From assembly GCA_900618425.1 (NCBI GenBank), contig UZAN01039867.1, positions 25,624 to 89,623 of the forward strand: a DNA stretch of 64,000 nucleotides, read 5' to 3'. Positions 1 through 64,000 of the stretch are shown here, piece after piece. The stretch is from Echinostoma caproni. Lineage: Eukaryota > Platyhelminthes > Trematoda > Plagiorchiida > Echinostomatidae. Under the pieces are notes generated by a model. It made no database searches and was not told where the DNA came from. It was given only the letters and a program-made list of their open reading frames with translations. Each line of letters opens with the position of its first letter. The first letter of the stretch is position 1. The translations under genes were made by a program, and so were the position numbers.

Positions 1-955
1 AATTTTAGATATTCTGCAAAAATAGAAAGCGTTCATATTGCTCACTCTGAGAAACAATACACTATGTTCGATTTGTGAGTACATGTGTACTCCCTATGGA
101 TTATTCTTATTTAATTAATTAATCATTGATTGGCAAATTCTTTGAAACGCATCTTTAAACGCATCGGCATCGCTAGAGATAAGCTCACACATTCTATCTC
201 TACTGAACAGACAGCAACAACCACCTGAAAATGTTATTGACAAAACCTACTCTCAACCAATGCTCCGCAAATGGAATGCCTGATCAAATTTCTCGCACAT
301 ATAGAAACGAGAGAATCCATCATTGCGGTCTGGATGATGCTCAGTAAGCTGTACAGTGAATCACTTCCAACTGTGTTGTACCCACATATTTCACGAGAGC
401 AGTTAGACACCGTTGCAGACGTGCACAAAAGAAGCTCCGTGGTAGCACTGAAATGAGAGCAGTGTTGTAAAATCTAGGCATACTTTTTGAGAGTTTCAAT
501 TTTGTGAAATTGCGCAATCCACCTTAAACTGGAATATAATTTTGAGTTCTTTATTAGTTTTCTGTGGACCCAAGTGTACATGAGAAGACGGTGTACTAAA
601 CGGATTCAAACAGTCAAAATGTCCATCTTTTTAGGCTTATATTGCTCAACTGTGTCGTATAAGAAAGTTTGATTTTCTGTCTCTCTAATCATTTTGTGTT
701 TGATCTGTTTAGAGTATAAACCAATGATGGCAATAGTTCAGTCCTAACCTAGGCTAGCACTGCAGGCAAACTCTAACCACTGAGCACGTACTCGCACAAC
801 CGAGGTGCGCTGCATCCAGTGTATGATATGAAAAAGGTAGATGCAGAACCAGAGTGCAAAAGTGGGGACGTTGTCCTCTGGGTATGAAGCTAATAGTCGT
901 TTGAAATAGGTTCACTTTAGGAAGTATCAAGCTTGGATAAGCCCATTCGATTGTT
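1..955. other. No gene recognised; weak repeat fragment
   Basis: No recognisable coding region. Positions 141-204 share a diverged block with 5511-5575 (common pieces CATCTTTAAA and GGCATC.CTAG), suggesting a small dispersed repeat. On the minus strand around 800-770 there is a polymerase III A-box-like stretch (TGCTCAGTGGTTAGAG) without a convincing B box, so it was not called as a SINE. Confidence 0.4.
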
Positions 956-959
956 CAGA

Positions 960-1200
960 GGCACCAGGCACTCTTGATGGTTCTCGTTGTGGGTTTCACT
1001 CCTGGGGATATCGCTAATCGCCCACTGTTTGTATACATTCAAATGCGATGAAAATGTTGGTGATAACCGACAAAGAGCACCGGATAACTGTTTCGTCCTG
1101 TTTGAGATTCGTCAGTACATTTGTGTCCCTGTCAGGACTCGAACCATGGACATTAGGGTCGGGACTTATCCCCAAAAGAAACAACGAGTCTAAAATGCTG
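960..1200 (-). mobile_element. Hammerhead SINE, copy 1 (degenerate)
   Basis: Minus-strand member of the hammerhead SINE family. A perfect polymerase III B box (GGTTCGAGTCC) lies at 1145-1135. It is followed by a hammerhead-like segment (about 1120-1075) and a tail shared with the copies at 26.9 and 27.2 kb (TCTTTGTCGGTTATC, then CGCATTTGAATGTAT, then CCCAGGAGTGAAACCC). No clear A box remains, so the 5' part is decayed or lost. Without a protein of its own, such an element would rely on another retroelement's enzyme. Family membership rests on base-by-base similarity with the intact copy at 27334-27500. Confidence 0.7.
1073..1121 (-). ncRNA. Hammerhead ribozyme remnant (core deletion)
   Basis: Read on the minus strand this has CTGACGA (1115-1109), a degenerate helix II (ATCT...GGAC), GAAAC (1094-1090) and TTATC at the cleavage position. 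In the intact copy the junction reads GCACTG-CTGACGA; here it reads GTACTGACGA. One CTG of a CTGCTG direct repeat is missing. If GTACTG is used for helix I it pairs fully with CGGTGC, and then the catalytic CUG is absent. It is probably inactive. Confidence 0.6.
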
Positions 1201-1204
1201 CAGC

Positions 1205-4200
1205 GATTGAAAATATTTGGACAGACAATTCCTCAAAAACTCATTAAAATCCAATACTACCTTTAGGATAGGCAACTTTTGAAAGCAAATTATGGTTTAA
1301 TATACCTCAGTTCCCTACGTCAATCCTTAAACCAAAATGAACTATATTTTCCAAGTACGGCTTTGGTTGCCGATGCATCATAATTGTTTTAGAAGCTTGG
1401 TGCACTAACATTGTGTCGAAGGATGTTAACCGATGCTCCTCTATACTTATCTGTTCGTCATTTTCGAATGTGAACAGAAAACAGAAGTGATGTGCTAATA
1501 ATCAGCCCCGCAAAAGATAATCGAACATCTCATCATTTCCACAAGCAGGAAACTGCGATAAACCGAAAATATCCGGTCTCTTGAGTCACGTCAGTTTAAG
1601 GTCTCGAATCGATCAAATTGCCAAAATAAGACTAGATAGTCTAATAACCAGAAATCAATGACAGTTCAGAAATCAACGAAATCCAGAGCACAACTATCCA
1701 CATACATATATGTGAAGTTCGGTCATAAAATTCAAAATCGGAATGCATTATATCCGTGGAAGAGCAACAGTTTTAACTACTCAAAAAGCAGACTTTAGTG
1801 TTCGGTTATGTTAAAAGAACTGAATGTGAGTGCAATTTCGTCTAGATGAATTTTTGATTAAAAAATCAAATTAGACTGGCATCCAATCTGTTCAATATGT
1901 TGACGGAGTTTCGGATGAGCCTTTCATCGATTATTTCCACCAGTTATTGCCGCAACTGTGAAAATTCATTCGTGGCTAGAATGATTTGATTATATCTTCG
2001 AAACATATCACTCGGGTCGTCAATAGCAATTCCAATTGCGTCAAAATAGGAGGTCGCTTATTGAAGGAGTAGGTTTCGGAGCCACATACTCGAAAGTTAA
2101 CAAACTGGCACATAATTGCGTTTGAATCGAATTTTGGAGATCAACAGATACTTCACTCACCAGAATGTTCTGAGAGCTTCTCATCTACTTGTAGATTTTA
2201 AAAGCTTGAATGTTGGCCAATAGGTCACGCATGAATTGTTTGCATTTTTGAATCAGTCGCACATATTCACATACGTGTTAGCATTGTGAATTTTGTGAAA
2301 GATGTCACGGCTCCAAGAGCACCGAAGCGGAATGGGAAACTGACATCATCAGCATCCGGCCGAAACCAGCTCCTCGATACATTCATGTGTAACCCAGAGG
2401 AACTTAGATAAAATAACATTATGAGACTCATAACTGTTGATTTTAAATCTACTTTGAAAAAAAATGATGCGGATAAATTCAGAGAAAAATCCTGTGGGTG
2501 CTATAAAATTAGGATAGTCCTAACAGGGAACCGAGATGGAAACTACATTTAGTTTTTTGTTCCAAATCAACAAAATGTGTGCTATTGGAACCATAATGTG
2601 TGCTTCAAGCTTGATTTGTTGTTATTTTGCAACGGGAAGCTTCACTAGTGGGTACCTTTTCAAATAGTCTCTCTAAATTTGTAGGCTACATGTCTTTTCA
2701 CAATATTGTTTGCGAGGTACTGTCTTGCTTCCGATTGTTCGTGTTTGCAACCGTCTTTTTCCGTTCAGTATATGCCAAAAGAGTGACATGTTGAGTAGTT
2801 AGGAAGTAAGGTGGACATTCGTCAAACATTTTGTCTGCGTGGTTCGAACTGAGATACTGATTCAAGAAAGGCAAAGTTTTACAGAGCTTGAATACCATAA
2901 ATGTAACTTCGAATGTCCCTGATGTTGTTTTGTTTTGTACTGCATGCGATGGATGCCATGTTTCATTTTATTTAACACTATTGCAAATTAGAACAACACA
3001 AGGTTCTTTCCAGAAAAGGTGTTTTAATGTGCTTTGTTTCGTCCTTATCGTTTTCAGTTGAGTTGTCTGTCGGCCTGCTTCACCGTTCTTAAGCATAAAA
3101 AATTCCTAATTTTACAGATCATCTGACCTATCCTTTTAGCATGTATCCATTATTTGGATTTTCGTATTTATAGTTTAACATAGACTTTTATAAATGATTC
3201 ATTTGTCTTGTATTAAAATTACCCCACATTTAACTCTTCGTTTGAAACCCACAGTGTTTGTGTCCTGTCTTTACCGGATTGGCATGGTTCAGAACCCCTC
3301 ATCACATGTTCAGGCCTTTTGAGGGTATTTACACTCAAGTTCAAACCTTTGGAAGCAGAAAGGCGTTCATTTGTTGAAGGTCTTGGTAATCGTAGGATAG
3401 ATCAATTGATCAGCTATCCTGAGGATGTGGTAGCTCAGTTCGACAATCCGGAAAAAGAGTAATATATGAAATGTGTAACACAGGGAAGCGACGCATCCCA
3501 ATCGTATCTTGATGATTTTCAAGGGCACTGATGCAAGTATGCCACAAGTACGGTTATAAAATCTCTACGGGTTATCACGCCGAACGCACATTAGGTGAAT
3601 GATGACAACAAGGTGAGCAATAAATTCAAGTGGATCATTAAAAAAAACGAGCTGGTGCGAACACATCACACAGTGTTGTGCCAGGAAAATGGAACATATT
3701 CTCATTATAAAGAGTTTTCTGTCGGGATAAGATCAACGACATAGCAAGCAGTACGCGGAGGAAGGAGTAAAAATTCCGCTTGATCAACATGATATAAGAA
3801 TCATAGTCGCACGCAGAAATTCCCANTTCCCAGGGAAAGCTTACACTTGTATAAGCATCATTGGTCTCGAGTTGATCGTTCCATGTATGTCCGCAGACGG
3901 ATCAGAAGCGTTATAAGTTATGCCAGCAACAGCATCTACTGTAAATCAACTGTTGTGATTAACGAATACCCGATGACAAGTATATTTTCAGTGGGATGTT
4001 ACGGAAACATTTACCTGGTACATATTATATCAATAGGTAAAATGTTACAGATAGATGACAATTTTTCAAAGATCAGAAACCTGCTTATCTGAGTAGCTCA
4101 CATCAGTGTAGTATCTTAAAAGTGCTGAAAGCAGTCTTGAGCAGAAGTAACCTGTGCAACGTTTTTAAGAAGACTATCACAGACCAGCAATGAACTAATT

Positions 4201-7200
4201 TGTTCATCGCAGAAACTATGGAGGCAATTCATGCAATTCATGCATACCACAATGGCTTTGTCGGTGTTTCTGGATCAGAACCCATCCCTCCTCTGTGAAT
4301 AGGTTACCATCTATCGTAGATTTGCTTTCCCATTTTAGATTGCTTCCACCCATACTATATAGAACCGCGTTGCACACTTCAAACACTAGTGTTTCTCCGT
4401 TGACTACTCTAATCTCACGACAGGATGTGCAACACCTTCAGAGTTGGGTACTTAGACTGTCCAACCGGTTTTGACTGCCTTGATCAATCGGGTTTGCTCA
4501 ATCTGATTAACGACGGTGGTGGCGGTCTGAACGTCTGCAGATAGATCGATTCTTAGATAGGAAGCAGTTCATGGTCTGAATGGCAGCAAATCTTCTAATC
4601 GCTCGGTTGCCTCTGACGTTCCCGAAGGTGCATTTCACCCCAGTTTCTTTCGCTGTATGTTAAAACAATTCAGTTCCTTTTATATTCATTGAATGCAACA
4701 CACACCCCTGAAGAGGTTTCAAACATTCAAATTAAGCTGAAAGATGTTGCGCATTGGTCCCTCTCCCGTTGCCTCTCATTGATTGTTTGAAACTGTCAGG
4801 AAATTGTGCTTTCCCGGTTGACCGACGAAAGACGGTTAACCGTCCGGCAATTATTATCTCATGCCGAAATCAACAAATATCTTGGCCTCAGTCTATCACT
4901 CTGATTAGGAGTAGATTGCGGCTCCCAGAAGTTGATTGTTGGATTTGTGAATTCATATCATTTGCGGTGGCATTACTGGGAATAAAACCGCACACTTTAT
5001 GTTGGATAGACACCTACAATCATGTGAATATTTTCTTACCAAAACACCAAAACAATCATTACCTCATTCACAACGAACTTGACACAATACACACAGGTGA
5101 AGGCTCAAATTTCTATTTCCATGTCGAATGCTGAAAATTGGCTCATTCGTGTACATAATGCCACTGGTTTTACACGTGCTTAATTACTATAGACATACGC
5201 AATTTTTTTGAGAAATTAAGTGTAGGCTGCATATTTTTGTTAAATGGTAGCTTTGATGTTCCCTTCCATTGACTACCCTAAACATTTTATGGTATTTTCT
5301 TTTCCCTGTTACCTGGCAACTAAGTATACAGTCTTTCTATTTGTAACCTTACAAACCTGTCATGCACCGTACTGTGATAACCAGTGGTCCCTGCTTTGCA
5401 CAATTTCATTGGTAAATCTTTGAATGCATGCATGCTCGCTCACTTGTTATACTGCTCCCCAGTGAGTTTTATCCGTCTGTCGGAAGAGCGTTTGCCTCGC
5501 TGACAAGATCCTTAGAATACATCTTTAAATGCTGTGGCATCACTAGGGCAGCAGCTATCCACTCTGTCATAAGCGCTAACTAAAAGCATATGAAAGTTTC
5601 AGTTCCAAAATATTCTCAGACGCCCATCAGCTGCTACACAACTAAACATCAATAGCACTATCTACACAATGTACGAATAAAAGTTTTAAATTTGTGGTTT
5701 GTATGTACCGCTTCCTATCTCAAATTAAAATTAAAATTGTTATCATGGGTAAATTGAAAATCTGGTGTTTATTGAATCCCATAGGATCTGTACGCTTTGG
5801 GTTCGGTTGGTAGTACAGTTAAATAGCCAATTATAATGTTCACTCACGGCTTCCTTCATTCGGTCACGACTTGAATGGATCGATGGTTGGTGCACATACA
5901 ACTTTGGTTGGAAGGGAGTTCCAGGTATCATAAACTGTGTTCTCAAAGAATAAAGCTTGCGGTCTAGCCGACTCTTTTTGAGTGAAGCTTAAACGGATGT
6001 CCTCTGAGGTGGCCGTTCCTGGATAGTGTTAGTCTAGTGTACAAAATTACAACTTACTTAAATTCACGTCGTGCGATTTGTCCTCTAGTGCACAAGAGTT
6101 ATCAATAATGATTGCAACGTGGCTTCCATGATAATTTAATGACAGATGGCAATAATGTTTAAACTCGTAACTGATATTTTCATATAAGTCTGGCTAACAA
6201 AGGACCTGAGTCTAACAATCGACCAAATTAATGACCTTACAGTCGCTTCGTAACAACGGATTCTGAGTGAATTCATTCACAAACAGTTAGCCACGGAATT
6301 GATGGACAAAAATAAAGCACTTTTGAATGGACTACCATAAATTCATTTTAAAGCTTTACCCGGAGAGTAGATCATTCTAGGTAAGTTGTTGCGACTGGTG
6401 ACTGAGTGTACTACCCGTGTATTCTCTGACGCGACTTGTGTTGTTCACAGTACCACACAATCTGTTAGCCTCAATCATTGTGAACTACAATATTTTAATG
6501 TGAAACGGTATCGTGGTGTATACGCAGTTTTACCGCGTTAACAACAACCTTACACAACAAAAATAACAATAACAACAACAAAAACAAAATAACACTGCGA
6601 GAAAAGATAAGTATCTGAAAATCAGGTCATGAATTTTTCAAATGGTGATTGTAACACACACTAGGGCGAATACCAATTTCATTAGGCTGAGTGCGAATCA
6701 TCAACAGGGCTACCAATTTGAACTCACTGGTTTGGCCGTGGTGATGAGGCCACAACACGACGGTGGCCTGCATCAATGAATCGCCTTTCCCTGAATCCCT
6801 TCGTCGTGCTTTGAGTGAACAGTTGAAGTGCGGGGTGCGCGGTGCCGGCTGGGGAGAGCAGAAAAATGCTCAGTGAAGTCACATCCACATGCTTCTACGT
6901 GGCTGATAGTTTAGTATAAAGAACCGACCCCAGTTCTGAATCCACTCGAAATACACTGGCAGATTTATTCTGGGCAATGCAGTCCGAGTTCTTATAAAAT
7001 TAGCGTCTTCACAAAATGCCGGACCATCCCTGGCCACTCACTGTCACTCTCAATACCCCGGTTGGACACACTTCTCACAGTAGGTTCTCCGTGCAGGGGG
7101 TTTCTGAACGACCTGCACGACACGGGAAAATACAAAAGGCAACCAAAAGATCAAGTGGGACATGCACACGACTCACAAGTAAGCCAAAATGGCTGCGTCC

Positions 7201-8400
7201 GTGCCTTCACTACAATACGCAGCACAATTGAGTGCCATAGGATTTTGATTTGAATTAAAATTCATGTCAATGAATAGCTATTCATTTTCACTCAAATTAG
7301 TTGTATTGATGGCTAATTTAACCGAACCTGGAATGAATTAATGGTTTTAGCATAAAAGGCTTAAAATGTAACTTCCAGGTTTTACCTACTGTGATGACAA
7401 AGAATCGCCAGTGAAAAAAGTCTTAAGGGACATAGGTTATGATGGTCATCCATGTATCGTGTTAGCAACCTTTGTATGTAACAATTCTTATGTGAAGATG
7501 AATTTTCATCGATTTCGGTGGTTTTAAATATGGGAAAAGATTGAGTGCTTTCATTCTTTGCAAAAGTTTTCGGATTGTAAAAACCTTTGAGCACTTTCAT
7601 TGTTGTTATTTTCCAGGGACATTGCAATGCACACTGATAATACGAATCCTTTGAACACGAACGTGGTTGACGTCGTTCAATGTGTACTCGTAAAAAGCTT
7701 TTAATGAGGTCGAGTTCATGTGTCTAAAAACAGGAGAAAGTAATCTAATTTGCCTGAGAACCATTAGTGTCTCTCCGGAGCAATAGACAGCAATCGACAA
7801 AATACACGTCCCCAATTGGTTTTCTTTTGTTACACGTTATTGATTTTCAGTGATATGCAAAGCAAACTGCACAGACTTACATTTCGTAACGTTTAATACC
7901 TGATATTTGTGAGTTGTTTTAAATGTTTTCCGTGGTAGTACATGATATTCAAAACCTCTGTTATGTTCTCCTGTGATCGATATTCTCATCAAACATTGAA
8001 ACATGTATATTTTTCGGTTTACAATTTTCATATACAATGGTAAAACTGTCAGAAACGAGTAATCAGTCAATGCACGTAATGCCGGTAAACGTTCATAAAT
8101 GCTGCACAAAAGGAGGAACCATATACTTGTCCCTGAGAAATCCAATACAGGGCATCCATCAGGCGAGATAAGTATTAGATACTTTGTTGAATAACATCCA
8201 GTCCAAGAGCAATTCTTGAAAACCCTTGCTTTTTGGAGGTCTGATTGAAGTTTTTAGACTGCCTCATCCTTCTGTGTTCATGTGTTTTGTTCTAGCGCCA
8301 GATTAATGCCGCATGCTCGGTATCGTCGAAAATTATGCTGGCCTGATGGAGAAACGTCTCCAAATATTCCATTAGGAAAAGAGCCACAAGTGATACCAGT
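1205..8400. other. Long unannotated stretch
   Basis: No coding region or known element recognised. It contains one single-N join at 3826, an AAC/AAAAC-rich simple stretch at about 6539-6595, and a somewhat GC-richer block at 6650-7230 with a TATAAAG-like sequence near 6915. That block could be a regulatory or LTR-like piece, but I see no partner copy. An open frame at 4754-5134 (126 codons) shows no recognisable motif. The 3.8-4.1 kb open frame was considered as an integrase relic and not supported. Confidence 0.4.
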
Positions 8401-8439
8401 ACTCGTGATAATATGTTGGTGTTTGGTGATTTCCCCAGA

Positions 8440-8492
8440 CTGGAACTGTTATTTGCAGACTTTTTGTCACCAAGCTAGGTGACATCATCCGT
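8440..8492 (-). ncRNA. Penelope-type hammerhead-like motif (degenerate)
   Basis: On the minus strand: CGGATGA (C-U-G-A-U-G-A core with U4 changed), then a strong hairpin GTCACC/GGTGAC (arms 8478-8483 and 8466-8471, loop of 6), then AAAAAGTC in place of the usual GAAACGTC. The following sequence (CTGCAAATAACAGTTCCAG) matches what follows the related motif at 18.2 kb (GGCAAACAACAGGTCCAG), so the two sites belong to one repeat family. Penelope-like elements are known to carry hammerhead motifs with a minimal helix III of this kind. Core substitutions argue against activity. Confidence 0.4.
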
Positions 8493-8908
8493 GCTACTTC
8501 GGGAAAGCGTCAGTCCTCAGTGGGATTTCGCTTATATAGTTCTAGTTCTCGTTTGCGGATTTCAATTGAATGTTTGCGTTCCTTCCATCTCATTGGCCCA
8601 TAATAACCGTTGTCTGTGATCTGATTGGCTATCCCGATGTCCTGGTGACCATCCTTTTTTATCATTGATCTACTGGCTTTCTTAGACTGATTCCAAACCA
8701 CTTAGATCTGGTTTGGACCTGTTCTGGCTGGGGCAGCTAAAACCAGTTCTATCTTGTTTTGCCCCGGTTAAAATCCAGTTTGCGTTTGATTCAGGAAGCT
8801 CTTCGACTAACGAGAAAACAGGAGTCACCATGACAACAGAACTGCCAATCAAATCACAGCCAAAGGTTGGTATCGCCCAGAAGGATTGAGGAGACGCAAA
8901 CAGGTCTC

Positions 8909-9097
8909 CTTTTTCTTCTTTCTCATTTTACTACCATTTATTGAATATACAAAGATATAATTTTCAGGAAGGAGGAAGCAACCAATCAGAGGGCTGTCAT
9001 TCAACACACAAATGGGGAAAGTCAGATGGTGATGATTGGACTCGAATACCCATCCCCGGTGAGATAATTCGGTGAATTTAACACCGGGCCACTACTG
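8909..9097 (-). mobile_element. tRNA-derived SINE, family 1, copy a
   Basis: Minus-strand copy of a roughly 185-bp SINE family also found at 16705-16885 and 32841-33023. The head near 9097 reads GGCCCGGTG with a gap-rich A box. The B box is GTATTCGAGTCC (9048-9037). The shared body follows (CCCATTTGTGTGTTGAATGACAGCCCTCTGATTGG..TTCCTGAAAATT, here in pieces), and the A-rich tail is seen as TTCTTTCTCATTTTA on the plus strand. No open reading frame is expected. It is more diverged in the head than the other two copies. Confidence 0.75.
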
Positions 9098-9099
9098 CT

Positions 9100-10540
9100 G
9101 AGTCGTTCCAGTTTACCAATCGTTCACCTCGTTGGTTGTCGTGAGATATTGTTCTTGTATTGGAAACATGCTTATCCCTAGGTAACTGATAGCTATCTAA
9201 CTAATTGTTTTGAGAACAACAATTTTCTTCGTTTGTTAATGGCCCTTTGATGCCCACGGACTCCGTCAGTGGTTAGAACAAGAGTTTACCTGAGAAAAGA
9301 CTGTAATTGTGCTGACCTTGTAGGTATACTTGAAGAGAGAATAAGCACGTCCCGTGATACAGTCAAGCAGAACACGGACAACGCCACCAATCCAGTGAGG
9401 CCAAGCATCTGCCATCGAATTGGCTGAATGAACACGGAAAAGAGGATCACAACCAAGAAACAACTCACATCAGGTTAATTAAAGCTTTATGCACCCAATA
9501 GGGTGGATTTTCAACACGTTTACACAGTTACAGTGCAAAAAAAACGTTAAGCATTTAAATATGTAAACGAATTGCTAAGTGAAAAACAAATGAGTGTGAT
9601 GGAAAGCTAATGTAGCAAGTGATTTTCCAAGTAGGCAATAATAGTTGCTTGGTTTACTAAAATACGAGCGAAATGGGGAGAGGGATGCTGTTCTGGTTTT
9701 TCGTGATACGTGCACAAAGAGTCCTAAATTTGGAACTCGTCCGCGGATAAGACACAGATTTGTTAAGAAAGGCATATCGGTAGTGTCCTTCATTTGATAG
9801 TATATGGCTGATTAATCTGCCACGCAACCAAAAATAATTGTTCACAATGTAGTCAACCAAAACGGTCTTTGAAATGCTACTACAACGGGAAAGAAGTTTA
9901 GGAGATTTGGAGAGGAGAATAAAGTCTATCTCCCTCAGACCGAGGAAAATAGCTTGGAATGGTGCAACCGGTGTGGAATAATGTAGGCTGATACAAATTT
10001 AAGAATTACATATAGCGGGAAGTTCAGCTTTTTAAGCCCAAAGCCTTTAACGGAGAATCTACGTACCCTGTTGTAAGTGCTTCCAGCATGTTTAAACTAA
10101 GAAAGACTGTGCGGCAAATTAACTCTGATATATTTGACATAGTTAGCTTTGGTTCGACATTATCAATAACAGCACGTTCAGTCGGCATATGATCAGGACT
10201 TTTTATATTTATTGACATACACATCGGGATAAAAATTAATGTCTAATGCTAGTTTTCCTTTCATTCGACCCGGTTCCGAATGGCACAGTGATTTCCAGTT
10301 CGAATCCTTATTCGTACCACCCAGACTGCAGTACTATGTTGATGAACACAGCACTTCAATTAACAGGCAATATACATTCTTTGGCATATCAGTACATACA
10401 ATGCTGATACGGGCCAATAAATGGATACCGAATTGTTTGATTACTCCACTTTTATTCAATGAGTCCAGATTCCTCATCTGAGATGATTTATGTTGTACTC
10501 ACAGCTTCTCATACAGGTGACATCGATGGCCAACCCCTGC
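9100..10540. other. Unannotated stretch
   Basis: No gene or element recognised. An A-box-like stretch (GTCAGTGGTTAGAA) near 9266 and a B-box-like GTTCGAATCC near 10297 are isolated and not paired at tRNA-like spacing, so neither was called. Confidence 0.4.
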
Positions 10541-10544
10541 TAGG

Positions 10545-10594
10545 GGTCCAACGTTTCGTAAGAGTCATTTATCCAGGGACTATTCGTCAGTCAG
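10545..10594 (-). ncRNA. Penelope-type hammerhead-like motif
   Basis: On the minus strand CTGACGA (10590-10584) is followed by a helix-II-like stretch with AGTC...GACT complementarity and then GAAACGTT (10557-10550). GAAAC followed immediately by G-U-H is the minimal helix III arrangement known in hammerhead motifs of Penelope-like retroelements. Next to it, ACCCCTAGCAGGGGT forms a small hairpin (about 10534-10548). No reverse transcriptase is attached here. The core nucleotides are all present, but the helix II junction is imperfect. Confidence 0.45.
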
Positions 10595-11639
10595 GCCGTA
10601 TTGATTGAACAAACCGTTTTTGTTTTCTTTTTGCCAACGATGAGCCCATAGGATTTCCACATGGCGATAGTCACACTATCCGGAGGCAAAATGTTCTAAT
10701 CTTTCTAACGGGGTTTTCAAATTCCGCTGTGGTTACATTACCATTGGATACTTGTTATGATTTTACGACGGACAACTGAGCGATTTTCTTCACATACATT
10801 ATCAAATTAGTTCACTTCGTTTTCAAGGTCGAATTCTGTCCCACGGTTGCACATTTTTGACGTCCCTGCGTTCTCATCGCACGTGAACATCAATTTCGTA
10901 TTTCGCGTATTTTGTGAGAAATCGTTACACGCGACTGAGGGGGACCGGACAAGGACTGTGGATAGACATCGTACTGGTTTCATGATTGCTCTTCGGCGGC
11001 GTTCCATCAACAGATTGACCGTTCGCGCTATTATCTCCAGTTACATCAACTCACTCCAGGGAAGAACTGATGAGGTCAAAAGTACGATACTTGAAAACGT
11101 AGGTATTATTATGCTTTAGGAGAGTTCTTTACACCCTGAATGACGGTGTTGTCCGGCTTGTTGGTTTTGCTATCTTGCAACGAAACGGGATTGTAAACTA
11201 GAATAATAGAGATGTTTGTGATGACTTTTTCAACCACATGTGGTTCAACAACTTTAACCCCTTTCGTTTCAGTTTAATACCAGGAAAATCAATTGCACTA
11301 TCATTCAATGTAAACCCGGAATTCCCAGTAAAGTATGCTAGGAAACATGTGCATTGCCTCTGGCACGCTCACATCCGAATGGTTTCCGACTTTTTCTAGA
11401 CACAATTCGAGACAGGCTTAGTCCAGCCCTTTTTGCAGTGGAGCTGAGTATATTTCTTTCAGTATTTATTTCTTAAGAAATCTGGGTCTGATTATTGTTC
11501 TATAATTTGCCACGCGCTTTAGGCTCAGCTTGGCGGCATTTTTGTAAAACTACCCGATATCCTTTTTATGAACCATCCAGTTTCTATTAGCAACTCCGAC
11601 CGACGTGAAATTATCTTGTACCCCAACACCTATGTGTGA

Positions 11640-12790
11640 AATAATTGCTCATTTATAACCAAGCATGCTCAATAAGAGGACAATTCCTCAGCCTAGGAAG
11701 CATGGCATCATTTCACCCATTTACAAATATGGCTCCGAAGTGATCCCCTCGAACTGACGTCCAGTCACATTTTTCCTAGTCTGTCAGAATTATTAGAATA
11801 GGATTTCGAGAAGTAAAACATTATGTCACCGGCCCATTTCAGGTTATGAGGATAGCGTTCGTGCATCACAAATCTGCTACTAGCAGTAGATGCGTGGAAG
11901 AGAGCAGTCGACACCAGAGAGGCAGTGAACGTGATCTGCTTGAACTCCTCAGAAGCATTTGATAGACTTAACCACCGTATAAAGCTGCGAAAGCCTCATG
12001 CCTACGGTGTTCAAGAACTGTTTTTTTTTCAGTGGATTGAGGTATTTCTTCGACACCCTACCGTATCCGTTCGAGTGAATGGTTCTCTATCGGTACCGTA
12101 CCTTTTCCTAGCATTCATAAACGACCCATCAACTGTCCTCGGAGAAAAGACATGATTATTCGCTGACAACGACAAAACATAAAGGACGGTACAATGTTCT
12201 GAAATTTACGAAACCCTACAGGAAACTCTCGATGCAGTTTACCAACGGTCTATCACTCATAACATCGAATTTAACGCTGTGAAATGCACGATTGTTTAGC
12301 TTCATCACAGCGGGCACTTTCCATACGTACCTAGAAATCAAGCATTACCGTGTGATCCAAAGGAAAACGATCCGGGAGTTTTTGTTCCTGAGGATCTAGG
12401 ATGTTCCACATTTTGAGCAAGAACGTCAACAAAAGCCAGAAAGCACATGCTGGTTTGCAAAAAGGTGTTTTCTGATCATTCGACGCAGACCCATTCCTTC
12501 GTTTGCAACCAGCATACTTGAGAGCATACATCGAGTATGCTATGCAGGTTTAGATTCCATGGTCAATCACCAACCAAAAGACACTCGGAAGTCCGCAGAG
12601 ATTAGCAAGCAAAATGATTAACGGTCTGCAATCTCAAATTCTACGGTGAAAGGCGGCATATTGTCGGACTATAATCATCTGAATACCGCCAAATACAGGG
12701 TACTATACCAATCTAGTACCCTCGATAACCTAACTACACTCCAAGATATGTTGCTCCCAATTGATCATTCTGTTTTCTCAAATTCCACTT
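11640..12790 (+). pseudogene. Non-LTR retrotransposon RT relic, plus strand
   Basis: Degenerate reverse transcriptase of a Jockey/CR1-type LINE. Pieces in order: RKHGIISPIYKYGS near 11690-11750; catalytic motif A region SEAFDRLNHRI at about 11948-11980, followed by LRKPHAYGV; RVNGSLSV near 12075; FLAFINDPS near 12110; and a motif C that reads LFADN where LFADD is expected (about 12155-12170). Downstream are CTERM-like pieces EYAMQV and QRLASKMINGL (12530-12640) and LLPIDHSVF near 12755. Several stops and frame changes separate these blocks and the second catalytic aspartate is lost, so it cannot be functional. No endonuclease domain was recognised upstream. It differs clearly in sequence from the minus-strand CR1-like copies elsewhere in the window. 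Confidence 0.8.
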
Positions 12791-12794
12791 AATA

Positions 12795-15700
12795 ATTCAA
12801 ATATAAAATTCTCACTGATTATGTGAATTTCTGTATATGTGTATATCTCCGTACTGACAGATCCGCGTTGCCTCTGAAACGTGTTCGATGTGATAGGGAA
12901 TACGAACATATGAATGGCCGGAGCTAAGATAACATACGGCTATCAACTGTCATCAAGACGACGATACAGCGCTCTAATCGGATGTATGTCGAGACAGTTC
13001 TGAGCAACCAGAGCTTCAATAGATGTGATTGGTGGTGAAGCAACTTCTTGGCACACGTGGGAGCTCCTGATCTGAGGTAGGAGAGCTCAATGGACAATTC
13101 TCTGCCTCGTCTGGTTCCAGTTCTCCACCGTTAGGGTTTAAGTTTCTCTGAAAACTTCAGCCTGTTTCTCAGGCAGAAATCCTCCGCTTTTTTGAGTATA
13201 TCAAGTCTAAAAGGCCCACAGACCGGACTCATTTGCCTCAATTTTATTACAAACCTGTGCCCAGTACATAGCAACACCCTTTATCGGGTTGTTCACATTG
13301 TGTAAGACCTCCGGCATATCCATCGGACTAGGAAGTGAGGTTAAAGCAACCGGTTAGTTGTCCGTTGTAGTCTCTGGATTATGATCGACCACACACGTTG
13401 ATCACGGATTGTCGACATCCTTCAAAACGTGTTCCAGTTTGTTACGAAGTTTTCGCTTTCATTTCTCCTCAGAGCGGCAAAATTCCTTTGAACACACTGC
13501 TGTTCTGTGTTATAACTCCCATGCAAAGGTTTTCCCTTCGAAACTCGATGGACTACCTTGTTCCGGCTTTTGATGTAATTCACATAATCCGTTGAAAAAC
13601 AATGAAATGCGTTGTGTTTAGCTGATATTCGTATGAGAGCTCGGACAGGTCCTTTGAAACAAACGCATTAATGGCTTACTCTTGTTGGCAAAATAATGTT
13701 GTCGTTTATGTGCGATGAGCACATAGAAATACGATTTGGTTTCACAAACCATGTACCGCATGAAGTTGAAACTAAACCACACAGAGACTATCAAATCAAA
13801 ACTGCTTGAGGTTATGACAACTCGATGTGTTCAAAAATTTGTGGTTGCCATTCAATCCCGGAGAGACATAAATATATCCCTTGTTTTACTCACACCGTAA
13901 TTTGTACATTTTATGTTTCATTTCTGATCCATTGCATAGACAGTTATCCAGCCATTGATTCATACCAGAGTTGTAATGCGATCTTTGTGGACAAATTCCA
14001 CCAAAATAGACGAAGTTCAACCACATTCTAACGGAATAAATATTGAGCAACTAGAAAGAAAGCGACGAGGTTCTCCATGGGGTTAGACGCATTGCAGAAA
14101 CCATCTTTGTGAATAGCTATTGAATGCCCGTGCTAGCTGAAAATATTCAAGGATTTCGACCTGAAGCCAGAAATCTAGTTCCATGATATCATAAGTTATT
14201 AGGATGTCAAACCGTTATGTGGTATGCTATTCATAATCTGATCTGATCGGGCTGAAAGATTTCCCGAAAACATTGATTGTCAGTCCTAAGGGCTACGGTT
14301 CTTTTATCCTAGTAGTATTATGATAGTAGTATTGTTAACCCATGGATTCATTTTTTGACTGGCGCAACAACAAGTTCTGATCAAAGACGAATTGTTTCCA
14401 CGCTGTTGTTGGGAGCAGTGAGTTTAATCATTGTATTCCAGCGGCAACCGGGTTAATTACGGTCAGCTCACGGTTAGGAGTTGAAACCAAGCGTTATTCC
14501 CCCAATGTGGCTTTCTACAAACACGATTAAAAAGCGATCGATTTGTCTGATTGCTCACAGTTTCCGATCACACCTAAGTGTCACCCTCGTATACGCCATT
14601 ACCGGTGAAGAGCAAGGCACCTTCGATAGAATCATCGTGATTGGTCAATTTTGTTTTCATTCTCAAACAACTTCATTCAACTGGCCAATTATAGACCAGT
14701 TGAGACATTAAAGGATATGGCGACTAACCGACAGCAGGAGCGTTCTTGTTGTCATTTATTGACAAAGCAGAATGCTTGAAAAAAGGTATGCATGAACACT
14801 TAGATTGTGTGCTCTGTGTGTTGACCATAGAGGTTCTTTTTCTTTGCCTCCCTCCAAGTAGGCCAAATCCCTCTCCATCTTGTGCTTTATCACTTGATTT
14901 GTGTACATTGTGAGCTTGGCAGCGATCAATGAAGCTCGCTTCACTGTATCTGGCTGTACAATGATGATGATGAGCTGGTCATTTGACATTTACCCCGTAA
15001 CTTTTCCATTGCTGAGTATCCACCAACTGATCGTAGAACCCTAGGGATCACTAATGCAATAAAGTGCTTAATTTATTTACAAGATCAATCAACGGTCCTA
15101 ATTTATGCTATCATTTTTGCCCAATACAGTAATGGACACTTCTGAGTGAAACCTCTATGAAACTCCTGTTTGTCTCCGAGCTGTTCATAGATTGAATGTG
15201 AATTCTACACACAGACGCATGTACGTCCAGTTGACAAGATAAGAAATAAATGTTTTCAGAAACCTAGAAATCAAGAAAACGGTTGGTAAATGTGCTTTCT
15301 ATTGAGAATAGCGCTATTCGATTTTAAGAATAAGGATTTCGTGGGGATGTATGTAACAATCAAAGGTTCCTAAATGGTCTTCATTTGTTAAATTAAAAGA
15401 TGCAGGCAAAATTATGACAGTTTGCTTCCTTGGTGGATATTCAAACCAGACGACCTTTGTATTAAAATTCCCGTGCTAAGAGACCAAAAATCATTTTCCT
15501 ATTTGTTCGGCTTTTAGGTGACTGTAACCATTTATGTTGAAATTTAAGAACAGTGTGACTGCAACCAGGTAAACACAAATCAGAGAACATTTGAGCCTTG
15601 TCAAATTTCGGTGCCCGTCATTCCTCCAGACTTGCTTGCTCACTGTGAATGCGATGCCCTCCCCACGGGGACAGAATATGAAATTTCCAAACCAGACACG

Positions 15701-16340
15701 GTATTCCACCCAAATGACAAACGACAAAGCACAATTAAGCGACTAGACAGGACATCAGGAATCATTATAGTGGCAACGCAAGCAGGCAAGAAGCAATCTG
15801 CCTCTCGAACAACTCTCTTAATGGTGCCGGTGAGCAGTTGGGAAGCATAGCAATTAGCGTCATCTTCACGCATCCAGACAACCGGAATTTCATTTTGTCC
15901 GAGAATTTCGAATGGACTAATCCTTGCTATCGGGATGAACTCATTTATGCAAATTTGAAAGGTATTTACCCATGGCAGTAAAAGTACAGCGTAGAACTAA
16001 GCCGCGTTTGAAATTGTGTGAGGAACGAGTTACTAAAATTCGCGAATTCCTTTGAAATATAAAACAAATTTACCCCGAGTTCACGTACTTGTACTAAGTA
16101 TCGTTTCGTCAAATCAATCCCATCTAAGAAAAAGCCGTTTGTCTGAGAGAATGACAGCCATGTGAAGCAAAGTGAAACAGGGGTAGACTTGTGAAGCTAA
16201 CTAACTGAGTGGTCACGAAAAGAGTTCTTAGAGATCGGGTTTCTTTGAGCATGTAAAATTTGTATTATAGTTATGTATTCCCGCTTGCGTCAGTAATTTT
16301 CTAATCCACGCTTCAAAGGGTAAACCTAGGGATTGAGGAT
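12795..16340. other. Unannotated stretch
   Basis: No gene or element recognised. Open frames here are short and lack domains. The 15491-15873 region has overlapping open frames on both strands but no motif that supports coding. Confidence 0.4.
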
Positions 16341-16363
16341 AAAGCAGTAAAATGGGTGAACTT

Positions 16364-16384
16364 TGTGTATATATATATATATGT
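16364..16384. repeat. (TA)n microsatellite
   Basis: Short dinucleotide run (TATATATATATATAT) with no other feature attached. Confidence 0.9.
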
Positions 16385-16529
16385 ACAGCACACCATATTC
16401 CTAGTTCTATGCTTTCGAGATTTGCGGTTACGTCACGTTGGTCGTGTGACCCATATGCGAACTCTCAATTCGATGAACGTATACCGTTCTTTCTTTTTTC
16501 AGTCGACCGTTCTACCAACAAAAAGACGC

Positions 16530-17610
16530 AGTGGTATACAAGTCATCGCCGCGGTCAATTTGGTAGATTTTTCATGTCGATGGTGGAAAAAGATAATGGA
16601 AAGGTAACAATAATGGGTTACAATAGTATTGTCGTTTTGTAGATGACATATTTTGGCATAGATGGTTCGACCTGCGAACTGGATCAACTGAAATGTGGCA
16701 ATGCCATTTTTTTCATTTTTGTTTCATTTTATTGAATACACAATGATGCAATTTTCAGGAAGGGGCAAGAGGTCAATCAAAGGGCTGCCACACAACACAT
16801 AAATGGGGTAAGTCAGGCGGTGGTGGTGGGATTCGAACACTCGTCCTCCGGGGTGATAAGTTGGTGACGTTACCACCGAGCCGCCATTGTGAGAAAAGAT
16901 GGGGTGACCGATACCCCAATTTTCACAATTATGTACCGGCTAAACCGAAAAAGAAACTTGATAAAATGTTTGGTATCTAGAATTCGGATAATCTTCTCAC
17001 AAGATGTACTGGAAGATGAACGCATGTTTATCTCCAACAAGCTTAGAAGAAATCGCTATCCAGATCATTGCATTCAACGAGCCATGGTGGAACATATACC
17101 AAATGTGCACATTGATAGCATGGAAAAGAAAGTTTCGTTCGTTTGTCTTTCCTACAAGGGTGAAGATGCCGCCAAAACTATCATAAACAAGGACTCAATA
17201 GAGCGGCCAAAGCTGCATTCAACGAGGCGCACCGACGTTGATCTTTCAAAATTTCGCCACTCATAAAGATCAACTACCGATGTTGACCCCTTTAATGATT
17301 GTTTACTCGTTCATGATGCACTCTACGTCGACAGTACGGTATGGCAGTTACCTATACGCGCTAGCTGATTCCAAAGGGTCCCAGGTATATCCCAGATACG
17401 AATCTCGCCCACACCATCATGTTAACCCAAGTCAACCATTCCACATTATTTATCAGGTTCCCCCGAACCAATCTAAGTGTTATAATGCCTACGTTGGCAT
17501 TAACCGAAGCCACTTGCATAAAACATTCAATCCTCAAACTATATACCCAGGAGCGTTTAGTCTAAGTTGTCCATCTACCCCGAGTTCACGAACCCACCCC
17601 TTCCATCTGC
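16530..17610 (+). pseudogene. Penelope-like element 2, RT-to-GIY-YIG, interrupted by a SINE
   Basis: Plus-strand relic of a Penelope-like retroelement. The RT catalytic motif reads CRFVDDIFWHR at about 16630-16665, preceded by FFMSMVEK. A SINE then interrupts (16705-16885). Coding sense resumes with RKRNLIKCLVSRIR and LRRNRYPDHCIQ (about 16940-17085), KVSFVCLSYKGEDAA (17130-17175), a weak GIY-YIG-like block (MIVYSF...TVRYGSYLYALAD, 17298-17370) and FHIIYQVPPNQSK (17442-17480), which resembles the region downstream of the nuclease core. The GIY-YIG cysteines and YVG signature are eroded. The usual spacer between the RT motif and the RKRN block is much too short, so about 200 bp appear lost around the SINE. 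Penelope-like enzymes copy RNA at a nicked target using the GIY-YIG nuclease; this copy is dead. Confidence 0.75.
16705..16885 (-). mobile_element. tRNA-derived SINE, family 1, copy b (nested)
   Basis: Best-preserved minus-strand copy. The head GGCGGCTCGGTGGTAACG (from 16885) is A-box-like, and GTGTTCGAATCCC (B box) lies near 16834-16822. The body contains CCGCCTGACTTACCCCAT, then GCAGCCCTTTGATTGACC, then CTTCCTGAAAATTGCATC, followed by CAATAAAATGAAAC and an A-rich tail ending near 16705. The bases AATGGC occur at both boundaries and may be a short target-site duplication. It sits inside the Penelope-like element and therefore inserted later. Confidence 0.85.
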
Positions 17611-18150
17611 CCCTAACACATACATTTTCACACAATAAGATCAATCCTTCAGAACTGGGTCACACTACGAATAAGAAAACTGAAAATTACGAAATCAGAG
17701 AGTTGAGTATGTGGTGTGCAACACACACTTAGATATGAGAATCGGTATCTCATTTTCGAATGCTATCCCAATAATCCCTAGGATTTATCCTGTCGTATAA
17801 TGTATGACCGGATCATTATGATACAAAAAAACAGCTGTTTGCTTGTAATTATGTTCGGAATAAGAGAATGTGCATAGTTTGAAATTTTAAGCGCTTGAAA
17901 GTCTGAGCTTATTCGATATTACCGAATTCCGTTCACATTGTGTGGTCAACGAGTAATCGCAATGCGTTTGTGGGTGCGTGTGCAAAAGCCGCTCAGATGA
18001 ACGTTTCGAGAACCGCGCTTGATGACCAAAATTCGAAAAGATGGTAAACTAAATTCCGGCCGGAATACTACGATACCATTTCAGATACATGAGACACATT
18101 TACAAGCATCACACTTTAAAACTGAAAATGATGTGGAATGATTGAAGCTT
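17610..18150. other. Unannotated stretch downstream of Penelope-like element
   Basis: Probably the eroded 3' part of the Penelope-like element or unrelated sequence; no motif recognised until the hammerhead-like site at 18.2 kb. Confidence 0.3.
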
Positions 18151-18262
18151 GGGATGCGGATTTTGGTGTCTGTGAGTTCGCCGAGCTGGACCTGTTGTTT
18201 GCCGACGTTTCGTAGCAATCAGATCGACTGATGATGTTGCTCAGCTTAGCTACGAAAATTCT
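18150..18262. ncRNA. Hammerhead-like palindromic motif, Penelope type
   Basis: Both strands show hammerhead pieces. Minus strand: CTGATTGCTAC followed by GAAACGTC (18211-18204), then GGCAAACAACAGGTCCAG as at 8.4 kb. Plus strand: CTGATGA (18228-18234), a helix GTTGCT/AGCTAC with one mismatch, then GAAA (18254-18257). Outer arms TTTCGTAGC (18209-18217) and GCTACGAAA (about 18249-18257) form an inverted repeat. It lies about 600 bp downstream of the Penelope-like relic on the plus strand and may be the remains of its terminal repeat. Helix I pairing was not found, so activity is doubtful. Confidence 0.45.
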
Positions 18263-18264
18263 GT

Positions 18265-19691
18265 GAACAACACTTCCATCTCGGAGAATTCGACAACACC
18301 AACACACCTTAAGACTGTTCATTTTATGCCTATGTATTCTCTTGTTCGCTAATAAGCCTATTATCAGTGTTTGACGTGCAACACATATATGCTGTTCTTT
18401 GATATTTGTATCACCTACTCTTGAGTAGCTTGATTTGAAATGTGGCATCAGATCAGCTTTATTCTACAGAAAACTAAACATATGGGAAATCGGATTTTCA
18501 TATGCGGGTCCAACACGCTTGAGTTTCGCGTACCAGTCTGATTTGTATGTACCTACATTTTGGCCGAACTACCCACGGAAAAACAAACAGATAACATCTG
18601 AACTGAGCATAGGCAGGTAGACGCGAATCCGAATAGCAAGAAAATGTGGTGCTGATGAGCACGTTTTTGCACTTCATCTCCCCACGGAGAGTGTGTTCAA
18701 AACGGAGGCTTTTGCACACCAACACCTAGTGTGCCCGATTAATCTAGCGTAAAAGTACAAACACTGCAACACGATACCTCTGGTCGTCGACCTCAACTCG
18801 CGTTTACCCACGGAATTGCGAAAATCCCTGTTTTAGGTGGATATTTCTGAACCTGAAACGGGGTTGCCAGCCGCAGTTAGTGAAATGGGACTAATGGTGA
18901 AGTTCATTCAATCTACCGTGCTAGCAGGGACTTCATTTATGGCTGTACCAACTATACGGTTAAAACATCTACCAAAATGAGTTTTAGATCATAAGGATGG
19001 GCAAATTAAATAAAATAGTTCGAGATGAGGACAAAACTGATCTGTTACAGCAAACGCTTCTGTATTTGCGGTTCAGTTGGGCACAGAAACCTAGCTAAAT
19101 TACCATTCACTTGACCGGAAGAAGGAATATGATTCATATGACAATTTCCCTTAGTCATTATTTCTGCAGATTTTGAATTATTATTGGAGGAACTCTAAGC
19201 GAGTTACTTCCATGTTAGAGAATGTGAGTAGATACCTTAAATGTTCCTTGTGGCTGATCGGAACTTTCTGCTACTTTTCATCACCACTCAGAGATAAATC
19301 ATTTTCAAGTGATTATACAACGTCTGCAGTTCTTTGGTTTTTTATTTTCTATTTGGTTCTTCTCTTTCAGTTTTAAACATTTTCAATAATAACTTACTTC
19401 GGCTTTCAATAGTATAGAGACTAGCGAGTACACGTTTCGGAACTCATTCACGACAACCAGAAAATGGTCAATCGATTCGTGAAACATGGAGGGCACCGTA
19501 TTGGGTTTCTATGAAGCTCAAAGGGAAATCACGAGCTGGCACCTAGTCACCACTGCAATGATAAATTTCCTTCGTCGAGTAGCCCTCATCAACTCGTTGC
19601 CTTGGATTCCCTCTAATGTTTGCTAATAAAAGTACGTCGGACCGATTGTCAATCATGTGAATTGCATCATCGCTGCGGATTCACTCGTTGA
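18265..19691. other. Unannotated stretch
   Basis: No gene, RNA or element recognised on either strand. Confidence 0.4.
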
Positions 19692-20241
19692 NNNNNNNNN
19701 NNNNNNNNNNNNNNNNNNNNNNNNNNNNNNNNNNNNNNNNNNNNNNNNNNNNNNNNNNNNNNNNNNNNNNNNNNNNNNNNNNNNNNNNNNNNNNNNNNNN
19801 NNNNNNNNNNNNNNNNNNNNNNNNNNNNNNNNNNNNNNNNNNNNNNNNNNNNNNNNNNNNNNNNNNNNNNNNNNNNNNNNNNNNNNNNNNNNNNNNNNNN
19901 NNNNNNNNNNNNNNNNNNNNNNNNNNNNNNNNNNNNNNNNNNNNNNNNNNNNNNNNNNNNNNNNNNNNNNNNNNNNNNNNNNNNNNNNNNNNNNNNNNNN
20001 NNNNNNNNNNNNNNNNNNNNNNNNNNNNNNNNNNNNNNNNNNNNNNNNNNNNNNNNNNNNNNNNNNNNNNNNNNNNNNNNNNNNNNNNNNNNNNNNNNNN
20101 NNNNNNNNNNNNNNNNNNNNNNNNNNNNNNNNNNNNNNNNNNNNNNNNNNNNNNNNNNNNNNNNNNNNNNNNNNNNNNNNNNNNNNNNNNNNNNNNNNNN
20201 NNNNNNNNNNNNNNNNNNNNNNNNNNNNNNNNNNNNNNNNN
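19692..20241. other. Assembly gap (550 N)
   Basis: Run of N. Any open frame crossing it is meaningless. Confidence 0.99.
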
Positions 20242-20713
20242 ATCCCAGGCAATTGAAACTCGGCAACGCTAAAACACGTTTATATCCGGAGCAATAGAAA
20301 AATGAAAAAGAATAAATCGCTTTGACAAACAACACGTGTGCGTGTACCAGTCTACTTAGGTCGTGTACGCCAGCATCCTATTGCTGTGACAGAACAGCTT
20401 TAAAACCTCCACAAAGACAATTGAGAGACTGCTGAAATATCGTTGGGGATGCATTCGTACCAAAAAGTGGGAAATTATCCTTCAGTAGTCAAATCTAACT
20501 TACAAGAGCCTGCTTTCTAAAGCGAATATTGAAAAGGCACATTTTGAGTCGACAATAGAAAATATTTCCGATCCCAAAAGACTGCAAAGTACATCGTTGG
20601 TCCAGTCTATGTTGCATCTGCGTCAGAGGAATTTTCTATTTTAAATTCAATGATACTTGCTATATTTCCTTGGTCTGAAATTATTCCCATTTGAGCAGTC
20701 ATGAGAATACAAA

Positions 20714-21156
20714 TTAGCAAACAAGCTCGTTTTCGGTGCAACCTCAACTAGCTTAAAACAGCACAATTTATAACAGATTAAAACAAGTGAGGATAGGAGA
20801 CAAATATCTGCGAGGGAAATCAAAGTTCAAAGAGAGATGATGAAAATGTGATAATTGATGTTCGTCAGTGTGCATGTCTGTGTGTGTGTGCGTGGAAAGT
20901 GAGAGTGCTTGAGAATGTGTGGGTAGGTGAATGAGTCGTTGATCATAAACGGGGGTTAAGTCACCAGATTGTTAGTGGATGGCCATGATAATACTAATGT
21001 TCTTACAAACATCAATTAACACAAGTCCATCATCTTCCCTTAAACTTTGATTTCCTTCTCTAATATTTGTCTCCTATCCCCACCTATTTTAATCTGTTAT
21101 AAATAGTGCTGCATTTAGCCAGTTGAGGTAGCACCGAAAACGAGCTTGTTTGCTAA
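20714..21156. repeat. Foldback (inverted-repeat) element
   Basis: Two arms of about 152 bp (20714-20865 and 21005-21156) are inverted copies, close to 85% identical by eye. Both begin TTAGCAAACAAGCTCG and share TATAACAGATTAAAA and GATAGGAGACAAATAT. A spacer of about 140 bp separates them and contains a short GT-rich run (20877-20892). The ends are exactly inverted (TTAGCAAAC / GTTTGCTAA). No matching flanking duplication was found. It could be a MITE-like foldback transposon or two inverted copies of a dispersed repeat. There is no coding potential. Confidence 0.85.
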
Positions 21157-21281
21157 CCAGTGGTTTACATTTTTATCGGTCGCCGGGACTTTTCAATTGA
21201 AATGGTGTCCCAATCGACGTTGAACGCTGAAAGGATTCGACAGATGTAATTACGCTTCACTCGCACGTGAACCGCAGTGTA

Positions 21282-21592
21282 AGGAGAGCAGTTTTCCCAA
21301 GTAAAAATAACTAAACTAAGTGTGAAGAACAGCGGAAACGATGAAGGCCATAGTCGTGGGTACCTGCTGTTCAGTGGTGGAAACCGGCAACCTAAGCCCG
21401 GGAGCTTGGAGTGGCGAACCACACAAGGCTCTGATAGATTAGGAGTGGTATTGAACCGGACGACAGCAGAGCTGCCTACCACCAAAGTCGGGTGGAGGTG
21501 GAAGGACTCGAACAACGGACCGTAGTGTCCGAAGCAGGCCGGTGACAGCGACTAGACCACTGCGCCACCACCAGGGTGGAAAAATGCTCTTC
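21282..21592 (-). mobile_element. GC-rich tRNA-headed SINE candidate
   Basis: On the minus strand the sequence opens with GGTGGCGCAGTGGTCTAG (consensus A box TGGCGCAGTGG, about 21570-21553) and has GTTGTTCGAGTCC (B box, about 21515-21503), at the spacing of a tRNA with a long variable arm. The body, down to about 21300, is much richer in G+C than the surroundings. The outer ends carry a short inverted repeat (AGAGCAGTTTTCCC at 21282-21295 against GGAAAAATGCTCT near 21578-21590). A near-identical 19-bp sequence in direct orientation lies at 21191-21209 and 21590-21607. No other copy is present in the window, so the family status is inferred from the promoter boxes. Confidence 0.6.
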
Positions 21593-22469
21593 TATTGAAA
21601 TGGTGTCTGACCAAGCGTGCTATCAGTCATTCTGCAAGATTAATTTTTCGCAGTAGATGAAGCAATTTTCTGATCTAAGCTGACATGCGGAAAACGAAGA
21701 CTGAAACCGTCCATAAGGCGCATAACTGCCGAATTACCTATGCATTTTATTGCCAATTATAGAACTCAACAGATGAAGTTTGTTATTCCATCGAGGAGAA
21801 CGCAAAAACCGATTTAATCGATTGCAGTTTATTGCAGTTGTCCATCAGATAGTGGAGTGGAATTGAACAAAACCGTTTCAGCTACCGTTCTCACTGCCCT
21901 CACCTTCGAATACCGTTTGCATACGTTTCCATTATTCTCAAATGTGCGGTTTTGTTACAGCTGCAGCTTCAATTGGAAGTCAGAAATGTTAATATCGTCT
22001 ATTGAGTTTTCAAGTGATGATGAACTGTCTGTTGCCTTATCAGTCACTGTGGGATATATTGGCTTCAAACTTTGCAGAAGGCATTCTTTGAGTGCATCAC
22101 TGCAGCGACCAGGCTGCTTTCCTGTTCACATCGGTTCTCGTTGCAATAGAGCGCACAAAATTTGCCTTTTTCTTTTGTTTTCTCGTTGCTTAATTTATAA
22201 ACACCAAAGCTTGAAACTGTCAACAACTGAGTATCTACTTCATGTTTTTTGTTTGTATGACAGCCGCAAAATGTCCGATATGGAACAACGCAACTATTTC
22301 GTTTTATCCAACACTTACACAATCTCTAGGAGTATAACATCAAAAAAAATAGTGCAGGCTTGCTTTCGTCACGGTTTCACGGACATATTACAGCAGAACT
22401 GGTGTTGAGGACCGCAGTAGTTCGGTGGAACCAATGCTTTGTCTCAGGCAAATGGAAAATCCGTTCCAT

Positions 22470-23645
22470 CTCGACCGAGGAGCCTTCTAAATGACAATCA
22501 CATTAAAGCCTTACAAGAGTTGAGAAGCAACAAAGATATTCTCATTTTACAACCCGACAAAGGATGTTGAGCCGTCATTCTGGACGGAATAGATTATAGA
22601 AAGAAAATGGATTCTATCCTGAAGGATGCATTCAAATTTCAAAAGGGCAGTTTGATAAACCTAGAAAACGCCATCGCAGAAGATGTACAACTACTTCTTG
22701 AGGGGTGGTTTACTGATGGCTCGCTGCAAAACACGTCAAACCTCGCGGAAGCCAACTACCTAAGCCCTTCGGTCTGCTCAAGTTAGACAAACTCCGGATG
22801 CCCTAAGACCTATTTTATCAGCGACCACTTCTCAACACAAGCTAGTCAATTGATTGGTGAAAATACTAAATCCCTTCTCGAAGAAACTGGTGTGCTACAT
22901 TATTAAAGGTAGTTTCGAGTTAACTGAGTCTCTCGAAAACATAGTGGTTAAAAGCCAACATTTATTCAACAGGGATGTAACATCACTGGTCAGCGACGAG
23001 CCAATTCACGGAACAGGCTAGTTAACTTGTGAAAACGACAAAACAACAATGTGAAAATTCCAGTGACGAAGCTGAAGCGTCTCCACCTGAGATGCGATGA
23101 AAACATATTTCAAATTTCAAGGCAGTTATTTTTGCCGGGTTTACGGCGTTGCTATGGGACGTCCAATAGGAGCATCCTGGTGGACATCTTTGTGACAAGC
23201 ATTGATGACAACTACAAAATGCAATTCTACGGAAAATACGTTGACGATATTTTTTATATTAGCAACTCTGAACAAAACACTGTCAACATATTCCCAAAAC
23301 ATAACTCCAAACATACAGCACGAACGTGGCAGTAGCTTCGTATTTCTGAACTTGCTGATGACCAGACACCAAGACGGTAGTATGCACCGATACGTACACC
23401 GTAAACAAACGTGGTTGGGCCAGTGTCTACGCTTTATTAGCTTTGCACCGATGAGTTACAAACGTGGCTTACTGAGAACAACGTACAATAAAGTCCGTAG
23501 ATTGTGTACACTCGACGTGCCAAGCAACGAGGACGATCTACTGAATAAAGTGCCTCAGTCCACTGGCTACCCAAAGGCATTTGCAAAGAACGACATTGCA
23601 TTGTACAATTAACTATTTCCGTCCCGAAATGCAAGGTTTTCTTGC
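22470..23645 (+). pseudogene. Penelope-like element 1, reverse transcriptase relic
   Basis: Plus-strand Penelope-like RT, recognisable block by block: LRSNKDILILQPDKG (about 22520-22565) then a TGA stop at 22568-22570 and AVILDGIDYRKKMDS; RPILSATTSQHKL (about 22806-22845); RDVTSLVSDEPI (about 22970-23005; aspartate of motif A); MGRPIGAS (about 23153-23175; motif B); YGKYVDDIFYISNS (about 23227-23268; motif C with both aspartates); FLNLLMTRHQDGSMHRYVHR near 23340-23400; and YKRGLLRTTYNKVRRLC to 23510, ending at a stop near 23612. The blocks lie in different frames with several stops, so it is a pseudogene. The C-terminal GIY-YIG nuclease was not found downstream. It is about as decayed as the 16.5 kb copy, but its catalytic RT residues survive. 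Confidence 0.85.
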
Positions 23646-23659
23646 AGACGTCATTCAAG

Positions 23660-24800
23660 GGCAATGATTCAGCAGAACTATTTGCAAGCCTCATACTATG
23701 CCACCCACCCTGTTCNTGTTCATATTCACTTGTAGGCGCTAGACCACCCACGTAGGTCGAACTGAACCGCAACTTCGACTGACAGTGACTGAAATGTCAC
23801 ACAGCGGGTGGATACTGTTGCCAACCAATGGGAAATAGGTCAAAGGTCACCGGTCAGACAGACAGCAGCCTCTTCCATCGCATATCATTTGCTTGAAACA
23901 AAGCAGCGCTTCGACCGAACTACTGTGTTTTCCGTGATCCTATAGAACACCATTTCACGTTTACTGCAGTTTACTGAAGCAAATGCTATTCAAAGATGGA
24001 AGCCTATTTTGTTGGNGATAATAATGAACTTATTAACGGTAATATTTATCATATTTTAGGATCATGAATATTATATAATCTGTAGTATGGTATGCACCTG
24101 ATGAGACATAGCTATTTATATCCTAATACAAATTGCGTAGCGTAAACCTACTGTATTCTCCATTAAAAAGCAGTGCCCGTAGCATTCTCTATATCTCAGA
24201 GTCAAGCATTATCTAATTTTTATGTATGCTTTCTACTTTTGGATTCACTGAAATATCTCCGAAGGATTAGTTGCTAAAGTGTGTAAAGTTTTCCGCGTCA
24301 GCGCTGTTGGTTTGATTGTCGCAAAGTTGATCGTTATACATGATTTTGTATGAGGTCACCGAGGTCGCGCAAAAGGAACCATCAGTTTGAATCCCTCAGT
24401 TTATATGAATGAACGCCTATTAATCAGCGCATTACTGTAGGACCAGGAATAGTATGAATTCTATGAAAATTTCGATTTAATTTTGCGAACGAAAATTAAA
24501 ACATTAGTAGAATATCACGCTAGCAACAAACCGCTATCCAAAACCGATCGAACAAGGTGGGGAGTGTCACCGTCAAAATTATCCTTTTTTATCCGAGCAC
24601 TCTCTGATCGAATGCCACGACCTTAATAATTTCATTTCTCCCATCACAGAGTTCATTATCGATAAACGACTCTAGTCACTACTTTTGTTCACTAAGGAGC
24701 AGTCATCTATAGATAGAGGGTACAATTCTCAACGAAAACATATGAAATTATTTGAGCGCCAAAGATACATCTTATCCGTTTTGGACAAATTGCAAAATTG
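23660..24800. other. Unannotated stretch
   Basis: No gene recognised. Two single-N joins (23716, 24016). A B-box-like GTTTGAATCCC near 24383 lacks a good A box. Confidence 0.4.
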
Positions 24801-25400
24801 AGAATCACCGCCATGAACAAAACAAACAAACGGGACTGGAAGTGACTAAAATGAGCTCCGCATTGGTCCAGCACTGAATCATGCATACCGGTGCGCTCTC
24901 AAGCATGAGCGATAGTTTAGCGCTCGAGTGAGACACTTTAACTAGGCGATAGTGTGTGTGTGTGTATGTGCAGGGGTCTATGCGTGCGTGTATGCGTGTG
25001 TAGTTTGACCTCACTGACGAAGTGGGGTCAGGGTTGACTTGACTGCACGGCGAGAAACAACCGCCCCCCCCCCACTTCCATCCCATTCCCCGGTTTCGGT
25101 AACTCCTTTTTGGTGGCGCCGGACTGCTGCGCAAATTTGGTCACTCACTTCAGTCGAAGATAATTAAAGAAATACTCATCCCGGGGTTAAGATGGTGCCG
25201 GGCAGGGAATTGGTGTGAAAGTTACAAGCGCCACTCAGTCTCCCTCTTCCGGTGCTTTGGTTGAATCTTATCTTTCCGGAAAATAATTACTTTGAGTCAA
25301 AATTGAGCGTGGCGACGGCGGCGAATCAAAGGGGTCCAGTTGTTCCGAAAATTGAGATGCTGCATTCTACCCAGGCTTGATGACCGATTCAAACAGTATG
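24800..25400. other. GC-rich unclassified block
   Basis: GC-richer than its flanks, with a GT-rich run (about 24953-24999), a homopolymer of ten C at 25064-25073 and GGCGCC-containing stretches. It may be a terminal or promoter part of an unrecognised element. No coding motif and no partner copy in the window. Confidence 0.3.
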
Positions 25401-26930
25401 CTACCGGACGGATTTCTTTTCTGAATATCCGAGATGGTCATTATCCTCGTTCTAATTTGATTGAAACAGATATGATCAGGGGTAAAAGCTTCAATGCCAA
25501 GTGATCGTCAAACAGTACTTCATCAGTGAAATCCAATCAGGCAGTAGTTTGGGATCGTATGTTTGAATGATAGTTTACTGTGTCGGATAATCACTCAAAG
25601 TCTTTGTTACTTTTTGTTCGTTCAACTGCTCATTGGTTTAGCCCAGACTATCTAAAAAAATTATTTGAATGTCCTTACTTTATTCAGGGTCATGTCGATT
25701 TTTTGAGAGAATTTTCTACCACCAAAAAGCTAAATAAACGGTTGCGCTTTCCGGACACCGTTATAACCGTCTGACTAGGCCGCAGGATGATCAATTTTAT
25801 CTATTACTCCTCAATTCATGTTTCTTCCAATATATCGATTGCTGTCCCAGTCGAGGCGGGGTTGGTGCTTGTATATCGGAACCAGCACCAAAACCGATGT
25901 GCTTTTCTGCCTTAGGATTGTCAGAATTCCCAAACGGGTTGGACCACTTTTCTCTCTTGATCGAGGGAGAAAAATTCGTTGTGAGTTTTTCAAACATCCA
26001 GGTTTCAATGAGTTGGATTTGTGTTTGATGATAGTTACCCGCAATATGACCGAACCAGTGGCACTGCGGTCCTAGCACGAGCGAAGGAAGAGAGATGTTT
26101 TGTATGGTAATGATGATTATAAACTTTTAGGCAGAATGTCTGTCTCCGGCGAATGACTGGTTGATCAAATACCTCACGAGAGACATCTACACAGAATGCT
26201 TCAACGCCAATCACCCTTGTATTTAATTTCTTTGAAATGTTTGTCAATCCTATAGGTATTGTACACACACGTGAATATCTAAATCACAGAGAAATCAAAT
26301 TCGATCAATCAATCAAGGCAACACGTCATCGTGGTTAGTACACCAGTTGCCTGCGCGCACAAGATGCCTGTGCACGTTAGGAAGATAGAAAAATGGTTCG
26401 ATGATGCATAGATTTCCATATATACAGGTTCGTTTATTTGCAAATTTCCAAAAGTGCAATAAAAGTGGGTAACTTCACTCGTTGTAGTTACTTTCGATGA
26501 GTAGGCAAACGTGATCCAAAAGAATATGGCCAACACGTAGCTTCAAACTAATGCAAATCCAAAACTCTTTTTAATGGTTTCAAATTACCCAATATTGGTT
26601 CATGGGAACTCATTCAAATAAAGCGCAATTACTGTTGGAATAAATACAGACAGAAAATTTCTAACAGTGGTTTGCAAAAATTGACGAGAGATATTTCTCA
26701 ACAGCCACAACGAATATTTGACAGTTTGGAGTAGGTTTCAGACAACAGTTGGCGTAATCTGGTTTTGATCTCAACTTGCGGGGATTTGGGGATTGACAGC
26801 AGGAGTGTGAGTGAATCAACTTATCGTTTTGGATGGTCGATCTTTCGATTAACCCATTTCGTTTTTCATAAGCACTGGGCACTTTTGACGATCTTGTGAG
26901 TGGATTGCACTCCTCACGAGATCGTTAACC
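25400..26930. other. Unannotated stretch
   Basis: Open frames overlap on both strands at 25797-26078 but none has a recognisable domain, so no gene is called. Confidence 0.4.
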
Positions 26931-26934
26931 CTCC

Positions 26935-27075
26935 CCCCGATTAAAATGCATTTAAATGTGATGTAAGTCGTCGTGATAACCGACAAAGAGCACTAGACAG
27001 CTGTTTTGTCCTGTGGGTGACCGGTCCGCAGTGCAAACGTTTTGAGACCGTGTGTGGACTCGAACCATGAACAGT
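26935..27075 (-). mobile_element. Hammerhead SINE, copy 2 (degenerate)
   Basis: Minus-strand copy. B box GGTTCGAGTCC (27066-27056), then a mutated hammerhead (27033-26989), then the family tail (TCTTTGTCGGTTATCACGAC, 26986-26967) ending in an A/T-rich stretch. The part before the B box (CCCGACTGTTCATGGTTCGA) matches copy 1 at 1.1 kb, so the two share a head subtype that differs from the copies at 27.3 and 52.5 kb. Confidence 0.7.
26989..27033 (-). ncRNA. Hammerhead ribozyme remnant (mutated core)
   Basis: Helix I is still complementary (GCACTG with TAGTGC, one G-U pair) and the cleavage triplet GTC and helix III palindrome ACAGCTGT are intact. The core CTGACGA has become CGGACCG and GAAA has become AAAA, both expected to abolish cleavage. 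Confidence 0.65.
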
Positions 27076-27159
27076 CGGGTTGGGTCGGTGAATGTTGGGA
27101 TTATCTCATTGGGCTTTTTTACACGCTCAGGCCCTTCAAATGACCCTGGATGTGAGTTT

Positions 27160-27250
27160 CACTCCTTGGTCGGTTTCCATCCCATTTGAATGTATTGAGC
27201 GGGAAGTAACGATAACCCCGGGAGTGAAACCCAAACGCAAGTTCATCAAC
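27160..27250 (+). repeat. Hammerhead SINE 3' fragment
   Basis: Plus-strand tail fragment of the family: CATCCCATTTGAATGTATTG, then AACGATAACCCCGGGAGTGA, then AACCCAAACGCAAGTTCATC. It matches the tail of copy 1 read on the minus strand. No ribozyme or tRNA head remains. It sits between copies 2 (minus) and 3 (plus). Confidence 0.6.
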
Positions 27251-27333
27251 TGTAACTGATGCTTGTGAAAATCGCAATGGACTAAGCAAGTGGTTAAACT
27301 AACTGGGTTCTTTGCGCAAGTTGATGAACATAG

Positions 27334-27505
27334 ACCGGGTAGCTGAGGGGTACAGTTTGAAGTCCGGATCTGCATGTTTGCAGTCCGAGACTAGATTGAG
27401 GCACATATTGTACGCACTGCTGACGAGTCCCAAACAGGACGAAACAGCTGTCCAGTGTTCTTTGTCAGTTATAACAAACATTTCCAATGGAATGATCGCC
27501 TTTTC
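27334..27505 (+). mobile_element. Hammerhead SINE, copy 3 (best ribozyme)
   Basis: Plus-strand copy with a tRNA-like head: A box TAGCTGAGGGG (27340-27350) and a diverged B box GTCCGAGACT (about 27383-27392) about 32 bp later, which fits a tRNA. A short linker leads to a complete hammerhead (27414-27458) and then the shared tail (TCTTTGTCAGTTATAAC). The layout, a polymerase III head followed by a type I hammerhead, matches what is known for the Sm-alpha SINEs of Schistosoma. The end of the copy is set by loss of similarity and no A tail is seen. Confidence 0.75.
27414..27458 (+). ncRNA. Type I hammerhead ribozyme (apparently intact)
   Basis: All conserved positions are present. Helix I: GCACTG (27414-27419) pairs with CAGTGT (27453-27458), five Watson-Crick pairs and one G-U. 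Core CTGACGA is at 27420-27426. Helix II is GTCC (27427-27430) with GGAC (27437-27440), closed by CAAACA. Core GAAA is at 27441-27444. Helix III is the palindrome ACAGCTGT (27444-27451). The cleavage triplet GTC (27450-27452) predicts self-cleavage after 27452. Helix III has no loop, so a monomer would have a strained short helix; dimeric folding, as known for short-helix-III hammerheads, is more likely. Confidence 0.9.
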
Positions 27506-28395
27506 TTTGAACGCACCAAGTTCAAAATATGAAATTCTTCCTGACAGATTCGAAGGCTTTACTATTTGCATACCGGTAAGAGAAATTCATTGATCGTTAC
27601 GATTGTCTAGCATACGTGTTTCCCCAAGTATAACCTTGAAATTCAACGTACGAAGCATAAGTGTGCTGCGTTATATGTTTGAACACATAATTTGACATTA
27701 AAGCGATCATTTCTACCGGCGTTATAATTTTACAGGCATTGTCGGAACTAGGAGGGTTATTCATTACGAACAACGCCAACGGTATCGGTAAACTGACACG
27801 AATGTAAAATAATGTCCAATATTCAACAGGTCTTCAGAATTCCCACAAGCACACAGGATAACTGGTGCAACGGCCGGACAATAGATGTGCATTCCTCATA
27901 GTTACCATTCTGAACACAGTAATTCGTTCTAGAAAGTTTTGATGATTTTTGATTGAAGCCATCAATCATGTGTTTTGTGCATTTCGGCTATACTACTCAT
28001 AACACTTAGAGTGGGTATGAAGCAAGTAGGTCAAATGATGCAATCTATGGACAAATTATGATTCGAAAATCGATATCAGTTCATTCGTTTGAGGATGTGA
28101 ACGCGTGCTGCAAAAGCTACATGATCAGCGTACACTTTAATTTAATAGAACAATCAAGATTTCCAAAAGTCTTTTAGGAAAGTAGCAGTAACAGGAAAAC
28201 AGTTTTCAAAGATATTCGTGTATTTCTGTTAAAATACTTTGCACCAATCAGTACTTGTTGATTTATTCCCGAGACGGAGGTAAACAAGACAGCAAACATT
28301 CTACTGCAAATCGAGTGACTTCGTTTGTAATCCTCAAACCAGTGAACACGGTTCTACTTGCTATCTGGTTCGTCAGTTGAGATCCACAGAGATCG

Positions 28396-28414
28396 GGTTG
28401 TTGTTGTTGTTGTT
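28396..28414. repeat. (GTT)n microsatellite
   Basis: Six GTT units, nothing else attached. Confidence 0.9.
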
Positions 28415-28699
28415 ATTACTGTTCGCAATCGGTGTACAGTTTCCGGTGTTGTTGTTGGTGACTATGACAAAACGGTGTGGCAGATTAAAAAATATCCGTT
28501 TATACATTCCGCCCTGATTACATTATATATAAATAACCAACATCCGGTCCTGAATAGGGGAGAAGGAAACACAGTTTTGCAAAATATGTAGCCCGGACCA
28601 TTTTGCTACATCTTTACACTTGGTGCATACTCCAGTTTATATGATCATTATTATGTATGGTCGAAAATACCAGTAAACTTGAGGTAATAGTAAATTTAT

Positions 28700-29290
28700 T
28701 TTTTTGTCTCCAAATGTCTCAGTATGGTCGGGAGTGGTTGTCTCGGGCTCCGAAATGGCTATTCGTCCCGAACTCCACTAGAAATACTCTTAAATAGCTT
28801 CTGTTGAGGGAGTTCTACCCGCTGCCTTCTCGTGGCGAAGGTGTTAATACTAAAGTGGGAGAGCGAAGGCAAATGCACGACGCTTTCCACTGGGTTGACT
28901 TACCTCTGGTAGTCAGTCTAGGGGAGTTGGCTAAGCCCGGTTTTCAAACCATCTCTACCTGGCGTAAGAAGCTCATAGTGGCATCAATCTTTGGCGCAAC
29001 CGAACCGGTCTCCAAAGCTAACCTTTGAAGTTGACCACCGTGATGCTCACTGGCATATGCGTGGCTCAAGGGAAATCTGGGTACCCTGGGTAGTCAACTA
29101 CCTCCGAAAGGTGCATGAACTGTACCTCCCCAGTCACCGGCTCCCAGAGGATCGTGGACTCCCTACTTTACCCCACTACTCTGTGAGTCAGGTTCTCTAA
29201 CCAAAGACTCCAGGTAGGGTCCCCCAAGAAAACCCGCTACTTCGGCCTGGGCAACCGTGAAGTACAAAGCCCACAAGCTAACCACAACCC
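28700..29290. repeat. GC-rich unclassified block, possible element 5' region
   Basis: A block clearly richer in G+C than its flanks. It contains stretches such as AAGGTGTTAATACTAAAGTG (28838-28857), distantly similar to AAGGTGTTAGCACCAAAGTG near 43470. That hints at a dispersed repeat, for example the untranslated 5' region of a retroelement. Open frames at 28804-29200 show no domain and look like by-products of base composition. Confidence 0.35.
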
Positions 29291-29299
29291 TATGAACAT

Positions 29300-30100
29300 A
29301 CACATTCAAGCTAACCTTGAATGGTTAGTTACTTGCTGTTTTTCAGAATCCTGGTAATCGTGTTTTGTGGAGGTTTCTGAATGCGTCATGCAGCATGACA
29401 CAGTGCCTCATTTCGACCAGGTGTTGTATGATCGATGAACAGAGTTTCTTGGGGGACGTTAGAGATGTCGTACTTCCTAATTTCCCACTCATTGTTTTCT
29501 AAAGCCAGATCAGGATGGGCTCGGTTATCCGTAACGCAGTTGTCTCTCCTTTCTGTCGATTTAGATGACCACGCTTCCAGACTTGATCTGACAGATACAA
29601 TTAAATTTGGCTTGCGGAGACACGTGCAAAGAGAACAAATTCCTCATATGTACTGTATTACTCGGGATTAGTGTTGATGCTAAAATACCTGAATAATTGA
29701 ACAATTATATATGGAACTTTTTGGATTCTGAAAGCAAAACTTGCGGGCCCTGTTCTAACTTGAATCGGAATAACACACAACATTATCACAATTCAAACGG
29801 CAGTATTCAACTCTTCTAGGCTCTATGTTTGTAATCACAAAAATGCGATGATCTCTGCTATCAAAGAATCACCTCGTGAGGAATAAACGCAGTGGCTTTT
29901 TTCATTCCAAGAGCGCTCTGCCAACCAACCGACTTATTTTCCATCCAAGCCATAACATCAAACCAAACTGAAGTGACAACACTTTCATAATATGGGAACA
30001 TTTATTTGCAAAACTAATTCAGACGAAATATTCCAATTGTAAGCAAGAGAGAAAGTTCAGCCTGTGTTGTTTGTACTTTTGTATTTGCCTCACTTGTTTA
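29300..30100. other. Unannotated stretch
   Basis: No gene or element recognised. Confidence 0.4.
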
Positions 30101-30109
30101 TACTTATAT

Positions 30110-30920
30110 GCTTAAAAATGCACAATGTTCGTCAAACGGAATAACATATATACAGCTTCATATAATCTGCAAGGTAAGGAACGTCCCCGAAGTTTGTTTC
30201 ATGCACAAAACCTTCACTTGCAACTTGTTCCTTTTTGGTTAGAAGTGAGGTCAGGTATGGTTCAGGCGAAATTTTTATAGATGTTAATGGCAGAGGTTAG
30301 ACGCCTAAATGAGAAGCGTGTGGATGGATGGGAACGTCAAGATGATGGATCGGGATGCAGTGGATAAAGAGGCTCATCTAGAATCTTATTTGCTAAATTT
30401 AACTAAACAGTTTATGAGACTATCCATGAATTCTGTGAATACTGAATCGATAGGGATTAATGATGCACGACTGAAGATCATCAAACCGTGACGAATTGTT
30501 TTGAAGTCTTGTTTTAGAAAGTTGGGAAACACTACAGGTGAGTAATAGAGCAGAAGGGGTAAAACGCATTAGTGAACGAAAGACGACAGGGTAAGAATTG
30601 CCTGAGTTTGTGTAGCTGAAAAAACAGGCGTCTTACTTTTCCAATACAGTTGTAAATATGTCTAGACCAAGGAAGATTGCTGTCGACGGTGACACCCATG
30701 TACTTGACTGAGGTCACTCTGGACACAGGTTTGGCGTCTTTGTTCTGTAATCTTTGAAACACTAGTTGAACCACCTCTGGATTTACCATTTCTATCAGGT
30801 CAATTTGTCTGCTGATCTTAGCGGTAAAAGGTGTGCACAAAATACAAAACTTCCAGTTTTTTAGTGGCTTCAGACATGACGAAAACGCTCCGTGTTACAG
30901 CCGAATAAAACAGACTTTTT
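30110..30920 (-). mobile_element. CR1-like LINE fragment D
   Basis: Minus-strand 3' fragment. An open stretch at 30532-30840 carries SVKYMGVTVDSNLPWSRHIY and RRLFFQLHKLRQFLP, which align with HVKYLGVTLESNLHWSLHTQ and LSFQIRRLRQF of the 61.5-64 kb element (thumb/post-catalytic part of the RT). Below 30530 the noncoding match to the fragment at 44.5 kb continues (CACTTG..ACTTGTTCCTTTTTGGTTAG against ACTTGTTCCTTATTAGTTAG), so both belong to one subfamily. The catalytic domain is absent, as in the usual 5' truncation of LINEs. Confidence 0.75.
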
Positions 30921-30924
30921 GAAC

Positions 30925-32615
30925 TGGGTGTGTTTTCCCCCGAGGACAACAAAAAATGGTTGCCAAAAAGATGGCAGTTCAGGGGAAACTCAGTTTGCAA
31001 CAACCGGATCGCTGATCAATTTTCCGCATGAAGAGAACCAAGATGCGATTAGTGACAAAGAAAGCTTCGGCAAAACCGGTTAACGCTACACGTTTTTGCG
31101 GTAGATAAGCCACATTTAGTGAACTACAAGAGAAGTTAAACATAGCCATGATAATGGACGATATAAGAAATAATCTGAGAACAAAACGAACAAAAGCAAG
31201 ACTCCTTCTCACAAGGTCTTCTTAACCAAAGTGGTCAACAGAGCAAATACAAGCAGATCTTGGAAATTATTGAAACCCTAGAGAATTCTGATCGGGAGAT
31301 CAGATTCTCACAGGGGGATCATTTCACATTTGCAGCAAGCGAACTTCAGATTTGTATAAGCGTCTGAGTGCACTCACTTATATCACAAACAGATACAAAA
31401 CGTCCAGGTTGGAAAAAAACGATGAAAAAATAGAAAGGACTCTTATCAATAGCCAAAAATACCGTTGCAGAGCGGAACACAGAACTAGACAAACAAGAGC
31501 AAAATTTGGATTGGAAGTAAATTTCGCGGAATGATCAAGCATTGGTTAAATCATTTGCCGGCGATTGTGGTAGGTCGAAAACAGTATGACCAAAACAAGC
31601 AGCATCAGAGTGATCTGCATCATCATGCAGACTGTTGCGTATCCGCCCTACCATCCCAGTTATCACCGCCACGCCTAATTTTCAACCGGTAATCAATATC
31701 ATCCGCATGAGTATTGGTTAACATCTTCAGCCTATTCATTGTCAGCTTCCTTGTCACCACTGACAGGATCATCATCCCCAATGTTACGATCGTGTTCAGT
31801 GTCACAACAATCATCATCTTGATCATCAACATTGGTAATCACAACAGCGCTGTTGCACAGGCCATTGTTATTGTCGTCTCAAATACCATCATAAACAATA
31901 TCAGCATCCCATTCGTCCTCCTCACGGACGGAATCATCCCCCCACCCTAATGAAACGAAACCAAAATCGACTGACATTGCATGAGAACAGTTGATAAAAC
32001 CGAAAGAAAGGATACATCTTTTTGTACGTTTAAATTTTGTTATGAATATCGGTTTCTTTCGTGAATTGTATTCGGAAGCATCCATGTTCATTCGAAGTCT
32101 CATTTATTTTATTTTCTATTTATTTGCGTTCCAAATGCTGATTATCGTAGAACTGTGAGCCAGTGCAGATCTGGGCAATTTCAGTGAGACGCACGCCGGT
32201 TCAAATTGATCGTTGGCATGATTTATGTCGTGCCATGGTTTGCACGGGACTGTAGTGAAAATAATTGGTTTTACTACAGTTCCAAGATATTTGCCGAAAT
32301 TCGCCGTTTATTTGAGTAAAATATATTTTTATTTTATCATCAGTTGGTTTATGAATTTTGAGATGCAGACATTCGTTCACCGACTGATAAAAAACAGCCA
32401 ACTTCATTGGTCATGTTGTGTTCTCGAAGCATTTTTTCGTAGTTACGGTAAAAGCAAAAAAAACAAGGAAAAAGTTTGTTTGCATTCCATTGTTGCGATA
32501 TTGTTGCAGACTTTTCGACTAATCAGTATTGATGATTGGTGCTAATCTATCCGGACTTTGACTGATCACTCAATTGCCTCTTTTGTACGCGTGTGTATGA
32601 GTGTATGTGAAAAAC
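30925..32615. other. Unannotated stretch, ATC-rich in part
   Basis: No gene recognised. 31700-31950 is rich in ATC/ATT triplets and gives an isoleucine-rich open frame, best read as decayed simple sequence. Confidence 0.35.
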
Positions 32616-32840
32616 GTCGCTTGAATTGTTACTCAAGTTTTATCCCTATGGTACACAAACATGCATGTGGACATCCCCCTGTCTAGACTCCCAAACAAAC
32701 AAATCAATTGATTAGACCGGCCAGCTGCCTATGTCACGTGATCTTGTTTTGTCTTTGAGTAATGAATGATTCACACACCGTCTGTGGCGTTTTTTGTGCT
32801 GTTCGCCGAATAGGAGACCAAAGGGATTAATTTTTCAAGT

Positions 32841-33023
32841 GGGCGGTGGCGGCCCGGTGGTAACGTCATCAAATGATCACTCTGGGGGATGTGTGTTCGA
32901 ATCCCACCACCACCGCCTGACTTTACCCATTGCGTTGAATGAAGCCTTTTGATTGGCCACTTCCTACCTTCCTGAAAATTGTACCACTGCATGTTCAATA
33001 AAAAAAGAGAAAAAGAAAAAAAA
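32841..33023 (+). mobile_element. tRNA-derived SINE, family 1, copy c
   Basis: Full-length plus-strand copy: GGCGGCCCGGTGGTAACG (A-box region), GTGTTCGAATCCC (B box, about 32890-32902), CACCGCCTGACTTTACCCAT, then CTTTTGATTGGCC, CTACCTTCCTGAAAATTG and CAATAAAAAAAGAG..., ending in an A-rich tail at 33023. It lies in repeat X copy 1, and the uninterrupted paralogous site is near 34985-35000, so the insertion can be bounded from outside. The minus-strand open frame across it is a translation of the SINE, not a gene. Confidence 0.9.
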
Positions 33024-33484
33024 GCAAATCCAGTGCGTACATACTGAGTTTGCTTTTTGATCGAAAAAAGATGATGCATATTTCAATCGGAACACGCACG
33101 TGTGGTCAGTTCGTACATGTTGCTGCCAGATGGCCTAGTATCATTTCAGTTTATCTCCTCGCCACTTGCGGCACAATACAGTAATCCCGGTGTCATTTGA
33201 AGCTGTCCGCTTACTTTTTGAGCCTCATTGCAATGCTCAAATGATCACCATGCAGCACACATTTGTCAACCTGTTTAAGCGCGAGAGAGGCGGTTAGGGG
33301 TCCTCCCTAGGTTACACATACCCCATTTCACATAACTAATTTCAGCAAACAACCCAGCACGTACGCGTACAGATCTGTAAGTACTTGTTCGTCTCACCGT
33401 GAAAAAACAAAATAATTTTACGTTGGCACCAGTGTCCGATGCTTGATTGATAGGTACGCCTCATTGTTATCCAGATCCGCTTTC

Positions 33485-33622
33485 GTGGATTCAGCTACTG
33501 AACCTCAACCCTTCAAACACAATCAATCCAATCCATACGATCAATTTTTGAGCACACTTCTAGAACGTGAAGTGATGTCCCCACCGAAGGAAAGGCGAAA
33601 TCCTGGGCCACTCGTGGTTTAG
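33485..33622 (+). pseudogene. Conserved reading frame of repeat X, copy 1
   Basis: Starts GTG where the other copy has ATG: VDSATEPQPF..., then FLSTLLEREVMSPP and RRNPGPLV, and stops at TAG 33620-33622. It aligns codon for codon with 35087 onward for about 43 residues with no gap, and the differences are spread over codons. The lost ATG and early stop suggest a dead copy. Function unknown. Confidence 0.5.
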
Positions 33623-33629
33623 GCAGAAA

Positions 33630-34390
33630 AAGTAGGGAAAGACCAGTGTGGTGATCTAGTGATCCAGGCTACGCGAAGACGCCTACCCTGGAGCGGCGCA
33701 TAACAGTTTCTGGACATTTGCGATCAATCCAATTTGAAAGATAACGTCAATGACATGCATACGGTTTCTGATTACACGCTATAGGCAGGTTTTGCCAGCC
33801 AATCCGAGACAGTGTAGACAAAAGCAGAATAATGCAAGTAGTATTGCAATACGATTGGTGGAAGCCCAGATAACCAATGATCTTCTTTTGTACATATTAT
33901 TTAATCGCATTCATTTCTTTCAGTAAACGAACTAAGAGTTGCCAGTCTTGTGGCCTTTTCCTCGCGTATCGTTCATGTGGGATATTGCGAGCCCGTGCAG
34001 TTGCGGTCCAGTGCTTCTGTAATCCATTCCGTGATAGCTGATCCTTGATTCGTGTCTTGTGATTCCTATTGAGTAGTTCGTGTTCCGAATTCCGTGCATA
34101 TTACTACTACTACTACTACTACAGTCATTACAGGTGACGATAAAGGTTCATCTGAGGGGGACCAAATAGTGTGCTTGTTTGCTGACTTTCAGAANAAACG
34201 TTATTTCACTTGATCAAAGCAGGTGAGGTTCCGGTTGAAAATATCGCCGAGGTATTAGATAGACGGTTGTTGAATCAGCTGTTCATTGAAAATAGAAAAC
34301 TCGGGCTGGCATCTGACAATTTATCATACTTTTGACCTTTCAAAAAGGTAAACGATCACGTTAATATACATTTTTGGAGGTTCAAGCGGT
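33630..34390. other. Unannotated stretch with (ACT)n
   Basis: Holds an (ACT)n run at about 34103-34123 and a single-N join at 34195. After the join there is a 45-codon open stretch (KAGEVPVENIAEVLDRR...) of unknown origin, ending near 34336. Confidence 0.35.
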
Positions 34391-34394
34391 GCTT

Positions 34395-34740
34395 GCTTTA
34401 TTGAAATCACTTTACATTTTCTAACATGTTATCTTGTAGAGTGATTTGATAGGATAGGTTCGAGTAAGACAGTCCAACCATTATATCGCCTGCATACTTA
34501 CCAAAAGAAGAAGAATTGCTCATAGGCATAAAGAAAATGTAAGCAGAAAATAGAAAAGGGTAAAAGCGTACCTTAAAATATGACTCGTAAAAACGAACGA
34601 GCTTCGTAGAGTGTGAACGGCCGACAGATAAGAGTTCAGTCGTAGGAGGTTGGATGCCGACTGACGAGAGCGTATTTGGCAAGCGTGTTGAAGGCACAGC
34701 TATAATCTAGAAAACATAGACGGACACCCATGTTTTTCGC
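34395..34740 (-). pseudogene. CR1-like LINE fragment E (RT palm)
   Basis: Minus-strand RT palm fragment. Motif A is readable as FLDYSCAFNTL (about 34722-34690), the same motif as FLDYSSAFDSVP in the 61.5-64 kb copy. After a frameshift, LPNTLSSVGIQPPTT follows, then the motif C region FGKYAGDIMVGLS, where the first catalytic aspartate of YADD is replaced by glycine. The distance from A to C is shorter than in the better copies. Its 5' side ends where repeat X copy 2 begins, so one of the two interrupted the other. Confidence 0.7.
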
Positions 34741-34744
34741 GTGT

Positions 34745-35275
34745 AGTGCTTCTCAAGTTTTATCACTACGGAATCCAAATATGCATGTGGACAGTGCCCC
34801 TCCACCTCTGTCTAGACGAACAAACAAACGAGGAAATTGATTAGGCAGGCGAGATGCCAACAGCACGTGATACTATTTATTTTTTGAGTAATAAATGAAT
34901 CACACACTCTCCGTAGAGTTTTTTGTGTAAAGTTATTTTTTGTGCTCTACTCAGAACGGAAGACCAAAGAAATTGATTTTTACGCAAAGCAAGTGCTTAC
35001 ATTTTGAGTTTACGTTTCATTTTAACCGGAACACGTGTGCTAAGTCCGGACAACTTTCACCATGCAAGTATTCCAGATTCGCCTGCATGGAGTCAGCAAC
35101 TGAGCCCCCCATCGTTCAAATATCGAACGATCCAACAGAGCAGGTTTTGAGCACATTTCCGGAAAGGAAAGTAGTATCTCCACCAAACCAACGGCAAAAC
35201 GGTGGACCACTCAAAGTGTATGCAACAAAAATATGGAGTGATTTGTACGGTGAGGATAAATGTTCAGTTTAGGAC
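34745..35275 (+). mobile_element. Unknown dispersed repeat X, copy 2
   Basis: Uninterrupted copy of repeat X (see 32625-33625) with the leader CAAGTTTTATCACTACGG..., TGCATGTGGACA, TCTAGACGAACAAACAAA and AATCACACACTCTCCGTAGA, followed by the reading frame from 35087. It lacks the SINE and the 340-bp extra block of copy 1. Confidence 0.6.
35087..35272 (+). CDS. Reading frame of repeat X, copy 2, unknown protein fragment
   Basis: 61 codons from ATG: MESATEPPIV..., then VLSTFPERKVVSPP, RQNGGPLKVYATKIW and a stop at 35270-35272. The codon-aligned similarity to copy 1 (SATEP; LST..ER.V.SPP; GPL) is the only support. No domain is recognised, and proline and charged residues dominate. It could be the N-terminus of an element-encoded protein truncated by decay. 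An upstream in-frame extension to 34940 exists but lies in the leader. Confidence 0.4.
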   Translation: MESATEPPIVQISNDPTEQVLSTFPERKVVSPPNQRQNGGPLKVYATKIWSDLYGEDKCSV

Positions 35276-35279
35276 GACC

Positions 35280-38074
35280 AAAAAGTGTAATTTCCGGTGA
35301 CGTGATATGTTCAGAAATACCCTTCGTTGAGGAACTACAGATTACGATGATTGCAAAGTGGTCGGATTCGCATTGATCATGCAGAAATAGTGCTGTGATT
35401 TGCCTCAAGTGTGATAAGGTGAATTAAGCATGTTGAGAATTGGACATGTTAGTGTGCGTGTGTCTTACGTAAACTGTGGAGCGATGTTAGTATGCTTCTA
35501 TTGGTCTTATTATTTCGGAATGGATACAACTGTTTTGCATTAGTTTTGTAACAGTTTTTTATGAAACCCCGCTGAAATTGCAACCATATTGTCTTCTTCT
35601 TCAAATTTCTTTGTGTCTTGACTAAGGTATTCCGATTTTTCACGATATACATATGCTTGTTTCTCCCGAACTCTCCAAATTCTCAAAATCGTCTCCTTTT
35701 GATGAAAGTCCGAGCTCACTGGTTGAGTCCAAAACTGATAACATCACGAGATTGCACGGTCTTGAATTTTTCATTGTTCAAACCAAATGAAGCCTCTGGT
35801 TCTGTCAATTACCCAATTAAATGTTGGAGTTGTATTTCTTGATTCACTTGAACGACCACTAATTGGAGGACAACAACAATTCAGACCATATGGGTGACAA
35901 TCTCGTATGGAGCACAAATTATAGATCACAAAACGCAAACAAATTCTACAAAATACTCCTCAAACATGTGAATTTTTTATCTTAAAAAATTTTTACCACT
36001 CTTATTCCCTCCAGTCAAGAAAGCAGAATTAACGCAGGTTCAACAACTTCAAAAACAGAAGACAGCTAATAGGATCGATCACATTTGATAGTTACACAAA
36101 ACTATGTATTTTCAATGGGAAATCGATCAAAAACAACTCGTTAACATGCGTCTCAGGTGGTTACTACCATCACTTATTTGACATTGTCAAAACGGATGGA
36201 AACAAAATTGCGGTTACAGTATGCAAATTAATATGTAATGGAGAAATATGTACATGTGATTTTATGTGCTCATACAAATGATAACTAGAGATTATTTATG
36301 AATGTACCTGTTGCACCTCCTATTATTTGCTGTGCTGTTACCATCTTTGAGGATATGGTAAATGATAAGCAGCCAGAAAACCCAAAGACGACGTCGCTGA
36401 AAATGTTCTAATCCAATAAAATGATTTCCAACAATCCCAGTCTGCGCTGGCGATACAGTTGACAAAATTCTGTCAAAGTTTTACGTGCAGGATGTACACT
36501 ACCAGTCGGCATATGCAGCCCACAACTTCTAGTGATGCATTTATCTGCATGTTGTGATAGCACACCTGAAGGCGCTCCAAACTATCAAGGAAAGTTTGAT
36601 CTTCACTGCTCTCCTATGTTTTTATTTCGTTTTTATCCATGATTCAGCTCAAAATAGACAATGTTTCTTTATTTCTCTCCGGGGAATCATTGTGAGTGCT
36701 CACTGCATAGTTCTGAAGGAAACAATCATCTCCAATTCGGTTCTGTAGCATCTGCATGACTAGATAAATTTCATATCGGAAGAGTTTTCCTAACATCTAG
36801 ATCGTTCACGTATTGCTTTAATAATTTTCATATCGAATAGCTTTCCAAGCGGTAGTTTAATCCGTTCCATCCTCTATGTTATACTTGCTACATTTCGCTT
36901 AAGCAAATGCATCTATTTTGATTTAGTAATTCTGTTAAAACGTTTTGATGCATAACGCGAGCAACACTTTTTTCACGGACTATTTCGAATTCCACGCGAT
37001 CACTTCAAGTGCACTGCTAATGGCATAACTATGTGATTACTACCTCCAATGCACCACACAGTGCAACCGCAATGATTTGGTTTCGTTCACGTTTCACTGG
37101 TTGACTGTTATTTGTTTCTTCCTCACCGTTCTGTGAATTCCTGTGGTCTGGTTTGCTTCCTGTCGTCTCGTGTTTTAGAGATCACGAAAGAGTGCCTTCC
37201 TAATGCATACATATGACATCATTTTGTCATAGAAAAACTGCACAGAAGGGTCTGTTGCTATATGTTAGCTGAGTCTTTGAAACAAAAGCTCGAAGAAACA
37301 AACTTTAAACTGTTTTGACATTGATTTTAAGGGGAAGGAAAATTTGCTGATGTTCGGCATTAAGGTTTCTTTCTCACTAAAGTATTTGAGCACAAACCTG
37401 TTGTTTTCGATCAGGAACTGGTTAAAAGAATCATTGAGGAAAGTGTGCTGAAAGAACTAGTATTTTGTACCATTTTTGGGATTAAACATTTCTCTCTGAG
37501 AGTTGACAGATGGGATTCAATTTTATTACGTCATCGTTCATCTGTTTGCTTCGTTGAACGGTTCATCATGTGATAAGTGTGTTGTTGTGCACCAAATAAC
37601 TCTTACGTTTTCATCTTTTTGTTTGTTCGGTTGACTCCTATGAGAGCAGATAAACAGATTTCTCAAACCCCGCTCCAAAATGCCCCTTATTTAATCCGGA
37701 ATAATGTTCGACCAAAGGTTTGATCAACTTTTGCTTCAGGATCACTGGAGTTGGTCTTTGTTGGCGAATCCGAAAACTGTATAAGCACCAGACGAAAAGT
37801 GGATATGGTTCTGAAATCACTTCAAACGACAAAAGATGATTTTCCTGTTTGAAGCCGAATGCTATCGCAGTGCACTCGAGCATGTTGTTCGTAAACGAAT
37901 GTTCTGCAGACTGCCCGGAAATCACAACACTGCATGCTCTTGAATCTTGTGAATGTTGTTATCCTCAAGAACTAATAGCAACGTCATCAACGCAATTACA
38001 CTGACTGAAGTAATCAGTGAAATTAGTGAGGAGAAATCGGTGTAGCCCTATCAACAGATATCAATTGATACTGT
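35280..38074. other. Unannotated stretch
   Basis: No gene, RNA gene or element recognised. Confidence 0.4.
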
Positions 38075-38960
38075 NNNNNNNNNNNNNNNNNNNNNNNNNN
38101 NNNNNNNNNNNNNNNNNNNNNNNNNNNNNNNNNNNNNNNNNNNNNNNNNNNNNNNNNNNNNNNNNNNNNNNNNNNNNNNNNNNNNNNNNNNNNNNNNNNN
38201 NNNNNNNNNNNNNNNNNNNNNNNNNNNNNNNNNNNNNNNNNNNNNNNNNNNNNNNNNNNNNNNNNNNNNNNNNNNNNNNNNNNNNNNNNNNNNNNNNNNN
38301 NNNNNNNNNNNNNNNNNNNNNNNNNNNNNNNNNNNNNNNNNNNNNNNNNNNNNNNNNNNNNNNNNNNNNNNNNNNNNNNNNNNNNNNNNNNNNNNNNNNN
38401 NNNNNNNNNNNNNNNNNNNNNNNNNNNNNNNNNNNNNNNNNNNNNNNNNNNNNNNNNNNNNNNNNNNNNNNNNNNNNNNNNNNNNNNNNNNNNNNNNNNN
38501 NNNNNNNNNNNNNNNNNNNNNNNNNNNNNNNNNNNNNNNNNNNNNNNNNNNNNNNNNNNNNNNNNNNNNNNNNNNNNNNNNNNNNNNNNNNNNNNNNNNN
38601 NNNNNNNNNNNNNNNNNNNNNNNNNNNNNNNNNNNNNNNNNNNNNNNNNNNNNNNNNNNNNNNNNNNNNNNNNNNNNNNNNNNNNNNNNNNNNNNNNNNN
38701 NNNNNNNNNNNNNNNNNNNNNNNNNNNNNNNNNNNNNNNNNNNNNNNNNNNNNNNNNNNNNNNNNNNNNNNNNNNNNNNNNNNNNNNNNNNNNNNNNNNN
38801 NNNNNNNNNNNNNNNNNNNNNNNNNNNNNNNNNNNNNNNNNNNNNNNNNNNNNNNNNNNNNNNNNNNNNNNNNNNNNNNNNNNNNNNNNNNNNNNNNNNN
38901 NNNNNNNNNNNNNNNNNNNNNNNNNNNNNNNNNNNNNNNNNNNNNNNNNNNNNNNNNNNN
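38075..38960. other. Assembly gap (886 N)
   Basis: Run of N. Open frames spanning it are artefacts. Confidence 0.99.
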
Positions 38961-41900
38961 ACGATTGATAGTTGCTCATTAGGAACGCCTTCATTTTTAC
39001 TGTTTTGGTGCGAACCGAAGTGAATGAATGATTTGGGAAGGGTTTACAGTTCATGGGTAAGACGGAGCAACCAATAAACTCTCCCGTATATGAAATGATA
39101 CAAATGGGATTTGATCAATATTGTACTCTGTGTGGGAGGTCCAGCGGAGCGTATATTCTGAGGTGAGCCCCCGAAAAACGAATGGAATTCAAGTGGAGCA
39201 GAGAACTGAAAGCTGGCACAATCAGATTCTGAGGACACTCCGTGCGTGAAAGAGAAAAAAATGTATTTGGACGAATTGAGCGAATGTAAAGATATGAATC
39301 TGAGCAGAATTGAAGCTAGATAGTGAAGAGTTACAAGGAAACTTCGTAGTACATATGGAATAAATAATCGGTAAAATAATTGTGTCTTGCTAGAAGGTCC
39401 GGTTAGTCATTAAGTGCTTTGATAATGTGACAGAAGTTTCGGTGCATTTCCCAAGCAATGGAAGAAGTGTGTCAGCAACATAAATAGATTCTGGGAAAAC
39501 CGAACACCGNAACACCGCCAGCTTTTTGAGAAAAACTGATTGTTTATTTAACGAAATACTGAAGAATAATAGAGAGTGGAAAATCTAATCGATGTCTAGA
39601 GTGAATCTTTTTGTCAGTAAACTACAGAGGGAAATGTGAGGAATTACTGAAGGAGGGTTTGTGCTTAGACAAACTTCAGATGAAGTTAGATCAATGGAAC
39701 GAAATTGTCTAAAGTGGATGAAGATACCGCCGTTACAGTTGATCGAGATTTGGGCATCGAAGAAGACGAAAGCAATCCGTATTATGAAGACGTCATCACT
39801 CCAATTAAGCCAAAAGCGTGTGATATATGTAGGTACGTGTTCTGGACAGAAGCATTGGTGTTCTAGACTAAATTCTCTTTATGAAAGTTATAGGGTTGAA
39901 TAAGAACAACTGGCAGATTGCGAAATTAAATTGTTCATCAACCCAACTCTATACGGTAGCTTCTTTCAAGGTCGCATTCGAATGGCTGATCTATCTTGGT
40001 ATTCTCAGCTATTGCGCCAACCAAGACTGATGATTGCGCATGAACCCCGTTTCAGTAGGGGTGACACCGTTCAAGTATGGGTTCGAGTGTTTCGGTAAAC
40101 AAACAGGCTACTTGAAAGCAGAGCTTCAATATGAAATCACGCGGAATTAAAATGTTAGCATTGTTTTTACGTACAATTTTTTGGTGTAATGCACAGGCTT
40201 GGGTTTTTGATACGCAGACCATTAGGGGAAATGGAACCTCCGATTTCGAAAGGAAACAAGTCAGAACGTTTGATGAGAATCTCTTCTACTGATCCATTGC
40301 CTAAACTTGAAAGTTAAGGGGATTCAGTCAAACGAAACAAGGATAAAACGTTGGGGCTAGCCTGAGTAGAGTACCCGTACCAGAGTAACAAGTCTGTTAC
40401 CTTTCAGATGAGTGATGATTTTTCGAAAGTGTTAATCCCGGGCTGAGAGCAAAATAGAAAACTGCGCAAAGCCTTGTGTCTATAGTACTGCCAACTCTAG
40501 CAAATGTTGGCTGAAGGGGAACGATTAAACAATTACTGTTATGCGAGAGATCAATACAGCCTCTAACTTGCCTCTCAAAACAATAAATTGATGTACTCAG
40601 TCCAACCGCCTACTCCTTTTCTTTCCTTGAGTGTTTTCGATCTTGAAGAAAACAACTGCAGCTAACAATACAGGGTCAACAATCCGGTTTTGGCACGAAT
40701 CTTGATGCACATGGTCTGATATTTTTAAGCATGTGAATCCACCAATATAGAAATAGAATTCGTCAGTTTGAGAAATGTTTATCGTATCTTGGTTGCAACG
40801 GGAACGGTCTCTTTTATAAGCAACTATGCGACGGAGAAATATCGTCCCGCAGGGGAGTCTTTTCGCTCCCTCTCTCTGATTGAAAACGATTTCGTTTCCC
40901 AAGTTTCCAAACCCTTTGCAACGATCAGCAGGAGACAGATTTGTGTTGCGGGACCGGCCAAATGGTGCACCTTAAAAAGCGAGTATATAACAGGAAATTG
41001 TCTGAGCACCTTGAAGACTGATTAGTTCCGCATTTCCCTGATACTTGGCCACGGCTCGCATTAGAGTTAACTAAAAGCCAAATTCTCTGAAACGGTGCTA
41101 TTTCGGAAATTTTGTATTTAGTCAGCGTTTGGACATACCATCACGATCGTTCCACTGGGCTTTATTATCACGGCTGAGGAGAATTCTGTGATGTGCTGTT
41201 CATTGAAAGTAAAATTCACTTGTGCTAATCTGTAGCGCTCATGGACACACATTTTCTCAAAGTTTGGGATCCGATTAGCCTGATCCACCGAAGCTGAGAT
41301 TTGCACCATAGTATTTATACCATCTTCAAAATATGAGCGTTTGGGTTCGGTGAGACCTTGCGTTCGTCTGCACCAGTGAACCGTTTAAAACCAAGTCTAC
41401 AAACGGCTTGATAGGTGGCCAAATGTTTTCTACTTCTTAGACAAAATCCTTCATTTTTATTCAGTACATATTTAGCTGATTGAGTGACTGTCAAATTTCA
41501 GTTGCTCGATCTCATAAACATTTGCAATTCAATAAATTTCATTCCCTCGTGGGCCAGAGTTGCTCACATTCAGGATTGGATGATTCGTTCCCACATGCCA
41601 TGACCGTCAATAATGTACCCAATAAGGTAGTTTGCGACATCATTGCCTTCAGAGTTGCGCCACAGTTGCACGAACTAGCGAGTTCAGATAAATTCGTGTC
41701 ATGTTCCTCAAATGTCACTGCTTGAACGTTGTGCAACCTGTGTGCAAGGCAATTTCCCTTACGATTGTGTCAGAGTACCAGTGTTTAATTGCCAATAAAA
41801 TGTAGTAAATTAGTGCAGCGTTTGTTGGAAATCGGAAAGGCTGACTACTCCGGGCAGTAATTGGTTCTTTCATACCGTTTTTCCCTAGCATATAACAGTT

Positions 41901-44435
41901 GATTTTGATGTTCTGGCAACCGTGAGTCCAGATGGTCACGGCAATGATCTGTGCTGTGTGCAAACGTTTAGGATAACAGATCTTCAAACCCCACACCGAT
42001 ATGGATTCTTCCAGGTTTATTCCACGTTGAGCGGAGGAAACGGAATTGCCTAATTGATATTTGTTCACGTGATCGACTCTTCACTTCACTGATGCGTGAA
42101 ATCACAAGTGAATGATTGGACAGCTCCTTCTACTATCGCTCACACAACAGATCTCGGACCGATCTAACAAACGCCTTCACCGGTTGTTGGTATTCTGACA
42201 AGATAATCATATCACGTTCACGTCATGGTTTTCGACCGCGATCATGAGGGGGGGAGAACAGGATACAGACAAGTTATGGGTACAAATTTGGACGTGCTCT
42301 TCACATAGAATGAATGATGGAGAGAAAAAGTGCCGTAAATTTATAAACCCAGTTTATAATCCATACCACCGGAAAGTTACGTACCAAAACAGGTCAACCT
42401 ATTTTTACATTCCATCTGTATTAGTTATAGCGATTTATTAGGACTCTGTCCGGACCTAAATGCAATGTATTGCGTTCTCAATGCGCGTGGGGTAACGTTT
42501 GGTGTGTCCGCTAACTGGATTGGTTTCTTTTTATTTATGCTCGAAAAATGTCTCTTGCAGTAATTAGATTTCGGTATTCGATCTTTGCTGGATACTTAAT
42601 GCTCTTACGCCCTGTTATCCGTGATTGATAGCTATTTCTATCTAACAATATATCTATATACATACATACTCCTCACAATAACCTCATTTGCAAAACCGGG
42701 TGAATATCTTTGGACAGCTCTCCAGGAATCGATCCATTGACAATTCAATTCAATGATTCGGTGTTTTGTAGAGGTGGAATAGATGCTACACTAACCGTAT
42801 GGAACGCAACTTGAGCATTTTATGGGTGTGTTCAATATGACTAATATATTAGTGACCCGACAAAGGCAGACTACCATCCGTTTCGTGGATTCGCCGCTCG
42901 TCACGCATGTATATACTTGTGCCAGGTACACATATGTGTGCGAAATGGCTGTCCAAACAAATTTACCCGGCGTTGCAAGTTTGGTTACGTTACCACCGGG
43001 GCATCAGCGCTCGAGTTTGTAGGCACGTATTTTTTAAACTAATCAAAGATCAATTTCTATGACTCAAGATCGCTTTGAATATTTCATGCGCCTCACAATA
43101 ATTATTTGTTGATTTGTGTCTGAGGATGTACAGACTGCCTATATGAGTGATTGAGAGCCGTTGAGGTATATGGCTCGAATCTGGGTAATGTAAAACAACT
43201 CTCTTCCGATTGTTATTCAAAGAAAGCACATACATCTTCACCAAAGAGTGGAAGATAGATTAAAAACATCTGTTTTATTTTGTATTTTGTGTTAAGAGGT
43301 TTAATTGTTGTGTGCTCTTGCCATCTGGACGTCAATACTGAGGTTCTTAAAGCAGTTACCTTCGTAACCTGGACTGCCTCTGCGAGCAACCGATTTGCAT
43401 TGATCAAGACAGGAAATTCTGTCGGTGACGTCCTTTGACTTTTTTCCTTTTCGATCAACTACTCATTTTATAAGGTGTTAGCACCAAAGTGGATAGAAAT
43501 GACTCTATGAAATCCAACGTCACTGCCACGATCTGCTTTAGCGATAGTAGTGGTAGCAGTANTTAGTAGTACTGTTAGTGGTCACTTCAAACCTGACGAC
43601 GCCATACTGGGTTAGGCTGTCAATTCTTCAATCACCCTTCATCATTACCACCCATATTCAGCGCCTTGATTCAGGAGATTCGCTTTCACAGCTTATTAAC
43701 AATAATTTCTGCATAGATTGAACTCATTTGGGGACCAAACCTCACCATTTCCATCGATCGATTTTACTGACAAATTTTAATTGGTAAGCTGTTTAGTTTG
43801 GTATTCTTGTTTAATTGTATTTTGACAGCTGAAGCACCCGAAATTTGTTTGCTGAGAATGACTTTACCCACAAAATTATAGGGTTGTGTTGATGAGATGG
43901 ATAAAATGCAAGGATGTTCAACTAAGCATTCTAGCTTTAGCCAAGACGATCGGGAAAAGAAATTTGACCACTGACATTTTCACCCAACTGCGTTTGGTTC
44001 AGTCATTCCATGGCCGATCAGGCCTGTTCACTTTCACCGTAAGGTAGCTAAACCAATCAGATGACAACGGGGAAGTGAGCGAAACAAACTCGTACTCATG
44101 ATACTGTGCCTGTTGCTAACTCGAAACGTGTGATCAGGTTTTCACTGTTGCCTATGCAATCTGTGAACGTCGTCAAAGTGAGGTACTGAAAACCAAATGT
44201 TTTGCTAGATTGTTTATTCTCAGTGAAGTTCTACAATTGAAAAACTTAAAGAGATGGCATGCTGCTTTATTCACCAGTTTTTTCGATCAGTCAGTTAGCG
44301 CGTAGGAATATTATTATTCAATAACTGAGATAAACAGCGTCTTGTTCTCAACCAAACATTTTGGACACAATTGACGTGGGGAAATGAATGTTTCATTGTA
44401 GTTGTATTCGTGAGGGTTCTGCAAGCTGAATTGGC
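38961..44435. other. Long unannotated stretch
   Basis: No gene recognised. Single-N joins at 39510 and 43562. A short minus-strand piece near 43003-42975 (GCCCCGGTGGTAACGTAACC) resembles the head of SINE family 1, but nothing else of the element follows. A stretch near 43470 is weakly similar to the GC-rich block at 28.8 kb. Confidence 0.4.
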
Positions 44436-44439
44436 TAGA

Positions 44440-45605
44440 CTTAAGTTACAAATGTAAAAATTGATCATAACATTGAACAAAAAATATAAATGTACAGAAT
44501 ATACAACATGAAGGATGTCTCCGGATGTTGCTTCGGCTGAAAAGATTTAGACATAATTCACTAACCACTTGTTCCTTATTAGTTAGGAGTCGGGTCAGTT
44601 ACGATACAGGGGAATTCTTGGACTCGTGTTCACGAGAGCGTGGATACCGACGGAAGGAGTCTGTGAACCAGAGGATAAATAAATGATACGATGGATGAAG
44701 AGGGTTGGTCTAGAACCGTATACGGGTTGCTGTGATCAGTGATACGTTCTGTGATTACTGAATCAAACAAGATCAATGATACAGGACTAACCATCAGCAA
44801 ACAATGACGAATGGTTGGGAAGTTTTGTTTCAAATGGCCGGAAACCAGTGTACGGGAACAATGGAGTAGAATAGGGAAAACGCACTGATGAACAATAGAA
44901 AACTAATATAGCTGTGTGTAGCTGAAACTAGGTGTGTCTCATTTTTTCCCAAACAATAATTTATGTTAAATATTGAACAGCAGCACAATGTTATACAATA
45001 TATTCCGGGAGAAACACAACCCCGCACAACAGCATCATTCATTACTTGTCCCATGCTAGAGATTGGGCATCAAGAGAACGTTATCTCATCGAGTTAAACA
45101 GTCGATGGAAAGCGGAACTGTACAAGAAGAAAGATTCATCTGAAACTCGAGCCTTGGTAGAACGATAGAGGACATTTATTCTAACAGCTGATTCACGATA
45201 GGTAACTCTTAGTTGACTGTAGTATGAACTTAAAGACATACAGTCTAATTTTNCTAATTTTCTCGAAAACAAATTGTGCAGCACTGTGCAGCAATAAGAA
45301 AAAGTTACTTCACTTGTAAAAAGGTGTGTGGAGCACCGGAACCATTGTATGTAGTAACATCTAGGTACTTGGTAGGGGTCACTTTACATACAGGGCTACA
45401 TTCAGGGTAGCAGACAGAGTCCTTTGGAAATAAAGGGCAGGGCAAACTGTAGATTCAATATAGACATATGGATGTGTTAGAACTATGTCCAGATCGGTTG
45501 GAAAACTGCTTGATTTGGGATAGATTTTCAATGAAGAACAATAAACTGTGTGACACAAAAGTTTATCGTCGGGATAATTCTGAAAACAGAGAAAAATACT
45601 GAGAT
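44440..45605 (-). mobile_element. CR1-like LINE fragment C2
   Basis: Minus-strand 3' part of a CR1-like element of the same subfamily as fragment D. Shared noncoding blocks are ACTTGTTCC..TTAGTTAG with GTCGGGTCAG (44570-44600), the repeat of GGGTAGCAGACAGAG (about 45405) with GGTGTAGCAGAGTG in C1, and TGGGATAGATTTTCA (about 45515) with TTAGGATAGATTTTCA in C1. Coding sense is nearly lost. One single-N join at 45253. It directly precedes fragment C1 in the same orientation. Confidence 0.6.
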
Positions 45606-45611
45606 AGAAAA

Positions 45612-46610
45612 CATGTTATATTGTATGGCACTGTATTGTATTGAAGCTTCCGCGAGTTATATACAACCTTTCAGCTAAGAAGAGGTCACCGTCACAGTAC
45701 TGACAACGTATATTTAATATATAATTTAGTAGTTAAACGTCGCTTATGCAAACATATGAATAAACTGCTAAATGCAATAGCAAGCTCAGAACAAACACCC
45801 TTTCTCTTGTTCAGTGTCCGGGTAAGATAGGGTACTACAGAGTTTCCGTAGACAGATCTGCAAGACTGGATGAGTTTGTAATCGAAACTAGTGAAGGGGT
45901 GGGATTTGCATGTACACAGATCTATGTGCAAAGGATGGGTGCAATCAGATAGAATATTGACCCTAAACTTCAGGCACCCATCAACATGAGCATTACACGT
46001 ATTGCAAATCAGAGCAGATAACATAATTTGGTGAACCCGGCTGATCGGTGAGAAGCCAATCCTCAGCAGCTTGAGATCAGCAGTCAGGAAACGAGGTAAA
46101 ATCAAAGAGGAGTAGTAAAGCGGTATAGTGAAACACACTCTACTTTTTCCGAAAATAAATTGTGTTGCTCTGTGCAGCTGTGTACCTAAATCAACTTCAT
46201 ATCTTCTTAAAGTTGTTTCTATTGTAAATATACGTGAACCACTGGAGAATATTGCATATGGTGACAACTAGGTACTTGACAGGGGTGAATTTAGATTCGG
46301 AGTTACAGTAGGTGTAGCAGAGTGCGCTACCAATGATAAGCGGAAAAAAGAACAAAGATGCACTCTGGATACTTGCTTGTGTATGAGGTTTAGTACATGA
46401 ATCACTGGATTCGTCAGGAAGCAGCACCCAGCAATGTTTTTCCTGTTCATCCTTATGCCTAAAATCTTGATTTCAATTATGCATCGCGTTGATCAACAGC
46501 TGCCTATGTTGAGATTGAGACCAGTTTAGATGGGAAACTGATTTAGGATAGATTTTCAGGGAATGAATAGGAGAACGAAGAAAATGGAATTCCCGAACTC
46601 GAAACGCCAT
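45612..46610 (-). mobile_element. CR1-like LINE fragment C1
   Basis: Minus-strand 3' fragment. FTPVKYLVVT (near 46290) aligns with HVKYLGVT. An open stretch 45692-46267 carries IPLYYSSLILPRFLTADLKL, RVHQIMLSALICNTCNAHVD and DCTHPLHIDLCTCKSHPFT, matching the C-terminus of the 61.5-64 kb element. It then continues about 60 codons (VVPYLTRTL...VCSELAIA). The 3' end has the same sequence as the better copy (GCTTCCGCGAGTTATATA) followed by short TTGTA units on the plus strand (45613-45640), i.e. the family's microsatellite end. Confidence 0.8.
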
Positions 46611-46619
46611 CATCATCAA

Positions 46620-46654
<35 letters not shown>

Positions 46655-46655
46655 C
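46608..46655. repeat. (ATC)n microsatellite
   Basis: About 15 ATC/CAT units with one AAC interruption, directly beside a two-N join (46658-46659); the repeat probably broke the assembly. Confidence 0.95.
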
Positions 46656-46659
46656 CANN

Positions 46660-47845
46660 GTACTGATAACACAAATGAAATTTGATTCTCAAGCCAGACC
46701 TTATAGAATACTAAACACATTAATTTTTATCGTGCAACGTATTTTATATCTTATCTATAGTACAAGATCCATTCAGTATTCATTGACGCGTCAATCACAG
46801 GAGCGACCGATTTATAATATTTGTTCCTTTCGGTTTCATCCAATTCCTGTCGTGCTGTTGAAGCAACTTTTCAATGCATCCTCTTCTTTCTGTCGTCTGT
46901 TCTGTCTGCATTCAGTTCCCCCTACCACGTATTGTGCGGCCTGTAAATTGCCGTACCGCGAAGAACTGGAATTTCTCTGTGATCGGCCAACTAGACTANT
47001 GTCAACCCTGAGAACTGTATACCTGAACTAGTTTCATAGCAATGCGCAGAACTAAGGAACATCTGTTATACAATTTGCATCATCAACAGTAACCACCAAA
47101 CACTGTCATGTTTTATGAACCGATTTGTTCCGGTACATTTCATCACTGTGGCAAATGTTTGATCCGATGATACAACGGAGCAAACTCATTTTGCGATCAG
47201 CCACCAATTTCATTTATGTCAAACTCCCCGGAGTTCGTGGAGTTGCTTCAGCATGAATTTACTTTAGTCCTTTTATCACCTCCAATCTGGTGTCGGAAAT
47301 TACACAGCCCTGCTCGACTGCCAGACTGAGTGAGTATCGACAACAATTTCCGGCTCAAAATTGTCCCCGTTCGAGAATTTCTATCTCGGATGTGAGTGCT
47401 GCTTTTTAAACGAACGTGATCCTGAAATAGCTGTACCGTTGACAAGACACAAAACATACTGAGGAAAGATGATGACGGGGAGAAACGAGAGGCGATAATT
47501 TTACTACCAAATGCTAGTGTGTGTGAAACCGAATGGTGTTTCTTCGAACGCTTAATTTTATTTGCTTGTGGAAACATCACAAACAATATGAAACTAACCA
47601 GATTCTAAGAGAAATTAAAAAGAAACTATCCCGAAATGCACAAAGATGATCTAAGAGTCACAGAATAATCTAATGAAGAGTCAGGCAAAATGTGCTTGTA
47701 AGTGCTTGCCGCAATTTGAACTGATTATTGAGCAACCAGCTGCCAAATCAATAAATAGAATACACTCCAAACAACTTTTCACCTTATTGAACCTCATTTT
47801 GTTTTCATTAACATGTAGCAATGATTTCTGCTTGATGATCGACAA
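46660..47845. other. Unannotated stretch
   Basis: No gene recognised. One single-N join at 46999. Confidence 0.4.
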
Positions 47846-47849
47846 AATG

Positions 47850-48035
47850 AATTACCCTGGCCACTTCTCTTTCTTGAATCACATCATCAGGGCGAGTTGT
47901 ATTGCTGAGACTTGCACCGCATGTCATCGAGTAGAGTGCGGAACTCCGTACGTTGGAAGCACAGTGACGAACGTAGTGATAACCAATAAACAGCCTTTTA
48001 CCGATGCATGTTATTTTTTGAGGAGTGTTAAATAT
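47850..48035 (+). pseudogene. Possible GIY-YIG remnant of a Penelope-like element
   Basis: In an open stretch at 47673-48059 the segment CTACHRVECGTPYVGSTVTN (about 47914-47975) has the cysteine-rich lead and YVGST core expected in the GIY-YIG domain of Penelope-like elements. No RT motif lies upstream in the right place and the rest of the domain cannot be followed, so this is only a suggestion. Confidence 0.3.
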
Positions 48036-48059
48036 ATAAAAGGCAACAAATGCATTTGA

Positions 48060-51000
48060 ATAGAAAAGATTTGCTGGACTGCTATTGATTGTCATGCCTG
48101 CTCATGTCCACCGGAAGTGTAGATTTTTTAACTATACAGTGTAGAACTGTCAAACGACGTCAAACAGGAGATGTTATGCTGATGGTATCTGGCCCATACT
48201 TTACGTCTTTCCTGCACACTAACCCCCGTCGACAGCCTCTCATCAACATTATCCCGTACGAAAAGTCCGATTCTGCGTAGCAATAATTTACGTATTTTAT
48301 GAATCAGCCTCTATTGCCCGATCCAACAAAAATGATTCACCCACTAACCATCGCATCAAGAACAAAGATAACTATCCAATGCTGTATTTATTGTTCCATA
48401 AACCCAAATATCTGTTATCAAATTTCAAAATTCCTGTTTATGACTCATGGAGAATACTCCCATACAAACGCTTCCCATCGGTACAAAATTTTTTTTTGTA
48501 TGAGAAAGCTCAGATCACAACTTGAGAACACCAAGTAAACTATTCTGGAATGTTTTAAACCGACATGATTTGGGATAAACAAAATTTGGCTTTCCACCCC
48601 CAGCCGCGTTTTCCATGAATTCCTATTCGGTCGCCGTTGAGGAGTATACCGTTTATGATAACCCGTGTTGATGACTTTTGCAAAGTTCCCACATGATCCG
48701 CCAAACAAGCCGACTATTAATCTCGCCGTTGTGGATATTTTCCGTAGAGATAAGCTGACTTTCTTGTTGATATAGCTAGCTTTATTCTGGATTGATATCA
48801 AGGGTTCAGTGACTCATGCGAAACGTTACTCATATCCAGCTATAAACGAAATCGAACGAACTCGTAAGCAGTGAGAGAGAGGATCTAGAGAAAAAAAAAG
48901 TTGATAAAGCAGGAACAACGCTCAAGGTGAATCACAGAAAACGGTTTCTGATCCACATAACTCACCATTGCGCGTGAAACCGTTCACTTGGGTCGTGTTG
49001 AAGGTTTCGTCAAAAAGAGGTTTGCACTTACGCCTATTTCATCAAATATACACCAGAATGGGACCTATGCAACGGATTGCAGACGAGTGTATTACACGAA
49101 ACTGGTGTTATTGGCAAACGTTGAAATTCGTTTCAAGGGCTTCAAATTTGCATCAAATGTCAATAAACATCACAGGGATTCGAGGTTCCCATGGCTTCAT
49201 AAGACTTGAAGCCGAAATGTCCGGGTACCCAGTTTCTACTGAACAGGTATTATTCGTCAACAGTTTGCTACCACTGCTGTTTGATTGATTGTTTTGAATA
49301 AGGTATACAAGTAGAACTTAATGTACTTAAACCAGTCGATTTCACGCATGTGGCAGGAACGTGTTATAGCTAACATGTAATGGCTCGCAAAAGACGTTCC
49401 TGAAATCCCATTTGAATTTCCATTGGGTTATTTGGAGAATACTTCACCTTACAAAGAACCACTTTTAATTGCCTGTATTCAATAATTTAGAACTGCACGG
49501 TTGAGGAGAGGGAGGGTAGTGCCTCTTTCACAGGTTGGATTCATGATGTTTTACAAATGTGCTCTTTAAATTGTATTGATTACAATGGATGTAAAAAGTC
49601 GCTTGCCTAACCAATGTGAATAGAGATCAATTAACCATTATTTTTTTCTCCATTGGCTATTTCTCTGCATCCATGTGTATGTTTATTTGTAGTTTATTTC
49701 AAGCCAGATTGATGTTCCACCAGTGGCTTGTTGGAACGGCGCGATTTTATGTACACAGTGTGCATAAATTAGTTACCTCACTTGTGTTCCCAAGGGGTAG
49801 CCGTAGTCATACAAAGCAGATTGTGCCTCGGAATGCACTCAAGTTTCATGCTTAGTTCAACGTTCAGATAAAGAAAAACTTAGGCGAATTTAAATCGTAG
49901 CTGACTGTGACAGTTGAATGTCAGGTATGATGTCAGGAATGATCGGAAGTCAATGTACGGTCAAATTTTGTGTCTGCATGACGGACCTTTTTGGGTTTGT
50001 AAATTGAAGGCGTTCGTCCCATTGTTATCACTTCCCGTACAATTTAACTAATAGAGCGCGCAATTCTCATCCACTTGCAGTCTGGTACTAATCTTTTTAA
50101 TGAGCCCCTCCAGTTTGCTGGTAAACCAAATAGATAAGCCTCGTACGCTGTGCCCTCACTGATGCACGTCATTTGAAATTCTCAGATTATTTCCTAAATG
50201 TCGTTCTTTGTATCTCTCCCCATTGTTATTCTACTTTGATTCTCTTCCACAATCGATTTTTCCTCGAAATTTACAGCCATTTTGATTCTTCCACCACTTT
50301 ATTTGTTTGGTTGAAAGACTATTGCACAGGAAGGATTCAAATAAAAAAGTAAATCACGCCAATTCAAAACCGTAAATGAACCTTTTTGAAGTCCTTTAAG
50401 GTGCTTTGCTTTTCTCGCACTCATTTTTAACATTCTATCAACATTTTCATCACCAGTTAAAATCTGCAAATATGCTACTGATGTGATTTTATGCCCAACT
50501 ATCAGAAATCCGTGTGACATGGGATTATTTTCTGACAAGTTAGTATAAATAAGTACATGCATTTTCGAACCAATCAGGTCTCTAGTTAAATGCTTCTAAA
50601 TGCTGGTAATGCGGTTTTTGTCTTCCCCGGTCAGATTATTCCTTGGAACCCGCAGTCATCACTGCTGCACCCATCACCGGAACACACCAACTGATACCTA
50701 ATTAGAAACCGGAGAGCGAAGTCTACGGTGATCTTCCCGTAAGTTACTCTGTGTTGGTAGATTGTGTTGCTTATTTTGTTTTTTTGGGGGGGGGGAGTAA
50801 AGCATACCACCATATATTCTTTTGTTCAGTAATGTATTTTTCCTGACTTACTTTATTGTTCCTCTGTTATTTTCCCTGAAGTACGTACTGTCAACGGTTT
50901 CAGAGTCTATCCAGTCTTTACCAGACATTTGTTTCACATCCTGATTTCAGTGCGATTCTTTTGTACAGATTCACAAATCTAGTGTTCACGTGAAGTGGTA

Positions 51001-52220
51001 CACAAGAAACGCAACATTTTCAGAATCACTGACAGTGAATGTGAGCATCCATCCGACTTATAAACCAAAGCAATCACTGCAACAATCACACACACACACA
51101 GACACACACCAAATGTTGATAGTTCATTGTACAGTTGATCTTTACGCTCGATGTTTATTGAATTCATCAGCCGCATGCGTGAATCTCTGTTATAAGCATT
51201 CAGTGGCTCCGTGGAAGGTAATTTGATGACAATGTTTGGAGGATACGGTATTTTAGGTGCATTGTACTCAAACACGGAAGACTGTGAATTCTGTGAGAAG
51301 TGCTGATCTGTTCAGATTTCGTCTCAGGTGAGAACGGGGAACGAACGTTGAATGTGAAGATATGCACTACTTTAGTAACAACTGAGTGAATTTAAAAGGA
51401 ATCAGGCGAACGATGTCTTGTATCTGTAGCCGACAAATCGGAGGAGAATTTAACCCGATAAAACTAGTTTACAATTTTCAAATGCGCGATTTTCAACACG
51501 GTAGCCAACAGTTTCTGGGTGACAAATTGAACCATAATTCAATGGGATAAAACTAATACGTACGAGATGAATAGTGTTTTTGAAACACACCAGCACTGTT
51601 TCCGGAGTGTGCCAAATAAATATCGTGTTATCCTTAGTTGTCATTCAATAGGTCAATTGTGTTGCATCCATTGGGGTGACAACGGAGCTAAGTTCACGAA
51701 TCAACGGTAAGTGATGGCTACATTTTTGGATAATTGTGACAATCATAAAACTGGGACGAATAGTGGATTTATTTGTTCTTGTTTTTTCAGGAAGTGGTTC
51801 GAGGCATGTGGCAAAAGGTGTGTGATATTTCCCCAGAAAACTCGTACTCTCAAATATGTTAAACTTGTGTTCATTGTACTTTCATCCTTTAGTTTGGCAT
51901 TTGAATCGTTACTTTTGGACGATTGAAATGGTGATGATAGAAGCATTTTTAGTCATAATGAAAAAATAAGCAAAACAGAGAAATTGACATTAAAAATGAA
52001 TCCAGGCGCAATTATAGCTCTGTATGGCATGCACCCATACGAGGCAAACAGGGAATCATAGCATGACACACACCTGAGCAATTAGGCCAACCAATATATG
52101 AACACTGTTCGCGAAAGTGTTGAATCAATTCGACATCTACAATAGTTCCCTTGATCACAGATGAAAAATCGAGTTTTTCACGTACTCGATCACCATACCC
52201 CGCATCGTTTGACCCAACCA
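48060..52220. other. Long unannotated stretch
   Basis: No gene recognised. It includes a T7G10 homopolymer tract at 50779-50795 and a CA-rich run at about 51088-51108. The open frame at 48968-49288 has no recognisable motif. Confidence 0.4.
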
Positions 52221-52224
52221 GATT

Positions 52225-52560
52225 ATATTCCAGGAACTTGAATGAACTGACGGACGCTCATTGAAATCGCGGCCATGGCATGTACCTTGATGTTAGAAGC
52301 AATCCATTCCGGGTGAAAAAACACATCCTCAAATATATCGCTTATTTCATGTGAATAACCGAGGATTTGGTTCAATTTAAAAAGGAAAATTCGCCGCGTA
52401 TATGTCAAATGAACCGTAAACTGAAAAGCTAGGAAGCATTGGACAGCTATTTCGACCTGCTTGGGTTTCATCAGCAGTCCGAATCCATCGACTCAACTGG
52501 GGATCGAACCCGGGACCTCATGGGCAGAACGTATGCATGCTACCCACTCGGCCACCGGGT
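52225..52560 (-). mobile_element. Hammerhead SINE, copy 4 (good tRNA head)
   Basis: Minus-strand copy with a well preserved polymerase III head: ACCCGGTGGCCGAGTGGGTAG (A box TGGCCGAGTGG, about 52554-52544), 30-odd bases, then CGGGTTCGATCCCC (B box, 52512-52499). A hammerhead follows (52480-52436), then a tail that does not obviously match the other copies. The head sequence differs from those at 1.1, 27.0 and 27.3 kb while the ribozyme segment is shared. A plus-strand head-like piece (CCCGGTGGCGTAGTTGG, about 52608-52624) lies 50 bp away in inverted orientation. Confidence 0.75.
52436..52480 (-). ncRNA. Hammerhead ribozyme (core intact, helices weakened)
   Basis: CTGATGA (52474-52468) and GAAA are intact and the triplet GTC is present. 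Helix II reads AACC/GGTC with loop CAAGCA: the first pair next to the core is an A-C mismatch and three pairs follow. Helix III is ATAGCTGT. Helix I GGACTG with CAATGC has four pairs and two mismatches. Activity is possible but likely reduced. Confidence 0.7.
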
Positions 52561-52624
52561 ATCGGATCAGATCCTTTTTCATTTTCCATTCACGGTTTGA
52601 TCAATTGCCCGGTGGCGTAGTTGG

Positions 52625-53470
52625 GAGCCTGAACAGTGTGGCATTTACGTATTTCGTGAAGAACATATAAAACCTACAGTCACTTCCTAAGGATCTCCGA
52701 CCAAAAATGTCAGACAGGCTTTCGCCAATCTCACAGTAACATTAGGCACCTCTAACATCAAATTTATAAGACACATTGAGATATGTCCATTGATTATGCG
52801 CTTATTGTATCATATGTATATTGTCGACTGCAAGTCTACAACTGTGTTCTCGGGATTGGGCTCCGTGCGTTTTGGAGGACGTAATCTATGTGTATCACAT
52901 GCGACTACTATTGCTGCTGAGTATGACGACGGGGGGGAGGAGGAAGAGGACGTTGATGCTTTGATTCCATCATTTTACGATGACGTTTTTGTCCCCAAAA
53001 CCTGAACAGCGCTCACTACGAGGTAAAAATCATTCCGATTAGACTAATTTATCTGCTCCCAATGGTTACGAGTCCAAGTATAAATCCTTACGGGAGTAGA
53101 AGAGAGAAATAAAGCACATTACAATGGATCTGTATTTTTTTGAAGACTGTTTCCTTAACCCGCATCCAACTTGAGTGGGTCTGTACTGCGATTCTTTAGA
53201 TGTTAATGTTCGCACTGTCACTTTGGTTTGCGTTGTTTTCATTTGTGATGCTGTCAGCCACCATGATTTAATAGTAATAAAAATGTTTTCTTTGTAGCAA
53301 ACACAACTTTCATAATGATAAACTATAAATGAACGCAGAAGTTCAAATGAAACAGATTGAATCATTGGTAAATTGTGCGGAACAAATTGTAATGCATGAA
53401 ACTTAGGTTTCAGTCAAGTTCATAGCTACAATTACCTTGGAGGATCGTGCAGAGAAGACGCATCCCCATT
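52625..53470. other. Unannotated stretch
   Basis: No gene recognised. A glutamate/aspartate-rich open frame (52790-53005) comes from a GAGGAAGAGGAC-like simple stretch. Confidence 0.4.
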
Positions 53471-53479
53471 AAAAGATCT

Positions 53480-54000
53480 TCAAAGTATCGACCGAATATT
53501 TGTACCTCAACTCCGCGGAAAGTCTGGTAAACCAGATAGGCACTTTTCTGTCTCTGATACTCACAATCCTTTTCAGCTTGTATATAAAACTTCGCTTTCG
53601 ACTCTTGACGCCGTTGTTTATGTTTTCTATTTTGTAGCTTCAGTTTTAGATGTGAGTATTGCTTTCTCAGACCCCTAGATTATGCCAATGCCTTCGGCTT
53701 GCTCGATCACTGCATTCTCTATACATGCCTTGCTGACTGTGGTTAAGGATGACACGCGCTAACCCTTCACTGTGGGAGGAGATTTACCTCATGCACCGGT
53801 AATTCAGAGGCGTTTCACGGCGCCACTTCGTCATCAACCCCCCTCGCCTTTGCACATAAACAGCCTACCCGTTCGTACCAACTCCGTTGCTTTTGAGGTA
53901 TACTGAGGACGTGGTGATATGGTGCCCCTTCGAGTTATGATGTCTCCTTTCGCCAACTTCAAGACAGTTGAACGACGTTTTTATTCATGATGCCAATTAT
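53480..54000 (+). pseudogene. Non-LTR RT relic G, plus strand
   Basis: Plus-strand fragment with two recognisable RT catalytic regions. PLDYANAFGLLDHCILYTCL (about 53670-53732) corresponds to motif A and the following helix. RYTEDVVIWCPFEL (about 53896-53940) corresponds to motif C, with YADD changed to YTED. They are about 220 bp apart in different frames, with stops between. The wording differs from both the CR1-like copies and the 11.6 kb relic, so it comes from a third LINE lineage. It is dead. Confidence 0.65.
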
Positions 54001-54830
54001 TTTGGTACTCTTTGTATTACAAACCGTAAACGTTTTTGTCATACAATACAAGGCAGATAGACTTAAGATAACTGAGATAAAACCATCAGTTTCATTTTAT
54101 ACGTATCGCCAAATCGTGGTTACAAACTTCTCAAATAAAATTCCTCATTGTGGAGGATGTAGTGATACACTGAAATACATGTGAAAATTAATCTTCAAAC
54201 GTAAACCTCGATTTTTGCGCCTGGTTGTAATATCACGACGCCCATACCGATTAAAACATCCAGTTTGTTTGGTATACACGTAGCTTTTTACAGGGAAGAG
54301 GTGCATAAATACATCCAATCTATTCCATTTTGCCTATCATCAAAACAGGCAATTTGTTTAAAAGCTTTGTATCACCATCCGAGGTGACATCATCACTATT
54401 GGTAAAGTTGCAGTATTCTGCTTGTACCTGTCCGTTTATATATGCCTTCTTCTCCACTGACTACTTTTGTCCTTTGTTCTCACTATATGTTCGACTCGGT
54501 TCGCCTTTGAATTGGTGTGATGGGTTAGGGTGGGACGGGGGGAGGTTTGCAAACAGAGTGCCTAGCACAGTGAACCGGCAAAATGGAATTCAGTGCATCC
54601 GAGCTGGGGTGAACAGATTTTCAATACTTTGTGCAAATCATTGTTAAGCAGATTTATTGAGTTGAACTGACTATTCTTCGAACTTAAGCTTCATGCACAA
54701 TCCTAAGTTCATCGATTCAACCATTCACTCTAAACCATCAGGCTGCAGTTTCGGTCTTATTAGAGCTCATCCGTAGTACATATCCATCGTCTCGTCCCGG
54801 ATTTGAACAGATTGAAGTTTTTATGTTGTG
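54000..54830. other. Unannotated stretch
   Basis: No gene recognised. Confidence 0.4.
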
Positions 54831-54835
54831 ACTGT

Positions 54836-54986
54836 GAAACGTTCAGTAGCCTCGGTGGGATTCAAATGGATAGGATCAATACTATTGGTTTGTCCTCGTC
54901 GCTCAGCTGGTAGAGCGTGCGCTGTACAAAAAGCTGAGGCGGCGACCATGCGTGCGTTTGAATGCCACCGAGGCTACTAAACTTTC
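54836..54986. repeat. Inverted repeat of tRNA-like 3' halves
   Basis: Arms at about 54844-54866 (CAGTAGCCTCGGTGGGATTC AAA) and 54957-54979 (inverted) agree at about 21 of 23 positions. Each arm contains a B-box-like TTTGAAT and the 3' acceptor side CACCGAGGCTA. The loop contains the tRNA-like head described next. Confidence 0.75.
54892..54975 (+). tRNA. tRNA-like sequence (pseudo-tRNA or SINE head)
   Basis: A perfect D arm (GCTC-AGCTGGTA-GAGC, 54901-54916) and a five-pair acceptor stem CCTCG/CGAGG (54894-54898 and 54969-54973) frame a B-box-like GCGTTTGAATGCC. The T stem has two mismatches and no convincing anticodon stem is seen, so it is not a working tRNA. A SINE head is as likely. Confidence 0.45.
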
Positions 54987-54989
54987 GAT

Positions 54990-55845
54990 TATTTGTCAAC
55001 ATCCAATCTATGGCATTTTCAAGCTAATTTCTACAGCAAGACAACAAAGTGGGGGAAGGAAACCAACTTCGTCGAAGCACGCAGATGAGAACATATTTAG
55101 TTGCTGCTGAGCTAGGCAAAACCATGCGTGAATCTCAAAGCTACCACAATCACTCCTCTTTAAATTACAATATCTGTGGCATGCCTTTGAGTCAATTTTT
55201 CCACTAAAGTTTCTTTATCTCATAAATGGTGTACCACAAGCCATCACCGATCTCAGTAAACCGTTCTTTCCTAGGGTAATCTATTGATAGAAGCCACAAA
55301 ATAACAAAATCTTATCACAGATATGTTGCACCTGCTGTGGGGCAGTAGCATATACACTTCGTGAATGAGACTCAAAGCGTCGAGCTTTCGGGGGACTGAA
55401 CCTGAAGTAAGTAAGAATGTCGCACCAGTACGATTCATGTATCTGTTTAAGAAACACCTTCAGGTGAATAGTGTTCGCTCAGGTGGTAAAACGTAGCGCC
55501 CTCGTCTACATAAGCACCGTGGCCGTCATACTGCAGCAATGTGAACGCTAGTAATACACTGGAACGAAACTGCTTCCTTAATAATGTCAGTTTTAATAGG
55601 AGAAAATTATAAAATCTTGGGCATAAGAAAAATCACTCTCAGTGACGGCTCGGCTTACATAACCCGACATCGTTCCGCGAACAGCGATCATGCAAAACAA
55701 TCCGGATGGGGTTAAAACTAAATTCACATCGTGTTCTCTGTCCGCAGACCGAGCACTACAATGGAGTGAATTTCGATCTAGATGGGATATATTGATATCA
55801 TACACAAGGCCTCGTTCCGGAACTGGTTTTGTATGGAATTGTATC
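54990..55845. other. Unannotated stretch
   Basis: No gene recognised. Confidence 0.4.
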
Positions 55846-55849
55846 GTGA

Positions 55850-58700
55850 TAACTTCTGTAGGCGTGAAGCCTACATAGCTGCTGAAAATAAAATGGTGAA
55901 GACAGGGAAGATATAAAAAATTATTATTAATAAAAAAAGGAATGAGTTAACTCCCCAAAATAATAACAAAGTCTGTAAAATCCTGTTCTCTGTTTATTAG
56001 AATGCATGCCAAACAGGTAACCGTAGATTTCCGATATACGTTTATCAAGAGGGAACACAACGCTATTGGGATCCAGTTGACGGATAAGATTAGGAGGAAG
56101 TTAAATATGTATGTAACGGATATGTGGACTCGATAAGAATCTTATGTGTAAACCTCTCACCTACATTCAAATGACGTTCGCACAGGTTAGTTACGGACTT
56201 CTCCAGTTGGATCGAAGAGACATGGCTAATGATGGTCAGTTTAAAATGTTTCTTTAGGAGATTGAAAAGAAATAACAGGTGAACAATAAACTAAAAGAAG
56301 GGAAAACACACTGGTACACGAAATTGGAAATAATCGATTGTTGAATACGAAACTGACTACGTTTATGGATATGAAAAGAAAATCGTCGAAGCTAACTGAC
56401 GACATGTTGATTGTGAAGATTAGCATTGATAAAAAACCAGGTATTTAAAACAGTTTACCCTGGATATATGTTCTGATCGAATCGATACCCTATGGGAAAG
56501 AAGAATGTAATAATGTAAAGACACATTACAAACATTTTGAGGGAATAAAATTGAGGCTAGATGTGGTGGAAAATTTCTGAACGTTTTGCAAGTTGTCCAA
56601 AAATTGTGAAAGACCAGAAGAATCGGAGATGATCTGAAATAAAACCGCATCATCAGCGTATTTGAAGAAAGAAGTATGGGCGTTAGCAGACAAGTCGCTA
56701 CTATACGTAGGTTATAAGTATGGGGAAAGGACTACACCATGAAGTAACCCTGAATTGTTCATCAATGGTTTAGATTTCTTCCATCCTAACCTAGTACACT
56801 GAGCTCTTCCGAAGAAGTAATCGCTGAGTCAAGCTAAGAACCGTCTAGGACAACCAAAGGTCTATAGCTTACGAAGAGGAAAGGAACGAGGAATAGAATC
56901 AAAGGCAGATGAGTAATCCAGAAATACACAAGGGACAGATTCAATAGTTTCGTAATTTTATGTATGAATGAAGAAACTGCATCTAGCGTGCATCCGTTTA
57001 ATTTATAGATAAATCGAATAGGATCATACGGAACATCAATGAAAGACTGAATGCGCTTAACAACAACACGTTATGCTAGATTTAGTTCAACAGAGGTTAA
57101 AGCGATAGGACGAGAGCGTTTGGTTAAAACGTTTGAGGTAGAGGATTTGGGAATGGGAACAATTGTTACTGGTTCTCAACGGTCTAGCATAGAGCGGGAT
57201 TTTAAGGAGTTGTTCAAGAATGATGTAAATATTTCACTGAGAGAATAGGCCACATATATCAGAAGAGGAGATGATAGATCATCTGGATGAACACTGCACG
57301 TGGTTTTCACTGTAGGCAAAAGTTGAAAACTTTCTTCTTTTTAGACAGCCCCTATTTGAACGGCATCATCCGGAATAAATGGCGTGATGGTATCGCTGGA
57401 TGGGTGAATGAATACTGTGTTACCACTGTCCAAATCCGTTGTACAATCCGGAGTTTCGGATTTCGTCCCACAAAGCAATTTGATTCCTTTACCTTATTCG
57501 CTTACTACTGTTACACTGCAGAAGCTGGGAGGCGTATGAAAAAGAGAGGATTTTGACTTCAGTTTGTATCAATTTTGTGTAATACTTCACAGCCCCTGAG
57601 TCTCTTGATTTCTACCATCGTTCGTTCTGTCTTCTGCACGAATTCAACAGCGGGGACAAATAGAGTTTCCACGGGGCAGCACAGATTAAACATGTGGTTG
57701 AGTGTATCATTGACTAAGTTGATTGTATCGTAAGAAGAAGGACAGGAAGGAAACCAAAATATAACAACAAGAATGAAACGCTCAAGACATAAAGTGTTTT
57801 TTGGGGGAGAGACTGCAAAGACGAAGAGCGATTCGGGTGGTTCTGGTGAGCGTAGTGTGGATAGGATGGGAGTAGACTGTGTGCCTCATAAGAATCAAGG
57901 CGTAATCAACAGAGAAATAGGTTTTGTGAGTTTTAGGGCAAAATGCTCGGACTGATTATTAATTACCTTGTCTAAAAATGAATCACGTCTTATGGGGCAT
58001 AAGCAAATATCAGTTAAGCCACAAGAGGTTTTGAGATAAGTGGATGTGTGATTAAAGTCACCAACAATGATGTGGAGACTGTTGTCTATGAGGGGAACGA
58101 AAGACGGTATAAATGCATCCGAGGAGGATTAGATGTGTGATTGGGTGTAAAAGGTGACTATGTATGAATTGGTAATGTTTGAGCTTGTATATAGCAAAAC
58201 TCTGGGCGAACATTGAATAGCTAAGCAGTCGATACTATCGGTGGAATAATCAAATAAACTTCACACTTGCCGGTCCAAGTTGAGTTGATGTGTGGGATCT
58301 TTCCACCTTCTGGTTTCTTCGTACTGTGCTCTCTATCCTTACGGAAGCATTTAAAATCATTAATTCTAACTAATGAGTCCTCAACATTTTGGTCAAGTCA
58401 AAATACTTGAATACAAACGTCACACGTATTGTGATGGATGCGTGAATCGAGGGGGCACGTTAGATCCGTCTTATTTATGAAAAGTGTCCTGATATTCGTG
58501 CGGATCAATGTGGGCGCAGTCATTTTCGATGGTGTGCGACTAAGCGCTGCTTTCCAGTCACCGCGATGGTGCATCTTTGTTTGAGTAGGAATCCGAAACT
58601 GAGCCGCCGAGGATGTAAGAGACACAGTATTGTGTAAATCATGTTTAAAACTAATTAAGGGCAACCAATGGGAGGGAGCGCGTAGCAAGTTCTGGTTTTG
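55850..58700 (-). pseudogene. CR1-like LINE copy B, degenerate endonuclease-RT
   Basis: Nearly the whole endonuclease-RT protein can be followed on the minus strand. Endonuclease start NIRTLFINKTDL (about 58510-58470); LDQNVEDSLVRINDFKCFRK (58400-58340); GDFNHTS (58063-58040); FLDKVI, and DYALIL where SDHNLI is expected (His to Tyr). RT: VFLDYSSAFDSIP (motif A, about 56930-56885); GVVLSPYL near 56740; FKYADDAVLF with both aspartates (56668-56640). Many stops and shifts break it. The 3' end is set loosely by weak similarity to the 61.5 kb copy near 55850-55900. It is older than the 61.5-64 kb copy. Confidence 0.8.
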
Positions 58701-58704
58701 ACAA

Positions 58705-61510
58705 GTTTGTGCATAAAAAATACTCCTTTTAGTTTACTTCATTCAGACAAACCCAAAAGACAACATAGGGTGCATTTCCCGCATAATAATGAGCAAATTA
58801 CACTCGTGATAACCTGCTGATTCGAGATTTGATTCCACATCCCAAATGGTAAGCAGCTGCTGCATTTTTTCAATCTGTCTATAGGTGTTAGTAACTGAGA
58901 GAATCAACCTCTCACCGTTGATTAATAAATTATCTGTGGCCACGATGAAGTTACCACCCAAAGTCCACCAATAATTATGATTTCTTAACGATAGTATTCT
59001 CTCAGTCAAGTGACCGGAAAATCAACTTGTACACAGCATGTGGTCAGTCTGGTTGCGTTTTCTTTTAAACCACTCTGTGTTAGTGTGTTTCGTGACATTT
59101 TATGGTTGCTGGAGTGTGTAATTGCTCAAAGTCAGAGTTCTCTGCCTGGATAGTTGACAGACAGCTAATAATCAGACAAGTGGTCCAATAAACCTGACTG
59201 GTTTATTTTCATCTTACAGCCTGAGCGATATTAATCGGTTCTGATTGATGGAAGCTCTGTGATAAATGAGTGTGCTTATCACGTAATGTTCTCAAAAAAA
59301 AACAGTTGTATTTTGTTTTATCACAAACTTCCATTCAGACAAGGTGGGATCGATTCGTAAGCAAAGGGAGGTATTCGCGGATTGCTGAAGACTCCCGTCT
59401 ATATACATCGTTTCCATTTAGTATCCATTGTAGTTTCTATTTTTGATTTCCTGCATTGGATGTAGCTCAAAATTACATTCGCTAGTGACTGACCTGCTAA
59501 TTATGACTTATCCGCATGATGTGAACAAGTGTTGGTTGGTTTTCTATCAATAAGATAAACGGAATTTGCCAATAGGGATTGGTTGGTAAACCATTGACCG
59601 ATTCAGCTATGAACGCTTTCAGATTTTCATCCGTCAAACTGTGATCTATGTGCAATTATCCTCAAAACATTTAACCGGAGTTGGGACTGGTTCTTCTCGC
59701 CTTAATGATGTCTGTCAAGTTTGAAGCCGTGTGTGAAATTTATATGCAGACAAAACCAACGGTAGCGCGATTATATGTCATTAAATGATGCCTATATAAG
59801 AAAAATAAATTTCATTTAATCTGATGTCACTACTTCTTTGTATTTATTTCAGCAAATTATGCGGTAGGGATTTCATTCTCCTGATACGGAACGTTTCATC
59901 GTATTTAAATTATAAAGAAATTCGAGCCTCGGTCGTGCAAAACAGTGAACGGTAGGACTGTTGCATTTTTGTCAATGGTCTACGGAGAAGAGGTAATGAC
60001 GCAGATGTTTCTCCAGGATTCATTGAACTAATCGGTAGTGGTGTCCTCGAAAGCAAGTCTTCGTGATTTTGGGTTCACACATGAATAGTTGACTTTTGAG
60101 TCCCCAATGAAGACAACCGTGCAAACACTACTGACCTGTTACAGGAATGAGAGATTTTGCTGTTAATTCTCACTTTATTCTGTGGAATAACTACATAAAT
60201 TCTCAAATGTATTTGTTAATATTATTATCTCCGATTACCAGTGCCTGGAGTCTTTGAAAAGTTGAATGGGTTGATCCAAACAAACATTCATCCTCTAAAT
60301 TCCTTGATTCACTGAAATCTGGGGCTGTGAGTGGCTAAAATTCGACATGGTTAGTTTTCACTTCCGGATTACTTTACAATTATCGGATGAAAACCGCAAG
60401 GTTACGAAGGATTACGCAAACGGAGCAGTGCAATCCTTACGGCATCACCAGACGTGTGTATTCCCAGCCCGAATGTTAGAGATAGACATCTATGAAATAT
60501 GGAACCACTTGGTTTGGTCTACAGTTGACTGTATCGGTTTCAACGGTTCCTATGAATTTCCTGTGATTTATTTAATAATAACTGTCAACTATTTCCCGAT
60601 CCCTCGTTTGAGCAGTTTGGGATTGAACACAATACTCCGTTATGGAATAAACACTTTGGGAAAAATCTTACCAAATGCAATTTCTTAAGTATCATCCTCG
60701 TTTATGAGAAATTCGGCAAACTACCTAACCTCAGTCTTCATTAGCCCTTGGTCGCGAGAAACATGACAATACACGCACGGCGACGTACACATACTGGTAC
60801 TCCTTTTGAAAAGATTCTTCCAGGTGGAGGAAGCTCTGCGTGACCAGTACGTGAATCACGCTTGGCTCCTCTCAGCAGTGGCTTCCTAGCGTATGATTCG
60901 GTAGGAAGCTTTCAAAACCTGATTAATTGTTCAAATCAAATTGTCCACTACTCCCACACGTCAGTAAATACTCTCTACAGAAAACAAAATAATTTAAATA
61001 TCACAAGTGATGAGAATTTGGCACAATATCAAACCACTGGTCCGCTGGATTGGTCACTGCGACATCAGCTGACTGAGGTATACCTTGTTTTGCGGACTAA
61101 GAGTCTGCACTGGAATATTTTAGCTTCTGTAAATTTTATTTGCTGACCACTTGGAGTTAAGTCCTAAACATATTGGAACGATATCCGTTTACCGATTTGA
61201 TGGCCAGCCCGTGACAACTGCCGAGCAGTTCAAAATGCGTGTAGGTGTTCTGTACAACTAGTTTGAACAGCTATTGATTTGTACACCCCTCAGTCTACAC
61301 TGTTTGCACACGGCCGGTGGAGGTGTTTTGTCATTTGGATCCGAAGCTGCATCTATGTAGTTCGCACGCAGGTGGCTACGCAGCTGCATTACTGACCTGT
61401 TTTGGATTCTCTCATTTCCGATGATAACATAAATCTTGAACCTCTGGTTCTATTAGGAAACACAAGTATGTTTCTTCTTATGGATTTTACATTCAGGTAC
61501 TATATGTGTA
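58705..61510. other. Unannotated stretch
   Basis: No gene recognised. It may hold the untranslated or ORF1 part of copy B next to 58.7 kb, but nothing supports a boundary. Confidence 0.4.
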
Positions 61511-61520
61511 TATATATGCA

Positions 61521-61566
61521 TTGTATTGTATTGTATTGTATTGTATTGTATTGTATTGCATTGTAT
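61521..61566 (-). repeat. (TTGTA)n at LINE 3' end
   Basis: About nine TTGTA units (TACAA on the element's strand) with one GCA interruption. CR1-type LINEs end in short microsatellites instead of poly(A), and the position directly after the 3' untranslated sequence fits that role. Confidence 0.9.
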
Positions 61567-61773
61567 TCAAGCCTTAGCGAGCTATATATACAAGCTCTCG
61601 GCCAAAAAATAGACCACCGTTACAATTCTGGTAAAAACAGGGGAAAAAGTGGGATGTGAAAACATACAAAGGTATAAGTTAATTACCGAATGCATTAGAA
61701 AGCTCAGAGCTAACACTTTCCTTGTCGGTCAGTATCCGGGCAAGATAGAGTACCAAAAAGTTTCTTTATGCGG

Positions 61774-64000
61774 TTATGCTAGAGGGGATGAGTTGTACTT
61801 GGAACGGGTGCAGGGGTGGGATTTGCATGCACACAAGTCAGTAGGTAGAGGATGAGTGCATTCAGATAGGATATTGTCAGCAAACTTTAAGCATGCATCA
61901 ATATGGGCATTACGCATATTGCCAATCAGAACAGATAATGGAACTTGGGAGACACGGCTGATCATTGAGAGGCCACACCTCAGCAATTTGAAATCAGCCT
62001 TCAACAAACCAGGGAATATTACAGGAGAGAAGTACAGGGGTATAGGGAGGACACATTGTTGAACGAAAGTGTTTATCACCGACAAGTCAGAACAGAATTG
62101 GCGCAGTCTTCTGATCTGAAAAGAGAGACTTTTCAACTTGCGAGTAATACTTTGGGTATGTAAGGACCAGTGAAGGTTACTTTCAAGTGTGACACCTAAG
62201 TACTTCACATGACTGACCCTGTCCATCAGCTTTCCATGAATCTGGACATTGTCAGAGGGAGATGGCGTACCGTTTAGAGTAAATATACATTCAAGGCATT
62301 TTTCAAGATTAAGATTAAGACCCGAAGAAGTGGAATATGAAACGAGGTGGGATAGGTTTGTGTTATATTCAGCCAGTTCTGATTGGTTACATATGGAAAC
62401 AGAAATGGTGATATCATCAGCATACTTAAAATGTCGAATACGGGGAGTAACAGGTGAGTCACTGATATAAGTCGAAAAAAGATAAGGTGATAGGACGGCA
62501 CCTTGAAGTACACCCGAGCAACTGAGGGACGCGGTTGACCGTCTTCGTCCAAACATAGCATACTGATATCTTTGTGAAAAGTGATCTGCAAGCCATTCAA
62601 GAAGAGAAGCGGGACAGCCAAAAGATTGAAGCTTGTTAAGTAAAAGACAGTGGGGCACCGAGTCGAAAGCGGAGGAGTAGTCAAGAAATGCACAATGCAC
62701 ATATTTAGCTTTCTCGTTAAGGGACTTACAGATGAAATGAACTGGAGAAGAAACGGAATCTAATGTAGAGCGGTTCTGTTTGTATGCAAAGTGATAAGTG
62801 TCATCCGTGGTGGTAAGAGATAACCGAAGACGGTGCAAAACTGATCGCTCCATCAATTTCAAACCAGTGGAGGTGAGAGCAATTGGTATAAAAGGGTTCT
62901 TTTTTGGGACCTTTGATGCTCCTTTTATGATGGGAGTAATTCTCACTGGTCGCCAGCAGTCTGGAATAGTTCGGAGTTCGAGTGAAAGAATAGCTATGTA
63001 TGCGAAAATTAGAGACAGTGGCAGAGCACCGTGTTTAAGAAGGGTGGGACTTAAGTCGTCTGAACCAGGAGCGGTGGACACCTTGAGAGAACACATGTGT
63101 TCATACATCTCACCAGAGGTAATGGGATCAAACGAAGGTTGGGTGTTTGGAGAACTGGAATCAACATAACTGGGGTATGTGTTGAATGAAGAATGAATAA
63201 ATGCAGCATTCAGTTTTTCAGTATCAATAGAGGGACTGAAAATCACTTTCTTCTGTCTGCAGAGTAGATTGATTCCATTCCACATAGATATACAGTTCCT
63301 CGTCCCAAAAAACTGATTTGCTTAAAGGGCGTCCAACCGTCTTATTTCACTTTTGATCAGAAACGACGATCGTTGCATCTCGACCATCCTGCCACATTTG
63401 AATGCCCGTTCCTTTTCACGGCGAAGACGTTTAAGAAAAGGTGTTGATATTCTGCCATGTTGAAGGAACAAAGTTATCGCCGGACAGCATATATTACAAA
63501 CACAGTTTGACACGTCTGTTAGCAATGTCATATTAGACAAGCAGGTTGTGTTTAAAGGAAAACACTCGGTAACTACTTTAAGAGACGATCTAAGTAAGGC
63601 AATATTGTCTGGCGAAAGATCTCGCTGACGGAACACGATGTATTCGGTTCGAGTAAAAGTAACATGTCCTGAGTGTGAGTAAATCTTAGATCTGACCAGG
63701 ATCAGGTTGTGGTCACTGGTGCCTACGGGAGAGAACTGTTTGGTGTTTGTGTCAGCGTGGTTTGTGATTCTGTGGTCTAGATGAGAGTTTCCTCTAGTTG
63801 GTTCAATAATCAGGTCACTGAGGTTTAGACACAGCTAAGGGTGCAGGGATGTGTGGTTAAAGTCACCAACTATTAGATGCAAGCTGTCAGCAAGAGATGG
63901 GACAATAACCGGTAGGAAATTATCGTAAAATTTGTCAGTCTGACAATCTACACTGGAGTGCAATGTATAAATTAGTGATGGCGATAAAAGGAAAGCGGGA
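61774..64000 (-). pseudogene. Endonuclease-reverse transcriptase of copy A
   Basis: One frame runs from the window edge to 61774, broken only by TAG at 63837-63835 and TAA at 63324-63322. Endonuclease (APE type): LIVGDFNHTS (about 63872-63845), NSHLDHRI (63790-63766), GTSDHNLILV (63722-63693). RT from 63285 (503 residues): PGSDDLSPTLLKHG, PIALTSTGLKLMER, FLDYSSAFDSVP (about residues 198-209), GVLQGAVLSPYLF, FKYADDITIS (about residues 286-295), LNLEKC and HVKYLGVTLESNLHWSLHTQ. The catalytic residues of both domains are present. Fragment C1 shows a longer C-terminus; the matching codons here (VLYLARILTD, about 61750-61720) are out of frame, so a frameshift near 61775 ends the protein early. Two stops plus a frameshift make it non-autonomous but recent. 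Confidence 0.9.

Follow-up and report, generated by a model that had tools for sequence, protein, structure and literature searches.

Hammerhead Ribozymes in the Window

The window, a 64-kb stretch of an Echinostoma caproni contig, carries copies of two hammerhead repeat families, here called family 1 and family 2, and a LINE-type reverse transcriptase gene (Table 1). An earlier reading of the letters alone (the sequence-only reading) had placed an intact hammerhead at 27414-27458 inside a tRNA-headed SINE. The hammerhead itself was borne out by covariance search. The cmscan match to Hammerhead_1 covers the whole model with every pair standard, and with its core, three helices, and a score over the gathering score of 34 it is a type I hammerhead as RF00163 defines it. 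The parts read by eye agree with this match: a six-pair helix I (GCACTG/CAGTGT, outermost pair G-U), a four-pair helix II (GTCC/GGAC) with loop CAAACA, the conserved core CTGACGA...GAA, and the GTC triplet at 27450-27452, with cleavage predicted after 27452. The stem sequences differ from the Rfam consensus.

Helix III is ACAG/CTGT. It is loopless in Rfam notation, as in the Rfam consensus, and had been taken to predict activity as a dimer. Tandem copies do exist, but because an alternative reading of helix III has two pairs under an AGCT cap, a dimer would be favored and not required. Three hammerheads on the minus strand (52480-52436, 1121-1079, and 26990-27034) were absent from the sequence-only reading.

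Table 1. Repeat copies, ribozymes, and coding sequence located in the window (window positions; unit numbers refer to the 320-nt family 1 consensus).
Feature	Position	Strand	Evidence and remarks
Family 1 copy	916-1167	-	184.8 bits to unit; broken hammerhead at 1079-1121; B end at 916
Broken hammerhead	1079-1121	-	RF00163 21.6 bits, under gathering score
Inverted partner arm	26822-27194	-	Head-to-head with 27174-27489; class B end at 26822 (unit 11)
Decayed hammerhead of inverted arm	26990-27034	-	37/45 identical to consensus; coordinates read from sequence
Single retrozyme unit, circularly permuted	27174-27489	+	Runs from unit 189 across 320/1 to 197; tail-head junction present
Subparts of 27174-27489	27174-27288; 27294-27413; near 27489	+	Upstream-unit tail; head (followed by hammerhead); site-A end
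A-box-like motif (TAGCTGAGGG)	27340-27349	+	Read against family consensus
Degraded B box	about 27381-27391	+	Read against family consensus
Type I hammerhead	27414-27458	+	RF00163 (Hammerhead_1), 56.6 bits, E 3.5e-12; 44/45 identical to family consensus
Copy of second, younger hammerhead family (363-nt unit)	52323-52593	-	At least 42 further matches
Family 2 hammerhead	52436-52480	-	RF00163 35.3 bits, gathering-level; non-standard pairs present
Possible family 1 tail fragment (weak)	60236-60314	+	14.6 bits
LINE-type reverse transcriptase ORF, 515 aa	61774-63321	-	RVT_1, E 8.7e-30

Among named fluke proteins, the LINE-type reverse transcriptase is nearest to those of Trichobilharzia (37-39% identity); its best match (68%) is nameless. 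Two fluke-like reverse transcriptases from the same search (P0003 and P0004) are labeled Streptococcus dysgalactiae, probably by contamination. Searched with three pieces of Penelope-like element (PLE) protein at E 1e-4, the window gave no match. Another repeat has three window copies, at 32894 (+), 16839 (-), and 9048 (-), with a B-box-like TGTTCGAATCC or TATTCGAGTCC followed by a CACCACCACCGCC-like stretch; it is perhaps a further SINE family.

The Family 1 Unit

The 426.5-Mb assembly (12,689 contigs) was searched, and all genome counts are lower bounds. At least 74 hammerhead candidates pass the cut-off: scoring covered 74 out of 66,429 loose candidates, and every one of them cleared it (top score 60.6 bits). 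This upholds the suggestion that the genome has its own hammerhead families, and supports their being akin in kind to schistosome Sm-alpha. A set of 68 loci was taken from the 74 best-scoring; being selected by the hammerhead, it is uninformative on hammerhead conservation. The consensus unit from these loci is 320 nt long and consists of an A/B-box-like head (A-box-like motif at unit 45, B-box-like at 90), the hammerhead (122-166, cleavage predicted after unit 160), and a tail. The same junction from tail to next head was present in 26 of 69 sources (25 of the 68 loci plus the window), and units occur head-to-tail and circularly permuted.

Metazoan non-LTR retrozymes are recognized by a hammerhead in short tandem units, which is what the 26 junctions and a family 2 dimer at locus L122 present. 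With tandem copies of both kinds (26 junctions in 69 sources; two 363-bp units at L122), dimeric or multimeric RNA is plausible. Excerpts of PMC7229834 describe retrozymes that are alike in their type I hammerhead, short repeat of about 300 bp, low G+C, copy number from dimers upward, lack of an ORF, and target duplications when present; platyhelminths are among the carriers named there. Unlike the retrozymes in those excerpts, the present unit, known here from DNA, has an A/B-box-like head and ends like those of resident PLEs, and many of its copies are permuted singles or head-to-head pairs and not long arrays. A free energy of -91.6 kcal/mol was predicted for the circular fold of the unit; 100 mononucleotide shuffles averaged -75.7 (s.d. 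5.4).

The Head and the SINE Label

The A/B-box-like labels of the unit head follow tRNA numbering and the consensus of the polymerase III boxes. The A-box-like motif of the claimed polymerase III head is present in the window copy, but its B box is degraded relative to the family GGTTCGAGTCC. ARAGORN called no tRNA in the 64-kb window or in 30 head-chosen loci with better heads, and cmscan at E up to 0.1 called none in six head-chosen loci. Moreover, unit sequence lies upstream of the head. This is the tail of the preceding unit, and since it runs into the head across the common junction, the head is internal. A tRNA-derived SINE begins with a tRNA-like 5' head; here the boxes are present, no tRNA was called, and unit sequence precedes them. 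The description "tRNA-headed SINE" keeps its A/B-box-like head but fails as a definition because the head is internal and neither ARAGORN nor cmscan called a tRNA; the inserts are also permuted and often head-to-head. Transcription from the A/B-box-like motifs is possible.

Sm-alpha and Sj-alpha are the closest described parallels in flukes in being dispersed hammerhead repeats of about 330 bp, and excerpts of PMC2770079 and PMC8490949 term them SINE-like and report a tRNA-related head for Sm-alpha. No tRNA was called in the present head, which was set against Sm-alpha by description, the Rfam model alone being aligned. The SINE-like label, the A/B-box-like head, and the LINE-type reverse transcriptase in the window all favor an Sm-alpha-like SINE moved by a LINE, with inverted pairs produced by twin priming and tandem junctions by copies landing beside copies. 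We consider this unlikely: the junction is identical in 26 sources, the head is not 5'-terminal, the arms overlap widely with two recurrent end sites that pair A with B, and the unit ends resemble PLE ends.

Insertion Anatomy

The ends of 125 unit matches fell into 55 of class A (about unit 204), 52 of class B (about unit 5), and 18 others. Neighboring inverted arms in the hammerhead-chosen loci and the window were head-to-head in 38 cases and tail-to-tail in none; 31 of these pairs joined an A to a B end, 4 were B-other, 3 A-other, and none AA or BB. These pair counts depend on the limits set for the end classes (A 180-225, B 304-30, in unit coordinates); matches nested in stronger ones were dropped, and arms were joined if no more than 30 bases apart. 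A second set of 30 loci was chosen by the head without use of the ribozyme, as the highest-scoring of 40 scored from 3525 candidates, with a query that takes in the first bases after B. It gave 21 head-to-head pairs and no tail-to-tail pair (17 AB, 2 B-other, 1 other-other, 1 AA). Inserts flanked by target duplications scoring 9 or more numbered 14 of 67, where shuffled partners predict 0.56 (one of the 14, at L060, being a simple AT repeat); in the head-chosen set they numbered 14 of 32, with 0.14 expected. A foldback DNA transposon was considered and rejected; the arms usually end at different unit sites, and the centers are variable.

PLE-type insertion combines head-to-head arms, two end sites, and a target duplication, and family 1 inserts show all three. 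In excerpts of PMC3846280, a PLE insert consists of direct pLTRs next to an inverted one, may have a tail on one of the inverted pLTRs, and comes with short target duplications. According to excerpts of PMC11167929, a PLE protein in purified form cleaves both strands and extends them, starting at two internal sites, and the stretch between these sites corresponds to the genomic tail. Partial tandems, the inverted head-to-head arm, short target duplications, two internal start sites, and the end motif are shared between the PLEs of these sources and the present unit. Unlike PLEs, the unit has no coding capacity and bears a canonical hammerhead, while the 3' ends of resident PLEs give none with Rfam. 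The PMC3846280 excerpts favor self-priming on an antisense template for the head-to-head pairs, which counts against the two-strand model of PLE insertion. Hammerhead cleavage is not required by the PLE model, because PLE insertion in vitro went ahead with hammerhead mutants (PMC11167929).

Age and Mosaic Structure of the Window Copy

The window pair (26822-27489) has one class B and one class A end, and no target duplication was recognizable around it. The strong part of its inverted arm is 26822-27085; the remainder (27098-27194) is weak, at 16.1 bits. Identity to the family consensus is 44/45 in the hammerhead, 53/72 in the head, and 150/198 elsewhere. Judged by these identities, the copy is old save for a well-kept ribozyme end, and its identity of about 75% outside the hammerhead makes it an unlikely live source. 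It would be an old product of PLE-driven head-to-head cDNA joining.

The good state of the hammerhead relative to its surroundings could speak for selection on a local function. This explanation is highly improbable. The preserved stretch extends to the end of the insert, 27408-27489 being up to 96% identical to other copies over 77 bases, whereas the identity of the preceding 124 bases to their four other matches is 74% over 103 bases and 78-83% over spans of 57-72. Such a mosaic fits gene conversion, template switching, or a chance choice by eye. In 32 head-selected copies the hammerhead also decays, with 113/1427 mismatches versus 109/1086 downstream (p 0.065), and the core motifs are kept in 19 of the 32; selection on single hammerheads is unsupported by these counts. 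The window copy was also considered as a subfamily of its own and this was rejected; none of its four other matches is a close full-length relative, although the word filter used can miss copies.

Resident Penelope-Like Elements and the Shared End Motif

One PLE endonuclease piece has at least 151 matches in the genome (best 150 of 3515 candidates scored), and the element at L104 codes for RVT_1 followed by GIY-YIG. Sixteen PLE 3' flanks were examined, and 11 contain a common 3' motif; the direct arms at L105 and L106 end short of it, and L114, L116, and L121 are without that region. In the alignment of these 11 copies, as judged by eye, three ended at P1 (GGATCTAAT or near) and eight continued to P2, among them the L113 copy, which has a deletion at P1. 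The inverted arm at L104 breaks off near P1 while the direct arm reaches P2, which is the published PLE pattern of a tail on one arm. Directly downstream of this PLE lies a head-to-head tRNA-like pair (L104:5914-5995 on the minus strand and 6043-6124 on the plus strand; 46.1 and 48.8 bits), whose arms are 83% identical and which is another repeat with the head-to-head pattern.

Retrozyme ends A (unit 165-212) and B align to one stretch of the PLE consensus and end at the same place; A and B were located first and then matched to PLE ends, the only ends covered by the comparison. In 3000 first-order resamplings of the PLE piece, the score was reached 0 times for A, once for B of subfamily 2, and 13 times for B of subfamily 1. 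Control parts of the unit were matched far more often in the same resamplings (head 960, hammerhead 590, middle 523). The shared word, GGCTAATCCAAACATTC, is 17 nt, and the maximum in 300 mononucleotide shuffles was 13. Against single PLE copies, the score of A was reached by 0 of 300 shuffles for L104, L110, and L109, by 1 for L119, 14 for L118, and 55 for L117. Subfamily 2 B was reached by no shuffle against any of the six copies (300 each), and subfamily 1 B was weak, reached by 0 to 37 of 300. Compared directly with each other, A and B gave a score reached in 20 of 3000 resamplings.

Both ends sit in largely unpaired loops of the predicted circular fold, and both finish in TTAA/CTAA-like sequence. 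These features would also suit a second account, in which the retrozyme's RNA, circular or multimeric, serves as template for a reverse transcriptase other than that of PLEs, and the PLE-like ends are convergent AT-rich loops. That seems rather improbable, as the matches span about 30-40 nt and end where PLE copies end, and the head-to-head arrangement with a tail is known from PLEs (excerpts of PMC3846280). Rfam gave no hammerhead in the 3' region of resident PLEs, and a hammerhead-like stretch spotted there by eye was discarded for want of an Rfam hit. The retrozyme is not itself an autonomous PLE, the 320-nt unit being too short for an ORF with reverse transcriptase and GIY-YIG domains.

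Family 2

Family 2 has at least 43 matches in the genome (best 40 of 3365 candidates scored); most of the other matches listed are 88-92% identical to the window copy, many with equal scores. Of the nine hammerhead matches at six loci, seven score 49.9 bits and an eighth 41.4; the ninth, at 27.9, is under the gathering score. At L122, two 363-bp units stand head-to-tail with an intact hammerhead in each. Compensatory helix changes, for which the sequence-only reading had looked to other genomic copies, are found between the families: helix II is GACC/GGTC in family 2 against GTCC/GGAC in family 1, and so the difference is a compensatory change from U-A to A-U. Within family 1 covariation is nearly uninformative; only one pair has both partners exchanged (C-G to T-A), and this in just 2 of the 50 distinct sequences.

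Opposed family 2 copies no more than about 1.5 kb apart were found on seven contigs and were head-to-head in all seven. Family 2 inserts resemble PLE insertion in these pairs but not in the two-site A/B end rule, which was not seen in the few composites examined. At about L106:3485-3500 (contig 4019), a PLE 3' region cut short of P1 joins a family 2 tail directly, and the sequence beyond is N. This is possibly a template switch between PLE and family 2 RNAs, or another rearrangement. About 10 nt past its hammerhead, the family 2 unit contains TTTT. Polymerase III would stop at such a run, which counts against a polymerase III step.

A Proposed Cycle

How retrozymes return to DNA in animals is left open in the accessible text of PMC7229834 and PMC7761336, which regard PLEs as strong or likely candidate mobilizers from the type I hammerheads in both, the tandem arrangement, and their co-occurrence. 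The family 1 element is best read as a non-autonomous hammerhead retrozyme with an A/B-box-like head, mobilized by PLE machinery; PLEs look like the mobilizing machinery and not a parallel only. Because the end comparison covers PLEs alone and family 2 does not show the two-site rule, we hold our confidence in this reading to about 0.7.

Tandem or permuted units would be transcribed, perhaps by polymerase III. The hammerhead would then cut the multimers into 320-nt units, which may circularize. Cleaved units are known to circularize in other animals. A PLE protein with reverse transcriptase and GIY-YIG endonuclease, presumably acting in trans, would cut both target strands, and copying would start internally, at A or at B (near units 204 and 5, respectively), both like the PLE 3'-terminal motif. 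The recurrent A/B ends and the PLE-motif resemblance are the observed basis of this step. Two cDNAs would finally meet head-to-head, usually with one A and one B end, within a target duplication; the product structure (head-to-head arms, A/B ends, target duplication) is observed in the inserts. In the fuller form of this proposal, retrozymes would be PLE parasites: their self-cleaved RNA, circular or multimeric, would present two versions of the PLE start signal in loops, and copying would proceed from both cut target strands together. For the same two reasons we put this form at slightly under even odds.

If this cycle holds, Sm-alpha-type elements would be retrozymes with an internal promoter of polymerase III type and not LINE-dependent SINEs, and schistosome hammerhead SINEs, retrozymes, and PLEs would be united in one cycle. 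Insertion anatomy and the common end motif point toward the PLE machinery and name two putative start sites, A and B. A partial search of the open literature, without Ferbeyre 1998 and Cervera and de la Pena 2014, recognized no report of a PLE tail signature in retrozymes.

Head-to-head retrozyme pairs at L091:1638-1857 and L093:1706-1804 match plant and animal microRNA families below the cut-offs, and such pairs could be mistaken for microRNA precursors.
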